Origin: Eubacterium sp.
GTDB taxonomy: Bacteria > Bacillota > Clostridia > Lachnospirales > Lachnospiraceae
Length of the DNA: 64,000 nucleotides
NCBI GenBank assembly: GCA_021769425.1
Contig: JAETSX010000016.1
Span: 1-64,000 of the forward strand
Reading direction: 5' to 3'
Positions 1-64,000 of this stretch are shown piece after piece (the stretch's first letter is position 1; each line of letters opens with the position of its first letter). The notes below the pieces were generated by a model. It did no database searches and was not told the origin of the DNA. It saw only the letters and a list, made by a program, of their open reading frames with translations. A program made the position numbers and the translations under genes.

Positions 1-326
1 AAAGGCACAGCTTTTCGATGGGCTTCATTCTGTATGCAAAAATACGTTTGTGGCAGATAAAGGCAGCGTAACTGCGGCATGATAAGTTGGCAAATCTTTT
101 TGCTCGCCAGTATAATAGAAGAGAGCTTATTGAAACTGGCAGAAAGCAAAGGAAGATGGTAAGGTTCTGAGCGATGATGTGATTATTTGTCAAGATGAAT
201 GATTGGAGAAAGTTCAAAGTGTTGAATCATGTATATGCCTGTTTCGGAGGATTTACCTGTGTCAGTGATTCGGACAAGGGTGACGCTGTGATTTAGATGA
301 CGCCGTAATTTGATGATGTAAAACAA
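1..326. other. left-edge stretch without a clear gene
   Basis: No convincing gene lies here. A reading frame is open from the left edge to a TGA at 80-82 on the plus strand, so the last 26 codons of a truncated gene are possible, but nothing in it is recognisable. Bases 89-115 (GGCAAAT, then GCTC, then GTATAA) resemble the right arm of the inverted repeat found at 15318-15412 and 54142-54243, so a decayed copy may be present. The remainder up to the terminator at 327 shows no features I can support. Confidence 0.3.
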
Positions 327-372
327 AAGAAGAATCCCCGATTGTACTGCCGTACAAACGGGGATTCTTCTT
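327..372 (-). terminator. intrinsic terminator of the Cys/His-repeat gene
   Basis: A perfect 14-bp inverted repeat (327-340 against 359-372, core AATCCCCG/CGGGGATT) starts 7 bases past the stop codon of the minus-strand gene. Read on the minus strand it is followed by a T-rich run (TTTGTTTT), as in a rho-independent terminator. Confidence 0.85.
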
Positions 373-379
373 AATCCGC

Positions 380-988
380 CTAAACCGTAGTATGAATCCG
401 CCCCTTAATATGAACCTTGTTGTGCGCTGCACAGTAATTCTTACAATTCTTAATGTTCTTATGGATTACCTTGTGGTAAGCGCAGTAATTCTTGCAGCTC
501 TTGATGTTCTTGTGAATTACCTTATGAGTGGGGCAGTAATTCTTGCAGCTCTTGATGTTCTTGTGAATTGTCTTGTGCTTCGGACAATAATTCTTACAGC
601 TCTTGAGGCTGGTGTGAATGGTTTTGTGCACAGAGCAATAATGGCTGCAGCTCTTAATGTTCGCATGAATCGTATGATGGTAACCGCAGTAATTCTGACA
701 GCTTTCCGGATTCGGATGCGTGGAATGATGATACGGGCAGTAATTGGAGCAATCCGTCACACTCTGATGGATGGTATGATGGTAACCGCAGTAATTCTGA
801 CAACTCTCCGGATTCTGGTGGTTGTAGTGGTGATACGGGCAGTAAGTTCCGGGATTGGAATACCCTCCGCCGCTATGATGTCCGCCGCCGTGGTGGTGAG
901 CCATGACAGGCGTTGTAAAGCTTCCGATGCACACAAAAGCCGCCAGAACTGCCGCCGCAGTCTTTTTCCAGTTCTTAAAAAATTTCAT
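380..988 (-). CDS. exported Cys/His-rich tandem-repeat protein
   Basis: Unrecognised protein of 202 residues. It starts with a typical signal peptide: basic MKFFKNWKK, a hydrophobic stretch, then PVMA as likely cleavage site, so it should be secreted or surface-located. The mature N-terminus is HHHGGGHHSGGG. The rest is eight 17-residue repeats plus a partial ninth, each with the pattern C-x2-H-x3-H-x5-C followed by xNY. Two Cys and two His per repeat suggest one metal site per repeat, or disulfide links outside the cell. The start at 988 was chosen because GGAGG lies 8 bases upstream; a longer frame to 1006 has no such site. Single gene with its own terminator. Metal binding is inference; no named family is recognised. 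Confidence 0.8.
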   Translation of the reverse strand: MKFFKNWKKTAAAVLAAFVCIGSFTTPVMAHHHGGGHHSGGGYSNPGTYCPYHHYNHQNPESCQNYCGYHHTIHQSVTDCSNYCPYHHSTHPNPESCQNYCGYHHTIHANIKSCSHYCSVHKTIHTSLKSCKNYCPKHKTIHKNIKSCKNYCPTHKVIHKNIKSCKNYCAYHKVIHKNIKNCKNYCAAHNKVHIKGRIHTTV

Positions 989-1190
989 TTGCAATTCCTC
1001 CCACATATAACATATTACATAATTGTATCTACCTATAACACGGCACAGCGTTTGGAATCCTTGCAGAAAAATAAAAATTTACGTAAAATAATTTTTCTGC
1101 CTGCATTGCTGTATCCTTTTCCTTTGCGCGAAAGCGTTTTTCAGCTCTGAAATTAAGGAAGCGCGGTGTCAGCCGGGAGAGCGGCATCGG

Positions 1191-2288
1191 TCATTCTCCA
1201 AGATAGTAATGTCCGTAAGCGTCGGCAGCTTTGATAGCGGAACATACAGTTTCCGGGGTCACGGTAAAGGGCATGTTATGTAAAGTGTCGGTTTCGGCAC
1301 ATGCTGCAGCAGCCACAGCCATGATTTTTTCGTCAGTCACTTCAGTTACGCCCAGTTCTTTTAAGGTGACAGGAAGACCCAGTTCAATGCACCATGTAAT
1401 GATATCTTCCAGTTCATCTGCAGGAATATCCTCCAGCACAAGCTGGGTAATGGTTCCGAATGCAACTTTTTCTCCGTGGTACATATGGTGGCATTCTTCT
1501 AACACAGTCAGACCGTTGTGGATGGCATGGGCTCCTGCCAGGCCGCCGCTTTCAAAGCCGATGCCGCTTAAGAGGGTATTTGCCTCAATCACTTTTTCCA
1601 CTGCAGGAGTGCATGCGCCTGCTTCCAGCGCTAGCTTGGCCTTAACGCCTTCCTCCATCAATGTGTTGAAGCACAGCTCTGCCAGCGTCATTGCCGCAGA
1701 AGTTGCAAGTCCTCCGGCGCAGGTAGCCGCTCCGCTGTTTTTGCAGGCTCTTGCTTCAAAATAGGTAGCCAGTGCGTCGCCCATGCCGGATACGGTCAGC
1801 CGGACCGGAGATTTGGTAATGATTTCCGTATCCATCAGAACCAGATTCGGGTTGGCGGGAAGGAACAGATACTCTTCAAAAACGCCTTCGTCTGTGTAGA
1901 TGACGGATAATGCGCTGCAGGGAGCATCCGTAGAAGCGATGGTGGGGCAGATCAGCGCTGGGACAGATTTGTGGAAAGCAACAGCTTTGGCGGTATCCAG
2001 AATCTTGCCGCCGCCGATGCCGATAATCATGTCGCAGCCGTTGTCCTCCACAACTTTCAGCAGCCGGTTAATCTCTGTTTTGCTGCATTCCCCATTGAAA
2101 TAGTCGAATACGGTGGTCACTTCTTTGCCGGAAAAACTGCCTTCTACAATCGCTCCGATTCTTTTGAAGCCAGACGCTGTAATCAGAATCAGAGCTTTTT
2201 TGCCGTATTTTTCAGCATATTCCCCCAATTTCTTCATTTCCCCCGGGCCCTGTACGTATTTGTTCGGGCTGATTAAAATGTTTGCCAT
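1191..2288 (-). CDS. gldA: glycerol dehydrogenase (iron-type alcohol dehydrogenase fold)
   Basis: Cytoplasmic NAD-dependent oxidation of glycerol to dihydroxyacetone, or the reverse. The protein has 365 residues, the usual family length. The dinucleotide-binding GGG motif (IGGGK, residues 91-95) and the three metal ligands Asp171 (GMGDALATY), His254 (GAHAIHNG) and His271 (YHGEK) are all present, so it should be an active metal-dependent enzyme. The start is preceded by AAAGGAGG with normal spacing. It stands alone on the minus strand under a good sigma-A promoter (2339-2367), back to back with the ibrA-like gene. No dihydroxyacetone kinase genes are adjacent, so its physiological direction is not clear. 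Related polyol dehydrogenases share the fold, but the match to GldA is strong. Confidence 0.9.
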   Translation of the reverse strand: MANILISPNKYVQGPGEMKKLGEYAEKYGKKALILITASGFKRIGAIVEGSFSGKEVTTVFDYFNGECSKTEINRLLKVVEDNGCDMIIGIGGGKILDTAKAVAFHKSVPALICPTIASTDAPCSALSVIYTDEGVFEEYLFLPANPNLVLMDTEIITKSPVRLTVSGMGDALATYFEARACKNSGAATCAGGLATSAAMTLAELCFNTLMEEGVKAKLALEAGACTPAVEKVIEANTLLSGIGFESGGLAGAHAIHNGLTVLEECHHMYHGEKVAFGTITQLVLEDIPADELEDIITWCIELGLPVTLKELGVTEVTDEKIMAVAAAACAETDTLHNMPFTVTPETVCSAIKAADAYGHYYLGE

Positions 2289-2338
2289 GTAAAAATACCT
2301 CCTTTTGTATTGTGCGCTTTGTGTAAAGCTGTGTATTT

Positions 2339-2367
2339 ATTGTATGCCTTGTAAGAGAGCCTGTCAA
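2339..2367 (-). promoter_or_regulatory. promoter of gldA
   Basis: On the minus strand: TTGACA (2362-2367), 17-base spacer, TACAAT (2339-2344). It lies about 50 bases upstream of the gldA start and diverges from the promoter at 2385-2413. Confidence 0.7.
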
Positions 2368-2384
2368 CAGAACCGGGAAAAAGG

Positions 2385-2413
2385 TTGCAAAAATATTTTG
2401 TTCGAAGTATGAT
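2385..2413 (+). promoter_or_regulatory. promoter of the ibrA-ibrB-like pair
   Basis: TTGCAA (2385-2390), 17-base spacer, TATGAT (2408-2413). The expected transcript start is about 40 bases before the gene at 2463. The two divergent -35 boxes are only 17 bases apart. Confidence 0.6.
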
Positions 2414-2462
2414 AGTATGGAAACTGGAAAATTCTGGAAAAAACGAGGATGTGTGAGACAGA

Positions 2463-3785
2463 ATGAGAGTACGGGAATATCAGAGAGAAAATGTTTATGA
2501 AGCGCTTCAGAAGAGATTTCATTTTTTATTCGAGGAATTTGAAAATATCTATGTTTCTTTCAGCGGAGGGAAGGACAGCGGCGTGCTTTTGAATCTTTTG
2601 CTGGATTTTAAGCGGATGTATTACCCCCATCGGAATGTGGGGCTGTTCCATCAGGATTTTGAGGCCCAATATACGATGACTACAGAATATGTGGAACGGA
2701 CGTTCCGGCGTTTGGAGCGTGAATTGGAACCTTACTGGGTCTGCCTTCCCATGGCCACCCGTACAGCAGTGAGCAGCTATGAAATGTACTGGTACCCCTG
2801 GGATGATACGAAGAAAGAGATCTGGATCCGGCCCATGCCCGGCCATCCTTATGTAATTAATATGAATAACCCTTTTCATCACTATCATTACCGGATGCCC
2901 CAGGAGAATCTGGCCAAGCAGTTCGGGAGGTTTTATAAGGAGCAGCATGGAAAAAAGAGCACGGTCTGCCTTCTGGGAATACGGGCGGAAGAGTCCATGC
3001 AGCGCTACAGCGGGTTTTTAAACCGGAAATACGGGTATAAGGGAGAATGCTGGATTTCCAAGCAGTTTAAAGATGTCTGGTGCGCCTCGCCCCTTTATGA
3101 CTGGACCAACAGCGATGTGTGGGCTGCTAATTTTCAATTCGGGTACGATTATAATAAACTGTATGATTTATATTATATGGCAGGGTTAAAGCCCAGCCAA
3201 ATGCGTGTGGCGTCTCCTTTTAACGATTATGCCAAGGACAGCCTGAACCTGTACCGGGTGATTGATCCGGAAATCTGGGCCAGGCTGGTGGGAAGAGTGC
3301 GGGGAGCCAATTTCGGTGCAGTGTATGCAAGATCAAGAGCTATGGCGTACCGGAATATCAAGCTGCCGGAGGGCCATACCTGGGAATCATATACCAAATT
3401 CCTGTTGGATACGCTGCCGGTGAGAATAAGGAATAATTATGTGAAAAAGTTCCGGACTTCTATGAAATTCTGGCATCAGACCGGAGGAGGGCTTTCTGAG
3501 GAAACCATTCAGGAGCTGTTAGATCACGGCTATCAGATTCAGAGAAACGGAATTTCAAATTATACCGTGAATAAGAATTCCAGAATTATTTTTACCGGAA
3601 AAATACCGGATGATACAGATGATATTAAAACTACCAAAGATATCCCAAGCTGGAAGCGAATGTGCTACTGTATTTTGAAGAACGACCATATTTGCAGATA
3701 CATGGGATTTGGCCTGTCTGCCAGAGAAAAAGAGCAGATCAACGCCATTAAGAAGAAGTACGGAGGATTTATAAATGAGCGGTAA
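2463..3785 (+). CDS. IbrA-like PAPS-reductase-fold protein (DUF3440 type)
   Basis: The protein has 440 residues. The N-terminus carries the PP-loop SGGKDS (residues 34-39) of the ATP-pyrophosphatase / phosphoadenosine phosphosulfate reductase superfamily, and the long downstream region looks like the YbdN/IbrA group. It lies directly upstream of a ParB-like gene, the arrangement of ibrA-ibrB in enterobacteria, where the pair was described as activating prophage-borne genes. I see no sulfate-assimilation genes nearby and no C-terminal ECGLH-type catalytic motif of true PAPS reductases, so assimilatory sulfate reduction is unlikely. The ribosome binding site is weak (GAGGA about 13 bases upstream). 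The family is reasonably sure; the reaction is unknown. Confidence 0.8.
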   Translation: MRVREYQRENVYEALQKRFHFLFEEFENIYVSFSGGKDSGVLLNLLLDFKRMYYPHRNVGLFHQDFEAQYTMTTEYVERTFRRLERELEPYWVCLPMATRTAVSSYEMYWYPWDDTKKEIWIRPMPGHPYVINMNNPFHHYHYRMPQENLAKQFGRFYKEQHGKKSTVCLLGIRAEESMQRYSGFLNRKYGYKGECWISKQFKDVWCASPLYDWTNSDVWAANFQFGYDYNKLYDLYYMAGLKPSQMRVASPFNDYAKDSLNLYRVIDPEIWARLVGRVRGANFGAVYARSRAMAYRNIKLPEGHTWESYTKFLLDTLPVRIRNNYVKKFRTSMKFWHQTGGGLSEETIQELLDHGYQIQRNGISNYTVNKNSRIIFTGKIPDDTDDIKTTKDIPSWKRMCYCILKNDHICRYMGFGLSAREKEQINAIKKKYGGFINER

Positions 3786-4317
3786 AATATACCAGAGTCC
3801 GGCTTACAAAGTGATGCCGATCCCGATAGAAAAGATTGTTCCTAATGACTATAATCCCAATGCGGTGGCTCCGCCGGAAATGCGGCTGTTGTATGACAGC
3901 ATCAAGGAGGACGGATATACCATGCCCATTGTCTGCTATTATTCCAAAGAGAAGGATGTATATGTGATTGTAGACGGGTTTCATCGTTACCGTGTCATGA
4001 AGGAGCATAAGGATATTTATGAAAGAGAGCAGGGGATGCTTCCAGTGACTGTCATTGAGAAGTCACTGTCCAATCGGATGGCGAGCACCATCCGCCATAA
4101 CCGGGCCAGAGGAAGCCATGATGTGGATTTGATGAGCAACATTGTGAAAGAACTTCACGAAATCGGAAGATCGGATGCCTGGATTGCCAAGCATATGGGA
4201 ATGAGCAAAGATGAGATTCTGCGGTTAAAACAAATTACCGGCCTTGCAGCGCTGTTTCGGGATGTGAAGTTCGGACAGGCTTGGAAACCCATGGAGCAGG
4301 AAGAGTGGGGAGAATGA
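3775..4317 (+). CDS. IbrB-like ParB/sulfiredoxin-fold protein
   Basis: The protein has 180 residues with a ParB N-terminal-like domain: DGFHRYR (67-73) is the nucleotide/phosphate-binding motif and RHNRARG (107-113) the following Arg-rich element. A likely helix-turn-helix follows (about 131-156, containing GRSDAWIAKHMGMSKDEI). It overlaps the end of the ibrA-like gene by 11 bases and has its own GGAGG 8 bases before the ATG, so the two are translated together. Enterobacterial IbrB acts with IbrA on transcription; DNA binding here is inference from the HTH. It is not a chromosome-partition ParB: there is no parA, and the protein is short. Confidence 0.8.
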   Translation: MSGKIYQSPAYKVMPIPIEKIVPNDYNPNAVAPPEMRLLYDSIKEDGYTMPIVCYYSKEKDVYVIVDGFHRYRVMKEHKDIYEREQGMLPVTVIEKSLSNRMASTIRHNRARGSHDVDLMSNIVKELHEIGRSDAWIAKHMGMSKDEILRLKQITGLAALFRDVKFGQAWKPMEQEEWGE

Positions 4318-4406
4318 TGCCTGACTGGAGACATCAGAGAGGATACTTATTTTTTCATGATATGTCAGAAAATGCCGGATATTATTTGGTTAAAAATAAA
4401 AATTAA
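4317..4406 (+). CDS. possible coupled micro-ORF, 29 residues
   Basis: The ATG at 4317 shares its A with the TGA stop of the ibrB-like gene (TGATG), and the frame runs 29 codons to TAA, ending at the foot of the terminator stem. The peptide begins MPDWRHQRGYLFF and has no recognisable domain. Stop/start overlap is the only evidence that it is translated, by re-initiation; it may be chance. Confidence 0.3.
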   Translation: MPDWRHQRGYLFFHDMSENAGYYLVKNKN

Positions 4407-4460
4407 GCGCCAGACTGTCTGTCATCCGATTAGGAAAGACAGACAGCCTGGCGCTTTTAT
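4405..4460. terminator. bidirectional terminator between ibrB and aroA
   Basis: A strong stem pairs AAGCGCCAG...CTGTCTGTC (4405-4423) with GACAGACAGCCTGGCGCTT (4438-4456). There are T-rich runs after it on both strands (TTTTATT on plus; TTAATTTTTATTT on minus). It can end both the ibr transcript and the convergent tyrA-aroA transcript. Confidence 0.8.
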
Positions 4461-4587
4461 TAAGTGATAATGACCGCAGCATTTCAATTTCAGCCGGTGT
4501 GGGGGCCAGCAGGCGTGATTTTTTTCTGCGGACGTACTGCGGTGTATGAAAGAGAGAAAATGCTGCCGGAAAGATAAAATGTACAGT

Positions 4588-5898
4588 CTAATTCAGCAAT
4601 TTTTCAATATCATCATAGAAAGAAGGATAGGAAACCGCCACACAATTCTCATCATCAAAACTGGTTTCCCCATCCGCGTTCAGTCCCGCAACCGCAAATG
4701 CCATAGCAATCCGGTGATCTCCATACGTCCGAATCCGTGCACCGTGAAGAGCTTTGCCGCCATGGATGGTCATTCCGTCTTCGGCAGGAACTGCGTCAGC
4801 TCCCATGGCCGTTAAATTTTCCGTGACAGAGACAATCCGGTCAGATTCCTTTACCTTTAATTCCTGTGCGTCTTTGATGATGGTGTCACCCTCTGCAAAG
4901 GCAGCCATCACTGCAATCACAGGAAGCTCATCTATCAATGTGGGAATGATTTCTCCCTGAATCACGGCGCCGTGGAGACTGCTGGATTTCACCAGAATAT
5001 CTGCAACAGGCTCTCCGGAAACGTTGCGCTCATTCAGCAGGCTAAGGTTTCCGCCCATGGCAAGGGCGGCGTTGAGAATGCCGCTTCGGGTGGGATTCAC
5101 TCCCACATTTTGAATCAGAAGTTCAGAGTTGGGGCTGATTAATCCCAGCGCTATAAAATAAGCGGCGGAAGAGATGTCTCCCGGTACATGGATGGATTGT
5201 CCCTCAAGAACGGGCTCCGGCCAGATGGCGGCGGTAGTTTCGGTTGACAAAATATTGGCTCCGAAGCCGGCCAGCATCAGTTCCGTGTGGTTTCTGGACA
5301 GAACAGGTTCTGTCACTCTGGTAATGCCGTCTGCGTAAAGCCCTGCCAGAAGAATAGAAGATTTCACCTGGGCGGAGGCAACGGGAGACTGGTAGTGAAT
5401 GTGTCTTAATTTGCCGCCCCGGATGGTGAATGGTGCATGGTCGGAACTGGATTTGGTTGGATGCTCAGGAAAATGCATGGCGTCCCAGCACTGAAATCTT
5501 GCGCCCATTTCAGACAGGGGCGTGAAAATCCGTTTCATGGGACGTTTTCGGATGGAGGCGTCTCCGTTTAAAGTGCTTTGAAAAGACTGTCCGGCAAGGA
5601 TGCCGGAAATCAGCCGCAGGGTGGTTCCGCTGTTGCCCACATCCAATACCTGCCCTGAACTTTTCAGGCCGTGGAGCCCTTTTCCATGAACCAGCGCCCG
5701 GGAGCCGTCATTTTCAATTTCAATGCCAAGCTGCCGGAAACAGGAAATGGTGGAGAGGCAGTCTGCTCCCTGGAGAAAGTTGGTAACCTCTGTCAGCCCA
5801 TTGGAGATGGCGCCGAACATAATTCCCCTGTGGGAAATGGATTTATCGCCGGGAACGGTAAGCTCCCCATGAAATGAATTTTTTCTCGTAAGTTCCAT
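4588..5898 (-). CDS. aroA: 3-phosphoshikimate 1-carboxyvinyltransferase (EPSP synthase)
   Basis: Sixth step of the shikimate pathway: transfers enolpyruvyl from PEP to shikimate-3-phosphate, in the cytoplasm. The protein has 436 residues with the classical order of motifs: PGDKSISHR near the N-terminus (shikimate-phosphate site), GNSGTTLRL, NGDASIRKRPM, SAQVKSSILLAG (active-site Ser-Ala-Gln), a KESDR segment and a C-terminal GDHRIAM. It is full length with no missing key residue that I can see. It lies downstream of tyrA on the same strand, separated by about 145 bases of degenerate repeat, so the two aromatic genes probably share a transcript from the tyrA promoter. AAAGGA precedes the start. 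Confidence 0.95.
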   Translation of the reverse strand: MELTRKNSFHGELTVPGDKSISHRGIMFGAISNGLTEVTNFLQGADCLSTISCFRQLGIEIENDGSRALVHGKGLHGLKSSGQVLDVGNSGTTLRLISGILAGQSFQSTLNGDASIRKRPMKRIFTPLSEMGARFQCWDAMHFPEHPTKSSSDHAPFTIRGGKLRHIHYQSPVASAQVKSSILLAGLYADGITRVTEPVLSRNHTELMLAGFGANILSTETTAAIWPEPVLEGQSIHVPGDISSAAYFIALGLISPNSELLIQNVGVNPTRSGILNAALAMGGNLSLLNERNVSGEPVADILVKSSSLHGAVIQGEIIPTLIDELPVIAVMAAFAEGDTIIKDAQELKVKESDRIVSVTENLTAMGADAVPAEDGMTIHGGKALHGARIRTYGDHRIAMAFAVAGLNADGETSFDDENCVAVSYPSFYDDIEKLLN

Positions 5899-5948
5899 GA
5901 ATTATCAGTTCCTTTCATTTTCACATTAAACAGTATTCTTGTTTTTCC

Positions 5949-6039
5949 TGCCGCCAGAAAGCCCTCTGCCACAGGAAAGGCGAAGTTTTCTGCCGCAAGA
6001 AAGGCAAAGCCCTTTGTCACAGGAAAGGCAAAGGCCTTA
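5949..6039. repeat. degenerate 24-25 bp minisatellite between tyrA and aroA
   Basis: About 3.5 imperfect units of the type CTGCCACAGGAAAGGCGAAG / CTGCCGCAAGAAAGGCAAAG / TGTCACAGGAAAGGCAAAGG. On the minus strand a frame opens with an ATG at 6044 placed directly after the tyrA stop (TAAATG) and would encode 8-residue repeats (FAFPVTKG, FAFLAAEN, FAFPVAEG) before running out of frame into aroA. There is no ribosome binding site, so I do not call it a gene. Confidence 0.55.
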
Positions 6040-6044
6040 TACAT

Positions 6045-7142
6045 TTATCTCTCATATAAAGTATAATGATATTTTCTCAGCAGCGCCAGGGCTTTGTCCA
6101 GAGCGTCCTGATCATAGAATTCAATGTGGAGCACACCTTCCTGAAATTCCCGGTTGTGAATAATCCCGATATTTTTAATGCTGATCTGATTTGTTCCCAG
6201 GATTGTGGCAAGGGCCGCAATTCCTCCCGCTTCATCCACCATATCGCAGTAAAGCTCGTAGATTTTGGGCAGTGAGCCGGAATTTGTGAGGGGAAGGGAG
6301 TCCCGGTAGTCTTTGGCAGTCTGGAAAAAATCAAATAAACGGTCTTTTGCAGAAGCGGCAATGGCTTTTCTGGTTTCTTCCAGGGAAGCCTCAAATGCAT
6401 CCAGAAGCTTTAAAATCTGCTGCTGGTTGGTGAGGCAAATCTGCTGCCACATCACAGGGGAAGAGGAAGCGATTCTTGTAATATCTTTAAAACCGCCGGC
6501 GGCTACCTGTTTCATAATCTCTTTGTCATTATCTAAATCTTTTACCAGATTTACCAGGCTGGAGGCCAGGATATGGGGCAGATGGCTGACTGCCGCAGTG
6601 ATGAAATCATGCTCCTGATAATCCAGCACAATGGGGAGTGCGCCCAGAGAACGGATAAATTCCCGGAATTCCCGGACGGACGCCGGCTCCGCTTTGGGAG
6701 AAGGCGTAATAAGATAATACACGTTTTCCAACAAATAGGCGGTTGCATGGGAATAGCCGCTTTTTTCAGAACCAGCCATGGGATGCCCTCCGATAAAATA
6801 AGGGGCTAAGGGGGTGCGGGCAATTTCCTGATGAATGGCGGATTTCACGCTGCCCACATCCGTGATGGTACAGTTTTCACCGGCAATGGCAGATAATCTT
6901 TCCAGAAAATCCATATTTTTCTGTACCGGGGCACAGAGGAAAATATAACGGCAGCCGGCGAAAGATTCCGTCAAATCTTCACAGGCCTCGGCAATGACTC
7001 CTTCCTCCAGAGCCATAGTCAGAGAGGATTTGTCCAAATCGTATGCAATTAAAGTAAGATTCGGATGAATCCGGTGGATGGTTTTGGCAATGGAGCCGCC
7101 GATTAGACCCAAGCCGATAAAACCGATTTTTTCAGGTTTCAT
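6045..7142 (-). CDS. tyrA: prephenate dehydrogenase with C-terminal ACT domain
   Basis: Oxidative decarboxylation of prephenate to 4-hydroxyphenylpyruvate for tyrosine, NAD-dependent and cytoplasmic. The protein has 365 residues. The Rossmann motif GLGLIGGS is near residue 10, the substrate-binding GGHPMAGSEKSG block is mid-protein, the all-helical dimer domain follows, and an ACT domain occupies roughly the last 70 residues. The ACT domain suggests feedback control by tyrosine. The ATG at 7142 was chosen: a TTG three codons upstream sits too close to AGGAAAGGA to be used. It is upstream of aroA in the same orientation, with a consensus-like promoter at 7243-7271. Confidence 0.92.
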   Translation of the reverse strand: MKPEKIGFIGLGLIGGSIAKTIHRIHPNLTLIAYDLDKSSLTMALEEGVIAEACEDLTESFAGCRYIFLCAPVQKNMDFLERLSAIAGENCTITDVGSVKSAIHQEIARTPLAPYFIGGHPMAGSEKSGYSHATAYLLENVYYLITPSPKAEPASVREFREFIRSLGALPIVLDYQEHDFITAAVSHLPHILASSLVNLVKDLDNDKEIMKQVAAGGFKDITRIASSSPVMWQQICLTNQQQILKLLDAFEASLEETRKAIAASAKDRLFDFFQTAKDYRDSLPLTNSGSLPKIYELYCDMVDEAGGIAALATILGTNQISIKNIGIIHNREFQEGVLHIEFYDQDALDKALALLRKYHYTLYER

Positions 7143-7242
7143 ATGCAGCAATTCCTTTCCTGTAAAACGGTAATCAATCTCTGCCCGTACCGTGAAATGT
7201 GCAGGATTGCATTATCGTGACGTTAGCGTTCAATTGTACTTT

Positions 7243-7271
7243 ATCATAATGGATACGGGAAAAAAAGTCAA
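7243..7271 (-). promoter_or_regulatory. promoter of tyrA
   Basis: On the minus strand: TTGACT (7266-7271), 17-base spacer, TATGAT (7243-7248). This leaves a leader of about 95 bases with no obvious terminator or T-box motif. Confidence 0.7.
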
Positions 7272-7351
7272 TGCTTTTGTGCGTTGAAGTGAAAAAGTCA
7301 CTAGGGAAAACAGGAGGAAATGAACTGATTTGTAAATATTGAATAAAAAGG

Positions 7352-7380
7352 TTGTAAAATTCCAAAAATTTTAGTAGAAT
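7352..7380 (+). promoter_or_regulatory. promoter of the EF-G-like gene
   Basis: TTGTAA (7352-7357), 17-base spacer, TAGAAT (7375-7380), in an AT-rich stretch. The coding start at 7420 follows a TTGGAGG ribosome binding site. Confidence 0.6.
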
Positions 7381-7419
7381 ATATACATCATAAAATATAC
7401 TTGTATTGGAGGAATTCAT

Positions 7420-9510
7420 ATGAACGTTTACACAACTGACAAGATAAGAAATGTGGCGCTTCTGGGACATGGCGGAAGCGGGAAGACAACTCTGGTGGAA
7501 GCGATGGCATATCTGTCCGGCATCACAAGCCGCATGGGCAAAATCAGTGATGGAAATACCTTAAGCGATTACGATAAAGAAGAAACCAAACGGCTTTTTT
7601 CTATTAATACTTCCGTAGTTCCGATTATCTGGGAAGACACCAAGATTAACATACTGGATACGCCCGGCTACTTTGGATTCGTAGGAGAAGTGGAAGAGGC
7701 AGTCAGCGTGGCGGACGCGGCAATTATCGTGGTATCCGGCAAGAGCGGCATTGAAGTGGGCACCCAGAAGGCATGGGATATCTGTGAGAAGTACAAGATC
7801 CCCAGAATGGTGTTTGTAACAGAAATGGATGACGACAATGCAAGTTTCCGTCAGGTAGTGGCGGATTTACAGGAGATGTATGGCAAGCGGATTGCGCCGT
7901 TCCATCTTCCGATCCGTGAGAATGAGAAGTTTGTGGGATATGTGAATGTTGTGGCTCAGACCGGAAACCGCTGGGATGACAAGGGCAAGGTTGTGGAAAC
8001 TGAGATTCCTGATTACTCCAAGGCAAACCTGGAGCTGTGCCGGGAAGCGTTGATGGAGGCAGTGGCAGAGACCAGCGAGGAATTTATGGATCGCTATTTT
8101 GCAGGCGAGGAATTTTCTGAATTTGAGATCCGTTCCGCACTGCGCACCAATGTGGTGGACGGAAGCATTGTTCCGGTTTCCATGGGTTCTAGTACATTGG
8201 TACAGGGTGTGTATACCCTTTTAGATGATATTCTCAAATATCTGCCAAGCCCGGAGAAACGTCCCTGCAAAGGCGTCAATATGAAGACAAACGAAGTTTT
8301 CGATGGGGATTACGATATTGCAAAACCCAAGAGCGCTTACATATTTAAGACCATTGCAGATCCGTTTATCGGAAAATATTCTCTGATTAAGGTGAATTCC
8401 GGCGTTCTTAAGACCGATGATGTGCTGTTTAATTCTGAGAAGAATATGGATGATAAGATTGGCAAGATTTACGTGATGCGCGCCAATAAGCCTATTGAAG
8501 TGAAGGAGCTTCATGCCGGGGATATCGGCGCTTTGGCAAAACTGACCAAGGTTTCCACCGGAGACACCTTATCCACCAAGGCTGCGCCTGTGATTTATGG
8601 GAAGACCCAGATTTCCGTTCCTTATACTTATATGCGCTATAAGGCGAAGAAGAAGGGAGACGAGGACAAGATTTCCCAGGCGCTGCAGAAATTGATGCAG
8701 GAAGATCTGACTCTGAGGACGGAAAATGACAGCGCCAACGGACAAACCTTAATTTACGGTATCGGCGATCAGCATCTGGAAGTGGTGGTCAGCAAGCTGG
8801 CGGAACGCTATAAAGTGGAAATAGAGCTGAGCAGGCCGAAGATTGCATTCCGGGAAACCATCCGCAAGAAATCCGACGTAGAATACAAATATAAGAAACA
8901 GTCCGGCGGACACGGACAGTACGGCCATGTGAAGATGACCTTTGAGCCAAGCGGAGATCTTGAGACGGCATATACCTTTGAGCAGCAGGTAGTAGGCGGT
9001 GCAGTGCCCAAGAATTACTTCCCGGCAGTGGAAAAGGGACTGCAGGAATCCGTATTGAAAGGACCTATGGCAGCTTATCCGGTAGTGGGCGTGAAAGCAG
9101 TGCTCTACGATGGTTCCTATCATCCGGTAGATTCCTCTGAGATGGCCTTTAAGATGGCTACCATCCAGGCGTTTAAGAAAGGTATGATGGAGGCTTCTCC
9201 TGTATTGTTGGAGCCCATTGCAACCATGAAAGTGGTAGTTCCCGACAAATATACCGGTGACGTGATGGGAGATTTGAATAAACGCCGGGGCCGTGTGCTG
9301 GGAATGAATCCGGCGGAGACCGGCAAGACAGAGATTGCAGCAGACGTTCCCTATATGGAGATTTACGGATATATGACGGATCTGCGTTCTATGACAGGCG
9401 GAAGCGGAATGTTTTCCTATGAATTTGCCCGTTATGAGCAGGCTCCTTCTGATATTCAGGAGAAAGAAATTGCAGCAAGGGCAAATAAGCTGGAGAACGG
9501 CGAAGACTAG
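7420..9510 (+). CDS. elongation factor G-like translational GTPase
   Basis: The protein has 696 residues and the full EF-G domain set: GTPase domain, domain II, then III, IV and V. The P-loop is GHGGSGKTT (16-24) and the G3 motif is DTPGY (80-84). The usual G2 block is replaced by KRLFSINTS, as in the EF-G-like paralogue group rather than canonical FusA. The G4 motif, normally NKxD, reads TEMD (134-137), so two of three guanine-contacting positions differ. A housekeeping fusA would sit with rpsL, rpsG and tuf; none are here. The likely role is a ribosome-associated GTPase of unknown duty. It lies 38 bases upstream of a chemoreceptor gene and is probably co-transcribed with it. Confidence 0.85.
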
Positions 9511-9548
9511 GCAGAGGTTCATATGGAATGAAAGAAGGGTGGGACCGT

Positions 9549-11600
9549 ATGAAGAAGAAAAAGAAAGAACATACGGCAAAAGGCAAAAGAGTCATCAGCA
9601 TACAGGAGGCAAAACGCCTGTATCATGAGACGATAAAAGGGAAGATTACCATGTCAGTGCTGGCATTGGTAATCCTTCCCCTGGCAGTGTTGGGAATTGT
9701 CGCCAGTGCACTGAATAACCATAGCACCAATTCCACGCTGGAGCGCAATATGACAGCTACAGCGAAGGTGGCTTCCGAGCGGGTGGAATGGGAAATGACG
9801 TCATACCGGAATCTTGTGGAAGATCTGGGAATGACGGCGCGGCTTGCCAGGGAAGACGCGACGCTGGAAGAAAAACAGAAAATTATAGACGAACGCGTGA
9901 AGGTCAATGAGTTAATACGGGGGAATATTCTGGATAAAAACGGCATCAGTATTTTCTCGGGCGAGGATTTCAGTGACAGGGAATATTTTCAGACGGCAAT
10001 GGGAGGGCAATCCTGCGTCTCCGAGCCGATTGTCAGCAAAACCACAGGGAAGCTGAGCGTGATTATTGCGGCTCCCATATGGGAAGGCGGAATTTGGGGA
10101 AGCCAGGTGGTGGGAGTGGTATATCTGGTTCCCGAAGAGACATTTCTGAACGATATCATGATGGCTGTCAATGTCAGCCAGAATGGCTATGCTTATATGA
10201 TAGACGGGGAAGGCACTGTGGTTGCCCATGAAAATATGGAATTAGTGGAGAAGCGTGACAATTCCATCAAAGACGCTGAGAAGGATTCCAACCTGAAGGC
10301 GCTGGCAAATCTGGAGAAGAAAATGGTTGCAGGGGAAACCGGGGTTGGAACTTACCGTTATGGCGGCGTGAAAAAGATCATGGCCTACGCTCCTGTGGAA
10401 AACAGCAACGGCTGGAGTATTGCCATTACAGCGCCTCTTTCAGATTTTAACAGTGAGACAATCGTAGGCATTATTCTGACCATCGTGATTGTGATTATTG
10501 CGATTGCCATTGCGGTGAACATTGTCAGGAAACTGGCAGATAACATCGGCTCGCCTATCCGTCTCTGCGCAGAACGGCTGAAAGAATTGGCAACGGGCGA
10601 TCTGCATTCGGAGATTCCTGTCATTACATCTGAGGATGAAACGAAGATTCTGGCTGAGGCAACCAAAGTGATTGTGGAAGAAATCGGTGAGATGATTACA
10701 GACATCAATTATCTGCTGGGAGAGATGGCGGTGAATAATTTTGATGTCCATTCCAGGGCAGCGGATTCATATGTGGGAGATTTCGAGGAAATTCTGACAG
10801 CAATCCGTAAGATTAATCATTCTCTGAGCGGCACTCTGGGGCATATCAGAGAGTCTGCCGATCAGGTGGGGCTTGGCTCTACCCAGATGGCGGAAAGCGG
10901 CCAGGCATTGGCAGAGGGGGCTACGGATCAGGCGGCTTCCATAGAGGAACTGCTTGCCACAGTCAATAATCTGGCGGAACAGGTAGAACGGAATACCAGG
11001 AATGCCGTTTCCACCAGCAGGAAGGCAGATGACATTGGAAAACAGGCCCGGGAGGGCAATGAACATATCGTTGAGATGACTCAGGCAATGGGCAGAATCA
11101 ATGACGCATCCCTGGAGATTGCAAATATTATCCAGACCATTGAAGCCATTGCAGATCAAACCAGCCTTCTTTCTCTGAACGCTTCCATTGAAGCGGCCAG
11201 AGCCGGGGAAGCCGGGCGGGGATTTGCTGTGGTTGCCGGGGAAATCGGACATTTGGCAAGTCAAAGTTCGGAAGCGGTGGAAGATACCAGAAGATTGATT
11301 GAGGCTGCAGTCAGCGAAGTGGAAAGCGGCAACAGAATTGCGGACGAGACGGCCCGGGCTTTGCAGGCGATAATCAATGGAATTGCAGAGATTGTGAAAG
11401 CCGTAGAAGAAGTGGCGGATAATTCCAGCCAGCAGAACGGCGCAATGCAGCAGATTAATCAGGCAATTGAGCAGATCTCAGAGGTGGTGCAGTCTAATTC
11501 CGCAGCGGCGGAAGAAAGTTCTGCAACCAGCCAGGAGTTGTCGGCACAGGCAATTGAATTAAATGATATGATCGAGATGTTTAAACTGGCAGAGCAATAA
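9549..11600 (+). CDS. methyl-accepting chemotaxis protein with Cache-type sensor
   Basis: Transmembrane chemoreceptor of 683 residues. A basic N-terminal tail is followed by TM1 (about 34-55), an extracellular sensor of about 245 residues that looks like a double Cache domain, and TM2 (about 304-328). After TM2 come a HAMP domain and a second HAMP-like segment ([17 protein letters not shown]), then a long methyl-accepting coiled coil with the hairpin tip ([20 protein letters not shown], about 540-565) that contacts CheA and CheW. The start at 9549 fits GAAGGGTGGG better than an ATG seven codons earlier. Ligand unknown. No che or flagellar genes are in the window. Confidence 0.92.
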
Positions 11601-11603
11601 GGG

Positions 11604-11660
11604 GCAATTCGGGCGTTTCTTTCGATCAGAGCGATGGAAGAACGTCCGAATTGCTGTTTG
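11604..11660 (+). terminator. probable terminator after the first chemoreceptor
   Basis: GCAATTCGGGCGTT (11604-11617) pairs with AACGTCCGAATTGC (11641-11654) with one mismatch. The T run after it (TGTTTG) is weak, so it may be a transcript-end hairpin of lower efficiency. Confidence 0.55.
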
Positions 11661-11720
11661 CCCGGCGGGATCCGGCTGTGCGCAGGGGTATCCCAAAGAG
11701 CTGTCTGTACAGGCGGAATT

Positions 11721-12254
11721 CTACACAGCCTGAATCGTTCCGCAGGCGATTTTTGCCCCGGCGTTTCCAGCGGGCTGGCTGGTAAAATCGTCCATGCCTT
11801 TGTGTATAATCACTGTTTTCCCTATAATGTCAGAAATGGAAAACCGATCTGTGGAATACATCATCCAGGCAGAGCCGTTATTGCCGAACAGGGGCGGCAT
11901 ATCTCCTTCATGGGCCGGATGAGGGCAAAGGGTCGGATTAAAATGCGCTCCCGCATTGGCATAAGGGTCCTCTTCTGTTCCGGTGCAGGAATGCCCTTCA
12001 TGAATATGGAAACCGAAAATATCAGAACCGCAGGGATTGGAACTGGCCGGCAAACCATAAACTTCTGCATTGACTAAAACCTCTGAGCCAACGGAATAGA
12101 ACCGAACCATTCCGGTAATTTCGCCTGTTCCGGGATTCCCCATAAGATCTGCGTAGGCGTCGGGCATTTGGGTCAGGGCAGTTTCCATAAAAAATCTGCC
12201 CGGATTCTCATAAGATTCTTCTGTGAATACAGTATCTATTTCATAATTTCTCAT
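11721..12254 (-). CDS. Cu/Zn superoxide dismutase family protein, cytosolic form
   Basis: The protein has 177 residues and no signal peptide. Copper ligands His83 and His85 (GFHIHEG), bridging His104 (AHFNP), zinc ligands His112, His115 and Asp118 (PHPAHEGDMP) and copper ligand His151 (IIHKGMDD) are all present, as is the Cys90/Cys171 pair. The position of the catalytic Arg (usually RIACG) is Lys168 (AKIACG). It should disproportionate superoxide, but the Arg-to-Lys change may slow substrate guidance. Most bacterial enzymes of this class are exported, so the lack of a leader is notable. The start is ambiguous: ATG at 12254 (13 bases from AAAGGA) or GTG at 12263 (4 bases). Confidence 0.88.
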   Translation of the reverse strand: MRNYEIDTVFTEESYENPGRFFMETALTQMPDAYADLMGNPGTGEITGMVRFYSVGSEVLVNAEVYGLPASSNPCGSDIFGFHIHEGHSCTGTEEDPYANAGAHFNPTLCPHPAHEGDMPPLFGNNGSAWMMYSTDRFSISDIIGKTVIIHKGMDDFTSQPAGNAGAKIACGTIQAV

Positions 12255-12263
12255 AATAATCAC

Positions 12264-12496
12264 TCATTCCTTTCGTTCCACTCAGGCACAAATAGCAAAG
12301 AAAATCTTTTTTTAATTAATCTCCTGAATTTTCGTCTGTATACTTTATATGATTAAGGTGAACGTGCTGGCGCTGGCAGGTTATTTCCCGCCGGTTGGTG
12401 ACAAGATGTTTCTATATATAATATGACTGCGCATGAAAAGTGTGCCGGGGGCTCTGCGGCATTCCGGAAATTGTGAGAAATAGAAACCGGGAATTC
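12264..12496. other. intergenic stretch before leuS
   Basis: AT-rich sequence between the divergent sod and leuS genes. I see no gene, no tRNA-like fold and no T-box leader. A few A/T runs (for example TATATATAATAT near 12415) could be read as promoter fragments, but nothing is placed convincingly. Confidence 0.4.
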
Positions 12497-12524
12497 TTGA
12501 CAAATCTCTTTGATGTGATAAAAT
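12497..12524 (+). promoter_or_regulatory. promoter of leuS
   Basis: TTGACA (12497-12502), 16-base spacer, TAAAAT (12519-12524) with an upstream TG (extended -10). The transcript would begin near 12531, leaving only about 40 bases of leader, too short for a T-box. Confidence 0.75.
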
Positions 12525-12570
12525 TTGAGAAGAATTAGATATGATTGAATGAAATTTAGGAGGATATCAA

Positions 12571-14979
12571 ATGGCAGCACCGTATAATCACAGAGCTTTG
12601 GAAGAAAAGTGGCAGAAGATATGGGATGAGGAGAAGGCTTTTGCCGCTACCGAAGATTATTCCAAGCCGAAATATTATGCATTGGTAGAATTTCCCTACC
12701 CTTCCGGGCAGGGGCTTCATGTGGGACATCCCCGTCCTTATACGGCTCTTGACATTGTGGCAAGAAAACGCAGAATGCAGGGCTATAACGTGCTTTACCC
12801 CATGGGATGGGATGCGTTCGGGCTTCCCACAGAGAACTATGCAATTAAGAATAAGATTCATCCGAAGATTGTCACAAAGAACAACGTGGAACGATTTAAA
12901 GGCCAGCTTCATGCCCTGGGTTATTCCTTTGACTGGGATCGGGAAGTGAATACCACAGACCCGGAATATTATCATTGGACCCAATGGATATTTTTGAAAT
13001 TATTTAAAGAAGGTCTGGCATACAAGACAGAAATGCCTATCAACTGGTGTACCTCCTGCAAGGTGGGCCTTGCCAATGAGGAAGTGGTAAACGGCGTCTG
13101 CGAACGGTGCGGCGCGCCTGTTGTCCGCAAGGTGAAGAGCCAGTGGATGCTGAAAATTACCGAATATGCCGAAAAGCTTTTGGAAGGCTTAAATGATGTG
13201 GATTACATTGAGCGGGTCAAGGTTTCCCAAAGGAACTGGATTGGCAAGAGCCAGGGTGCGGAAGTGGATTTTCGGATTGCGGGAAAAGAGGATAAGCTTA
13301 CTGTGTATACTACCAGACCGGACACCTTGTTTGGGGCAACTTACATGGTAGTGTCCCCGGAACATCCTATTTTGGAGAAATATAGAAGCGAAATTAACAA
13401 CTGGGATGAAATTGCAGCATATCAGGAACAGGCAGCCAGAAAATCTGACTTTGAGCGTTCTGAGCTGGCAAAAGAGAAAACAGGCGTGGAGATAGACGGC
13501 CTTAGGGCCATTGACCCGGTAAATGATGCAGAAATTCCAATCTGGGTGTCGGATTACGTTTTAATGAGTTATGGAACCGGGGCAATTATGGCGGTTCCGG
13601 CCCATGATACCCGTGACTGGGAATTTGCCAAGAAGTTCGGCCTTCCCATTATTGAAGTGGTGGCAGGCGGCGAGGATGTGCAGAAGGAAGCCTATACAGA
13701 CGTTGCCACGGGCAAATTGGTGAATTCCGGATTCCTGGACGGCCTGGAAGTGGCAGAGGCCAAGAAAAAAATCATTGAGTTTCTGGAAGAGAAGAAGATT
13801 GGGAAGGGCAAGACCAATTTCAAACTGCGTGACTGGGTATTTTCCCGTCAGCGTTACTGGGGAGAGCCGATTCCCATTGTGAACTGTGAGAAATGCGGTT
13901 ACGTGGCATTGCCGGAAAGTGAGCTTCCCCTGCAGCTTCCGGAAGTGGACAGCTATATGCCCACCGATAACGGAGAGTCCCCTTTGGCCGCAATGACAGA
14001 CTGGGTGAATACTGCATGTCCCTGCTGCGGCGGGCCGGCAAAGCGGGAAACAGACACCATGCCTCAGTGGGCAGGGTCTTCCTGGTATTTCCTGCGCTAC
14101 ACAGATCCGAAGAATAAAGAAGCGCTGGCAAGTGAGGAAGCGTTGAAATACTGGCTTCCGGTGGACTGGTACAACGGAGGGATGGAGCATACCACCCTGC
14201 ATCTTCTGTATTCCCGGTTCTGGCACAGGTTCCTTTACGACAAGGGCATTGTGCCTACGCCTGAACCATATCAGAAACGGACGTCTCACGGCATGATCCT
14301 GGGAGAGAATGGAGAGAAAATGTCCAAATCCCGCGGAAATGTGGTAAATCCTGACGATATCGTCATGGACTACGGCGCAGACACTCTTCGGACCTACGAA
14401 ATGTTTATCGGCGCCTTTGACTTAAGCGCTTCCTGGTCGGAAAACGGCGTAAAGGGCTGCCGCAGATTCTTAGAGCGTGTGTGGAAGCTGCAGGATATTC
14501 TGATGGACGGCGACGGATACCGGCCGGAATTTGAGACCAGGATGCATCAGTTAATCAAGAAGGTAAGTTCTGATTATGAGAACCTGAAATACAATACAGC
14601 CATCGCAGCCATGATGTCCATGCTGAATGATTTTTCTAAGGCAGGCAGCATCAGCCGGGGAGAGTTCCGGACATTTCTGATTCTGCTGAATCCGGTGGCG
14701 CCTCATATCACAGAGGAAATCTGGCAAATCTGCGGGTATGAGGGCAGAATTTACCAATGCGTTTGGCCGGAATATGAGGAAGCGAAAACCGTGGAAAATA
14801 CCGTGGAGCTGGCAGTTCAGATCAACGGGAAAACCAGAGCTACCGTTACCCTTCCAGTGGATGTGGACAAAGACGCGGCCGTTGCCGCCGGAAAAGAGGC
14901 TTTGGGAGATAAACTGACCGGAAACGTAGTGAAGGAGATTTATGTTCCGGGACGGATTATCAATATTGTGATGAAATAA
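12571..14979 (+). CDS. leuS: leucyl-tRNA synthetase
   Basis: Charges tRNA-Leu with leucine in the cytoplasm. The protein has 802 residues, the normal bacterial size. The class I signature is the HVGHPRP block near residue 50. The CP1 editing domain ([12 protein letters not shown] region) is present, the second signature is KMSKSRGN, and the anticodon-binding and C-terminal domains follow. A Cys-rich zinc-binding segment (CTSCKVG...CERCG) and a second one (CEKCGY, CPCCGG) are visible. AGGAGG lies 9 bases before the ATG. Monocistronic, with its own promoter and terminator; no T-box is seen. Confidence 0.97.
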
Positions 14980-15029
14980 TAAAAGCTTTTTGCTGGCTAT
15001 GCGCTGCATAATCCTTAATAAATACGCGG

Positions 15030-15064
15030 GGCAGGGAATGATACAGTTTCCCTGCCTTATTTTC
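15030..15064 (+). terminator. terminator of leuS
   Basis: GGCAGGGAA (15030-15038) pairs with TTCCCTGCC (15048-15056), followed by TTATTTTC. It immediately precedes the first 78-bp repeat. Confidence 0.8.
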
Positions 15065-15197
15065 TTTCATAGTAAACTTCCATCATGCTTAGCCTGTCGT
15101 GCGACGGGCCGCATGGCCATCCATGCTGTGGAAGTCGAAGACTTTCATAGTAAACCCTCATCATGCTTAGCCTGTCGTGCGACGGGCCGCATGGCCC
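15065..15197 (+). repeat. 78-bp palindromic repeat, locus A (about 1.7 units)
   Basis: Unit boundaries are marked by TTTCATAGTAAAC at 15065 and again at 15143, exactly 78 bases apart. Each unit holds CATCATGCTTA, the hairpin GCCTGTCGTGCGACGGGC, the palindrome GGCCGCATGGCC and a second imperfect hairpin (CTGTGGAAGTC / GACTTTCATAG). The second unit breaks off after GGCCCC into a GCCCCA...TGGGGC hairpin (15194-15229). Other copies are at 21340, 30166, 33607 and 38312. Confidence 0.9.
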
Positions 15198-15317
15198 CAT
15201 TTGCCACGTTGTGCCCGATAAAGTGGGGCAGACCCTCATCAATCGTTGTAACTCTCGCTATAACTCATTCTTCCGCCTTGCAGATGAAAATTTATCCTAC
15301 GTAAAATTCTGCGATAT

Positions 15318-15412
15318 TTATACTCACGAGCATACTTATTTGCCAAATCATTTGCTTTTTTCCTCAAAGCTCTGAACAATCTTCTGGCAAATGATTTCGC
15401 TCACGGGTATAA
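15318..15412. repeat. MITE-like inverted repeat, copy 1
   Basis: This 95-bp element has terminal arms TTATACTCACGAGC and GCTCACGGGTATAA that are imperfect inverted repeats. Inner arms carry TTTGCCAAATCATTTGC and GGCAAATGATTTCGC. A second copy is at 54142-54243. No coding capacity; it looks like a small non-autonomous mobile or structured element. Confidence 0.7.
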
Positions 15413-15436
15413 CCGCCGGAGTAATATCAGTAAAGG

Positions 15437-15724
15437 TTATTTCCGCATACTTTTCATCATCTGCATCAGCAAATCCACTTTCTTTTGCTCCTGGGGCGGC
15501 ATGCTCTGTTTCAGCGCTTCGATAATCAGATCCCGTTCTGTGGTGGAGAAGTCCATTCCCTGGTTTTTTACACTTTCTGAGGCGTTTTTCAAAGATTCCG
15601 CCATAGCCTGGGGATTGGAAGTATTGACAGAATTGCTGTTGGCAAGTTCCATTAATAACTTGAGTTTATCGGGAGAAATATTTTTTTGAAGCTGCGGGTT
15701 GTTTAAGATGTCTTGTGGGTTCAT
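15437..15724 (-). CDS. small helical protein of unknown function
   Basis: The protein has 95 residues, soluble and without signal peptide. It is rich in Gln, Asn, Ser and Met, with predicted amphipathic helices and a Met-rich C-terminus (LLMQMMKSMRK). It starts MNPQDILNNPQLQKNISPDK, and AAAGGA lies 6 bases upstream of the ATG. It is 23 bases downstream of another small gene in the same orientation, so the two form a small operon and may act together. No domain is recognised. It reads as a real gene from its ribosome binding site and composition. Confidence 0.65.
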   Translation of the reverse strand: MNPQDILNNPQLQKNISPDKLKLLMELANSNSVNTSNPQAMAESLKNASESVKNQGMDFSTTERDLIIEALKQSMPPQEQKKVDLLMQMMKSMRK

Positions 15725-15747
15725 AATTTTCCTTTCTGTGTCTGCGT

Positions 15748-16062
15748 TTAAGTTGCGGTAAACAGGGTTTCATAGGTGGAAAACATCTGAGTAAAGCTGA
15801 TGATGCTGTCTATCATTTCTTTTTCCCTGTCTGTGCAGTGTTCCCGTATGGCAGTCAGCATCTGCACCGGATCCTTGCGCTCTTCTTCCGAACACATCTG
15901 CAGATCGTTTCCGGAATTCTGAAACAGCGCCATGGTCCGCTGCAATTCCATAAATTTGACCAGCATTGCCATATTTCTCTGCCGGGAATTATCTAAATAG
16001 GGAATGGCAGCTTTTATCATTTCAAGGTGCCTATCCTGAATCAGTGTATCAATCGCTTCCAT
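15748..16062 (-). CDS. small helical protein of unknown function, first of a pair
   Basis: The protein has 104 residues, all-helical in appearance and without membrane segments or signal. It contains a charged C-terminal half (EEERKDPVQMLTAIREHC) and starts MEAIDTLIQDRHLEMIKAA. The ATG at 16062 was chosen over a GTG at 16071 because AAGGTG is correctly spaced only for the ATG. It is the upstream partner of the 95-residue gene. I do not recognise the family; the two could be partner proteins, but nothing in the sequence tells their role. Confidence 0.65.
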   Translation of the reverse strand: MEAIDTLIQDRHLEMIKAAIPYLDNSRQRNMAMLVKFMELQRTMALFQNSGNDLQMCSEEERKDPVQMLTAIREHCTDREKEMIDSIISFTQMFSTYETLFTAT

Positions 16063-16152
16063 TGCATTCACCTTTTTTATTTTAATCTATGTGGGAATGC
16101 CCTGTGATATGACAAAAGGGGGTTTATTAGCTTCTGCATAGGCAGATGAAAA

Positions 16153-16294
16153 GTAACAGTTCAGCCCAGGACTTTGCACTTGCTGCAAAGTCCGTGAGAA
16201 TGTGTAGATTGAGCCTGGAATCCAGCCCTTTGCTGAAAGCAAACTTTAAATGGGTTGGATTCGGTAACAGTGAAGGCGAAGGCTGAACTGTTAC
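16153..16294. other. 142-bp multi-hairpin structured element
   Basis: An outer stem of 14 perfect base pairs (GTAACAGTTCAGCC 16153-16166 with GGCTGAACTGTTAC 16281-16294) closes an internal region. Inside are hairpin GGACTTTGCA/TGCAAAGTCC (16169-16193, 10 perfect pairs) and an arm GAATCCAGCCC/GGGTTGGATTC (16218-16262) that itself holds TTTGCT/AGCAAA (16229-16243). GTAACAGT recurs at 16264-16271 and could also pair with ACTGTTAC at 16287-16294, giving two mutually exclusive folds. It lies upstream of the promoter at 16324, so it is not that gene's leader. Confidence 0.75.
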
Positions 16295-16323
16295 GATGAA
16301 AAATTATTCTGTGTAAAAATCCG

Positions 16324-16352
16324 TCGACATTTCATTGCCGGGGTAATATAAT
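16324..16352 (+). promoter_or_regulatory. promoter of a small conserved-looking gene
   Basis: TCGACA (16324-16329), 17-base spacer, perfect TATAAT (16347-16352). The coding start follows about 30 bases later behind TAGGAG. Confidence 0.65.
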
Positions 16353-16383
16353 AGTAAGGAGTACATTTTAGGAGATGAAATCC

Positions 16384-16560
16384 GTGGGAAGGTTAGTGAT
16401 AGATGGAAACAGCGTTTATGAGTTAGATGAAGAATGTATCCGGAGAAAGGAGCATCAGGAAAAGAATCAGTCAGCCAGACAGGAAAACCGGGAGCAGTAT
16501 CCGTACCGGCGGCCCGGGAGGAAAAGCCGGGGCAGCGGAATGGATGGAACGTTTCTGTAA
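16384..16560 (+). CDS. small basic protein of unknown function
   Basis: The protein has 58 residues starting from GTG at 16384, which has AGGAG 9 bases upstream; an ATG at 16375 overlaps the ribosome binding site and is unlikely. The N-terminus MGRLVIDGNSVYELDEECIR looks ordered, and the rest is highly charged (Lys, Arg, Glu, Gln) and probably disordered. A clear promoter lies just upstream. I cannot name a function. It stands alone between the structured element and the second chemoreceptor. Confidence 0.55.
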   Translation: MGRLVIDGNSVYELDEECIRRKEHQEKNQSARQENREQYPYRRPGRKSRGSGMDGTFL

Positions 16561-16807
16561 GACATCTCAGGCAGTATAAAAGGGGCCGTCGGAAAATGGA
16601 ATTTTGAAAGAATATATGGTTGTGATAATGAGTAATAGATATTATGGAAAATCGCCATTTTCCAACAGTCCCTTTTATTTTCTGTCCTCCTGCAAAATAT
16701 CCTGCCATATTTGTTCCAAAAAGGGCGGTTTCCAGGAAATGAGAAAAATTGATATTATTTGGCGAAAAAATGACACGAAAATTGTGAAAAGAAATCAGAT
16801 TTTGCTA

Positions 16808-16835
16808 TTGAGACTTTTGCTAAATGAGTTATAAT
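16808..16835 (+). promoter_or_regulatory. promoter of the second chemoreceptor
   Basis: TTGAGA (16808-16813), 16-base spacer, TATAAT (16830-16835). The leader to 16933 is about 90 bases and contains CTGAT...ATCAG closing a GGC/GCC hairpin (16841-16891). A further TATAAT lies at 16902-16907. No sigma-28 motif is seen. Confidence 0.5.
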
Positions 16836-16932
16836 AGTATCTGATGGGACAGCTTTGATAACTGACGGCCGAGTGACGCCGGACGAATCAGAAAAAGTGT
16901 GTATAATACAGGGAGAAAGGAAGGATTAAGTA

Positions 16933-18633
16933 ATGAATGTACAACAGGCAGGCATTGAAAAGAGGCTTACCAAATCTTTTGCAAAGGTGTCAGCGATTAC
17001 AGTGGTGGTAGCGTTATTAGGATTAATTGCGGTGTTGGTGGTATCCAACAGGTATTCTTATGCGCTGCATAATTATGGTTTTGCCCAGGGGGATATCGGC
17101 AAGGCCATGTTTGAGTTTGCAGACGTGAGATCATCTCTTCGGGCAGCCATTGGGTATGATGATCCGGAAGCCATTGCCGCAGTAGTGGAACAACATGAGC
17201 AAAGCAAGGCGGCATTTGAAGAAAATTTCGCATTGATTGAAAATACAATTGTATCGGCTGATGGCAGAAAGACCTATGATGCGATCAAAGCTGAGCTGGA
17301 GGAATATTGGAAACTGGATCAGGAAATTATGGATATCGGCGCGACTACGGACAGGGAGCTGTGCAAGCAGGCGCAGGATTTGGCCCTTAACGAGCTGGCA
17401 GGCGTTTATAACAGCATATACAGTAAGTTGGAAGAACTTCTGAATGTGAAAGTAAAAGAAGGAAACCGCCTGTCTGGGATGCTGAATGTGACAGGCTGGG
17501 CTCTGGCGGCAGCTATGGCAGCGGCGGCGGTTGTTGCAATTATCTTCTCCACGAAGATTGGAAAAAACATTGCCGTCAGAATTTCGGAACCTCTTGGAAA
17601 GCTGGGGAGCCGTCTGAAAACTTTTGCAACCGGCGACCTGTCGTCTCCATTCCCCATGGTTGAGACCGGGGATGAGGTGGAGTATATGGAGAAGGACGCC
17701 ACAGAGATGGCGAACAATCTGAATGTGATTATCCATGACATTGATGAGGTGCTGGGGCAGATGGCCAGCGGGAATTATGCAGTCAGGTCCAGCGCTTCTG
17801 ACAGATATACCGGAGATTTTGGAAAATTATACGAGTCTATGCGCAGTTTAAGGGATCAGATGACTCAGACATTGATATCCATCGGAGAGGCTTCGGAACA
17901 TGTATCCATCGGCTCCGGTGATTTGGCAACGGCGTCCCAGAGCCTTGCAGAGGGCGCCACCGAGCAGGCCCAGGCAGTGCAGGAACTTCATGCAACTATT
18001 TCGGATATTGCAGTTACCATGAAGAAAAGTGCAGAGAGCGCAGGGGAATCTTACATGAAAGCCCAGCATTACGCCAATGAAGCTGATAACAGCCGGGAAG
18101 AAATGGATACCATGATGGCGGCAATGCAGCGGATTAATGATGCGTCCACAAGAATTGGGGATATTATTTCAGAAATTGAATCTATTGCGGCCCAGACCAA
18201 CCTGCTGTCTCTGAATGCTTCCATAGAGGCTGCAAGAGCCGGGGAGTCAGGCCGGGGCTTTGCAGTAGTGGCAGACCAGATTCGGGAACTGGCAGATCAG
18301 AGCGCACAGGCAGCGGTGGACACAAGAGAATTGATTGAAGGTTCTATCCGGGAGGTTACGGAAGGAAACCGGGCGGCAGAACGCGCTTCCAATGCCATTG
18401 CTTCTGTAGTGGACGGAATCAAGCAGATTGCGGACTTTTCCAAGAACTTAAAAGGTATGGTGGAAGGCCAGAGCGAGGCAATGAGCCAGGCGGAGATTGG
18501 GATTAACCAGATATCTGAAGTGGTGCAGAGCAATGCGGCCACTGCCCAGGAGGCTTCCGCCACCAGTGAAGAATTGTCGGCTCAGGCGCAGATTTTGGAT
18601 GAGCTTGTGGGACAGTTTGTATTGGCTGAATAA
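16933..18633 (+). CDS. methyl-accepting chemotaxis protein with four-helix-bundle-type sensor
   Basis: Chemoreceptor of 566 residues. TM1 spans about 20-41, an extracellular helical sensor of roughly 140 residues follows (4HB_MCP type), and TM2 spans about 182-206 (very Ala-rich). Then come a HAMP domain, a second HAMP-like segment ([18 protein letters not shown]) and the signalling coiled coil with tip [19 protein letters not shown] near 424-442. GGAAGGA lies before the ATG. It has its own promoter and shares a bidirectional terminator with the convergent small gene. It resembles the other two chemoreceptors here in its cytoplasmic half only, so the ligand should differ. Confidence 0.92.
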
Positions 18634-18674
18634 GAGAATATGGGAATTCGGCGATTTGAGCTGAAGAATAGAGG

Positions 18675-18714
18675 AAAAAGACGGAGCCAGCGCACTGCGC
18701 CGGTTCCGTCTTTT
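18675..18714. terminator. bidirectional terminator
   Basis: AAAAGACGGA-CC-GCGC (18676-18694) pairs with GCGC-GG-CCGTCTTTT (18697-18714). A and T runs at both feet make it work for the chemoreceptor on plus and the Cys-rich gene on minus. Confidence 0.8.
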
Positions 18715-18745
18715 GGTGGAAGGAAAGAAACCTTTCCGGTGGGGA

Positions 18746-18991
18746 TTAGCAGCAGAAGCCGCCGCCGAATCCATTGCCGTTTCCGCCGCAGCAGAAGAGC
18801 AGCAGGATAATCCACAGGCAGCTGTTTGAGCCGCCGCATCCGCAGCCTTCATTGCCGCCGAAGAAACCGCCGTTGCCGCATCCGCCGCCGCAGCAGCAAA
18901 GCAGGATAATTAACCAGATAATAGAGGAGCATCCTCCGTTGTTATTTCCTTCGCATCCGCATCCACAGTTTGTAGCAGCTAAATCACTCAT
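18746..18991 (-). CDS. Cys/Gly-rich small hydrophobic protein, HCB type
   Basis: The protein has 81 residues, about a fifth Cys and a third Gly. Two similar blocks each combine a hydrophobic segment (SSIIWLIILL; SCLWIILLLF) with a CCCGGGCGNGG-like tail. Similar proteins in this group are often annotated as chorion class high-cysteine HCB protein, a name from composition only. The segments suggest membrane insertion; Cys clusters could bind metal or form disulfides. The start at 18991 has GGAGG 8 bases upstream; an extra five codons in a longer frame overlap that site. Real gene, function unknown. Confidence 0.75.
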   Translation of the reverse strand: MSDLAATNCGCGCEGNNNGGCSSIIWLIILLCCCGGGCGNGGFFGGNEGCGCGGSNSCLWIILLLFCCGGNGNGFGGGFCC

Positions 18992-19072
18992 GTTCAAATC
19001 CTCCAATATTTTGATTACAATGTATCATATGTGGGCTGCTTGTATGTGTTTCACGATGTTTTGAAAAAAATT

Positions 19073-19101
19073 TTGAAAAATCATATAGATTCTGATATAA
19101 T
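19073..19101 (+). promoter_or_regulatory. promoter of the V-ATPase operon
   Basis: TTGAAA (19073-19078), 17-base spacer, TATAAT (19096-19101) preceded by TGA (extended -10). Genes from 19174 to 28737 follow in one direction. No comparably strong promoter is seen between them. Confidence 0.7.
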
Positions 19102-19173
19102 GATAGGCAGCGAGAAAAGGACGACGGATCAGCAATGGGGAAAAGCTTTCGTTCCCCCGAAGGGAGGCAGGTT

Positions 19174-20217
19174 GTGAATACAGTAGTGATTCTGGATCAT
19201 GATAGTAAAAATATTGAAGGGTACCGGCGGATGCTGGAAGCTTCAAAGCTGCAGATAGACTGTGAATTTTTCCAATATCCGGAGAAGGCTCTGGATTATC
19301 TTAGGAACCATCCGGCGGCAGTGTTAATCAGTGAGTTGGATATGCCGGTGATGTCGGGGAAAGAAGTTTTTGATATGGTGGAAATGCTTTCTCCCTCTAC
19401 GGTGAGAATTGCTATGACGCAGATTGACAGCGTTGCCGAAACTTTAGAGATTTTTAACCGCGTCAGAATTTTTAAATTGATATTAAAACCGTTTTATTTG
19501 CCGGAGGATCTTGTAAACCCCATTCAGCAGGCGCTGAAATATCACAAAGAATTAGAAGAAGAAGAACTGCGGTTCAGGAAGATGAATCAGGAGCTGGCGC
19601 GTTTAGAGGATGTGTGCCAGCGGCTTTCTGAGAAGCTGGAAGAAAAAAGGAGAAGGCGCAGAGGAATTGCGCAGGCGGCGTCAGGCATTATCCGGGGGAA
19701 CCTGAATTCGGAGATGAATGGGTTAGATGCCAGCCAAGCCGGCTTTGCTTCATCCGTCTGCGAGGAATTGCTGCAGGAATTTATGCGTTATTATATGTTT
19801 GAGGAGCATGATTGGCAATTTCATAAAAAGTATCTGCAGATCCGCTTCAGTTATCCGGAGGATGGGTGTATTTTGCAGATTAAGAATAAGACCGGAGACG
19901 AAGTGCCAAGGGTGATTCTGCAGAGAATGGCTTACGGAATGTTTCTGGGGGGTTATTTGTGCCAGCAGCTTTTTTATTCTTACCGTACCGTTATTCTGAT
20001 TGAAAAAGAGGGGGCTGAATATGTTATGAGGATGTTCTGCCAGCATTCTCCCGGAGAGAAAGGCTATAAGGTGGCGGATGTGAAGATCCGGAATTTAATT
20101 ATAAGTTTCACCAAAGAGATTGCAAAATCTCTGTCATTTCGTATGGCAAGCGGTGTGAAAGAACAGCAGTTTGCAGTCCGGCTGTATTTTAGGAAGGAAG
20201 ATGGGTGCAATGAATGA
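19174..20217 (+). CDS. response-regulator-like protein with Glu at the phosphoacceptor site
   Basis: The protein has 347 residues. Residues 1-120 form a receiver domain: acidic pocket start (VILDHD), the conserved Thr (RIAMTQ, near 82) and Lys (LILKPF, near 105). The phosphoacceptor block reads SELDMPVMSG, so the Asp expected three residues before MP is Glu54. A coiled coil follows (about 125-175, Glu/Arg rich), then a C-terminal region of about 170 residues that I do not recognise. GTG at 19174 was chosen because GGAGG lies 6 bases upstream; an ATG at 19135 has no such site. It overlaps the next gene and heads the V-ATPase operon, so a link to ATPase control or assembly is inferred. Confidence 0.75.
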   Translation: MNTVVILDHDSKNIEGYRRMLEASKLQIDCEFFQYPEKALDYLRNHPAAVLISELDMPVMSGKEVFDMVEMLSPSTVRIAMTQIDSVAETLEIFNRVRIFKLILKPFYLPEDLVNPIQQALKYHKELEEEELRFRKMNQELARLEDVCQRLSEKLEEKRRRRRGIAQAASGIIRGNLNSEMNGLDASQAGFASSVCEELLQEFMRYYMFEEHDWQFHKKYLQIRFSYPEDGCILQIKNKTGDEVPRVILQRMAYGMFLGGYLCQQLFYSYRTVILIEKEGAEYVMRMFCQHSPGEKGYKVADVKIRNLIISFTKEIAKSLSFRMASGVKEQQFAVRLYFRKEDGCNE

Positions 20218-20521
20218 AGTTATAATGGGGCTCTACGAAATAGAAGAGCAGGCGGGCAGAATCATGGAGAAGGCCGCCAAAAAGAAACAGGAATTGACAG
20301 AAAGCAGCAAAAAGCAGAGAGAAGATTCTGTGACAGAACTGGAAAGAGAATTAGAAGGCAGGCTCACAATTCTGCGATCTCAGTTGGAGGCTCAGACAGA
20401 GGAGGAATTGGAAGAGATTGTGAAAAAGAATCAGGAGCAGATCACACAGTTGAATGAAAGGTGTGAAAGATATCTGGATCAGATCGCGGAAAAGATTGTA
20501 GAAAAGATAACTGAGGTGTAG
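20201..20521 (+). CDS. V-type ATPase peripheral-stalk subunit H/G-like
   Basis: The protein has 106 residues, almost entirely charged coiled coil (Glu, Lys, Gln), ending VEKITEV. This is the shape of the small stalk subunit (called G or H) that pairs with subunit E to form the stator stalk of bacterial V/A-ATPases. It is placed first among the ATPase genes and overlaps the receiver gene by 17 bases. The start could be 20201 or 20210; both have AGGAAGG upstream at acceptable spacing. Assignment rests on position, size and coiled-coil pattern rather than catalytic motifs. Confidence 0.75.
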   Translation: MGAMNEVIMGLYEIEEQAGRIMEKAAKKKQELTESSKKQREDSVTELERELEGRLTILRSQLEAQTEEELEEIVKKNQEQITQLNERCERYLDQIAEKIVEKITEV

Positions 20522-20524
20522 CTT

Positions 20525-21349
20525 ATGGCAGGAGAATTGCTACAGTACAGCGGGCTGATTACCAAGACGAGAGCTATGCGCAGCCGGCTGTTGAAAAGAG
20601 AAGACTTTGAACGGATTGTGGAGTTCCAGACGGTTCCTGAGACCATTGGTTTCCTCAGGGAGCAGGAAAGTTACGGGAAGATTTACGGCGGACGGGAAGA
20701 TATCCGGCACCGGGGACAGGTTGAGGAATTGATTCATAATTCTGTGATGGAAGACTACCAGAAGCTGTACCGGTTTGGAAATGAGCAGCAGAGAAAGGCC
20801 ATGGAGCTGTACCTGCCCCAGCTTCAGTTTGGAGAAGCAGTTCCCAAGATAGAAAATTCCTATTTTACAGAGGTATGGAAGCAGATCGATAAATTTTCCG
20901 GCAGTCAGATGCGGCAGGTGCTTCGGGAAGTGTTTGGCACCCAGGTGGACTGGCTGAATATTATGTGGATGTACCGGGGAAAGGAATTTTTTCACCAGAA
21001 ACCGGAGGAAACCGCAAAAATACTGATTCCATTGCACTATAAATTAAAAAGAGCAGAGAAGCAGAGGCTCTTAGAGACAGAGCAGACAGAAGAGTTCTGC
21101 CGGATTCTGGAGAGTACGATGTATTTTAAAGGCCGGGATGCGCTGGTGAAGATGCAGGATGAGGTTTCCTACCATCAGGTTATGAAGAAAATGTATCAGA
21201 GAATCTGCCGGAAATATCCGGCCTCTATGGCTCCGGTATTTTACTATTTTTATGAGAAGGAACAGGAAATCGAACATCTCACCACAGCCTTGGAGGGGAT
21301 ACGTTACCAGGTTCCTGCCAGGGAAATCCAGAAGTTGATTTTACAATGA
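20525..21349 (+). CDS. ntpC: V-type ATPase subunit C
   Basis: Central-axis socket of the rotary ATPase that links the rotor shaft to the membrane ring. The protein has 274 residues, shorter than the roughly 320-380 of characterised homologues. It is mainly helical with the family pattern (YSGLITKTRAMRSRLL near the N-terminus; MYRGKEFF and a FYYFYEKEQEIEHL block at the end). It begins 3 bases after the preceding gene. The stop codon and last codons lie in the edge sequence of the repeat array at 21340, so the present C-terminus may have been set by that insertion. Confidence 0.85.
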   Translation: MAGELLQYSGLITKTRAMRSRLLKREDFERIVEFQTVPETIGFLREQESYGKIYGGREDIRHRGQVEELIHNSVMEDYQKLYRFGNEQQRKAMELYLPQLQFGEAVPKIENSYFTEVWKQIDKFSGSQMRQVLREVFGTQVDWLNIMWMYRGKEFFHQKPEETAKILIPLHYKLKRAEKQRLLETEQTEEFCRILESTMYFKGRDALVKMQDEVSYHQVMKKMYQRICRKYPASMAPVFYYFYEKEQEIEHLTTALEGIRYQVPAREIQKLILQ

Positions 21350-21668
21350 AAGCCCTTGGCTTTCATTGTAGGATGGCCATGCGGCCCGTCGCACGACAGG
21401 CTAAGAATGATGGGAGTTTACAATGAAAGCCCTTGGCTTTCATTGTAGGATGGCCATGCGGCCCGTCGCACGACAGGCTAAGCATGATGGGAGTTTACAA
21501 TGAAAGCCCTTGGCTTCCATAGTAGGAAGGCCATGCGGCCCGTCGCACGACAGGCTAAGCATGATGGGAGTTTACAATGAAAGCCCTTGGCTTTCATAGT
21601 AGGAAGGCCATGCGGCCCGCCAAACGGCAGGTTAAGCAGGGTGAATGATTACTATGAAAGTTTACTGT
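21340..21668 (-). repeat. 78-bp palindromic repeat, locus B (array of four units)
   Basis: Four head-to-tail units start at 21340, 21417, 21494 and 21571, each 77 bases, in the opposite orientation to loci A, C, D and E. Three units carry the stem CGTCG...CGACAGG. The fourth has CCCGCCAAACGGCAGG, changing both sides of the stem. Units 1 and 2 end in a perfect hairpin AATGAAAGCC/GGCTTTCATT. The array fills the gap between ntpC and ntpI and reaches into the ntpC stop codon. There are no unique spacers, so it is not a CRISPR array. Confidence 0.95.
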
Positions 21669-21707
21669 AAATAAATTCAGCATACAGGAGGATTGGAGGA
21701 GGAAGCA

Positions 21708-23618
21708 TTGATTGAGAAAATGAAGTTGTTGCATATTACCGGTCCGAAGAATGACATTGACCGGGTAGTGAAGCTGTATTTGAATAAATATGACATTCAT
21801 TTTGAGAATGCAATGACAAGTCTGAACAATTTAAAAAATGTACGGCCTTTTGTGGAGACAAATCTGTATAAGGAAGCCGCCCAGAAGGGGGAAGAGTTAA
21901 AACAGTATCTGGAAGTTCCACGAAAGACAGATTTGGAGGTGACGGCAGAGCAGGCGCAGGAAATTATTTTTGCAGCTCATGAGCAGCTGGCGGATGTGGT
22001 GCAGCAGCAGGAAGAGGTGCAGGAGAAACTGCGGGAGCTGAAAGAATGGATGGCGGAGATTGCCCCGTTTATCGGTCTGGATTTCGAACTCTGCAAGCTG
22101 AGAGATTTCCATTTTATTGATTATCAGTTTGGTAAGATTAAAGTGGAGAATTACCATAAGCTGGAGCAGTATGTATTCCATAATCCCTATACACTGTTCT
22201 ATGAGTGCAATAACGACAGCGAGTATGTCTGGGGCGTTTATTTTGTGCCTCATACCCATCTGGTGGAAATTGAAGCTGTCTATGCTTCTTTCCATTTTGA
22301 AGCGATTCAGGTGCCGGATGATCTGGAGGATACGCCCAGGCAGGCTTTTGAACAGGCCAAAGAGCTTTTACAAAACCATCAGCAGAGGCTGGAAAGTCTG
22401 AAGATGCAGGCGGTAGAGCTGGTGAAGGACAAGGAGCAGGAGATTCTGGCGGCCTGTGAATGTCTGGAAAGTTACTGCGATAATTTTGAGATCCGCAAAT
22501 ATGCGGCATGCACCAGCGCCAGGGAAGAAGGCATTGAGCACTATATTCTGTATGGATGGATGGCCAGGCAGGATGCGGAAAAGCTGCAGCGGGAAATTGC
22601 CATGGATGAAAACATCAATTGTGTGGAGGAAGAGCCGGGGAACGGTCTGGAGAGCAAGCCCCCCACCAGGCTGAAGAATCCGAAGATCTTAAAGCCCTTT
22701 GAAATGTTTGTGGAGATGTACGGGCTGCCTGGCTACAATGAGATGGATCCAACTCTGTTTATTGCATTAACCTATACCTTTATGTTCGGCGTAATGTTCG
22801 GGGATGTGGGACAGGGAGCATGCCTCTTGGTGGGAGGAATCCTGCTTTATCGGATGAAGAACATGAGACTTGCCGGAATTGTGGGAGTGGCCGGTGTCTG
22901 GTCAGTGATTTTCGGGTTCCTGTATGGAAGCTTTTTTGGATTTGAAGAAGTGATCCCGGCATTGTGGATGAAGCCTATGGACAATATTATGACCACGCTG
23001 ATGCTTGCCATTGGCTTCGGCGGAGTATTGATTCTGGTGGCTATGGCGCTGAATATGGTGAATGCGGTCCGGGCGAAGGAATACGGAAGGCTGTTATTTA
23101 ATCAGAGCGGCCTGGCAGGGCTGATTTGTTATGGATTTGTATTTCTGTGCGTCTTGCTTTTTGCCACAGGGCACGGCCTTCCGGCAACTGTATTGATTGG
23201 AATTGCAGTGGGCGTTCCGCTGATTGTGATTTTGCTGAAAGAGCCGTTAAGCCGTTTGATTGAGAAAAAAGGCAATGTTTTTCCGGAAGGCAGCAAGGTG
23301 ATGTTTTTCGTGGAAGCTCTGGTGGAAGGATTTGATGTGGTTTTGAGCTATGCCACCAACACCATTTCTTTTGTCCGTGTGGGAGCCTTTGCATTGAGCC
23401 ATGCAGGTATGATGGGTGTGGTTATGACCCTTGCCGGCCTGGAAAAAGGCAGCCCCAACTGGGTGATTATTATATTGGGAAATGCCCTTGTGGCCGGCCT
23501 GGAGGGCCTGGTTGTTGGGATTCAGGTGCTTCGTTTGGAATACTATGAAATGTTCAGCCGATTTTATACCGGGGACGGGAAACCTTTTATTCCATTCAGA
23601 AAACAGGAAGAGAGATAA
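21708..23618 (+). CDS. ntpI: V-type ATPase subunit I (membrane stator)
   Basis: The large membrane subunit (a-subunit equivalent) that carries the ion half-channels. The protein has 636 residues. The N-terminal cytoplasmic half (about 1-340) is helical and binds the stalk; the C-terminal half has about seven to eight membrane segments, including the conserved MFGDVGQG region and a late FVRVGAFALSHAGM block with the essential Arg. TTG at 21708 was chosen: GGAGGAGG is 5 bases upstream and the resulting MIEKMKLLHITGP matches the family N-terminus. It lies downstream of the repeat array, 29 bases before subunit K. Confidence 0.92.
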   Translation: MIEKMKLLHITGPKNDIDRVVKLYLNKYDIHFENAMTSLNNLKNVRPFVETNLYKEAAQKGEELKQYLEVPRKTDLEVTAEQAQEIIFAAHEQLADVVQQQEEVQEKLRELKEWMAEIAPFIGLDFELCKLRDFHFIDYQFGKIKVENYHKLEQYVFHNPYTLFYECNNDSEYVWGVYFVPHTHLVEIEAVYASFHFEAIQVPDDLEDTPRQAFEQAKELLQNHQQRLESLKMQAVELVKDKEQEILAACECLESYCDNFEIRKYAACTSAREEGIEHYILYGWMARQDAEKLQREIAMDENINCVEEEPGNGLESKPPTRLKNPKILKPFEMFVEMYGLPGYNEMDPTLFIALTYTFMFGVMFGDVGQGACLLVGGILLYRMKNMRLAGIVGVAGVWSVIFGFLYGSFFGFEEVIPALWMKPMDNIMTTLMLAIGFGGVLILVAMALNMVNAVRAKEYGRLLFNQSGLAGLICYGFVFLCVLLFATGHGLPATVLIGIAVGVPLIVILLKEPLSRLIEKKGNVFPEGSKVMFFVEALVEGFDVVLSYATNTISFVRVGAFALSHAGMMGVVMTLAGLEKGSPNWVIIILGNALVAGLEGLVVGIQVLRLEYYEMFSRFYTGDGKPFIPFRKQEER

Positions 23619-23647
23619 TAATAGAAATTTAACAGGAGGATATGAAG

Positions 23648-24061
23648 ATGGTAACGAAAATGATATTAGTGGTGATTTTACTTTGCAGTATGATAATTCC
23701 GGTGGGCGGATTCTTACTCAGCAAGCGGAAAGAGGGAGGATTTAAGGCGGCGCTGGCCAGCAATCTGTTTTTCTTTTTCGGAACTGTGCTGGTGGCGGAT
23801 ATTTTATTGTTCAGCGGAAATGTACAGGCAGCCGGAGAGGCGGCGGAAGCCGGTGTGGAAGGATGGCGTTATCTTGCAGCAGCCTTGTCTACGGGACTTT
23901 CCTGTATCGGCGCCGGAATTGCCGTAGCAAGTGCAGCCAGCGCAGCTTTGGGCGCGCTGAGCGAAGACTCCAGCATTATGGGTAAAGCATTGATTTTCGT
24001 AGCTTTGGCAGAGTCCATTGCCCTTTACGGTCTGTTGATTTCCTTCTCAATTCTGGGATAA
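23648..24061 (+). CDS. ntpK: V-type ATPase subunit K (rotor ring)
   Basis: Membrane rotor protein of 137 residues. An N-terminal hydrophobic segment (about 3-20) is followed by a second, then a Gly/Ala-rich hairpin. The last helix carries the ion-binding Glu (LAESIALYGLLISFSIL). This is one hairpin plus an extra N-terminal part, not the four-helix double hairpin of Enterococcus NtpK. The first helix of the hairpin reads GAGIAVASAASAALG and lacks the Gln that helps bind sodium in well-studied Na-type rings. Ion specificity therefore cannot be called. The start at 23648 has AGGAGG 8 bases upstream; an ATG at 23642 is too close. Confidence 0.9.
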   Translation: MVTKMILVVILLCSMIIPVGGFLLSKRKEGGFKAALASNLFFFFGTVLVADILLFSGNVQAAGEAAEAGVEGWRYLAAALSTGLSCIGAGIAVASAASAALGALSEDSSIMGKALIFVALAESIALYGLLISFSILG

Positions 24062-24073
24062 AGGAGACCGGTT

Positions 24074-24382
24074 ATGAAGATGTATTTAATCAGTGATAAC
24101 AGGGATACCTGGACGGGAATGCGGTTGGCCGGCGTGGAAGGAATTGTGGTGCATGAGCGTCAGGAATTAAAGGAAGCGCTGGATGCTGTGGTTCAGGATA
24201 AGGAGATAGGAATTGTACTGCTGACAGAAAAGTTCGGCAGGGAGTTTCCGGATTTGATTGATGAAGTAAAGTTAAACCGGCGCCTGCCTCTGCTGATTGA
24301 AATTCCGGATCGCCACGGAACCGGCCGGAAGGAGAATTTTATCACAGATTATGTCAGTGAGGCAATTGGACTGAAACTTTAG
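24074..24382 (+). CDS. ntpG: V-type ATPase subunit F
   Basis: Small central-shaft subunit of 102 residues with a Rossmann-like fold. It starts MKMYLISDNRDTWTGMRLAG and contains a typical IGIVLLTEKFG strand-turn segment. It binds the D subunit in the rotor and can modulate coupling. It is 12 bases downstream of subunit K and 26 bases upstream of subunit E. Some nomenclatures use ntpF for a different stalk subunit, so the symbol follows Enterococcus usage. Confidence 0.85.
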   Translation: MKMYLISDNRDTWTGMRLAGVEGIVVHERQELKEALDAVVQDKEIGIVLLTEKFGREFPDLIDEVKLNRRLPLLIEIPDRHGTGRKENFITDYVSEAIGLKL

Positions 24383-24408
24383 AAGCTGTCCGGACGGGAG
24401 GAAAAGGA

Positions 24409-24969
24409 ATGCAGATAAAGGAAAAGCTGGAGGTATTTCAGAAGTTTACCATTAATGTGGCAAACAGTGAAAGTGATATGTTGATTCGTGAGCATGAAGA
24501 AGCCTGTGAGAGAGAGACCGAGGAATTTCGAAAGAACAGGCAGATAGAGATGGAACATAAATTTCAGATGGAAGAAACCGCAATCCGCCGGGAGCTGAAC
24601 CGGAAAGTATCGGAAGAGGTAGTGCGTCAGAAGCGGCTGCTGGACATCTGTAAGCGGGAATGGGAAGAGAAGCTGTGTGAAAAGGTGAAGGATCGGCTGA
24701 AGAAATATCAGCAGACAGAAGATTATCAGAAGTATCTGATTGCCAAAATTAAAATGGCGAAGGAAGTGGCCGGGAAAGAAGAGGTTACTGTTTACATCAA
24801 TCCGTCGGATGAAGCTAAGAAGGAGATATTAGAGCAGGAAACAGGCGTGGAATTAACCGTCAGCGTCATGGAATTCGGCGGAGGAATCCGGGCAGTGATC
24901 CGTTCCAGAAATATTTTGATTGATGAATCCTTTATGACGAAATTAGAGCAGGAGGAGACGTTTCTATGA
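24409..24969 (+). CDS. ntpE: V-type ATPase subunit E (peripheral stalk)
   Basis: The protein has 186 residues. The N-terminal 100 residues form a long charged coiled coil, and the C-terminal domain ends with the conserved GGGIRAVIRSRNILIDESF region that binds the top of the catalytic head. Together with the small coiled-coil subunit it forms the stator stalk. Its TGA overlaps the ATG of subunit A (ATGA), so translation of the two is coupled. Confidence 0.9.
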   Translation: MQIKEKLEVFQKFTINVANSESDMLIREHEEACERETEEFRKNRQIEMEHKFQMEETAIRRELNRKVSEEVVRQKRLLDICKREWEEKLCEKVKDRLKKYQQTEDYQKYLIAKIKMAKEVAGKEEVTVYINPSDEAKKEILEQETGVELTVSVMEFGGGIRAVIRSRNILIDESFMTKLEQEETFL

Positions 24970-26732
24970 ATGTAACAGGTAAAATATATGGAATTAACGG
25001 GCCGATTATCACCATTTTGGGCAATCTGGGATTTAAAATGTCTGAGATGGTTTATGTGGGAGAACACCGGCTGGTGGGAGAAGTGATTGGGCTGACAAAA
25101 GAGCGGACAACCATCCAGGTGTTTGAGGAGACGACCGGGCTGAAGCCCGGAGAATTGGTGGAGGGCGCCGGACGGGCCCTTTGCGTGACGCTGGCGCCGG
25201 GAATTATTACCAATATTTTTGACGGAATTGAGAGGCCTCTGCAGTTAATTGGAGAACAGTCAGGCGCCTATATTCCCCGGGGCGTCAGTGTGGATTTGTT
25301 AGATCGGGAAAAGAAATGGGATGCAAAGATTACCGTGAAGGCAGGAGATATACTGACACCCGGAATGATTATCGCAGAGGTGCCGGAGACGCCTGCTATT
25401 GTACACAAGGTTATGGCGCCTCCGGGAGTGGAAGGCACTGTCATAAGCGCAGCGGAAGACGGTGCGTACACCATAGAAGAAACCCTGGTCGTGATTCGCA
25501 CCAGGACCGGGGAGGAACAGAACCTTACCATGACCCAGCAGTGGCCCATCCGCATTCCCAGGCCCATTCAGCGGAGGTATCCGGCGGATCGCCTGCTGGT
25601 AACTGGACAGCGGATTTTGGATACGCTCTTTCCCATTGCAAAGGGCGGAACTGCCGCAATTCCGGGAGGGTTTGGAACTGGAAAGACCATGACCCAGCAT
25701 CAGCTTGCCAAGTGGTCTGACGCAGATATTATCATTTATATCGGATGCGGCGAGCGGGGAAATGAGATGACCAATGTATTAGAGGAATTTTCCCGGTTAG
25801 TGGACCCCAAAACGGGAAATCTTCTGATGGATCGGACCACACTGATTGCAAACACCTCCAATATGCCGGTGGCGGCGCGTGAGGCAAGCATTTACACCGG
25901 CATTACTCTGGCCGAGTATTACAGGGATATGGGCTATCATGTGGCGATTATGGCAGATTCCACTTCCCGCTGGGCAGAAGCGCTGCGTGAGCTTTCGGGA
26001 CGTCTGGAAGAAATGCCGGCGGAAGAAGGATTTCCGGCTTATCTGGCAAGCCGGCTCTCTGCCTTTTATGAACGGGCCGGATATGTGGAAAACTTAAACG
26101 GCACAGACGGAAGCGTTACGATTATCGGGGCGGTTTCTCCCCAGGGCGGTGATTTTTCCGAGCCGGTAACTCAGAATACCAAACGTTTTGTCCGCTGTTT
26201 CCTGGCGCTGGACAAATCTCTGGCTTATGCAAGGCATTATCCTGCCATCAACTGGCTGACCAGCTATACCGAATACCTGAATGATTTGGAAGGATGGTAC
26301 GGGGCCAATGCAGGGGCGGATTTTATCCCTTGCCGGAATGAGCTCTTGAATATCCTTACCACAGAGAGCCGTTTGAATGAGATTGTAAAGCTAATCGGAA
26401 GCGATGTGCTGCCGGATGACCAGAAGCTGATTCTGGAAATTGCAAGAGTGATCCGGCTGGGCTTTCTGCAGCAGAATGCATTTCATGAGGAAGATACCTT
26501 TGTTCCCCTGGAAAAACAGCTTCGGATGATGAAGGTAATCCTGTATCTCTATGACAAATGCAAAGAACTGATTGAAATGGGAATGCCTATGGCGCTGCTC
26601 CGGGAAAACAGTATTTTTGAGAAAATTATTGCCATCAAATACGATGTGGCCAATAAAGATCTGTATAAATTTGATGAATACCGGCAGATGATCGATGAAT
26701 TTTACCGGGGTCTGCTGGAAACCAATGCATAG
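24966..26732 (+). CDS. ntpA: V-type ATPase catalytic subunit A
   Basis: Catalytic subunit that hydrolyses or makes ATP. The protein has 588 residues, normal length. It has a beta-barrel N-terminus, the A-type non-homologous bulge region, and a P-loop reading GGFGTGKT (about 234-241), where most homologues have GPFGSGKT or GPFGAGKT. Walker B and the catalytic Glu lie in the ERGNEM and [14 protein letters not shown] blocks. All major motifs of an active subunit are present. It is coupled to subunit E upstream and followed after 10 bases by subunit B. Confidence 0.96.
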
Positions 26733-26742
26733 GAGGGTGGAT

Positions 26743-28110
26743 ATGTCAATTGAATATTTAGGATTAAGTGAAATCAATGGCCCCCTGATTGCATTGGAGG
26801 GGGTAAAGAACGCCTTTTTTGAAGAAATGGTGGAATTCGTGGTGGAAGGCGGCAAACGCAAAAAAGGGAAAATTGTGGCCCTGGACGAAGATAAGGCAGT
26901 GATTCAGGTCTTTGATACCACCGATGAAATGTCTTTGAAAAACACCCATACCAGGTTAAGCGGCCATCCCATGGAAATCGGCCTGTCGCCGGAGATTTTG
27001 GGAAGAACTTTTAACGGCCTGGGAGAACCCATAGACGGTCTGGGAAGAATCAACCCGGAGGTAACCCTGGATGTAAACGGGCTGCCCTTAAATCCCTGTG
27101 TCAGAGAATATCCAAGAAACTATATCCAGACGGGAATCTCTGCCATTGATGCATTGACCACATTGATTCGGGGTCAGAAGCTTCCGATTTTTTCCGGAAA
27201 CGGACTGCCCCACGATCAGCTTGCAGCCCAGATTGTGGAACAGGCGTCTCTGGGGGAAGGATCCAAGGAGGAGTTTGGCATTGTGTTTGCCGCTATGGGC
27301 GTCAAATACGATGTGGCAGAATTTTTCCGCAGGAGGTTTGAGGAAAGCGGGGTAAGTTCCCATGTAACCATGTTTCTGAACCTGTCCAATGACCCGGTGG
27401 CGGAACGTCTGATTACCCCGAAGGTGGCGCTGACTGCGGCGGAATATCTGGCGTTTGAGAAGAATATGCATATTCTGGTTATCCTTACGGACATGACTTC
27501 TTTTGCGGAAGCCATGCGTGAAGTATCCGCTTCCAAAGGAGAAATCCCCAGCCGGAAAGGATATCCCGGATATCTTTACAGTGAATTGGCTACTTTGTAT
27601 GAGAGAGCCGGAATTGTTCAGGGAAGAAGCGGAAGCGTAACCCAGATTCCGATTCTTACCATGCCCAATGACGATATCACCCATCCCATTCCCGACCTGA
27701 CCGGGTATATTACCGAGGGACAAATTGTACTGGAGCGTTCCCTGCATCAGAAGAATGTCTATCCTCCTATTAACGTGCTGCCTTCCCTGTCCCGTCTGAT
27801 GAAAGACGGCATCGGGGCGGAATACACCAGGGAGGATCATCAGGATGTGGCAAATCAGCTCTTTTCTTCCTATGCCCGTGTAGGGGAGGCAAGAGATCTG
27901 GCAAGCGTTATCGGTGAAGATGAACTGTCGGATACAGATAAGAAATATCTGGAATTCGGCGTGGGCTTTGAGCAGGAATTTGTGGCTCAGGGGGTCAGTG
28001 AAAACCGGACCATTGAAGAAACTCTGGACATTGGCTGGAGACTTCTGCATATCCTGCCCAAGGAGGAATTAGACCGGATTGACACAAAAATATTAGAAAA
28101 ACACTGGTGA
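26743..28110 (+). CDS. ntpB: V-type ATPase subunit B
   Basis: Regulatory, non-catalytic nucleotide-binding subunit of the head, 455 residues. The degenerate P-loop region reads FSGNGLPHD, as expected for B subunits. The [21 protein letters not shown] and [19 protein letters not shown] blocks are typical. The start at 26743 ([11 protein letters not shown]) follows AGGAGGGTGG and gives the usual N-terminus. A 16-codon extension overlapping subunit A is possible but unlikely. Confidence 0.96.
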
Positions 28111-28119
28111 GGTGACTAG

Positions 28120-28737
28120 ATGGATCCCAATACATTTCCAACAAAAGGTAATTTAATGCTTGCGAAAAATTCCCTGGCGCTGTCCAGACAGGGCTATGAG
28201 TTGATGGATAAGAAGCGGAATATCCTGATTCGGGAATTGATGGAGCTGATCGAGCAGGCCACGGATATTCAAAAAGAGATTGACGTAACCTTTACCAGCG
28301 CTTATCAGGCATTGCAGAAAGCCAATATCCAGATGGGCATTCATGAAGTGGAGGTGTTAAGCTTCAGTGTGCCGGTGGAAAATTCCATATCCATTAAGCG
28401 CAGAAGCGTTATGGGGACGGAGATTCCAAAAGTGGAATATGAAGCCCGGGAATTAAAGCCCTCTTATCCTTTTTACGGGACGAAAATGTCTCTGGATGAA
28501 GCCTGTGAGAAATTCCAGAAGGTGAAGGAATTAACCATACGTCTGGCGCAGGTGGAAACCTCCGCCTACCGCCTGGCCTATAATATCAAGAAAACCCAGA
28601 AGCGCGCCAATGCCCTGCAGAATATCACCATTCCCAAATATGAGACATTGACAAAGAGCATACAGAGTGCGCTGGAGGAAAAAGAAAGAGAAGAATTTAC
28701 CAGGTTGAAAGTGATTAAGCGGATGAAGAGCCGATAA
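28120..28737 (+). CDS. ntpD: V-type ATPase subunit D (central shaft)
   Basis: Central rotor shaft of 205 residues: an N-terminal helix (PTKGNLMLAKNSLALSRQGY) and a C-terminal helix (IKKTQKRANALQNITIP) that form the long antiparallel coiled coil inside the head. It is the last gene of the ATPase operon, 9 bases after subunit B. No ntpJ-type potassium transporter follows, unlike in Enterococcus. A MoxR-type gene begins 57 bases later without a clear terminator between. Confidence 0.93.
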   Translation: MDPNTFPTKGNLMLAKNSLALSRQGYELMDKKRNILIRELMELIEQATDIQKEIDVTFTSAYQALQKANIQMGIHEVEVLSFSVPVENSISIKRRSVMGTEIPKVEYEARELKPSYPFYGTKMSLDEACEKFQKVKELTIRLAQVETSAYRLAYNIKKTQKRANALQNITIPKYETLTKSIQSALEEKEREEFTRLKVIKRMKSR

Positions 28738-28794
28738 AACAGGAGGGGCCGCCAGGGATGAAAGGGATGTCCTGAAAGAGGCTGTGGAAGAAAT

Positions 28795-29763
28795 ATGGAA
28801 AAAGCGGAAGAAATGCAAGCATACAGGCATCAAATGCCTGCATATGAAGTAATTAATGAAGTAAAAAAAGCGGTTATCGGAAAAGACGACTGCATTGTGA
28901 AAGCCGTGGCGGCGATTCTGGCAGGAGGGCATATTCTTTTGAACGACATTCCAGGGGTGGGCAAAACCACCCTTGCAATGGCTTTGTCCAAATCCATGTC
29001 CCTGCAGCAGAACAGAGTGCAGTTTACTCCGGATGTGCTGCCCTCGGATTTGACGGGCTTTTCCATATATCAAAGGGAATCCGGCGCTTTTGTCTATCAG
29101 CCGGGAAGCGTGATGTGCAATCTGCTGCTGGCGGATGAGATTAACCGGACTTCCCCTAAGACGCAGTCGGCTCTTTTGGAGGTGATGGAAGAGCGGAAAG
29201 TAACGGTGGACGGAGTCAGCCGGAATGTTCCTTCTCCGTTTATTGTGATTGCCACCCAGAATCCCGTGGGGAGCGCAGGAACCTGGATGCTGCCGGAGGC
29301 TCAGCTTGACCGCTTTATGGTTTGTCTGCAGCTTGGGTATCCCAGTATGGAGGATGAAATTGACATTCTGAAAGGAAAGCAGGGCAAGGAAGAGACAGAG
29401 ACGGTAATTACCCGGGAGGAGTTGCTTGAAATGCAGCAGTGGGCAGATCAGACGTTTGTGCAGGAAGAGATTTATCAATATATCGGAATATTGGTAAACG
29501 CTACCAGGAACCATCCGATGGTGGAGCTTGGAATCAGCCCCAGAGGCTCTCTGAATATTCTGCAGATGGCAAAAGCCCTGGCTTTTCTGCGGCAGAAGGA
29601 TTATGTGGTTCCGGAGGATGTAAAAGATGTGTTTCTATCCGTCTGCAGCCACCGGATGGTATTAAATGCCAAGGCAAGAGTGGCCCGTATGGATGCGGAG
29701 CAGGTGTTAAAGGAAATTTTAAGGACTGTGCCGATACCGAAAGCGATAAAGGGAAGAAAATGA
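28795..29763 (+). CDS. MoxR-family AAA+ ATPase
   Basis: Cytoplasmic AAA+ ATPase of 322 residues. Walker A is GVGKTT (about 60), Walker B is LLLADEINR, sensor 1 is ATQNP, and the late GISPRG block is typical. MoxR proteins work as chaperone-like ATPases with DUF58 and von Willebrand domain partners. The next genes, DUF58 and a transmembrane transglutaminase, make the common MoxR-DUF58-TgpA set, often linked to envelope or protein-complex maturation. It is coupled by overlapping stop and start to a micro-ORF and through it to the DUF58 gene. Confidence 0.93.
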   Translation: MEKAEEMQAYRHQMPAYEVINEVKKAVIGKDDCIVKAVAAILAGGHILLNDIPGVGKTTLAMALSKSMSLQQNRVQFTPDVLPSDLTGFSIYQRESGAFVYQPGSVMCNLLLADEINRTSPKTQSALLEVMEERKVTVDGVSRNVPSPFIVIATQNPVGSAGTWMLPEAQLDRFMVCLQLGYPSMEDEIDILKGKQGKEETETVITREELLEMQQWADQTFVQEEIYQYIGILVNATRNHPMVELGISPRGSLNILQMAKALAFLRQKDYVVPEDVKDVFLSVCSHRMVLNAKARVARMDAEQVLKEILRTVPIPKAIKGRK

Positions 29764-29834
29764 GAAGCAGGCTTTTGTTTGCTCTGTTGGCTATGGATAT
29801 GGTGAGAATGAAAGCGGCAAAGGAAAGAAAATGA
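29760..29834 (+). CDS. possible coupling micro-ORF, 24 residues
   Basis: ATG at 29760 overlaps the MoxR stop (AATGA), and its own TGA at 29832 overlaps the DUF58 start codon (ATGA at 29831). The frame encodes a short basic hydrophobic peptide starting MRSRLLFALLAMDMVRM. The sequence AAGAAAATGAGAA occurs at both ends, so it may have arisen by a small duplication of the start region. Possibly only a ribosome bridge rather than a functional peptide. Confidence 0.35.
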   Translation: MRSRLLFALLAMDMVRMKAAKERK

Positions 29835-31036
29835 GAAATAAACTGTTCTATATGCTTGCGGCGGCAGGCATAGGTTATGTGGCGATTATTTATAACAGTA
29901 AAGGATTTCTGATGTTGTTTGGGGCTGCAGTATTACTGCCGCCTTTTTTGCTATACATGCTGTGGTATGCCGGAAAGCGAATGGAATGCGAACTTTTGTT
30001 TTCTCCTTATCCGGAGGAAGACGGCAGATACCGGGTCAGCCTTCTGGTAAGCAATCACAGCCCGTTTTATCTGGCGGAAGTCCGTGCAAAGATAGCGCTG
30101 AAACCTCTGGAAGACAGCAAAACGGCCCCTTTTGGCAGAAAATTGGCAGGGCACAGGCGGAAAGTTTTCACAGTCCCTTCTCATTATGCGCAGCCTGTCG
30201 CGGAGCGGGCCGCATGGCCATCCATACTGTGGAAGTCGGAGACTTTCACAGTCAACATTTCAGGGAGAGCCGGCGCCGGAGAGAAAGTGAAGCTGGTTGG
30301 AACAGCAGGCAATCTGGATTTCGGGCTATGGCAGGCAGAATGCCGTTTTCTTGCCTGTTATGACTGTCTGGGACTTTTTAGCCGGAAAAAGAAAGTAAAG
30401 CAGAAAAAGCAGGTAATGATTTTTCCGGCGTGTTATGAGACAAATATTCAGGCAGGCATCCGAACCAGACTGTTTCTGGCAGATGGGGAAGTGTATCATC
30501 CCCAGACGAAAGGAGATGATCCGGCGGAGGTTTTAAATCTGAGAGGGTATCAGAAAGGGGATCGGCTGAACCGGATTCACTGGAAGCTGTCAGCCAGAAA
30601 TGAGGAATTAATTGTGGCGGATATGAGTATGCCCATTGGATGCAATGTGGCGCTGTTTTTAGACGCCTGCACGGATGCGATGGCACAGGAAGCGCGCCGG
30701 GCTTACTGGGAGGTGGTGAATACGGTTTCCCAGGGACTGCTGACGCAGGAGTGTTTCCATTATCTGGTGTGGTACAATGATAGGGAGCAGAGACTGCACC
30801 GCCGGGCTGTCCGGGAATTCCAGGATTTGACGGATTTTTGGAGTGAGATTTTAAAATACCGGATGGGGCGGTGCAGCTTTTCAAAGGAGTATGGACAGGA
30901 ATTCCGGGGTGAAAGCTACGTGACCGGAATTGTGTGGAATCAGGAACTGGAACTGTATTGTAATGGAGAGTTTCTGGTGAAAGCGGAACCGGGACGGGTG
31001 AAGGAGCAGATGCTTGAGCTGGAGTTGACAGTATGA
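29831..31036 (+). CDS. DUF58 protein carrying an in-frame repeat insert
   Basis: Membrane-anchored partner of MoxR ATPases, 401 residues. Two hydrophobic segments near the N-terminus (about 5-45) precede a beta-rich region. The DUF58 signature is KGDRLNRIHWKLSARNEELIV (about 240). Residues 113-141 contain exactly one 78-bp repeat unit: FTV is repeated at both ends and the 26 added codons keep the frame. Without the insert the text reads KVFTVNISGRAG, consistent with a normal strand. Whether the insert is tolerated or harms the protein cannot be told from sequence. It follows MoxR and is separated from its usual transglutaminase partner by the restriction cassette. Confidence 0.88.
   Translation: MRNKLFYMLAAAGIGYVAIIYNSKGFLMLFGAAVLLPPFLLYMLWYAGKRMECELLFSPYPEEDGRYRVSLLVSNHSPFYLAEVRAKIALKPLEDSKTAPFGRKLAGHRRKVFTVPSHYAQPVAERAAWPSILWKSETFTVNISGRAGAGEKVKLVGTAGNLDFGLWQAECRFLACYDCLGLFSRKKKVKQKKQVMIFPACYETNIQAGIRTRLFLADGEVYHPQTKGDDPAEVLNLRGYQKGDRLNRIHWKLSARNEELIVADMSMPIGCNVALFLDACTDAMAQEARRAYWEVVNTVSQGLLTQECFHYLVWYNDREQRLHRRAVREFQDLTDFWSEILKYRMGRCSFSKEYGQEFRGESYVTGIVWNQELELYCNGEFLVKAEPGRVKEQMLELELTV
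30166..30252 (+). repeat. 78-bp palindromic repeat, locus C (inside a coding region)
   Basis: One full unit. TTTCACAGT at 30166 and again at 30244 are exactly 78 bases apart. The middle carries CAGCCTGTCG, GCGGGCCGCATGGCC, TCCATACTGTGGAAGTC and GGAGACTTTCACAGT, the same order as in loci A and E. Its hairpin is partly decayed (GCCTGTCGCGGAGCGGGC has two central mismatches), as expected if coding limits what can change. The frame through it is open and continuous with the DUF58 gene. Confidence 0.92.
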
Positions 31037-31060
31037 TTTTTGCATATAAGGAGGAATATT

Positions 31061-31912
31061 ATGAATCCCATGATTAAGTACAGAGGCGGCAAATCCAAAG
31101 AGATTGCTCATTTTATCAGTCATATGCCGAAACAATATTCCAGATACATAGAACCTTTTTTAGGAGGAGGGGCTCTTTATTTTTATCTTCAGCCAGAAGA
31201 GGCAATTATCAATGATGTCAATTTTAAACTGTATTCGTTTTATAAAGAAATGCAGGAAAAGTATCCTGACGCCAGAATTCAATTGGATAGGCTGCAGAAA
31301 ATATATGAGGAAAACCAGGCGGCATATGAACGATTGAAGAAAGAATATCCGGACAAGAGAGTGGAAAATAAAAATGAATCTTTATATTATAGGATGCGGG
31401 ATGCATTTAATCATAAAATAGATACGGAGTATCTTGAATCTGTGGTGTATTTTTTTATAAATAAAACAGCATATTCGGGTATGATAAGATATAACGCAAA
31501 TGGAGAATATAATGTGCCTTTTGGCAGATATAAAAATTTTAATACGAAATTAATTACGTATGAGCATTACGAACTTTTGCAGAGGACGGAAATATACAAT
31601 TATGACTATTCAAGAATATTTGAATATTCTCAAAAAGAAGATTTTATTTTCCTGGATCCGCCGTATGATTGTATTTTTAGCGATTATGGAAATGACAATT
31701 ATAGAGATGGATTTGGAGAAGATGAACATAGAAGGCTGGCAAATGATTTTAAAAATTTGTCAGCAAAGGCATTGCTGGTTATTGGGAAAACGCCATTGAC
31801 ACAAGAATTATATGGCAAATCTATTGTAGAAGAATATGATAAAACGTATGCGGTTAATATCAGAAACCGATTTAAATCAGATGCGAAGCATATTATAGTG
31901 ACAAATTATTAG
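31061..31912 (+). CDS. D12-class adenine-N6 DNA methyltransferase
   Basis: Dam-like methyltransferase of 283 residues. The SAM-binding motif I is EPFLGGGALYF (about 31-41), the N-terminal KYRGGK block is typical of the D12 class, and the catalytic motif is FLDPPYD (about 200). It is followed after 14 bases by an AlwI-type restriction gene, so it should be the protecting enzyme. Methylating GATC would cover both strands of the AlwI site GGATC; that specificity is inference. AGGAGG lies 6 bases before the ATG. Base use is clearly more AT-rich than the flanking genes, in keeping with horizontal gain. Confidence 0.9.
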   Translation: MNPMIKYRGGKSKEIAHFISHMPKQYSRYIEPFLGGGALYFYLQPEEAIINDVNFKLYSFYKEMQEKYPDARIQLDRLQKIYEENQAAYERLKKEYPDKRVENKNESLYYRMRDAFNHKIDTEYLESVVYFFINKTAYSGMIRYNANGEYNVPFGRYKNFNTKLITYEHYELLQRTEIYNYDYSRIFEYSQKEDFIFLDPPYDCIFSDYGNDNYRDGFGEDEHRRLANDFKNLSAKALLVIGKTPLTQELYGKSIVEEYDKTYAVNIRNRFKSDAKHIIVTNY

Positions 31913-31926
31913 ATGGGAGAAATTGT

Positions 31927-33606
31927 ATGGCATATTTAAAAAGTAAAACGCTATTTTTCACTACGTCCCCTAGAACGCCACTGAAAATGATTCCAGAAAT
32001 AGAAACGCTTGCGAAAGGCTTTGAAGGCAGAGTGTGGAATACAGATACACAGATTGCGTTTATTGAGAAATTGGCAGAAGGAAAGGATTTTCAGGGGGAG
32101 GGTTCAGGGAAAGAAATGGCTTTCAGTGCGAGAGATCGTATTAATCGCGCACCGAAAGCTTTAGGATTTCTTGATCTGAAGCCAACGATAAAATTGACAG
32201 AGCCCGGAAAGAGGCTGATTAGTGGAAAGAGGACAGAAGAAGTTCTGCTTCGGCAGTTATTGAAATTTCAGCTGCCGTCTCCGTATCATAAAGAACCAAA
32301 GCAATTGGAAGGGATATTTGGGGTAAAACCATATTTGGAAATTTTTAGATTGATTTATGAATTGGGAACGTTAAGCTTTGATGAATTAATGATTTTTGGC
32401 ATGCAATTAACCCACTATGAGAAATTTAATGATATTGCAGATGAAATCAGGCGGTTCAGGAGAATGAAAGCGTATGCTAAAGCCGGTTATAAAGTATTTC
32501 GCGGTGAATGCATGCGTAAAGAAGTAGAAAAGATTTTTCAGGAAGAGATTGATTCCGGAAAAACACAGACAAGAGAATCGAAAGACAAGTCATTAGATAA
32601 GTTTGTAAGGACCAAGGCAAGGAATTTGCGTGATTACACAGACGCGTGTTTCAGGTATCTGCGTGCAACAGGCATGGTTGAAATATCTCAAAGAGGGCAT
32701 TCGCTGTCAATTATGCATGAGAAGAAAGAAGAGGTGGAATTCTTTTTAAATGATGTGGATAGAAAACCAGTATTTGTATATGATGAGGTAAAGTATAAGG
32801 ATTACTTATTTGATGCGTCTTTGCCAATATTGTATTCCGATGACAAGGAACGGCTATTGACACAAGTTTCTGAATTTATGGAACCGTCGGTTGATTTAAC
32901 TCAAATTACGGCCGGACAGTTGAAGGATAAATTAGAGGAACTGATTCAAAACAGAAAAGCAGCGATTATTGAGAGGCAGGTGAGAGATTTAAAAGAATAT
33001 AAAGAGTATAGTGATATCATGAAAGTCTATCATGAAATTAAGGATAATTTGTTGTATGATGCGCCATTGATGATGGAATGGAATACATGGCGGGCGATGA
33101 CGATGCTTGATGGCGGTAATATAAAAGCAAACTTAAAACTGGATGATAGAGGGCAGCCCATGTCAACTGCCCAAGGAAATATGGCAGATATTATTTGTGA
33201 TTATGGGGATTTTGGAGTGGCAGTAGAGGTTACTATGCAATCAGGCCAAAGACAATACGAAATGGAAGGGGAACCAGTTTCAAGACATTTGGCTAAGCTG
33301 AAAAAAGATACTGGAAAAGAGGCGTATTGCTTGTTTATAGCTCCCAAAATTAATGAGTCATGCATTGCATATTTTTATGCATTACATATAGTGAATATTT
33401 CATTTTATGGTGGACAGTCTGTAATAGTTCCTTTGGAATTAGATGTGTTTATTAATATGGTGGAACAGTCATATGGGGCAGGATATGTTCCAGGTGCAGA
33501 TCAGATAAAAGGGATTTTTCAGTATTCTATGGAACAGGCGGAATTGGCGCAAGATGAAAATGAATGGTATGCAAAAGTAAAAAATAAAGTTTTGAATTGG
33601 TTGTAA
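31927..33606 (+). CDS. AlwI-family type II restriction endonuclease
   Basis: The protein has 559 residues. The N-terminus (KSKTLFFTTSPRTPLKMIPE and FSARDRINRAPKALGFLDLK) matches the AlwI restriction endonuclease family closely. The likely PD-(D/E)XK-type catalytic core is near NMADIICDYGDFGVAVEVT with a following Gln/Glu-rich segment (about 415-450). AlwI recognises GGATC and cuts outside the site. It is co-oriented with the methyltransferase and AT-rich like it. Its stop codon is followed within one base by a 78-bp repeat unit. The gene looks intact, so the system may be active. Confidence 0.9.
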   Translation: MAYLKSKTLFFTTSPRTPLKMIPEIETLAKGFEGRVWNTDTQIAFIEKLAEGKDFQGEGSGKEMAFSARDRINRAPKALGFLDLKPTIKLTEPGKRLISGKRTEEVLLRQLLKFQLPSPYHKEPKQLEGIFGVKPYLEIFRLIYELGTLSFDELMIFGMQLTHYEKFNDIADEIRRFRRMKAYAKAGYKVFRGECMRKEVEKIFQEEIDSGKTQTRESKDKSLDKFVRTKARNLRDYTDACFRYLRATGMVEISQRGHSLSIMHEKKEEVEFFLNDVDRKPVFVYDEVKYKDYLFDASLPILYSDDKERLLTQVSEFMEPSVDLTQITAGQLKDKLEELIQNRKAAIIERQVRDLKEYKEYSDIMKVYHEIKDNLLYDAPLMMEWNTWRAMTMLDGGNIKANLKLDDRGQPMSTAQGNMADIICDYGDFGVAVEVTMQSGQRQYEMEGEPVSRHLAKLKKDTGKEAYCLFIAPKINESCIAYFYALHIVNISFYGGQSVIVPLELDVFINMVEQSYGAGYVPGADQIKGIFQYSMEQAELAQDENEWYAKVKNKVLNWL

Positions 33607-33692
33607 AGTAAACTGCCATCTTGCGTGATCTGCCCTTTGATGGGCCGTATGGCCATCCATACTGTAGAAGTCGGAGGCTTTTAGAGTAAACG
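33607..33692 (+). repeat. 78-bp palindromic repeat, locus D (diverged unit)
   Basis: AGTAAACTGCCATCTTGCG begins directly after the restriction-gene stop codon, followed by TGCCC/TGGGCC, GTATGGCCATCCATACTGT, GAAGTCGGAGGCTTTTAGA and GTAAAC. It is more diverged than the other copies, with the first hairpin reduced. It marks the right boundary of the restriction cassette. Confidence 0.8.
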
Positions 33693-33733
33693 CGATGTAA
33701 CAATCGGATTTAAAAAGGAAAGCGGAGAAGAAA

Positions 33734-36235
33734 ATGGCGGCAAACTTTCGTTTTAAGAGAGCAACAACTGAATATCGTAAAATCCCCTTTTCTTTCCGGT
33801 TAAAGGCCGGAATCTGCCTGTTTCTGTCTGTATGCGGCCAGTTCCTGTGTATGGAAAACATACTGTTGTCCCAAACAGCCGCTGGAACGCTGTTCTTATT
33901 GGCAGGTCTGCTTCTGATTCTGACAGAAATTATGTATCTGGGAAAAAAGCAGAGAGTGATTGTCAGTCTGCTGTATGCGGCGGTTCTGGGAACTACAGTG
34001 CGCCGAAATCAGCAGATTTTTATAGAGGGCGGGAAAGAGATTGCCAACCGCGTGCTGGAACTGGTTAACGAGTATTACCGTACAGAATATCTGACCTGGT
34101 TTGTGAGGCCCCGTGGCGCAGAGAAAGTCTGGTGTTTTGTGCTTTTGTGCGCTTTGCTGGGATTTTTGGAGAGTCTGCTGTTTGTGTCAGTCAGCAGCCG
34201 CGCTTATGATAAAAATAAATCTGCTTTTAAAAAGTGGAGGGTGCGTTTTGCTTTCTTAAGCATTCCGGCAGTGATTCTTGTGTTGGGAAGTTATGTGGGA
34301 ATTGCCCCCTCCGGGGCAGGGCTGGCGCTGATATTGACAGGCTTTCTGACCATAAATCTGGAGCCGAAGGAAAAAGGGGCATGGATTCCGGGTGCGGGGC
34401 TTGCAGTGATTCTTGCGCTGTCGGCAGTTTTTGCAGAAAGCGGCCTGGCTCGGCAGATCATGGAACGCTGGCATGATCCCTGGTATCAGAGACAGCTTTT
34501 GCTGGAAGATCAACTGATGGATCTGGCAGATGAAATCAGCAAAAACCAGTTGTTTTCCAAAAACAAAGGAAAGAGTGAGTATCTTCTTGGCAATGACAAG
34601 CCCCGGCAGACCGGAAAAGAACTGTTTCGGATTACGGTGGACAAACGGCCGGAACAGACTTTTTATCTCCGGGGATTTATCGGAGGGGATTATGCGGGCG
34701 GAAGCTGGAGGGCAGTATCCAAACAGGAGTTTTCCGACTGGGCCCAGAGCCAGGGGCTTTCCAATCAGGAGGGGAAAGAAGCGGTGCAGAATTACCCTTA
34801 CCGGACATTAAAAGAGCGTGAGAAAACAGACCAGGGCTATGTGTCCCGGGAGGTAACCATAGAATTGAAGAATCCTGTTTCGGGTTATACCCTGTCTCCT
34901 TATTATACAGAAATTCCTGAGGAGCAGATTGCAGAGGGAGACGGAATGCTGTCGCCCCTGGGGCAGAAAGAATTTCAGTGGAACAGCTTTTTGTTTCTAA
35001 AGGACTGGCAGCGGGAAGGATTTCACTCTGTAAATGCCTGGGAACAGAAGGTGTCAATCCGTGACCTGTCAGGCCAGACAGAAGAAGAGAAAATATGGGA
35101 GAATTATTGTTCTTATGTGCAGCAGGCCTATACCCGTCTGCCCAAGCAGGGGTTGGAGCGGATGAAAGAACTGACCGTGCCTTATGCAGAGTTAAATTTG
35201 TGGGGGAAACAGGAAGAAGGAGGTTTTGAAGAAGAGATAGGTCAGGAGATTCGGCAGGGACAGGCGCTGAGGATTCCGGAATACAGAATCATGCAGACAA
35301 AGATGCTTCTTTGGTCCAACACAGAGTACAGCCAGAATCTGGAACCGGTGCCGGAGGGGGAAGATTACACAGAGTATTTTTTGCTGCAGCAGAAAAAGGG
35401 ATTCTGCGTTCACTATGCCACGGCGGGAACGCTGATTCTCAGGATACTCTGGGTTCCGGCGCGGTATGTCAGCGGATATGTGGTATTTCCGGAAGATTTT
35501 AAAGAAAATCCAGACGGAACGTTTACCGCTGTGGTAAAAGATTGGCGGAGCCATGCCTGGACAGAAGTATTTCAGACTGACACAGGGTTTTATCCCCTGG
35601 AAATGACGCCGCCGTCTTACTTAAATATCCTGCAGGATTTAAAGCCAGGGGAGGATCTGGATGACAAGCTCCGGGAACTGGAACAGGGTGCAGGGGAAGA
35701 GGGGGAAACGCAGAAAGAGCAGACTCCTGAGCTGAAGCAGCAGGAAGAAGAGAAGAAGGCCCATACGCCGGACTTGGAAGAGGAGCCGCCGAAGGAAAAA
35801 GAGCCGGCAGCCGGAAAAGCCGAAAGCAGTGCAGAAAGGGATGAAAACAGAGAGGATGGCGTTCCGGGAGCAGTGAAAACGGCGGGCATTTGTCTGGTGG
35901 GAATGGTTCTTGTCTGCGGACTGTTCTGGTGCGCGGGGAAGCATCTGCAAAAGAAGCGCCTGGCGGAGTTTTATCAGGAAAATCGCAGCAAAGGCGCATT
36001 GGCTATAGGAAAAGCCGTTGAGAAATTACTGAAATCAAAAGGACTGGAGCGTGATAAGGGCATGGGGGATCAGGAGTACGGGGCGTTTTTGGCCCGGAAA
36101 CTGCCGGAACTGGATTGGGAGAGGACAGTCCGAATCTGGCAGAAGGCGGCCTTTTCCAGACAGGGCATCACGGAAGAGGAATTTGCGGCTGCGGAGGAAT
36201 TTTATCAGGAATTGGTAAGGGTGATGAAGCGATAG
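33734..36235 (+). CDS. transmembrane transglutaminase-like protein (TgpA type)
   Basis: The protein has 833 residues. The N-terminal third has several membrane segments, a large outside domain follows, and the transglutaminase core contains Cys (GFCVHYATAG, near 557), His (RSHAWTEVF, near 606) and, where Asp is usual in the strand before TP, Glu (GFYPLEMTPP, near 622). A Glu/Lys-rich low-complexity linker (about 650-705) and a last membrane helix precede a cytoplasmic tail. With MoxR and DUF58 it forms the usual three-gene set, here split by the restriction cassette. The activity may be protease or amidase-like; the substrate is unknown. Confidence 0.88.
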   Translation: MAANFRFKRATTEYRKIPFSFRLKAGICLFLSVCGQFLCMENILLSQTAAGTLFLLAGLLLILTEIMYLGKKQRVIVSLLYAAVLGTTVRRNQQIFIEGGKEIANRVLELVNEYYRTEYLTWFVRPRGAEKVWCFVLLCALLGFLESLLFVSVSSRAYDKNKSAFKKWRVRFAFLSIPAVILVLGSYVGIAPSGAGLALILTGFLTINLEPKEKGAWIPGAGLAVILALSAVFAESGLARQIMERWHDPWYQRQLLLEDQLMDLADEISKNQLFSKNKGKSEYLLGNDKPRQTGKELFRITVDKRPEQTFYLRGFIGGDYAGGSWRAVSKQEFSDWAQSQGLSNQEGKEAVQNYPYRTLKEREKTDQGYVSREVTIELKNPVSGYTLSPYYTEIPEEQIAEGDGMLSPLGQKEFQWNSFLFLKDWQREGFHSVNAWEQKVSIRDLSGQTEEEKIWENYCSYVQQAYTRLPKQGLERMKELTVPYAELNLWGKQEEGGFEEEIGQEIRQGQALRIPEYRIMQTKMLLWSNTEYSQNLEPVPEGEDYTEYFLLQQKKGFCVHYATAGTLILRILWVPARYVSGYVVFPEDFKENPDGTFTAVVKDWRSHAWTEVFQTDTGFYPLEMTPPSYLNILQDLKPGEDLDDKLRELEQGAGEEGETQKEQTPELKQQEEEKKAHTPDLEEEPPKEKEPAAGKAESSAERDENREDGVPGAVKTAGICLVGMVLVCGLFWCAGKHLQKKRLAEFYQENRSKGALAIGKAVEKLLKSKGLERDKGMGDQEYGAFLARKLPELDWERTVRIWQKAAFSRQGITEEEFAAAEEFYQELVRVMKR

Positions 36236-36322
36236 GCGGTTTTAGATGCGCAAATGCCGTTGCTATGAGCAGCTGAAGGATGTGAATAGCAACGATGAAT
36301 GGCAAAACTATTTTATTTCCTC

Positions 36323-36352
36323 TTGACAAGAAAATGCATAAATGTATACAAT
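36323..36352 (+). promoter_or_regulatory. gntR-icd promoter with candidate operator
   Basis: TTGACA (36323-36328), 16-base spacer, TATACA (36345-36350). The palindrome TGTATACA (36343-36350) covers the -10 box and looks like an operator for the GntR/FCD protein encoded directly downstream, hence autoregulation. Operator function is inference. Confidence 0.6.
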
Positions 36353-36390
36353 AATCCATGGAAATTATTTTCCAGCAAGGAGGGTCTGGT

Positions 36391-37071
36391 TTGAATGGAA
36401 TAAATCATTCACTGGGGCAGCAGGTCTTTCAGAAAATCAGAGAAGAGATTTTAGACGGAACGTATTCTAAGGGAAAAGAACTGAAAGAAACAGCCATAGG
36501 AGAAGAACTGGGCGTGAGCCGTACGCCGGTGCGCGAGGCGCTGCGGCAGTTGGAATTGGAAGGGTTAATTACTATTATTCCCAATAAAGGGGCATTTGTG
36601 GTGGGATTTTCAGGACAGGATATCCGGGATATTTATGAGATGCGCCTGGCGTTGGAAGGATTGTGCGCAAGAAGGGCGGCGGTGTCTGCCGGCAGAATTC
36701 AGGTTGAGAGAATGGAAGAAATCCTCTATCTTGCGGATTTTCATTTCAGTAAAGATCATATGGATCAGATGGTGGAGCTGGATGATAAGTTCCACGGGCT
36801 GCTGTATGAAGCAGGCGGAAGCAAAGTGCTGGAACATGCATTGAAGGACTATCATCATTATCTGTGCCGGGCAAGGAAAATAAGCTTAACAAACCGGGAA
36901 CGGGCGCAGCAGTCAAACCAGGAACACTGGAAGATTTTAGAAGCTGTCCGGGAACAGAATGCCGGGAAAGCGGAGGAGGCAGCCAGCCTGCATATCAGCA
37001 GCGCAATTCAGAATATGGAAACTTACGGATGGGAGTTGCCTCTGAACAAATGGGAAGGGGCGTTACCTTAA
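36391..37071 (+). CDS. GntR-family regulator with FCD ligand domain
   Basis: Transcription factor of 226 residues. An N-terminal winged helix ([17 protein letters not shown], then [19 protein letters not shown]) is followed by an all-helical FCD domain with Asp/His metal-site candidates (DDKFHGLL and the later His residues). TTG at 36391 was chosen because AGGAGG lies 7 bases upstream; an ATG at 36358 has no site. It sits 20 bases upstream of icd in the same transcript, so it probably controls icd. FCD proteins often sense carboxylic acids, and a TCA-cycle acid would fit. The ligand is inference. Confidence 0.88.
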
Positions 37072-37091
37072 ACAATCAGGAGGAAGAGAGC

Positions 37092-38300
37092 ATGGAAAAA
37101 ATTAAAATGACAACACCGTTAGTGGAGATGGACGGGGATGAAATGACCCGCATTCTCTGGAAAATGATTAAAGATGAATTACTGTGCCCGTTTGTGGATT
37201 TAAAGACAGAATATTATGATTTAGGGTTGGAACACCGGAATGAAACAGACGATCAGGTAACCTTTGATTCTGCCAATGCCACTAAGAAATACGGCGTTGC
37301 GGTAAAATGCGCTACCATTACTCCCAATGCAGCCCGCATGGAGGAATATGATCTGAAGCAGATGTGGAAAAGCCCCAACGGAACCATCCGTGCGATTTTA
37401 GACGGAACGGTATTCCGCACCCCCATTACGGTAAAGGGGATTGAACCCTGCGTGAAGAACTGGAAGAAGCCCATTACCATTGCCCGTCATGCCTACGGGG
37501 ATGTATACAAGGCAAGCGAGATGAAGATTCCTGGAGCAGGAAAATGCGAACTGGTCTACACGGCAGAGGACGGCACAGAGACCAGGGAGCTGATTCATGA
37601 ATTTACCGGAGCAGGCGTGATTCAGGGGCAGCACAACCTGAACGGTTCCATTGAAAGCTTTGCCAGAAGCTGTTTTAATTATGCGCTGGACACCAAACAG
37701 GATCTGTGGTTTGCAACCAAGGATACGATTTCTAAAAAATATGACCATACTTTTAAAGATATTTTCCAGGAGATTTATGATAAAGAATACGATGATAAAT
37801 TTAAAGCAGCCGGAATTGAATATTTTTATACGCTGATTGACGATGCGGTAGCGCGCATTATGAAAGCAGAAGGCGGATTTATCTGGGCATGCAAGAATTA
37901 TGACGGCGACGTGATGAGCGATATGGTAAGTTCCGCTTTCGGCTCCCTTGCCATGATGACTTCTGTACTGGTATCTCCCGAGGGATACTATGAATATGAA
38001 GCGGCTCACGGAACGGTACAGCGCCATTACTATAAACATCTGAAAGGGGAGGAAACTTCCACCAATTCGGTAGCAACGATTTTTGCGTGGACCGGGGCTC
38101 TTCGCAAGAGAGGAGAACTGGATAATCTGCCGGAACTTTCTGCATTTGCGGATAAGCTGGAGGAGGCATGCCTTTCCACGATTGAATCCGGCAAAATGAC
38201 CAAAGACCTTGCGTTGATTACCACATTGGAAGATGTGACGGTATTGAACAGCGAAGGCTTTATCAAAGCAATCCGGGAAAAGCTGGAAGCATTGCTGTAA
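37092..38300 (+). CDS. icd: isocitrate dehydrogenase, NADP type
   Basis: Oxidative decarboxylation of isocitrate to 2-oxoglutarate, feeding glutamate synthesis in anaerobes with a partial TCA cycle. The protein has 402 residues, the size and sequence of the homodimeric eukaryote-like group ([12 protein letters not shown]-terminus style, [66 protein letters not shown]), not the E. coli type. It starts at 37092 behind AGGAGG; an upstream in-frame extension of 76 codons overlaps gntR and is rejected. Repeat locus E begins 11 bases after its stop. Confidence 0.95.
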
Positions 38301-38311
38301 AAGCTTTCGGT

Positions 38312-38445
38312 TTTCACAGTACCCCCCCCCATCATGCTTCGCCTGCCGTCTGGCGGGCCGCATGGCCATCCATACTATGGAAGTCGGAGACTTTCATAGT
38401 ACCCCCATCATGCTTCGCCCGCCAGACGGCGGGCTGAGCATGATG
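38312..38445 (+). repeat. 78-bp palindromic repeat, locus E
   Basis: One full unit and a second, opposed core follow the icd stop codon. The first stem reads GCCTGCCGTCTGGCGGGC: relative to locus A, the pair T-A has become C-G, a compensatory change. TTTCACAGT and TTTCATAGT bound the unit. The second core (38406-38445) is a 40-base palindrome with CATCATGCT...AGCATGATG around GCCCGCCAGACGGCGGGC. A run of nine C residues lies at 38322-38330. It may double as the icd terminator. Confidence 0.92.
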
Positions 38446-38471
38446 AACGTTATTGTTAAGGAGAGAGAACC

Positions 38472-40379
38472 ATGATTTTAGCCTGCCAAAATATCAGCAA
38501 AGCCTTTGGCGCCGATGAAATCATACAACATGCTTCCTTTCATATTGAAGAAAATGAAAAGGCGGCGATTGTAGGAATCAACGGAGCAGGAAAGACCACC
38601 CTGCTCCGGATTATTATGGGAGAACTGGAGGCAGACGAAGGAAATGTGATTCTGGCGAAAAACAAGACCATCGGATATCTGCCGCAGAATCCGGATATTG
38701 CGGGAAACAGGACCATTTATGAGGAAGCGCTTTCTGCCAGGCAGGAGATGGTTGCCATGCAGGAAGAACTGATTGCCATGGAGCAGGAAATGAGCCGCGT
38801 CACAGGAGAAGAGCTGGAACGGCTGATGGAAAGCTATAACCGCCGGAATCTGGAATTTGAACAAAAGGGCGGCCAGTCTTACAAAAGTGAAATCGTGGGG
38901 GTGCTTAAGGGCCTGGGATTTACAGAAGAGGAGTTTGCCAAACATATGCAGGAGTTGTCCGGCGGGCAGCGTACCAGGGTGTGCCTGGGCAAGCTTCTGG
39001 TGACAAAGCCGGATGTAATTCTTCTGGACGAGCCCACCAACCATCTGGATATCGGTTCCATTGCCTGGCTGGAGACATTTCTTCTGAATTATAAGGGAGC
39101 GGTGGTGATTGTCAGCCACGACCGCTATTTTCTGGATCGGGTGGTCCGCAAAGTGGTGGAACTGGATCGCTGCAAAGTATCGGTGTTTTCCGGCAATTAC
39201 AGTGATTATGCCGTGAAAAGAGCCCAGGTGCGGGAGGCTTTGTTAAAGCAGTACTACAACCAGCAGCAGGAAATCAAACATCAGGAGGAAGTCATTGCCA
39301 AACTGAAGTCCTTTAATCGGGAAAAATCTATTAAGCGGGCGGAAAGCCGGGAAAAAATGCTGAACAAGATAGAACGTCTGGAGAAGCCTGCTGAGGAAAA
39401 TACAGACATTCATCTGCATCTGGACCCGGGCATTGTAAGCGGAAATGACGTGCTTTCGGTGGAACATCTTGCGAAAGCCTATCCGGGCCAGCCGCTGTTT
39501 GCGGACCTGTCCTTTGAAATCAAGCGGGGAGAACGGGTTGCATTGATTGGGGATAACGGAACGGGCAAGACTACGATTCTGAAAATCATCAATGATATGG
39601 TAACAGCGGATCAGGGCGCCGTCAAACTGGGAACCAATGTGCATATCGGGTATTATGACCAGGAACATCAGGTGCTTCATTCCGGGAAAACACTGGTGGA
39701 AGAAATTTCCGATGAATATCCATATCTGACCAATACTCAGATCCGGAATGTGCTGGCAGCGTTCCTCTTTACCGGAGATGACGTGTTTAAGCGGATTTCA
39801 GAATTGAGCGGCGGGGAGAGGGGCCGTGTGTCCCTGGCAAAGCTGATGCTCTCGGAGGCGAATTTCCTGATTCTGGACGAGCCCACCAACCACCTGGACA
39901 TTACCTCCAAAGAGATTTTGGAACAGGCGTTAAACCGCTATACGGGGACAGTATTGTTTGTCAGTCATGACCGGTATTTTATCAATAAGACGGCGACAAG
40001 AATTATGGATTTAACCGGCAGCACGCTGATAAATTATATCGGAAATTATGACTATTATCTGGAAAAGTGCAGAGAATTGACCGATATTTATGTATCAGGC
40101 AAAGAACCGGTTCAGAAAGCGGAGACCGTAAGCAGCAACAAGGCAGACTGGAAACAGAAGAAAGAAGAACAGGCCAGACAGCGGAAGCTGGAGAATGACA
40201 GGAAGCGGACAGAAGACAGCATCGAGGCGGCAGAGCAGCGGATTGGAGAGCTTGAAGAAGCATTTTCAGACAGTGAAATTGCAACGAATTCTGCCAGACT
40301 GCAGGAACTGCATCAGGAATATGAGGGTCTGCAAAAGGAATTGGAAGCGCTGTATGAGCATTGGGAAACGTTGATGTGA
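38472..40379 (+). CDS. ABC-F family ATPase
   Basis: Soluble protein of 635 residues with two ABC domains and no membrane segments. Walker A motifs are GINGAGKTT (near 37) and GDNGTGKTT (near 360). Signatures are LSGGQRTRV and LSGGERGRV, and Walker B is LLDEPTNHLD twice. The inter-domain linker is charged and helical, and there is a C-terminal coiled coil (about 540-635). ABC-F proteins bind the ribosomal E site and act in translation rescue or antibiotic protection. Nothing here tells which. GGAGAG lies before the ATG. It is probably transcribed alone, as rex has its own promoter. Confidence 0.93.
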   Translation: MILACQNISKAFGADEIIQHASFHIEENEKAAIVGINGAGKTTLLRIIMGELEADEGNVILAKNKTIGYLPQNPDIAGNRTIYEEALSARQEMVAMQEELIAMEQEMSRVTGEELERLMESYNRRNLEFEQKGGQSYKSEIVGVLKGLGFTEEEFAKHMQELSGGQRTRVCLGKLLVTKPDVILLDEPTNHLDIGSIAWLETFLLNYKGAVVIVSHDRYFLDRVVRKVVELDRCKVSVFSGNYSDYAVKRAQVREALLKQYYNQQQEIKHQEEVIAKLKSFNREKSIKRAESREKMLNKIERLEKPAEENTDIHLHLDPGIVSGNDVLSVEHLAKAYPGQPLFADLSFEIKRGERVALIGDNGTGKTTILKIINDMVTADQGAVKLGTNVHIGYYDQEHQVLHSGKTLVEEISDEYPYLTNTQIRNVLAAFLFTGDDVFKRISELSGGERGRVSLAKLMLSEANFLILDEPTNHLDITSKEILEQALNRYTGTVLFVSHDRYFINKTATRIMDLTGSTLINYIGNYDYYLEKCRELTDIYVSGKEPVQKAETVSSNKADWKQKKEEQARQRKLENDRKRTEDSIEAAEQRIGELEEAFSDSEIATNSARLQELHQEYEGLQKELEALYEHWETLM

Positions 40380-40391
40380 CACCGTTTCACA
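40375..40391. promoter_or_regulatory. candidate operator upstream of rex
   Basis: TGTGACACCGTTTCACA is a TGTGA-N7-TCACA palindrome overlapping the ABC-F stop codon and ending 2 bases before the -35 box of rex. It resembles a Rex box (TTGTGA-type half sites) but has 7 rather than 6 bases between the half sites. Binding is unproven. Confidence 0.35.
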
Positions 40392-40393
40392 CA

Positions 40394-40422
40394 TTGACAT
40401 CTATGATCAGATTTATTATAAT
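40394..40422 (+). promoter_or_regulatory. perfect consensus promoter of rex
   Basis: TTGACA (40394-40399), 17-base spacer, TATAAT (40417-40422): an exact match to the sigma-A consensus in both boxes and spacing. The coding start is 53 bases downstream. Confidence 0.85.
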
Positions 40423-40475
40423 GAAAAGAAGTGAAAAAACGGCGAGCGGATGCCCGTGAGACAGGAGAAGAGAGA

Positions 40476-41120
40476 ATGGAAAAAGAAATATCACAGGCAG
40501 TGATCCGAAGAATGCCAAGGTATTACAGATATCTGGGGGAACTTCTGGATGATGGAGTGGAACGGATTTCTTCCAACGAACTGAGTACGAGAATGCGTGT
40601 GACTGCATCCCAGATACGGCAGGATTTGAATAATTTCGGCGGGTTTGGACAACAGGGTTATGGTTATAATGTGAAGTATCTTTATGATGAGATTGGCAAG
40701 ATCTTGGGAATGAACCAGCAGCACAATATTATTATTGTAGGCGCCGGCAATTTGGGGCAGGCATTAGCCAATTATATCAAGTTCGAGAAGTGGGGATTTG
40801 TAATTATCGGGCTGTTTGATGTGAATTCGGCATTGAAGGGGATTTCTGTCCGGGGAATTAAAGTGCGCATGATGGATGAACTGGAAGAGTTCCTAAAGAA
40901 GAACAAAGTGGATATTGCCGCTTTGACCCTTCCCAAAGAGAAGGCAGACGAGGTGGCAAATGAACTGGTGGATTTTGGAATTCGGGCAATCTGGAATTTT
41001 GCCCATCTGGATTTGGAACTGCCGGAACATGTGGTGGTGGAAAATGTGCATCTTTCCGACAGTCTGATGCAGTTATCTTACAATATTGAGAAAACAGAAA
41101 AATCAAAAGATAAGAAGTGA
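40476..41120 (+). CDS. rex: redox-sensing transcriptional repressor Rex
   Basis: The protein has 214 residues. An N-terminal winged helix (SSNELSTRMRVTASQIRQDL) is followed by a Rossmann domain with GAGNLGQAL near 92, which binds NADH/NAD, and a C-terminal domain-swap helix. It represses fermentative and respiratory genes when NAD is high relative to NADH. It starts at 40476 with AGGAGA 8 bases upstream. The longer frame from 40431 has no site. It is followed 4 bases later by an uncharacterised coiled-coil gene, probably co-transcribed. Confidence 0.95.
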   Translation: MEKEISQAVIRRMPRYYRYLGELLDDGVERISSNELSTRMRVTASQIRQDLNNFGGFGQQGYGYNVKYLYDEIGKILGMNQQHNIIIVGAGNLGQALANYIKFEKWGFVIIGLFDVNSALKGISVRGIKVRMMDELEEFLKKNKVDIAALTLPKEKADEVANELVDFGIRAIWNFAHLDLELPEHVVVENVHLSDSLMQLSYNIEKTEKSKDKK

Positions 41121-41124
41121 GCAT

Positions 41125-41751
41125 ATGAGCAAAAGAAAAAATACAGGCCCTGGATTTGATAAAATTGCACAGACAAGAGAGCTTCCTCCGCTAGTGCTGG
41201 ATCAGAAATGGCACCAGTTGTTTCTGGACGGCAGCAAGCCGGCAAAAGTGGCGAAGCTGGAACAGAAGGTCAGCGGACATCTTTCCAGACAGGGGCATTT
41301 GACCCAGGAACTCAAAGAACTGAAATCTTTGAAAAATAAGCTGATGAAAAATATTGTAGCCAACATGGATGAGATCGGGGAAGCGGGACAGGAGACGGGC
41401 AGGCTTCAGGAGGACAGAAGGCTGATTACGGAGATTAATCAGCGGATGGATTCCTGCCGTGAGGAATTGGATAAGCTGCAGGATTTGATGAGGCAGGACA
41501 ATGAACAGCTGATGGCGGAGACATTGGAATACTGCTACGGAATCATGAACAGCAATGAGAAGGAGCAGGAGGAACTGGCCCAGTGGATAGCAAAGACCCG
41601 GACAGAACTGAAGATAAAGATTATCCGCAAGGATGCCATTGAGGATCAGAGCAGAGCAATTTATGCGTATCTCCATGATATTTTCGGCGCCCAGATAATT
41701 GAAGCTTTTGATTTGAAATATGAGGAGGAATATAAAAAAGCAAAGAAATAA
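41125..41751 (+). CDS. coiled-coil protein of unknown function, rex operon
   Basis: The protein has 208 residues. A short N-terminal region (SKRKNTGPGFDKIAQTRELP) leads into a nearly continuous coiled coil with Glu/Lys/Leu heptads, ending in EEEYKKAKK. No membrane segment, signal or catalytic motif is visible. It begins 4 bases after rex and ends at a terminator, so it is the last gene of a two-gene rex operon. The family is not named; a structural or scaffold role would fit the coiled coil but is only inference. Confidence 0.75.
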   Translation: MSKRKNTGPGFDKIAQTRELPPLVLDQKWHQLFLDGSKPAKVAKLEQKVSGHLSRQGHLTQELKELKSLKNKLMKNIVANMDEIGEAGQETGRLQEDRRLITEINQRMDSCREELDKLQDLMRQDNEQLMAETLEYCYGIMNSNEKEQEELAQWIAKTRTELKIKIIRKDAIEDQSRAIYAYLHDIFGAQIIEAFDLKYEEEYKKAKK

Positions 41752-41792
41752 AAGACAGTCTTGGCAGAAGCAATGCCAGGAGTGTCTTTTTT
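41751..41792 (+). terminator. terminator of the rex operon
   Basis: AAAGACA (41751-41757) pairs with TGTCTTT (41783-41789), and TTGGCA pairs with TGCCA inside, followed by TTTTTT. The stem begins in the stop-codon region of the coiled-coil gene. Confidence 0.8.
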
Positions 41793-41824
41793 CGGAGTTC
41801 GCAATGTATTTTTAGGAGGTTGGA

Positions 41825-43402
41825 ATGAAGACTCTTTTAGACAGCAGGCAGATGAAACAATGTGATAAGAATACGATAGAACATTTCGGAGTGCCGTCCC
41901 TGGTTCTGATGGAGCGGGCAGCCTTAAGCGCTGCGGATGAAATAGACAGATATTTCCAAAAAGACAGGCAGCAGAGACGGACTGTGCCTGCAGAGGAAGA
42001 AATTGGCAGGCATTTCTGTAAAGCCAACAGGAGAAAAATAACTGTTCTTGCAGTCTGCGGATTTGGAAATAATGGCGGGGACGGACTTGCCATCGGCCGT
42101 TTGCTTTTCCAGCGGGGCTATGAAGTTGCAATTGTGATGCCGCCGGAGCCGGGAAGGATTTCTGAGGAGACAAGAACTCAAAGAGAGATTTTAAAGAATT
42201 ACGGAATAGAAATAGCAGACGCCATGCCCCAGAGGGAATTTGATGTTGTCATAGACGCTTTGTTCGGCATCGGCCTTACCAGGAACCTGGAGGGAGTGTA
42301 TCTGGAATATCTTACAAAAATGAATGAGAAATCCGGGCTGAAAGTGGCGGTGGACATTCCTTCCGGCATCCATGCGGATACAGGTGAGGTGATGGGCATT
42401 GGATTTCGGGCGGATATGACAGTGACCTTTGCATTTGAAAAGCCCGGGCTTTTGCTTTATCCGGGAGCGGAATATGCCGGAGATGTTCTGGTGAAAGATA
42501 TTGGAATTGACAGTCACAGTTTGTTAGAAGAGCAGCCTTTTTTATTTGCAGCAGAACCAGAGGATTTGAATCGGATTCCTCCCCGGAAAAACCGTTCCAA
42601 TAAGGGAAGCTATGGGAAAGTTCTGACGGCAGCGGGGCAGAAGAATATGGCCGGGGCTGCTTTTTTCAGCGGAAAAGCCTCTTATCTTACCGGAGCGGGG
42701 CTTGTAAAGATTTTCACGGAGGAGCAGAACCGGATTATTCTGCAGGAATTGCTGCCGGAGGCCATTCTGACTGCCTGGGAGGGAAACAAATTTCTGGAGG
42801 AATCTCTGGCAGAGGCTCTTTCCTGGGGAAATGTCATTGTAGCCGGGCCGGGGCTTGGTACGGGAAAAACGGCAGTAAAAATAGTAAGATTGATCGTAAA
42901 ACAGGCGAAAATTCCCATTATTCTGGATGCAGACGGGCTGAATGTCATATCGGAACATTTACAATGGCTGAAAGAGGCAGCGGCTCCCGTAATCGTAACG
43001 CCTCATTTGGGAGAGATGGCAAGGCTGGCCAAGAAAAGCATTGCTGAGATACAAAAGCATTTATTGCAGGTTGCGCGGGAATTTGCGGAAGAATATAATG
43101 TAGTATGTATTTTGAAAGACGCAAGAACCATCACAGCATTGCCGGACGGCCGGGCCTGTATCAATACCAGCGGAAATCACGGGATGGCGACGGCAGGTTC
43201 CGGCGACGTGTTAACGGGGATTTTAGCGGGGCTGATTGCCCAGGGGATGGAGCCGGAGCAGGCGGCTGTTACGGGGGTATACCTCCATGGGGCGGCGGGG
43301 GACCGGCAGGCGGAAAAGACCGGAACTTACGGAATGATGGCCCGGGATATCCTGGATGGGATTGGATTGGTTCTTAAGGAAAAGGAAGGGGTATCGAGAT
43401 GA
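41825..43402 (+). CDS. nnr: bifunctional NAD(P)H-hydrate epimerase / dehydratase
   Basis: Repairs damaged NAD(P)H hydrates. The protein has 525 residues. The N-terminal epimerase domain (VCGFGNNGGDGLAIGRLL; VDIPSGIHADTGEV) is followed by the ADP- or ATP-dependent dehydratase domain (NKGSYGKVLTAAGQ; TPHLGEMARL; GMATAGSGDVLTGILAG, the catalytic Asp block). Between the first helix and the GNNGGDG strand is a charged stretch of about 30 residues (QKDRQQRRTVPAEEEIGRH) that looks like an insertion relative to typical NnrE. The start follows TTAGGAGGTTGGA. It overlaps alr by 4 bases (ATGA), as in many Bacillota. Confidence 0.94.
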   Translation: MKTLLDSRQMKQCDKNTIEHFGVPSLVLMERAALSAADEIDRYFQKDRQQRRTVPAEEEIGRHFCKANRRKITVLAVCGFGNNGGDGLAIGRLLFQRGYEVAIVMPPEPGRISEETRTQREILKNYGIEIADAMPQREFDVVIDALFGIGLTRNLEGVYLEYLTKMNEKSGLKVAVDIPSGIHADTGEVMGIGFRADMTVTFAFEKPGLLLYPGAEYAGDVLVKDIGIDSHSLLEEQPFLFAAEPEDLNRIPPRKNRSNKGSYGKVLTAAGQKNMAGAAFFSGKASYLTGAGLVKIFTEEQNRIILQELLPEAILTAWEGNKFLEESLAEALSWGNVIVAGPGLGTGKTAVKIVRLIVKQAKIPIILDADGLNVISEHLQWLKEAAAPVIVTPHLGEMARLAKKSIAEIQKHLLQVAREFAEEYNVVCILKDARTITALPDGRACINTSGNHGMATAGSGDVLTGILAGLIAQGMEPEQAAVTGVYLHGAAGDRQAEKTGTYGMMARDILDGIGLVLKEKEGVSR

Positions 43403-44568
43403 AATCATACAGCAGGGTGTATGCGGAAGTAAATCTGGATGCAGTCAGCCATAATATCGCCCGGATGGAAAAGATAATAGGGAAAGATACGAAGATTATG
43501 GGCGTCATCAAGGCAGACGGATACGGGCACGGCGCCGTCCCCATTGGAAAAGAGCTGGAGAAGCTGGAATCCGTCTGGGGTTATGCAGTTGCGACTGCAG
43601 AGGAAGCGGAAATTCTGCGCAGAAACGGATTAAAAAAGCCAGTATTGATTTTGGGCGCTGTGTTTCCGGAAAAGTATGGAATTTTGGCAGAAAAAGAGAT
43701 CCGCCCTGCCGTATTTTCCATGAAACAGGCCAGGGAGCTTCAGGATTTTGCAGAGGGATGCGGCAAGCCCATACGGGTTCATTTGAAAATAGACACAGGC
43801 TTAAGCCGCCTTGGATTCCAGGTGACGGAAGAAGCGGCAGAGGAACTGGCACAGATTGTTAAGATGCCTCATATGATAGTGGAAGGGATATTTACGCATT
43901 TTGCCATGGCAGACGCTAGAGACAAAACTATGGCAAAAGATCAGATGAGGCAGTTTCAGAGGATGCAGGAAATGTTGAAACTGCTGGGAGTCTCCATTCC
44001 AATCAGCCATTGCGCCAACAGTGCGGCAATGATTGACATGCCGGAATCAAACATGAGCCTGGTGCGGGCCGGAATCAGCCTTTACGGCATGTGGCCCTCC
44101 GCTGAAGTCAGGAAGGAGAATATTAATTTACAGCCGGCGCTTTCTTTAAAGAGCCGCATTGTATTTCTGAAGGAACTGGAACCGGGAAGAACCATCAGTT
44201 ACGGGGCTTCCTACGAGACGAAAAAGCTCCAGAGGATTGCCACGATTCCCGTGGGGTATGCAGACGGATATCCCAGAAGCCTTTCCAACCGGGGGTATGT
44301 GCTGATCCATGGGAAACCTGCCCCCATTTGCGGCCGTATCTGCATGGATCAGTTTATGGTGGATGTGACGGATATCCCGGAGGCAGAAGAAGGGGATGAG
44401 GTTACGTTGGTGGGAAAGGATGGTTCCAGGGAGATTTCAATGGAAGAAATCGGAGAACTGTCCGGCAGATTTAACTATGAATTTGCCTGTGACCTGGGAA
44501 AACGAATCCCAAGGGTATACCGGAAAGAGGGAAAGGTGACAGAAACCAGAGATTATTTTGGAGAATAA
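43399..44568 (+). CDS. alr: alanine racemase
   Basis: PLP-dependent conversion of L- to D-alanine for peptidoglycan. The protein has 389 residues. The PLP Lys is in VIKADGYGHG (about 38), the catalytic Tyr in TISYGASYETKKLQRIATIP, and YADGYPRSLSNRG is conserved. The TIM barrel and beta-domain are complete. It is translationally coupled to nnr upstream. The toxin-like EndoA gene follows after 67 bases, as near alr in Bacillus, but without the antitoxin gene. Confidence 0.95.
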   Translation: MKSYSRVYAEVNLDAVSHNIARMEKIIGKDTKIMGVIKADGYGHGAVPIGKELEKLESVWGYAVATAEEAEILRRNGLKKPVLILGAVFPEKYGILAEKEIRPAVFSMKQARELQDFAEGCGKPIRVHLKIDTGLSRLGFQVTEEAAEELAQIVKMPHMIVEGIFTHFAMADARDKTMAKDQMRQFQRMQEMLKLLGVSIPISHCANSAAMIDMPESNMSLVRAGISLYGMWPSAEVRKENINLQPALSLKSRIVFLKELEPGRTISYGASYETKKLQRIATIPVGYADGYPRSLSNRGYVLIHGKPAPICGRICMDQFMVDVTDIPEAEEGDEVTLVGKDGSREISMEEIGELSGRFNYEFACDLGKRIPRVYRKEGKVTETRDYFGE

Positions 44569-44635
44569 ACTGTATACACACGAAAAAATTGGGAAGAATA
44601 GGAAATAACCTATAAAGTTTTGGAGTGTGAGAAAA

Positions 44636-44983
44636 GTGATTATTCATCGAGGAGATATTTATTATGCAGATTTACGGCCGGTGGTAGGGTCAGAACAGGG
44701 AGGAATCCGGCCGGTGCTGATCATTCAGAATGATGTGGGAAACCGGCACAGCCCTACGGTGATCTGTGCGGCCATTACATCGAAAATGAACAAGGCGAAA
44801 CTTCCCACCCATGTGGAGCTGGAGGCGTCAAGGTATGATTTGATGAAAGATTCTGTGGTGCTGTTAGAACAGCTCCGCACCATTGATAAGCAGCGGCTGA
44901 AGGATAAAGTATGCCGTCTGGACAGTGAAATATTGAAAAAAGTGGATAGAGCGCTTGAGATCAGCCTGGAATTGTATACATAA
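44636..44983 (+). CDS. EndoA/MazF/PemK-family mRNA interferase
   Basis: The protein has 115 residues, very close to Bacillus Endo[21 protein letters not shown] at the N-terminus with the Arg and Gly residues of the active-site loop, [26 protein letters not shown], and [13 protein letters not shown]. It should cleave mRNA at short motifs such as UACAU. GTG at 44636 is chosen; GGAG lies 10 bases upstream, while a GTG at 44627 overlaps it. In Bacillus an antitoxin (EndoAI) gene lies between alr and endoA; only 67 bases separate the two here, so no antitoxin is encoded at this spot. Confidence 0.9.
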
Positions 44984-44986
44984 ATC

Positions 44987-45015
44987 TTGACTAATATGCA
45001 CGAAAATGGTATATT
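44987..45015 (+). promoter_or_regulatory. promoter of the CNNM/CorC gene
   Basis: TTGACT (44987-44992), 17-base spacer, TATATT (45010-45015), 41 bases before the ATG. It lies directly after the toxin stop codon, so the CorC gene can be expressed apart from it. Confidence 0.7.
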
Positions 45016-45055
45016 TCAAGTGTTTTAGAATACAAATGCAAAAGGAGCATGAAAA

Positions 45056-46429
45056 ATGGATGATGGCGGGAGTCCGGTCATAGGGCTTATAGTATTTTTT
45101 GTTTTGGTGGCGATCAACGGAGGGCTGTACGGCTTTCTTACGGCTTTAGAAGAAGTGACAGAGAGCCAGGTGCAGAAGAGGGCAGAAGAAGGCAGCAAAC
45201 AGGCGGTCTGGCTTCTGGCAGTGATGGACGATCCCTACAAAACCAGACACGCAATTCAGATTATGGTAACTTTTGTCAGCGGTATCTTCGGAATCTATCA
45301 GATACGCTTGTTGGGAAATTTTCTGATCCACAGTTTATCGAAGGAGGGAGCGGATCCGGGAATCCGGATCTTATGCTTTGTTCTGGCCACGGTGGCGGGA
45401 ATTTTCTTTTTTGCGGTAGTTGGAATTATTGCGCCACAGAAGATTGCGGCAAGGCGGCCGGTGCAGTGGCTCTTTGCGCTGGCGGGGATTCTTCACGGCA
45501 TGGTGTCCGCGCTGAGATTTTATATGTATCCGGCAGAAAAAATTTCCAATCTGGTAGTCAGGCTTGCAGGGGTGGATCCCAATGCAAGTTTTGATGATGT
45601 GACGGAAGAAGAGATTATTTCCATGGTAAAAGAGGGGCATGAGCAGGGAGTGCTTCAGGCCAGCGAAGCAGAAATGATTCACAATATTTTTGCCTTTGAC
45701 GACAAGGAGGCAAAAGATATTATGACTCACCGCAAGCATGTGGCGGCTATTGAGGGCAGGACACAGCTGAAAGATGCGCTGGAATTTATTCTGGAAGCGA
45801 ATAATTCCAGATTCCCGGTGTACAAAGAAGATATTGACAATGTTATCGGGATCATACATATGAAGGACGTTATGATTGAGAGCCGGAGAGGGGAACATCT
45901 GGACTGGGCCGTAGAGGATATTCCGGGGCTGGTCCGGGAAGCGTTTTTTATTCCGGAAACAAGAAATATCAATGATTTGTTCAAGGGGATGCAGTCGAAT
46001 AAGAATCATATGGTGATTGTGGTGGACGAGTACGGACAGACAGCAGGCATTGTGGCTATGGAAGATATTCTGGAGGAGATTGTTGGAAATATCTTTGATG
46101 AATACGATGAAGAAGAGACCACAATTGTAAGTCAGCCGGACGGAAGCTTTATGATGAGCGGACTGGCGCCTTTTCATGAAGTATGTGAGATTCTTGGGAT
46201 TACTTTAGAGGAAGCAGAGTATGAGACATTAAACGGATTTCTGATTTCTCTGATCGGAAGGATACCTGGAGAGCAGGAACAGTTTGAACTGGACTGTGAA
46301 GGATGGCATTTTCATGTGCTTTCCATCAGGGACAAGATGATTCATACAGTAAAAGTGACAAAACATGAGAAAATTTTCCAGGAAACGAAAGAGGAAATAC
46401 AACAGAATGTAGAAGCTGAAATCAAATAG
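45056..46429 (+). CDS. CNNM/HlyC/CorC-family transporter with CBS domains
   Basis: Membrane protein of 457 residues. An N-terminal DUF21/CNNM domain has three to four membrane segments (about 1-165), then come two CBS motifs ([12 protein letters not shown]...[31 protein letters not shown]...[19 protein letters not shown]), then a C-terminal CorC_HlyC domain (about 345-435). The family is linked to magnesium and cobalt efflux. The older annotation as haemolysin is not supported by activity. AAGGAGC lies before the ATG, and it has its own promoter. Confidence 0.92.
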
Positions 46430-46440
46430 CATACAAAATC

Positions 46441-46469
46441 TTGTCATATTTGTCAGAACATGATAGAAT
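46441..46469 (+). promoter_or_regulatory. promoter of yebC
   Basis: TTGTCA (46441-46446), 17-base spacer, TAGAAT (46464-46469) with TGA before it (extended -10). The leader to 46510 is about 35 bases. Confidence 0.7.
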
Positions 46470-46509
46470 ACAAGATAGAGAGAAAGAGAAACAGAAAAGA
46501 GGAAAGCAT

Positions 46510-47238
46510 ATGTCAGGACATTCTAAATTTGCCAACATCAAACATAAGAAAGAAAAGAATGATGCGGCAAAAGGGAAAATTTTTACGATCATCGGACGTG
46601 AAATTGCAGTTGCAGTGAAAGAAGGCGGCGCGGACCCGGCGAATAACAGCCGTCTGAGAGATGTAATTGCAAAGGCGAAAGCCAATAATATGCCGAATGA
46701 CACGATTGACAGAGGCATTAAGAAAGCGGCAGGCGACGCCAATGCTGTCAATTATGAATTTGTATCGTACGAAGGCTATGGCCCGAATGGGACGGCGATT
46801 ATTGTAGATGCGTTGACAGACAATAAGAACCGGACTGCGGCTAACGTAAGGAGTGCGTTTACCAAAGGAAATGGAAATGTAGGGACGCCCGGGTGCGTAT
46901 CCTACATGTTTGACAAGAAAGGACAGATTATCATTGACAAGGAGGAATGCCAACTGGAACCGGATGATCTGATGATGACTGCGCTGGATGCAGGAGCAGA
47001 AGATTTTTCCGAAGAAGAGGATAGCTTTGAGATTATTACAGGCCCGGATTCTTTCAGTGAAGTCCGGCAGAAATTAGAAGATGAAGGAATTGCCATGGTT
47101 TCTGCGGAAATAACAATGATTCCTCAGACATGGGTGGAATTAACCGACGAAACTGCAATTAAGAATCTTCAGAAAACACTGGATTTGTTGGATGAAGATG
47201 ATGACGTACAGGCTGTGTATCACAATTGGGACGAGTAA
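46510..47238 (+). CDS. yebC: YebC/PmpR-family DNA-binding or translation-factor protein
   Basis: The protein has 242 residues. It begins with the family signature [20 protein letters not shown] and continues with the [14 protein letters not shown] helix block and the GNLG-like loop ([16 protein letters not shown]). YebC proteins were described as transcription regulators and, more recently, as factors easing ribosome stalling at proline stretches. The ATG at 46510 follows GAGGAAAG; a 23-codon extension includes the promoter and is rejected. A chemoreceptor gene starts 65 bases later. Confidence 0.95.
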
Positions 47239-47303
47239 GAAAACACTGGTTTTAGGTGAAGTTACGAGACCCGGATTTTTAGAAAAAGTACAGGGGGACC
47301 AAA

Positions 47304-49052
47304 ATGAAAAACTTAAAAATAGGTACGAAATTATTAGTAACATTTATGCTTATCATTATTTTATTCTGCGCAACAGTGTTCACTGCAATTAATGGATTGG
47401 ATGAAAGTGCAGAAAAGTATACGGAGTTTTATGAGGTTGGATATCAGATCACGAATAAGGTCATGAATATGCGCCGCGGGCTGCAGATTATTGTGAAAGA
47501 TATTTCCTTTGTGACGATGGAAGACCATGAAGATCAGATCGAGGAGTACAAAGCAGATTTAGATAAGGAGCTGGATCTTCTGTCAGAAAACGGCGACTGG
47601 CTGTTCAAGAATTTCACTGGAGATAGTAAGCTGCTGGAAGAATTTTCCGCTTATATTACTGAGGCGGTGGACATGCAGAAAACCGTGCTGAAGCTGGCTG
47701 AGACGGATCGGATGGGGGCTCAGAAAATGCTGTTGGATGAGTATCAGCCCATGATTGAAAAAGCTGTAAATTCCCTGATTGATATCAGTGATGTGGCAGA
47801 GAAAAATGCAGAGTCAGATTATAAGCTTACGGTTAATATGCAGAAAAACCTGAAGCTGCTTCAGTACGGTATGGCTGGCGGAGCTTTGCTGATCACATTA
47901 ATTCTTTCTCTTTATCTGACAAGAGCAATTACCAAGCCATTGAAGGAACTGGAAGATTCTGCTGAGAAGATTGTAGCCGGTAATTTTGATATTAAAGTAA
48001 CTTATGAATCCAAAGATGAGTTGGGCAGACTGGCAAAGGCGTTTAAGAAGATGACAGACACATTGGAGGATATTATCACAGATGCTTCCAGACTTCTGAG
48101 CGAAATGGCAGACGGCAACTTTGACGTGCGCACCCATGCAGAAGATGAATATGTGGGAGAATTCCAGGGCTTGTTATCCTCCATACGCAGGCTGAACCGC
48201 GACCTGAGTATAACGCTGGGACAGATTAACCGAAGCGCAGATCAGGTTGCTGCAGGTTCCGATCAGGTATCCATCGGCGCCCAGGCTCTTTCCCAGGGCT
48301 CCACCGAACAGGCTGCAGCAGTGGAAGAGCTGGCTACTACCATTGCAGGTATTTCCACTCAGGTGAAGGATACGGCGGAAGATGCGCTGAAGGCAAAAGA
48401 ACAGTCTACCACAGCGGGAGACGAAGCGGAAGAATGCAACAGACAGATGCGTGATATGATGTCTGCTATGGAAGAGATTACACGTACTTCCGATGAAATT
48501 GGAAAGATTATTAAGACTATTGAAGATATTGCGTTCCAGACCAATATTCTGGCATTGAACGCGGCAGTGGAGGCTTCCAGAGCAGGTACGGCAGGAAAAG
48601 GATTTGCCGTGGTTGCAGACGAGGTGCGTAACCTTGCAAGCAAGAGCTCTGCTGCATCCCAGAACACAGCAGAATTAATTGAAAGCTCCATCAAGGCAGT
48701 GACCCGGGGTACTAAGATTGCAGATTCTACGGCTCAGTCTCTGGTGAAAGTAGTGGACGAAGTTCGTTCTGCTTCCGGCAAGGTGGATAAGATTGCAGAT
48801 GCGGCAGAGGAGCAGGCAGGCGCAATCGAACAGGTTACTCTGGGTATCAACCAGATTTCCAGTGTGGTACAGACCAATTCTGCCACCTCCGAAGAGAGCG
48901 CGGCAGCCAGCCAGGAACTTTCTGAGCAGGCGGATATGCTGAAGCGGCTTGTTGCCAAGTTTATCCTTCGAGCAGAATATGCGCTGACTTCCGCTCCGGA
49001 GCAGGGATATGATCAGGGAGGACATTCCGGCGATTACATAAATCTGGACTAG
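47304..49052 (+). CDS. methyl-accepting chemotaxis protein
   Basis: Chemoreceptor of 582 residues. TM1 spans about 8-30, a helical outside sensor of about 155 residues follows (four-helix-bundle type), and TM2 spans about 187-209. HAMP is at about 210-262, with a second HAMP-like unit ending [19 protein letters not shown], then the signalling coiled coil with tip [20 protein letters not shown] (about 413-432). The C-terminal tail after the coiled coil (about 555-582, Gly, Gln and Asp rich) lacks a clear CheR-binding pentapeptide. GGGGG precedes the ATG. It is the most canonical of the three receptors here at the tip. Confidence 0.92.
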
Positions 49053-49150
49053 AGCTTTTATCAAACACGCTCTGAGAAGAAGCGTAAAATTAACCAGGCA
49101 ATCGCTGTTTTTCAGGAAAGGGTGGTTGTATATGCAGGAGGAAAAGGCAC

Positions 49151-50440
49151 ATGAGCAATTATCAGATAGAGACAAAATGTATTCAGTCCGGCTGGCATCC
49201 TGGAAAGGGAGAACCGAGAGTTCTCCCCATTTACCAGAGCACTACCTTTAAATATGACACCAGCGAACAGATGGGCAGGCTGTTTGATCTGGAGGACAGC
49301 GGATATTTCTATACCAGATTGCAGAATCCCACCAATGATGCAGTTGCAGAGAAAATCTGCGAACTGGAAGGCGGAGTGGCTGCAATGCTCACTTCTTCCG
49401 GACAGGCTGCAAATTATTATGCGGTATTTAATATTTGTGAGGCGGGAGATCATATGATATGTTCTTCCACCGTGTACGGAGGTACTTTTAATCTGTTTGG
49501 GGCAACTTTGAAAAAGCAGGGAATTGACTGTACTTTCGTAGATCCGGACGCATCTCTGGAAGAACTGAATCAGGCATTTTTGCCCAATACAAAAGTGGTG
49601 TTTGCAGAATCCATTGCGAATCCGGCGCTGGTAGTTCTGGATATTGAGAAATTTGCAAAGGCAGCCCATGATCATGGAGTTCCTCTCATTGTGGATAATA
49701 CATTTCCTACTCCGATTAATTGCCGTCCTTTTGAATGGGGTGCGGATATTGTCACCCATTCCACCACCAAATATATGGATGGCCATGCAATGTGTGTGGG
49801 CGGCTGCATTGTGGACAGCGGGAATTTTGACTGGAATCAGCATGCGGAAAAATATCCGGGACTGACTAAGCCGGATCCTACTTATCATGGGATCGTTTAT
49901 ACGGAGAAATTCGGCAAAGGAGCGTATATTACCAAGGCAACTTCACAGATTATGAGGGATTTGGGATCTATCCAGTCTCCTCAGAACGCATTTTTACTGA
50001 ATGTAGGATTAGAGACGCTGCATTTGCGGATGCCCAGGCATTGTGAGAACGCCCAGAGGGTAGCGGAGTTTTTAAACAGTCATGAGAAGGTGGCCTGGGT
50101 AAATTTTGCCGGCCTGAAAGAGAATAAGTACTATGATCTGGCTAAGAAGTATATGCCGAATGGAACCTGCGGCGTTATATCCTTTGGCTTAAAGGGCGGA
50201 AGAAAAGTTTCCGTGGACTTTATGGATAAGCTGAAAATGATTGCAATCGTAACTCATGTTGCGGATGCCCGTACCTGTGTTCTGCATCCTGCCAGCCACA
50301 CCCACAGGCAGATGACAGATGAACAGTTGGTGGAGGCAGGCGTAGCGCCGGATTTGATCCGTTTGTCCGTTGGAATTGAAAATGTTCAGGATATTCTTGC
50401 AGATCTGGAACAGGCTTTAAAAGCCGTAGACAATGATTAA
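49151..50440 (+). CDS. O-acetylhomoserine aminocarboxypropyltransferase / Cys-Met PLP enzyme
   Basis: The protein has 429 residues of the Cys/Met-metabolism PLP family. The PLP Lys is in THSTTKYMDGHAM, the YTRLQNPTND segment and SSGQAANY bind cofactor phosphate, and the C-terminal RLSVGIENVQDIL is standard. The long form with a VDNTFPTPINCRPFEWGADI block fits O-acetylhomoserine sulfhydrylase, which makes homocysteine from sulfide, over cystathionine synthase. CAGGAGG lies before the ATG at 49151. No S-box leader is seen in the 98 bases upstream. glgA follows after 16 bases. Confidence 0.88.
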   Translation: MSNYQIETKCIQSGWHPGKGEPRVLPIYQSTTFKYDTSEQMGRLFDLEDSGYFYTRLQNPTNDAVAEKICELEGGVAAMLTSSGQAANYYAVFNICEAGDHMICSSTVYGGTFNLFGATLKKQGIDCTFVDPDASLEELNQAFLPNTKVVFAESIANPALVVLDIEKFAKAAHDHGVPLIVDNTFPTPINCRPFEWGADIVTHSTTKYMDGHAMCVGGCIVDSGNFDWNQHAEKYPGLTKPDPTYHGIVYTEKFGKGAYITKATSQIMRDLGSIQSPQNAFLLNVGLETLHLRMPRHCENAQRVAEFLNSHEKVAWVNFAGLKENKYYDLAKKYMPNGTCGVISFGLKGGRKVSVDFMDKLKMIAIVTHVADARTCVLHPASHTHRQMTDEQLVEAGVAPDLIRLSVGIENVQDILADLEQALKAVDND

Positions 50441-50456
50441 TTTTGGAGGAATAGAT

Positions 50457-51911
50457 ATGAGAAAAATTCTGTTTGCAGCATCAGAGTGCGTACCTTTTAT
50501 TAAGACAGGCGGATTGGCCGATGTATGCGGCGCCCTGCCCAAAGAATTTGATAAAAACGACTGGGATATCAGGGTGGTGCTTCCCAATTACACCTGTATT
50601 CCGGAAAAATGGCGGAATCAGTTTGAATATGTCACCCATTTTTATATGAGCTGCGGAAGTTATATACAGAATAAGTATGTGGGAATTTTACAATATAAGC
50701 TGGATGGAATTACTTATTACTTTATTGATAACCAGGAGTATTTTGACTGTTTTCTGCCTTATGGGGATATTCGGTTTGATGTGGAGAAGTTTGTGTTTTT
50801 CGACAAGGCGGTATTGTCCATGCTTCCTCTGATTAATTTCCAGCCTCAGATTATCCATTGCCATGATTGGGAGACAGGTTTTATTCCAGTATATCTGAAA
50901 ACAGAGTTCCAGGGAGATATGTTCTTCTGGGGCATGAAGTCCATTATGACCATTCACAACCTGAAGTTCCAGGGAATCTGGGATGTAAAAACTATGAAGG
51001 GCCTGACAGGATTCCCAACGGATTTATTTGTGCCGGATAAGCTGGAGTTTAAGAAAGACGCCAATATGCTGAAAGGCGGACTGGTTTATGCAGATTATAT
51101 TACGACAGTAAGCGATACATATGCTCAGGAGATTCAAACCAATTACTATGGAGAAGGGCTGAACGGTCTGCTTGCGGCACGACACATGGATATGCAGGGA
51201 ATTGTCAACGGCATTGACTATAATGAGTACAATCCGGCAACGGACAGCAAGATTTATGTGAATTATGATGCAGAAAGCCACAGGAAGAAGAAAGCGTTAA
51301 ATAAAGAAAGACTGCAGCAGGATCTGGGCCTTGCAGTGGATAAGAAACGTTACATGATTGGATTGATCTCCCGGTTGACCGATCAGAAGGGACTGGATTT
51401 GATTAATTATGTGATTGAGCGGATTATTGATGATTATACCCAGTTGGTGGTAATCGGAACCGGAGATCCTCAGTACGAGAATATGTTCCGTCATTTTGCA
51501 TGGAAATATCCGGATAAGATTTCCGCAAATATCTGTTATTCTGACGATTTGGCTCATAAACTGTACGCGGCGGCAGATTCATTCCTGATGCCATCCAGAT
51601 TTGAGCCCTGCGGTCTGACTCAGATGATTTCTTTCCGTTACGGAACCATTCCGATTGTGCGTGAAACCGGTGGTCTGAAAGATACGGTACAGCCTTACAA
51701 TGAGTATGACAACGTAGGGGACGGCTTCTCCTTTACCAATTATAACGGAGAGGAAATGCTGAATATCATCAATTATTCCAAACAGATTTTCTTTGACAAG
51801 AAGCGTCAGTGGAATCAGATGATAGACCGCGCTATGGCCAATGATTATTCCTGGAATGCGTCTAAGTTCCGTTATGAAGGGTTGTATAAGTATTTGATGG
51901 GCGAGTGCTAG
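50457..51911 (+). CDS. glgA: glycogen synthase (ADP-glucose type)
   Basis: Elongates alpha-1,4-glucan from ADP-glucose; GT5 family, 484 residues, normal length. The N-terminal substrate motif is KTGGLADVCGALP (about 15-27). The C-terminal domain has GLISRLTDQKGLDL and the nucleotide-sugar site MPSRFEPCGLTQMISFRYG with the catalytic Glu pair. The ATG at 50457 follows TTGGAGG. It directly follows the sulfhydrylase gene without terminator; other glycogen genes (glgC, glgD, glgB) are not nearby, which is unusual for an isolated glgA. Confidence 0.94.
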   Translation: MRKILFAASECVPFIKTGGLADVCGALPKEFDKNDWDIRVVLPNYTCIPEKWRNQFEYVTHFYMSCGSYIQNKYVGILQYKLDGITYYFIDNQEYFDCFLPYGDIRFDVEKFVFFDKAVLSMLPLINFQPQIIHCHDWETGFIPVYLKTEFQGDMFFWGMKSIMTIHNLKFQGIWDVKTMKGLTGFPTDLFVPDKLEFKKDANMLKGGLVYADYITTVSDTYAQEIQTNYYGEGLNGLLAARHMDMQGIVNGIDYNEYNPATDSKIYVNYDAESHRKKKALNKERLQQDLGLAVDKKRYMIGLISRLTDQKGLDLINYVIERIIDDYTQLVVIGTGDPQYENMFRHFAWKYPDKISANICYSDDLAHKLYAAADSFLMPSRFEPCGLTQMISFRYGTIPIVRETGGLKDTVQPYNEYDNVGDGFSFTNYNGEEMLNIINYSKQIFFDKKRQWNQMIDRAMANDYSWNASKFRYEGLYKYLMGEC

Positions 51912-52254
51912 AGCGTTATTTTCCTGCAGTTCCTTACATTTCATATTCTTCCGATGGAATGCCTAAAGAGGCAAATTTGTTTTTACCGCTCTTAGCTGAT
52001 AATTTAATTCCGGATAATCACCGGTGTCGCTTTTTTAACAACTCAGGCATAGTGCATTGCCTTTGGCTGCAATTAGAAATTCCAGTTCATGGCGCCAGTG
52101 CCAGTCGATGCGGTGGAAATTAAACTGCCAGATATCCTCAGGATAGTATGCAAAAGGTGGCTGCTGTTTTTATTTTTTCAGAGGAACTACCCTCTGTCAC
52201 CTGTTCCGCAGCTCAGTCTGGCGGTCTGTGCATTCTGTGGACTGTCAGTGGGAA
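51912..52254. other. intergenic stretch between glgA and gtrA
   Basis: No supported gene. Short reading frames here lack ribosome binding sites and recognisable content. No strong terminator, repeat copy or RNA fold is seen; a weak GGCA...TGCC hairpin near 52040 is the only structure. Confidence 0.35.
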
Positions 52255-52668
52255 TTATTCTTTTTTTTGAAAAATAAAGAACCTGCTTGCCAGGTAATTC
52301 AGAATAATTACCAGTGCATTGGATATAATTTTGATCAGCATGTCATTTTGATGCAGCAGATCCACGAAAAATACCATAATTGCCAAATCCAGGATTCCGG
52401 TGGCCAGGCGGCAGGAAAAAAAGGACAGCGCTTCCCGGAACACGCCGGTGACAGATTCTGCCCGGCATTCAAACACCCAATGCCGGTTTGTGACATAGGC
52501 AAAGAGCACGGAGAGAATCCATGCTGTTACGGTTCCTGCCGCGGCGCTCATTTCAAAAGTCCGACAGATAAAATAAACAATGATATTTACGAGAGTAGTG
52601 CAGACGCCGAAAAACAGATAGGCAATGATTTCCTGGCACGCTGTCATCAGTTCTTTTATTTTTTTCAT
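52255..52668 (-). CDS. GtrA-family membrane protein
   Basis: The protein has 137 residues with four membrane segments (about 13-33, 42-60, 77-100 and 108-128) separated by short loops and a conserved NRHWVFE motif after TM2 and a closing NYLASRFFIF. GtrA proteins are thought to flip or anchor lipid-linked sugars for glycosyltransferases. The partner glycosyltransferase is not in the window. The start follows AAAGGA at 11 bases, rather long. It is convergent with glgA and divergent from the tepA-like gene. Confidence 0.88.
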   Translation of the reverse strand: MKKIKELMTACQEIIAYLFFGVCTTLVNIIVYFICRTFEMSAAAGTVTAWILSVLFAYVTNRHWVFECRAESVTGVFREALSFFSCRLATGILDLAIMVFFVDLLHQNDMLIKIISNALVIILNYLASRFFIFQKKE

Positions 52669-52731
52669 CCTTGGAGGGTTCCTTTCCGTAAAAATAGGAT
52701 GCGCATTCGTCCATTTTGTTTTAAATTTTCA

Positions 52732-52794
52732 GCAGCTTTGAAAGCTGCCGCAGAAGCGCCTCTACAGGGAATCATACCATAAAAACAGAGGCGC
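52732..52794. repeat. two adjacent palindromes in the gtrA-tepA gap
   Basis: GCAGCTTTGAAAGCTGC (52732-52748) is a perfect palindrome around one base. GCGCCTCT (52756-52763) pairs with AGAGGCGC (52787-52794). They lie between divergent genes and could be operators or hairpins in the gtrA leader. Function unknown. Confidence 0.6.
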
Positions 52795-52962
52795 CTACAA
52801 GGAATTGGCACGACTTGTTCGGACTGTTTTGCGTCAGTGTACAACCAGGAGAAATATCTGCCGGAACCAATAATTTCCACGTTTGCTTCGTATAAATTTC
52901 CATGGATTTTTCGATACTAACATAAGAAATTGTGCCGAAAATTCTATAGAATGGAGAAAAAT

Positions 52963-53661
52963 ATGGAAGAGAATTTAAAACAGCAGGAAAAGAATCAGAG
53001 TGAAAATGAAGAAATTAAGGAAATGGGACAGCTTACCTTAGAACAGGGAAAGGAGCGCCACAAAATCCATCTGCTGTCCATTATCGGAGAGATTGAAGGG
53101 CACGAGAGCCTTTCTCCCAACACCAAGACCACGAAATATGAACACGTGCTGCCTAAGCTGGCTTCTATAGAGGATGATGACAGCATAGACGGCGTTATGG
53201 TGATTATTAACACGGTAGGCGGTGATGTGGAATCCGGGCTGGCTATTGCAGAAATGCTTTCCTCCCTCAGCAAGCCTACCGTTTCCCTCGTACTGGGGGG
53301 AAGCCATTCCATAGGGGTGCCGTTGGCGGTTTCCACGGATTATTCCTATATTGTTCCCACAGGAACCATGGTGATCCATCCGGTGCGCTTAAACGGCCTG
53401 GTTATCGGTGCGCCTCAGACTTATGATTACTTTCAGCAGATGCAGGATCGAATTACCGGATTTGTCGCCAGCCATTGCTTTGCCAGCCAGGAGCAATTGG
53501 AAAAGATGATGATGAATACCAGTATGCTGACAAAGGATCTGGGTACGATTCTGGTGGGTAGCCAGGCGGTGTCCGAAGGCATTATCAATGAAGTGGGAGG
53601 CATTGATGAAGCCATGAAAAAATTGCACCAGATGATTGAGGAGAGCAAGGAGCAGGAATAA
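52963..53661 (+). CDS. ClpP-fold serine protease, TepA/YmfB type
   Basis: The protein has 232 residues. After a charged N-terminus of about 60 residues comes a ClpP-like fold: INTVGGDVESGLAIAEML, the nucleophile block GGSHSIG, then MVIHPVRLNG with the catalytic His. This matches B. subtilis TepA (YmfB), linked to protein export, rather than housekeeping ClpP, which has MGQAASMGA and works with Clp ATPases. The ATG at 52963 is preceded by TGGAGA at 5 bases; an ATG at 52951 has no site. No Clp ATPase adjoins it. Confidence 0.88.
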   Translation: MEENLKQQEKNQSENEEIKEMGQLTLEQGKERHKIHLLSIIGEIEGHESLSPNTKTTKYEHVLPKLASIEDDDSIDGVMVIINTVGGDVESGLAIAEMLSSLSKPTVSLVLGGSHSIGVPLAVSTDYSYIVPTGTMVIHPVRLNGLVIGAPQTYDYFQQMQDRITGFVASHCFASQEQLEKMMMNTSMLTKDLGTILVGSQAVSEGIINEVGGIDEAMKKLHQMIEESKEQE

Positions 53662-53724
53662 TGGGGCAGTATTTCTTCATATGCGGAAATTTTTGCGGCG
53701 GACAAAGATAATTCCCGAAACTGG

Positions 53725-53753
53725 TTGAGTTTTTGGCCGTTATGAGGTATATT
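53725..53753 (+). promoter_or_regulatory. promoter of the small gene at 53800
   Basis: TTGAGT (53725-53730), 17-base spacer, TATATT (53748-53753). It is placed about 40 bases before the next start codon. Confidence 0.6.
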
Positions 53754-53799
53754 ATTAGTGAGAGGATAATAAGTGACAAGTAAAGGACAGGTGGCGCGT

Positions 53800-54096
53800 A
53801 TGAAGAAATATATGAGAAGTTCTCTGGAGGTAGAGGCGGTAAAATATGAACTTGGCAAAGGTCTGGAAGATGGATTTCTTCCATGGACTTCTGTAGTAAC
53901 TACAGGTTGGATTAAGCCCGATAATCTTATTCAAATCACCCGTGAGGACGGCGTAGTGGTTTGTCCCTTTGTTCAAAACCGCAGAGGCCTCACTTTTCTC
54001 CGGGAAGATGACTATATTATCGTGGAGAAAGATATGGAGCGGCATGTATGCGGGCAGGATAAATTTTTTAAACGTTTTCAGCCAGTGGAAGAGTAA
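53800..54096 (+). CDS. small protein resembling phage PGDYI-type proteins
   Basis: The protein has 98 residues starting MKKYMRSSLEVEAVKYELG. The layout of an N-terminal VEAVKY strand, a central VVCPFVQNRRG and a C-terminal REDDYIIVEKDMERHVCGQDKFFKRF echoes short phage-borne proteins in which a PGDYI motif precedes a charged end; here PGDYI reads EDDYI. GGACAGGTGG lies upstream of the ATG. It is soluble with no signal. The resemblance is loose and the function is unknown. It stands alone with its own promoter. Confidence 0.6.
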   Translation: MKKYMRSSLEVEAVKYELGKGLEDGFLPWTSVVTTGWIKPDNLIQITREDGVVVCPFVQNRRGLTFLREDDYIIVEKDMERHVCGQDKFFKRFQPVEE

Positions 54097-54141
54097 GGAG
54101 AGGCCTGTTGAATTTTAATTGAAAAACATCCTCAATGGGAT

Positions 54142-54243
54142 TTATACTCACGAGTATACTTATTTGCTCAGTGATTTGCTGTTTTTCTTGAGATAATGAG
54201 AATCTGTTGGCAAATCATTTGGCTTGCGGATATGCGGGTATAA
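54142..54243. repeat. MITE-like inverted repeat, copy 2
   Basis: This 102-bp element with the same outer arms as copy 1 (TTATACTCACGAG at the left, GCGGGTATAA at the right) and inner GGCAAATCATTTGGC. The first 30 bases (TTTATACTCACGAGtATACTTATTTG) match copy 1 almost exactly; the centre has diverged. Confidence 0.7.
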
Positions 54244-54302
54244 GATTTTGAAAATTCCATTCAGGATGTTTTTATCATTAATAGAGATGCTGATAAAAGA
54301 AA

Positions 54303-54330
54303 TTCCGCCTGTGCAGGCGGAAATATTTTT
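54303..54330 (+). terminator. intrinsic terminator before addB
   Basis: TTCCGCCTG (54303-54311) pairs with CAGGCGGAA (54314-54322), followed by ATATTTTTT. A second hairpin GGCGCT/AGCGCC (54351-54371) and a second GCAGGCGGAA lie just downstream, before the addB start. It probably ends the upstream transcript; if transcription enters addB from above it would act as an attenuator. Confidence 0.8.
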
Positions 54331-54429
54331 TCAGAATACAGGCAGTTTGGGGCGCTTTGGACTGCAGCGCCTCAAAGGATGTTCCAACTGCGCAGGCGGA
54401 AGAAAGTTCTCAGACATAGGAGGTGCATA

Positions 54430-57400
54430 ATGTCACTGCAATTGATTTTTGGAGGTTCCGGCAGCGGAAAATCGGACTATGTATACCGGAATCTGTTAGA
54501 ACAGTCCAAGGCGGAAAGGGATAAAACATTTTTCGTGCTGGTGCCGGAACAGTTTACCATGCAGACCCAGAGAGAACTGGTAAGGCGGCAGGAAAACCAC
54601 AGCATTATGAATGTGGATGTGGTCAGTTTTCCAAGGCTTGCCTACCGGGTGTTTGACGAACTGGGTATGGGGAATCTGAGCATTTTGGAAGAGACAGGCA
54701 AGAATCTTCTGCTGCGGCGGGTGGCGGAGGAACAGCAGGATAATTTAAAACTTTTAAAGGCCAGTATGAAAAAAGCGGGATATATCAGTGAGGTGAAGTC
54801 CGTCATTTCTGAGCTGACCCAGTACCGGATTCTTCCGGGGCAGTTGGATGCCTTTATTCAGGATGAAGAGCAGTCGCCGCTGTTTCGCTATAAAATTCAG
54901 GATATCCAGACCATGTATCAGGGGTTTCTGGATTATCTGGAAGGAAAAGGGCCTGCAGCCAGGACAGATGGAGGAACACAGTATCCTGGGAAAGCTGCTG
55001 CAGATGCAATCCGGACAGGAGATCCTTCAGCGGGCGGGGGAACACAGTGTCCGGACAGAGAACATAATTATATTACAGCGGAAGATCTTCTGGAGGTTCT
55101 GGCGCAGGCTGCAGAACGCTCTCAGATTTTGAAAGGATCGGTCATTGTGCTGGACGGATTTACCGGGTTTACCCCGGTGCAGTACTATCTTCTGGAAACC
55201 CTTTTGAGGCTGACTGATGAGATTGTGGTGACAGTGACATTGGATGAACGGGAGAATCCCTACCAGTGCCAGGGAATTCAGGAGCTTTTTTATATGAGCA
55301 AAAAGACTATTGGAACGCTGCTGAATCTGGCTGAGCAGAATCATGTGGAGGTAAAAGAGCCTTACTGGGTGCGCCATACCGAAAAAAGCCGGTTTGCAAA
55401 CTCCCCTGCATTGGGGTGGCTGGAACAGAATCTGTTCCGTTTTCGGCCCAGACCCTATTTGGGTTCCCATGCTGCTCAAAGCAAAGAAACGGAGAAAACG
55501 GATTCGGACATTCGGTTCTTTTCCCTGTTAAATCCCAGACAGGAGCTTCATTTTGCCGCCAGGGAAATCAAAAAGCTGGTACGGGAGCAGAACTACCGTT
55601 ACAAAGACATTGCCATTGTGTGCGGCGATGTGGAATTGTATGGAAATTATGCAAATGAGATTTTTGACGCTTATGAGATTCCCTTGTTTCTGGACGCCCG
55701 AAAAAATATTGTGTTTCATCCCATGACGGAATTTATCAAACAATCGCTTCTGCTGATAGAACAGGATTTTTCTTATGAAACGGCGCTGGGATACCTTCGG
55801 TGCGGTCTTAGCGGATGGGAAATGGAACAGGTGGATCTTTTGGAGAATTATCTTCTGGCAGAGGGAATTCGGGGATTTCAGAAATGGCAGGAGCCCTGGG
55901 TGAGACGGGGAAGCGTCCAGTCTCAAGAAGAGCTGGACCAAATTAATGAGCTTCGGGAGCAATTTGTGAAACAGTTTGCCCCGCTGCGGGAAAGTTTTCG
56001 CAGGGAAAAGGGAGAGCGCCATACGGTGCTGGAGGAATCCAGGGCTTTATATCTTCTGATGTTTCAGCTTGATGTGGAAGGGCGGTTAAAGGAGTATGAA
56101 GAACAGTTCAGCCGGGAAGGAGAAAACGCCCTGGCGAAGGAATATGCGCAGATTTATAAAATTGTGATGGATTTGCTGGATAAGATGGTGGAACTTCTGG
56201 GAGAGGAGCGGATGAGCGTCCGGGAGTACCGGGAGATTTTGGAAGCGGGTCTGGAAGCGGCGGCGGTGGGAATTATTCCGCCGGGATATGACCGGGTAGT
56301 GTTCGGAGATATTGAACGGACCAGGCTTTCCGATATTAAGGTTCTGTTTTTTGTAGGCGTCAATGACGGGCTGATCCCTAAGGCCTCCCAGCATGGAGGA
56401 ATTATTTCCCAGTCGGATCGGGAATGGTTTGCCTCTCACGGCATGGAGCTTGCGCCCACTGACAGAGAGCGGAGCTTTATCCAGAAATTTTATCTCTATC
56501 TGAATCTGACAAAACCTTCGGAAAAGCTGTATATGACCTGGTTTCGGGTTACCCAGGACGGCAAGGAAGCCAGGAAATCTTATTTAATCAGCGCCATGTT
56601 TAAAATGTTTCCGGGTATTTTGCCGGTGCGGGTGGAGGAAACCCTTTGTGCAAAACAGCAGGAGGCTGAGAAAGAGGATCTTCAGCTGGGAGGCGGCTTG
56701 AAACAGGAAGGAACTTTACATATGGAGCAGATTGTAACCCCAAAAAGCAGCCTGAAATTTCTGGTGGAAGGTCTGAAAGCGGCGCAAAAGGGAGTTCTGC
56801 ATCCTCAGTGGAAAGGTCTTTGCCAATGGTATCTGTCTGAGGAACTCTGGAAAGAAAAGGCGTCTCAGCTTTTGGAAGCGGCTTTTTACCAGTATCATGC
56901 AAAACCTGTGGGGGCAGAGGTAGTCAGGGCTTTGTACGGCAGGGCGCTGGAAAACAGCGTAACCCGTTTAGAACAGTTCAGCGCCTGCGCTTTCGGGCAT
57001 TTTCTCCAGTATGGGCTGAAGCTGCAGGAACGAAGCCTGGGTGAATTTGCGCCTGTGGATATGGGAAATATGTTTCATGAGGCATTGGAGCGGTATTCCA
57101 ATCACATGGAAGAGGCAGGATTCTGCTGGTTCAATATACCGGAGGAGGTGAAGGAAAGGCTGATTCAGCAGGCGGTGGAGGAAACGCTGGGTTCAGGGTT
57201 TGCCAGTATGCTGTTTCAGGAAGCCAGAACAGCCTATCTGCTGGAGCGGATGAAACGGATTTTAAGGCGTACCATTGATACGATTACGGAGCAGATTCAG
57301 ACCAGTCATTTTACGCCTGAGGGATATGAGGTTTCCTTTTCCTTTGCGGAAAACCTGGATGCTGTGAATTTTATTTTAAGCGGAGAGGAGCGGATGCGCT

Positions 57401-58002
57401 TACAGGGCAGAATTGATCGGATTGACACCAGAAAAGAAGGGAACCAGGTCTATGTGAAAGTCATTGATTATAAGTCAGGAAACCGGGAGTTTCAATTGCT
57501 GTCGCTGTATCATGGACTGCAGCTGCAGCTGGTGGTTTATCTGAATTCTGCCATGGAGCTTATGAAGCGAAAGTATCCAGGGAAAGAAGTCATTCCCGGC
57601 GGTATGTATTATTACCATCTGGACGATCCGGTGGTAGAGGGAAATTCTGCCAGCACAGACGCGGAAATACAGGAGAAGATACTGGAAGAACTGAAGCTGA
57701 AAGGCGTTGCCGGAGAAGGAGAAGATGTAAGCGTCAGCAAAAAATCCAAAAGAGCCGGGGCAGAGGAATTTCAGATTCTCTCCCGCTATGTCAACCACAA
57801 AATCCGCGATATCGGGCGGAAAATCTTTGACGGGGAAATCGGCGCTGAGCCCTATCAGCTGGGCGACAGCACCGGCTGTGATTATTGTCCCTACCACGGC
57901 GTCTGCGGTTTTGATCCTTCCTCTCCGGGATGGAATTACCGGAAGCTGGAAAATATCAAAGATGAAAGGGAGATTCTGGAAAAAATGCGAAAGGAGCTGT
58001 AG
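54430..58002 (+). CDS. addB: AddB subunit of the helicase-nuclease
   Basis: With AddA processes double-strand breaks for RecA, replacing RecBCD in Bacillota. The protein has 1190 residues. The N-terminal Walker A is GGSGSGKSD (about 7-15), followed by inactive helicase-like domains. The C-terminal RecB-type nuclease has VIDYKSGNREF, and the iron-sulfur cluster Cys set comprises one upstream Cys (SACAFGHF) and the late CDYCPYHGVCGF group. The ATG at 54430 follows AGGAGGTGC. An internal Pro/Gly/Gln-rich stretch (about 185-215, ARTDGGTQYPGKAAADAIRT) with a repeated GGTQ(Y/C)P looks like an insertion. addA follows after 5 bases. Confidence 0.95.
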   Translation: MSLQLIFGGSGSGKSDYVYRNLLEQSKAERDKTFFVLVPEQFTMQTQRELVRRQENHSIMNVDVVSFPRLAYRVFDELGMGNLSILEETGKNLLLRRVAEEQQDNLKLLKASMKKAGYISEVKSVISELTQYRILPGQLDAFIQDEEQSPLFRYKIQDIQTMYQGFLDYLEGKGPAARTDGGTQYPGKAAADAIRTGDPSAGGGTQCPDREHNYITAEDLLEVLAQAAERSQILKGSVIVLDGFTGFTPVQYYLLETLLRLTDEIVVTVTLDERENPYQCQGIQELFYMSKKTIGTLLNLAEQNHVEVKEPYWVRHTEKSRFANSPALGWLEQNLFRFRPRPYLGSHAAQSKETEKTDSDIRFFSLLNPRQELHFAAREIKKLVREQNYRYKDIAIVCGDVELYGNYANEIFDAYEIPLFLDARKNIVFHPMTEFIKQSLLLIEQDFSYETALGYLRCGLSGWEMEQVDLLENYLLAEGIRGFQKWQEPWVRRGSVQSQEELDQINELREQFVKQFAPLRESFRREKGERHTVLEESRALYLLMFQLDVEGRLKEYEEQFSREGENALAKEYAQIYKIVMDLLDKMVELLGEERMSVREYREILEAGLEAAAVGIIPPGYDRVVFGDIERTRLSDIKVLFFVGVNDGLIPKASQHGGIISQSDREWFASHGMELAPTDRERSFIQKFYLYLNLTKPSEKLYMTWFRVTQDGKEARKSYLISAMFKMFPGILPVRVEETLCAKQQEAEKEDLQLGGGLKQEGTLHMEQIVTPKSSLKFLVEGLKAAQKGVLHPQWKGLCQWYLSEELWKEKASQLLEAAFYQYHAKPVGAEVVRALYGRALENSVTRLEQFSACAFGHFLQYGLKLQERSLGEFAPVDMGNMFHEALERYSNHMEEAGFCWFNIPEEVKERLIQQAVEETLGSGFASMLFQEARTAYLLERMKRILRRTIDTITEQIQTSHFTPEGYEVSFSFAENLDAVNFILSGEERMRLQGRIDRIDTRKEGNQVYVKVIDYKSGNREFQLLSLYHGLQLQLVVYLNSAMELMKRKYPGKEVIPGGMYYYHLDDPVVEGNSASTDAEIQEKILEELKLKGVAGEGEDVSVSKKSKRAGAEEFQILSRYVNHKIRDIGRKIFDGEIGAEPYQLGDSTGCDYCPYHGVCGFDPSSPGWNYRKLENIKDEREILEKMRKEL

Positions 58003-58007
58003 GAGAC

Positions 58008-61000
58008 GTGGAAAAGCAATGGACCAGAGAACAACAGCAGGTCATCGACCTTGAGAACAGAAATCTTTTGGTGTCTGCGGCGGCAGGAAGCGGAAAGACG
58101 GCGGTATTGGTAGAGCGGATTATCCGAAAAATCACAGACCCGGATCATCCTGCAGATATTGACCGGCTTCTGATTGTGACTTTTACCAATGCGGCGGCGG
58201 CCCAGATGCGGGAACGGATCGGCCTTGCCATAGAACAGGCGCTGGAGCGGCAGCCGGAAAACGGGCATCTGCAGAAACAGCTGACTTTACTGCATAATGC
58301 ACAGATTACCACCATACATAGTTTTTGCCTCTATGTGATACGCAATTATTTCCATAGGATTGAATTAGACCCTGAGTTTCGGGTGGCAGAGGAAGGAGAG
58401 TTAAAGCTGTTAAAAAGCGATGCCCTGGATCGGACGCTGGAGGAATATTACAAAGAGGCGAAGCCGGAATTTCTTGCTCTTTCAGAAACCATCGCTACCG
58501 GTAAAAATGATCTTCCCCTGAAAGAGACCGTGCTGAAATTATATGAGTTTGCCATGAGCTATCCCTGGGTGGAAGAATGGCTGGAGAGCTGCAAAAAACC
58601 ATTCCGGACAGAAACCCTGGAGGAATTTGAGCGGCTTCCTCTGGCAAAAGAGTTGCTGTCCTACTTAAACAGTCTTGCCGGCCAGTGGGCTTTGCAGATG
58701 AGGATCTGCAGGAATCTCAGCCTGGAGGAAGGCGGGCCTTTCATGTATGAAGAGCTTCTGACCAGGGAATCTCAGGCTATGGAAGACATTGCCGCATGCA
58801 AAACCTATGCTCAATATTACGAGAAAATCCGGGGATTTTCTTTCGGGCGGCTGCCGTCTGCAAGAAAGTTTGAGGTCTATCCGGCCCAAAAAGAACGGGT
58901 GCAGAAGCTGCGGAATGAAGTGAAGAATTCCATGAAAAAAGCTGTGGAGCAGTTTTTCTTTCAGAGCCCGGAGCAAATGATTGCAGATATGAAAAAAAAT
59001 CAGCCTGTGGCGGATATGCTCATTGAAGTTACGCTTGCCTTTATGCGGAAGTTTGCAGAGAAGAAGCGGGAAAAAAATATGATGGATTTTAATGATCTGG
59101 AGCATTTTGCGCTGCAGATTCTGGTGGAGGATGCCTCCGGAAAGCCCTCCAAAACAGCTTTGGAGCTGCGGAACAATTATACGGAAATCATGGTGGATGA
59201 ATATCAGGATTCCAATTATGTGCAGGAGACGATATTAAAGTCCGTTTCCAGGGAATCCGAAAACATTTACAATATTTTTATGGTAGGAGATGTGAAACAG
59301 AGCATTTACCGGTTCCGTATGGCAAGGCCGGAGCTTTTCATGGAAAAATACCGTACTTATACCCAGGAAGAAAGCAATTGCCAGAGAATTGACCTGCATA
59401 TGAATTTCCGCAGCAGGAAGGAGACGCTGCAGAGAGTGAATGATATATTTTATCGGATTATGAAAGAAGATATCGGAAATATTACTTATGATGCGAAAGC
59501 GGCCCTTTATCCGGGGGCGGCATTTCCCGAAGGGGAAGCGGGGATGTTCGAGCCGGAACTTCTTGTGATTGAGCCGGAAGAAGGGAATAAAGATCTGAAA
59601 ACCCAGGAATTAGAGGCGAAGGCAGTGGGGTTTGAAATTCATAAGCTGATGCAGGAGCAAAAGATTACGGAGCAGATGCCTCAAAAGGATCAGCCGGGAA
59701 CTCTGCGGCCTTTGCGTTATTCTGATATCGTGATTCTGCTTCGCTCTATGAGCGGATGGGCAGATATTTTTGTGAAAGTTCTGGGAGAGATGGGGATTCC
59801 TGCAAGGGCTGCAGCGGGAACCGGATATTTTTCCGCGGTTGAAGTGCAGACGGCATTGAACCTGCTGCGGATTCTGGATAATCCCAGACAGGACATTCCC
59901 ATGGCTTCTGTGCTGGCTTCTCCCATTGTGGGGCTGAGCGGGGAAGAATTGGCAGTGATACGGACTTCCTGCCCGGAAGGCAGATTCTATCAGGCGGTGA
60001 TGGAGTATGCGGAATCGGATGCCAGAGATCATCTGCGTAAAAAATTACGGGAGTTTCTGGCTTTTGTGGAAAGGTTTCGAAAAAAAGTCAGCTATACCCC
60101 CATCCATGAGCTGCTTTCCCAGGCATTGGAGGAAACCGGATATCAGGCTTATGTGTATGCCCTGCCGGGAGGAGAAATCCGCCGGGCAAATTTAGAAATG
60201 CTCATTGAAAAGGCCATTGCCTATGAAAATACCAGTTACCGGGGCCTGTTTCATTTTATCCGCTATGTGGAACAGCTGCAGAAATATGATGTGGATTTTC
60301 CCCTTGCAGAGGGGGAAGAGGCAGAAGATGCGGTGCGGATTATGAGTATTCACAAAAGCAAAGGGCTGGAATTTCCGGTGGTATTTGTGTCGGGCCTGGG
60401 AAAAATGTTCAATACTCAGGATGCCCGGGAACGGGTGGCGCTGCACCCGGGACTTGGCATCGGCATGGATACGGTGGACCTGAAACGCCGGCTGCGGACG
60501 CCGGGGCTCACCAGACAATTTCTAGCCAGAAAGGTGACGATGGAAAACGTGGGAGAAGAACTGCGGGTTCTCTATGTGGCGTTAACCAGGGCAAAGGAAA
60601 AGCTGGTGCTGACAGGCGTGATGAAAAAGGCGGAGGAAAAATTGGAATCTATGCAGGCTATTGCTGCAGAAGACGGTTTTCTCACCTTTTTAAGCCGCTT
60701 AAACAGCAATACCTTTCTGCAGTTTTTGCTGTCGGCATCAAGCTGCATGGAAGAAAAGCTGCCGGTTACGCTGATCAAACAGAAGGAGCTGGAGGAGACA
60801 GAGGTGCAAAAAGCGGTCCAGGAAGGATTAACCAGAATTCAGCTGCTGGCTGCGCTGCAGGAGGCGGAGCCTGAGTGGAAAGGGCAGGTTGCGGAACGTT
60901 TTTCTTATCAGTATCCGTATGAAAATGAGGTGGCCATGAAGACGAAGCTGTCGGTGTCGGAAATCAAACACCGGGCCATGGATCGCTTTATTGAGGAAGA

Positions 61001-61709
61001 GCAGTTGGAGCAGATGTTTCCGGCGGTAAGCCCTGGGATTATGGAAGCTGAGGAAAGTTCCGGGAAAGATCCGGGAAATCGGAAAGCCCTGAAGAACCTG
61101 GAACAGACAGAAATTATTCCGACCGGCAGGAAAGCGGGAACCCAGCAGGAAGATTTTCCACGGTATATTCCTGCATTTATGGAAGGGGCGCAGAAAGAAA
61201 ATCTGGGTGCAAAGCGGGGGACAGCTATGCACCGTGTCCTGGAATGCTATGATTTCACCAAACCATCCGAAACATTACGGCAGCAGCTTTTGGAAATGGA
61301 AGAACAGCAGAGGCTCGAAGAGGAACTTCTGGAACTCATTTCTGTGCCGGCATTAAAGAATTTTCTGGATACAGACCTTGGCATGCGGATGCAGGAGGCT
61401 GCAAAACAGGGAAAATTATATCGGGAAAAGCCTTTCGTTATGGGAAAACCTGCCAGTGAAGTGTTAGAGGACAGCGTCAGTGAGGAGATGATCTTAATTC
61501 AGGGAATTATTGACGTATTTTTTGAAGAACCTGACGGAATCGTATTGCTGGATTACAAGACAGACCGGGTGAAATCCCCCCAGGAGCTTGCCGGACTTTA
61601 CCGTGCCCAACTGGAATTATATCAAGAGGCCATTGAGCGTTTTGCCGGAAAGAAAGTGAAAGAACGTCTTCTCTATTCTTTCTGCCTGGAGGAAGTGATT
61701 TCAGTATAA
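58008..61709 (+). CDS. addA: AddA subunit, ATP-dependent helicase-nuclease
   Basis: UvrD-like 3'-5' helicase with C-terminal nuclease, 1233 residues. Motifs in order: AAAGSGKTAVLVERII (Walker A, about 25), TFTNAAAAQMRERI, VDEYQDSNYVQ (Walker B), GDVKQSIYRFRMARPELF, the IHKSKGLEFPVVF motif, VALTRAKEKL, and the nuclease motif LLDYKTDRV near the end. The GTG start at 58008 is the only sensible one, with TAGGAG close upstream. It is 5 bases after addB, in the standard addB-addA order. A charged loop before the nuclease domain is long but normal for the family. Confidence 0.96.
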   Translation: MEKQWTREQQQVIDLENRNLLVSAAAGSGKTAVLVERIIRKITDPDHPADIDRLLIVTFTNAAAAQMRERIGLAIEQALERQPENGHLQKQLTLLHNAQITTIHSFCLYVIRNYFHRIELDPEFRVAEEGELKLLKSDALDRTLEEYYKEAKPEFLALSETIATGKNDLPLKETVLKLYEFAMSYPWVEEWLESCKKPFRTETLEEFERLPLAKELLSYLNSLAGQWALQMRICRNLSLEEGGPFMYEELLTRESQAMEDIAACKTYAQYYEKIRGFSFGRLPSARKFEVYPAQKERVQKLRNEVKNSMKKAVEQFFFQSPEQMIADMKKNQPVADMLIEVTLAFMRKFAEKKREKNMMDFNDLEHFALQILVEDASGKPSKTALELRNNYTEIMVDEYQDSNYVQETILKSVSRESENIYNIFMVGDVKQSIYRFRMARPELFMEKYRTYTQEESNCQRIDLHMNFRSRKETLQRVNDIFYRIMKEDIGNITYDAKAALYPGAAFPEGEAGMFEPELLVIEPEEGNKDLKTQELEAKAVGFEIHKLMQEQKITEQMPQKDQPGTLRPLRYSDIVILLRSMSGWADIFVKVLGEMGIPARAAAGTGYFSAVEVQTALNLLRILDNPRQDIPMASVLASPIVGLSGEELAVIRTSCPEGRFYQAVMEYAESDARDHLRKKLREFLAFVERFRKKVSYTPIHELLSQALEETGYQAYVYALPGGEIRRANLEMLIEKAIAYENTSYRGLFHFIRYVEQLQKYDVDFPLAEGEEAEDAVRIMSIHKSKGLEFPVVFVSGLGKMFNTQDARERVALHPGLGIGMDTVDLKRRLRTPGLTRQFLARKVTMENVGEELRVLYVALTRAKEKLVLTGVMKKAEEKLESMQAIAAEDGFLTFLSRLNSNTFLQFLLSASSCMEEKLPVTLIKQKELEETEVQKAVQEGLTRIQLLAALQEAEPEWKGQVAERFSYQYPYENEVAMKTKLSVSEIKHRAMDRFIEEEQLEQMFPAVSPGIMEAEESSGKDPGNRKALKNLEQTEIIPTGRKAGTQQEDFPRYIPAFMEGAQKENLGAKRGTAMHRVLECYDFTKPSETLRQQLLEMEEQQRLEEELLELISVPALKNFLDTDLGMRMQEAAKQGKLYREKPFVMGKPASEVLEDSVSEEMILIQGIIDVFFEEPDGIVLLDYKTDRVKSPQELAGLYRAQLELYQEAIERFAGKKVKERLLYSFCLEEVISV

Positions 61710-61803
61710 AAGTTTGTGTGTGAAAGAGCAATCTGGTATTTCCATCCGTATCCAATGATAAAAAATTTGCTGAAACACGAACCAAAAGAAAGGAAGGATT
61801 GTT

Positions 61804-62349
61804 TTGGTTTATGAAACGAAGAACTTAAAAATAGGCGAAAGAACCATTCTTTTGCGCAGCGCCAGGGAAGAGGACGCAGAGGCGCTGTTATCCTATATGA
61901 AAATCATTTATGGAGAAACGCCCTATCTGATCCGGGAACCGGAAGAAGTTACCCTTACTCTGGAGCAGGAGGAGAATTTTATTCGGGAGAGGGTGGAATC
62001 AGAACGGGACTTATTATTGCTGGTTTTTGAAAGCGGAACGCATATCGGCAACTGCTCCATATCCGGTCTTGGCAGTTATTCCAGGTATGCCCACAGATGT
62101 GACATGGCCATTGCGCTGTATCAGAAATACTGCGGAGCCGGAATCGGCAGAAAAGTGATGGAGGAGGCCATTGGTGCAGCCCGGGATATGGGCTATGAAC
62201 AGGCGGAACTGGAAGTGGCGGCGGGCAATGAGCGTGCAGTCCGGCTGTACGAGAGTCTTGGATTTCAGAAATATGGGACATTCCCGGACAATATGAAGTA
62301 TAAGGACGGGACTTATGAGGATGCTTACTGGATGATGAAGAAGCTCTGA
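61804..62349 (+). CDS. GNAT-family N-acetyltransferase
   Basis: The protein has 181 residues. The N-terminal LKIGERTILLRSAREEDAEALLSY segment, the acetyl-CoA loop YCGAGIGRKVMEEAI and the final ARLYESLGF-type block (VRLYESLGFQKYGTF) place it in the RimJ/RimL-like GNAT group. It acetylates an amine, but the substrate is not readable. TTG start at 61804 with GGAAGGA 6 bases upstream. It lies downstream of addA by 94 bases and 55 bases before the HAD gene. Confidence 0.88.
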   Translation: MVYETKNLKIGERTILLRSAREEDAEALLSYMKIIYGETPYLIREPEEVTLTLEQEENFIRERVESERDLLLLVFESGTHIGNCSISGLGSYSRYAHRCDMAIALYQKYCGAGIGRKVMEEAIGAARDMGYEQAELEVAAGNERAVRLYESLGFQKYGTFPDNMKYKDGTYEDAYWMMKKL

Positions 62350-62404
62350 CAGGCGGCATAGTGATGATAGAAGCAGTCGTATAGGCTGCAGAAAGGCAGT
62401 AAAC

Positions 62405-63055
62405 ATGAAAAAAGCAATCATTTTTGATTTTGATTACACATTAGGGGATTCCACAGGGGGAATCATTGCAAGCGTCAATTTTGCACTGGCGAAAATGAAC
62501 CTGGAAGCTGCCTCAGAGGAGCGCATTGTAAAGACCATCGGCCTGTCTTTGGAAGAAATCTATGAGGTTCTCACTGGCAGAACCCACAGCCGGGAGAAGG
62601 AAGATTTTAAAACGTATTTCCGTGAAAAGGCCGATGAGGTTATGGTAAACAGCGCCAGACTCTATGAAGGGGTAAAGGAAATGTTAGTTCAGTTACAGCA
62701 GAAAGGGGCAAAGACAGCCATTGTCACAACAAAATATCACTACCGCATTCAACAGATCCTTGCCGTTCATCAGATGGAACATTTGATAGATGCAATAATT
62801 GGTGTGGAGGATGTGAAAAAGGCCAAACCCGATCCGGAAGGAGTCTTGAAAATAAAAGATCAATTCGGCGTCTCTTTGGAGGACATCCTGTATGTGGGGG
62901 ACAGCATTATTGATGCAAAAACAGCCCGGGGCGCGGGTGTGGACTTTATCGCCGTTCTGACAGGAACCACTGCCCGGGAGGAGTTTCAGGACTACCCGTA
63001 TGTCAGAATATTAGACCGGGCGTCTGATCTTGGCAGCCAGAAAGACTTGATATAG
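62405..63055 (+). CDS. HAD-superfamily phosphatase, phosphoglycolate-phosphatase-like
   Basis: The protein has 216 residues. Motif I is FDFDYTLGDS (nucleophile Asp and acid Asp at about 8 and 10), a helical cap follows, motif II is VTTKYHYR, motif III Lys is in KKAKPDPEG, and motif IV is YVGDSIIDAKTA. All catalytic parts are present. The first motif has DFDYTL where most have DxDGTL. Substrate unknown; pyrophosphatase PpaX and phosphoglycolate phosphatase share this form. It is placed before maf, a nucleotide-cleaning enzyme. Confidence 0.88.
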   Translation: MKKAIIFDFDYTLGDSTGGIIASVNFALAKMNLEAASEERIVKTIGLSLEEIYEVLTGRTHSREKEDFKTYFREKADEVMVNSARLYEGVKEMLVQLQQKGAKTAIVTTKYHYRIQQILAVHQMEHLIDAIIGVEDVKKAKPDPEGVLKIKDQFGVSLEDILYVGDSIIDAKTARGAGVDFIAVLTGTTAREEFQDYPYVRILDRASDLGSQKDLI

Positions 63056-63114
63056 GGGCAATGAAATATGGAGGAACGTCATTGCCTGAAAAGGAAAGGA
63101 ATGGGTGATTACCG

Positions 63115-63708
63115 TTGAAATACAGATTAATTCTTGCTTCCGCATCTCCCAGGCGAAGAGAAATACTGGCCCGGATTGGCGCAGAATTTGAAGTTATTCC
63201 GGCAACAGGGGAAGAAATGCTTACCAGCAGGAAGCCCAAGCAGGCAGCGCTGGAGTTATCCCGTCAAAAAGCAGAGGAAACAGCCGGGACATTGAGCCGG
63301 GATGCCGGAAATATTGTGGTATTGGGAGCTGACACCATAGTGTCCCTGGATGGGGAAATTCTGGGAAAACCAAAAGATAAGGAAGATGCGGTAAGAATGC
63401 TGGGAATGCTGAACGGACGGGAGCACAGTGTGTTTACAGGAGTGACAATGATTGTGCGCGGATCCGGTTTGGAGAAAATAATTTCTTTTTATGAAGAAAC
63501 CAGAGTTTTTATGTATCCCATGACAGAGAAGCAGATTCAGGCTTACGTAGAAACGGGAGAACCCATGGATAAAGCGGGCTCTTACGGGATTCAGGGGAAA
63601 TGCGCTGTTTACATTGAGAAGATTGTGGGAGACTATTATAACGTGGTGGGACTTCCTGTGGCGGCAATTTATCAAAATTTGGAAAAATCAGGCATTGAAA
63701 TTTTGTAA
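63115..63708 (+). CDS. maf: Maf-family nucleotide pyrophosphatase
   Basis: Hydrolyses non-canonical or surplus nucleoside triphosphates and slows septum formation when abundant. The protein has 197 residues. The signature LASASPRRREIL (about 7-18), the GADTIVSLDGEILGKPKD block with catalytic Asp and the late GSYGIQGKCAVYIEKIVGDYYNVVGLP are complete. TTG start at 63115; the ribosome binding site is weak and distant (AAGGAAAGGA about 14 bases away). It lies between the HAD phosphatase and another small gene. Confidence 0.93.
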   Translation: MKYRLILASASPRRREILARIGAEFEVIPATGEEMLTSRKPKQAALELSRQKAEETAGTLSRDAGNIVVLGADTIVSLDGEILGKPKDKEDAVRMLGMLNGREHSVFTGVTMIVRGSGLEKIISFYEETRVFMYPMTEKQIQAYVETGEPMDKAGSYGIQGKCAVYIEKIVGDYYNVVGLPVAAIYQNLEKSGIEIL

Positions 63709-63745
63709 GATTCATACTATCATAGAAGCAGCAGGAGGGAATAAT

Positions 63746-64000
63746 ATGAATGAGTATGATGAAATTTGTCTGGAATATTTTTTAAAGCATCAATTGCAGT
63801 TATTTGATGAAAAAGTAGCGACAAATCCCGAGGAAGCGGAAGAATTTCTGGAAGACTGTATGGCCGTGATATGTGATAATATCCGGGAGGTGCGGGATTA
63901 TTTTGAAGAAGAAGGAGCAGACATTTCCGGGATGAGTGATGAGGATCTGGAAGAGGCGTCTGAGGTGTTTTTGCTGCCGGATGGAAGATATCTGGTGGTA
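63746..64000 (+). CDS. partial gene at the right edge, acidic protein of unknown function
   Basis: Eighty-five codons are visible, open to the end of the window. It starts MNEYDEICLEYFLKHQLQLF and is strongly acidic (AEEFLEDC; EEEGADISGMSDEDLEEA), helical in appearance, ending VFLLPDGRYLVV at the edge. AGGAGGG lies 6 bases before the ATG, which supports it as a real gene. I do not recognise the family. It lies 37 bases after maf in the same direction. Confidence 0.65.
   Translation, partial: MNEYDEICLEYFLKHQLQLFDEKVATNPEEAEEFLEDCMAVICDNIREVRDYFEEEGADISGMSDEDLEEASEVFLLPDGRYLVV

Follow-up and report, generated by a model that had tools for sequence, protein, structure and literature searches.

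A dispersed palindromic repeat inserted in frame into a DUF58-type gene of a Lachnospiraceae genome, with comparable insertions in genes of its relatives

How can a palindromic repeat lie inside a protein-coding gene without breaking it? The question is raised by a 64,000-nt stretch of DNA (hereafter the window) from a Eubacterium sp. genome of the Lachnospiraceae (G000), in which a DUF58-type gene reads without interruption through 78 nt that also belong to repeats elsewhere in the window. An earlier note, made from the letters of the window, had described these 26 codons as a copy of a dispersed palindromic repeat, with TTTCACAGT at both ends of the unit and FTV at both ends of the inserted peptide. 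The features concerned are the following.

28795–29763, plus strand: MoxR-type AAA ATPase gene, directly upstream of the DUF58 gene (Pfam AAA_3, 1.1e-56)
29831–31036, plus strand: DUF58-type gene, 401 aa, host of the insertion (open reading frame, Pfam, alignment, AlphaFold2 model)
30166–30174, plus strand: left TTTCACAGT, probably pre-existing target sequence (comparison with P. muris and G023)
30175–30252 (equally 30166–30243), plus strand: inserted 78-nt repeat unit, residues 116–141 (register with other copies, gap in relatives)
30226–30252, plus strand: terminal hairpin ACTGTGGAAGTC-GGA-GACTTTCACAGT, 12 pairs including one G-T (fold, family covariation)
30244–30252, plus strand: right TTTCACAGT, the unit's right end and a portion of the 3' arm of the terminal hairpin (sequence, fold)
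15065–15196, plus strand: repeat copy and truncated second copy, outside a long spanning open reading frame (longest 109 codons)
21337–21656, minus strand: array of four repeat units, spacing 77 nt
33601–33691, plus strand: diverged repeat copy, left end overlapping the stop codon of the open reading frame at 31927–33606
38312–38452, plus strand: repeat copy and inverted partial copy

The 26 residues in the DUF58 protein are an in-frame copy of a dispersed palindromic repeat. The two TTTCACAGT motifs lie exactly 78 nt apart from start to start, FTV recurs at residues 113–115 and 139–141, and the open reading frame passes through the unit without a stop over its 401 codons, all in agreement with the earlier note; the 9-nt duplication is the reason why the unit can be placed equally well at two positions. 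The unit is in register with the four other copies in the window, and matches the reference copy at 15065 at 80%; its frame remains open despite differences from a hand-typed consensus at 14 of its 78 positions. Tryptic peptides predicted to span the insert are VFTVPSHYAQPVAER, AAWPSILWK and SETFTVNISGR. The gene follows a MoxR-type ATPase gene, the usual partner of DUF58 genes; the window protein scores 22.8 bits against Pfam DUF58, slightly below the cut-off of 23.4, and all four members of a small alignment match DUF58 at E 0.001.

The dispersed character of the repeat is borne out by the whole genome (4.9 Mb in 228 contigs), in which BLAST returned at least 87 matches, a lower bound given that 40 of 113 first-look candidates were scored, and in which a 17-nt core of the repeat occurs at 181 sites (107 + 74) with up to two mismatches, against 0 + 0 for the reversed control. 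Sixty loci of this genome together with the window contain 152 copies of at least 30 bits, arranged in 72 clusters. When ten more loci are included, full-length copies number 151; the unit is 78 nt long in 95 of them and 77 nt in 48, and since 78 nt is the commonest length, it is not special to the DUF58 gene. The spacing of 77 nt that the note had read in the array is found at 21337–21644. Several contigs (L110, L134 and L145) start within a repeat copy or an array. The assembly may thus be interrupted at arrays, in which case the count given here may fall short of the real number of copies.

Two hairpins are predicted in the repeat, and both exceed column shuffles in pairing and in two-sided changes. 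Specifically, among 161 distinct near-full copies (of 195 aligned from G000, G021 and G023; 200 shuffles), with related copies weighted equally and stems taken from the consensus, the terminal hairpin is 97.1% paired (shuffle maximum 95.1%) with 64 compensatory cells (maximum 36), and the core hairpin is 90.9% paired (maximum 89.5%) with 56 compensatory cells (maximum 43). At three loci (L111, L133 and L130), an inverted piece of the unit follows the right end and lengthens the terminal hairpin.

A repeat match at E ≤0.001 was obtained in 13 of the 29 genomes of the genus, the repeat-rich ones being G000, G021 and G023 (78, 54 and 44 matches) and the others holding 0–6. A sample of 299 genomes, almost all of them from the family's other genera and with at most three candidates scored per genome, yielded the repeat in G000 and otherwise a single weak match of 30 nt. 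From these comparisons, the repeat appears essentially confined to one genus of Lachnospiraceae. Rfam gave 0 matches in the window at gathering thresholds, plasmid and phage records gave no match to the repeat at E 1e-3, and viral contigs held no exact match to its 32-nt core; among the open-licence papers listed (in two of the lists, the best 20 of 1,535 and the best 10 of 81), none was seen to describe this repeat or to report palindromic elements in frame in genes of Lachnospiraceae.

If the 26 residues were inserted, close relatives should show a gap, and all 22 aligned DUF58 relatives of the same genus do (33 open reading frame rows, minus the query, three duplicates and seven partial or distant proteins); the same residues in a repeat-free genome, which the note had named as the observation that would speak against an insertion, were not seen among these 22. 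The nearest relative, G023, has GKVFKVKLSGRAG at the place of RKVFTV-[26]-NISGRAG in the window; Petralouisia muris (L032) reads KEKYTVKIAGR at this place, and G015 gives an identical match row. In the DNA at the place of the left TTTCACAGT, P. muris has TATACCGT and G023 has TTTAAAGT, and a site close to TTTCACAGT was therefore probably present before the insertion. The statement in the note that removal of the unit leaves a continuous DUF58 text holds in so far as relatives lack the 26 residues; it does not hold as collinearity with every relative, given that the loop varies in length and that, compared with P. muris, the window protein has 14 more residues besides the unit, placed just upstream of it, and G023 has 25 more. 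Such a variable loop could be taken to mean that the DUF58 protein has long had these 26 residues of its own, and that the repeat arose from the gene or resembles it by chance, but with none of the 22 relatives carrying them, 181 core sites in the genome, examined clusters mostly outside genes and a unit bounded by the repeat's own ends, this possibility is so improbable as to be nearly negligible. The evidence points instead to insertion of the repeat into the gene.

The older expansion of the same loop (window residues 96–110; about 1770–1870 of L035) differs between the G000 and G023 versions. An origin of these 14–25 residues as a decayed repeat copy is not supported: neither the G023 nor the window segment received a score from nhmmer run at full sensitivity, and 2 of 500 shuffled versions of the G023 segment did receive one (negative).

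An AlphaFold2 model of the DUF58 protein, built from four sequences (mean pLDDT 54.8), predicts two N-terminal helices, a beta-sandwich and then the DUF58 region. Much of the beta-sandwich is fairly confident, with several 10-residue blocks at pLDDT 77–88, and the insert falls within a 46-residue loop that joins the strands at 81–92 and 139–147 and is effectively unmodelled (pLDDT about 27). The model would thus place the insertion between beta strands.

Two properties keep the frame of the DUF58 gene: 78 nt divides evenly by three, and this copy lacks the stop that most copies have in that frame. Among the 151 full-length copies of G000, this frame (frame A) contains a stop in 111 and is open in 40, so that an open frame alone is unremarkable; another frame is open in 112. 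One could envision that the insertion is real and the gene is becoming a pseudogene, with a frame open by luck (78 = 3 × 26) and a non-working protein: the insertion occurs in one genome alone, chance openness is not rare, and elsewhere a copy occupies a broken LacI-family gene. We regard this outcome as unlikely, considering that the open reading frame runs for 401 codons without a stop, that dN/dS is 0.17 against G023 and 0.14 against G015 (range 0.14–0.21; Nei–Gojobori, gap columns excluded), even though these values are averages including the time before the insertion, that a unit with 14 of 78 differences from the typed consensus and an open frame does not look brand-new, and that the G021/G024 case described below suggests a unit held in frame across two species. 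The DUF58 gene, having gained 26 codons, would then not be broken, and its protein apparently tolerates the added residues. Given that the window's species is represented by one genome, the insert may be one strain's peculiarity, or slightly harmful.

Copies in other coding regions, a search for which the note had raised as a check, were sought with peptides of the repeat's frames in long open frames. In G023, the N-terminal tail of an alpha/beta hydrolase (Pfam Hydrolase_4, 2.4e-18) contains three tandem 78-nt units, an insert of 234 nt or 78 residues that is wholly in frame and open and is flanked by AAAAAA-ATAGTA and AAAGCGGCAGG. Its orthologue in G000, with 91% amino acid identity outside the insert, has an empty site, the junction of which reads AAAAAAATAATA/AAAGCGGCAGG in both G000 and G015 (context AAGAAAAAAATAATA/AAAGCGGCAGG in both). 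The N-terminal MRTAKEKRSKKK is common to G023 and relatives (the G000 version is MKTAKEKRNKKK), and the stretch from the insert to the membrane segment is free of Met; the start codon of the G023 hydrolase has therefore probably not moved. The hydrolase has a dN/dS of 0.09–0.10 (Nei–Gojobori, gap columns excluded). This filled/empty pair is the cleanest evidence for a coding insertion. It also bears on a possible assembly or binning artefact, which the 228 contigs of G000, several of them starting within the repeat, might bring to mind: the second case lies in another assembly and has a clean empty site in G000, and in the DUF58 gene a single 78-nt copy in unique sequence, with 14 consensus differences, is unlike a mis-join. 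An artefact is, in our estimation, very improbable, and we retain genuine insertion in both genes.

A third case is probable. A membrane protein of 750 aa in G021, with no Pfam match, starts MSEKQRM-KPSVRRAAWPSILWKSRTFIV-ILALS, in which KPSVRRAAWPSILWKSRTFIV comes from a partial unit of 61 nt, again in the frame used by the other two cases. This protein was matched in 19 genomes; among the 12 proteins compared (G021 included), a related tail beyond G021 is found only in G024 (SVVQQNTGLLWKSKSFLIV), and the remaining ten have shorter tails, by eye. Against the repeat profile, the DNA of the G024 tail reaches 12.6 bits (nhmmer, E 5.6e-5 in 1600 nt), and because this score is weak the case stays probable: the tail is probably a decayed repeat copy at the G021 insertion place, and the simplest reading, likewise probable, would be one insertion that predates the split of G021 and G024, after which the palindrome decayed and the frame was retained. 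The dN/dS of the membrane protein is 0.13 (same method).

All three coding cases use one frame, giving a peptide of the form ...RRAAWPS.LWK...F.V (ERAAWPSILWK in DUF58). In G000, this frame is the less often open one (40 vs 112 of 151); many G023 copies have the first frame open, and the use of one frame in all three cases may therefore carry little weight. The lengths are in line with the note's argument that a 78-bp unit is frame-neutral and a 77-bp unit is not, the in-frame cases being of 78 nt, 234 nt and an in-frame partial unit. Conversely, a 77-nt copy in a LacI-family gene (L139, G000:C146:4850-8850, 1973–2053; Pfam LacI 1.7e-10 upstream of the copy) shifts the frame and reaches a stop. 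Given the further frame changes in this gene, its loss is not necessarily due to the repeat, and the gene may have been broken independently.

The coding census covered 72 clusters of G000 in 61 sources, compared with 181 core sites in the genome, whose places are given among the matches listed, for the first 100 of 181; open frames were searched in three of six frames among the matches listed, the frame-A set being complete for G021 and G023 (78 + 59 matches), and the census detects coding copies less decayed than that of G024. With at least 100 open codons required on both sides, the DUF58 copy stands alone among the 72 clusters. Nearly all the others lie outside recognisable genes or just 5' of apparent start codons; coding insertions are therefore rare and look like rare survivors. 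Several candidates were rejected by eye: in L153 (Pfam Metalloenzyme), L155 (2-Hacid_dh), L154, L157 and L102 (Pfam Sigma70_r2) the copy lies upstream of the apparent start codon, and in L159 the open reading frame looks spurious. The open frames across copies in L100 and L135 gave no Pfam match. In L174 (G023:C38:29500-34000), a unit at 2282–2364 carries an in-frame TAG between two open stretches, perhaps one gene, neither piece of which has a Pfam match.

The flanks of the repeat suggest how it may enter such sites. Its two ends are AAACTCCCATCATGC... and ...GACTTTCATAGT. Among left flanks of G000 copies (n = 80), A, G and T occupy positions −3 to −1 at 86%, 76% and 81%, preceded by a weaker TTTCAT; the right end, CTTTCATAGT, is strongly conserved (88–100% per position at −9 to −1), and right sides (n = 75) begin with A at +1 (95%) and +2 (84%). 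Right ends resemble their own left flanks modestly (458 matches vs 444.6 in shuffles, 72 pairs, p 0.0012), and the AGT/AA common to both repeat ends could be a target duplication or the element's own part. We propose that the 77/78-bp palindromic repeat enters short sites resembling its right end (about TTTCATAGT^AA), that a TTTCACAGT-like site already present in the DUF58 gene, in the inter-strand loop, received one copy of 78 bp, and that the same process would have acted in the genes of relatives (hydrolase tail of G023 with three units, membrane-protein tail of G021 with a partial unit, decayed in G024). Insertion beside a right-end-like site would also explain the head-to-tail arrays.

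The movement itself would be a target-specific transposition driven by an enzyme. Instead of transposition, short sites that match one another could have spread the repeat through template switching or ectopic gene conversion, a possibility to which we give real but clearly lesser weight: target sites that resemble the repeat's end and the inverted unit pieces after some right ends (L111, L133, L130) fit it, and the one transposase family tested (Y1) gave no candidate, but the sharp and reproducible ends (88–100% at −9 to −1) fit an enzyme better. We therefore keep target-specific transposition as the preferred mode. Y1 transposase (Pfam Y1_Tnp, PF01797) is not supported as the mover: G023 has 0 matches and G021 one fragment below the cut-off, both genomes being repeat-rich. 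G000 has five Y1_Tnp matches; incomplete assemblies limit such counts.

Insertions, empty sites, kept frames and purifying selection since the species separated emerge from the sequence comparisons themselves, and the open frames and dN/dS values of 0.09–0.21 suggest that the peptides are translated and tolerated; dN/dS spans the whole time since the species separated and is therefore no proof of function after insertion. The best explanation overall, which we hold with high confidence, is insertion at target-like sites with the frame kept and the peptides apparently translated and tolerated, in several genes. Far more tentatively, and with considerable doubt, a frame-neutral palindromic cassette might, in bacteria of this genus, repeatedly extend membrane-protein tails and loops in one reading frame, sometimes multiplying within a gene; a selfish repeat would then supply Firmicutes with new peptide modules, without any link to Rickettsia.

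Several known systems invite comparison. REP/BIME elements are short imperfect hairpins with high extragenic copy number, tandem and inverted arrangements and short target resemblance, and are moved by RAYT (Y1 tyrosine) transposases; REP-like elements undergo target-guided movement. The Lachnospiraceae repeat is similar in its short hairpins kept by compensatory change, its tandem and inverted copies, its extragenic location and its target resemblance, and its proposed insertion beside a right-end-like site resembles target-guided movement of REP-like elements. By contrast with the REP/RAYT pairing, Y1_Tnp is absent from repeat-rich G023 and present as a fragment alone in G021.

Closer in behaviour are the Rickettsia palindromic elements (RPE), described in PMC10969869 as dispersed palindromic repeats of about 150 bp that lie in frame in unrelated protein genes and add peptides to them, with nearly half of the R. 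conorii copies in open reading frames; sequences like the Wolbachia palindromic elements (WPE) are likewise described in frame in Wolbachia genes (PMC4224334). As far as these descriptions go, the Lachnospiraceae repeat is alike in lying in frame in unrelated genes (DUF58 in G000, hydrolase in G023, membrane protein in G021/G024), and differs in its length of 77/78 bp, about half that of RPE, in its phylum, Firmicutes, in being nearly always outside recognisable genes and in one gene with three tandem units. Elements of other kinds also enter genes: the enterobacterial RU (RU-1, RU-2 and RU-3) are small mobile repeats with open frames in annotated gene loci (PMC2759123), and intragenic ERIC elements are known (PMC10969869); at 103–168 bp and in other bacteria, both differ from the 77/78-bp repeat. 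Non-autonomous MITEs are short, hairpin-forming, present in high copy number and mainly extragenic (in part after PMC10969869), and in these respects the Lachnospiraceae repeat, short and hairpin-forming with many mainly extragenic copies, is similar. In-frame palindromic elements are thus already known; what appears new is a Lachnospiraceae repeat with RPE-like behaviour, set beside RPE by their descriptions. It apparently works like RPE, a likeness of behaviour and not of sequence comparison.

In-frame palindromic elements are best known from the reduced intracellular genomes of Rickettsia and Wolbachia, where weak selection offers an easy explanation. An RPE-like insertion would now be present in a gut-associated clade, in a genome of 4.9 Mb. 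Two sequenced species provide a clean empty/filled pair, and another insertion is apparently of such age that two species (G021/G024) have it in common. The absorption of mobile DNA by proteins thereby becomes open to test in a bacterium other than an endosymbiont.

Two further observations concern the surroundings of the repeat. The copy at 33601–33691 may supply the stop codon of the open reading frame at 31927–33606, and in G023 a gene that by eye resembles phosphofructokinase genes (L175) likewise terminates at a repeat copy. The window also contains, at 431–838, a separate direct-repeat family with 102-nt copies and 51- and 102-nt spacing, unrelated to the palindromic repeat.
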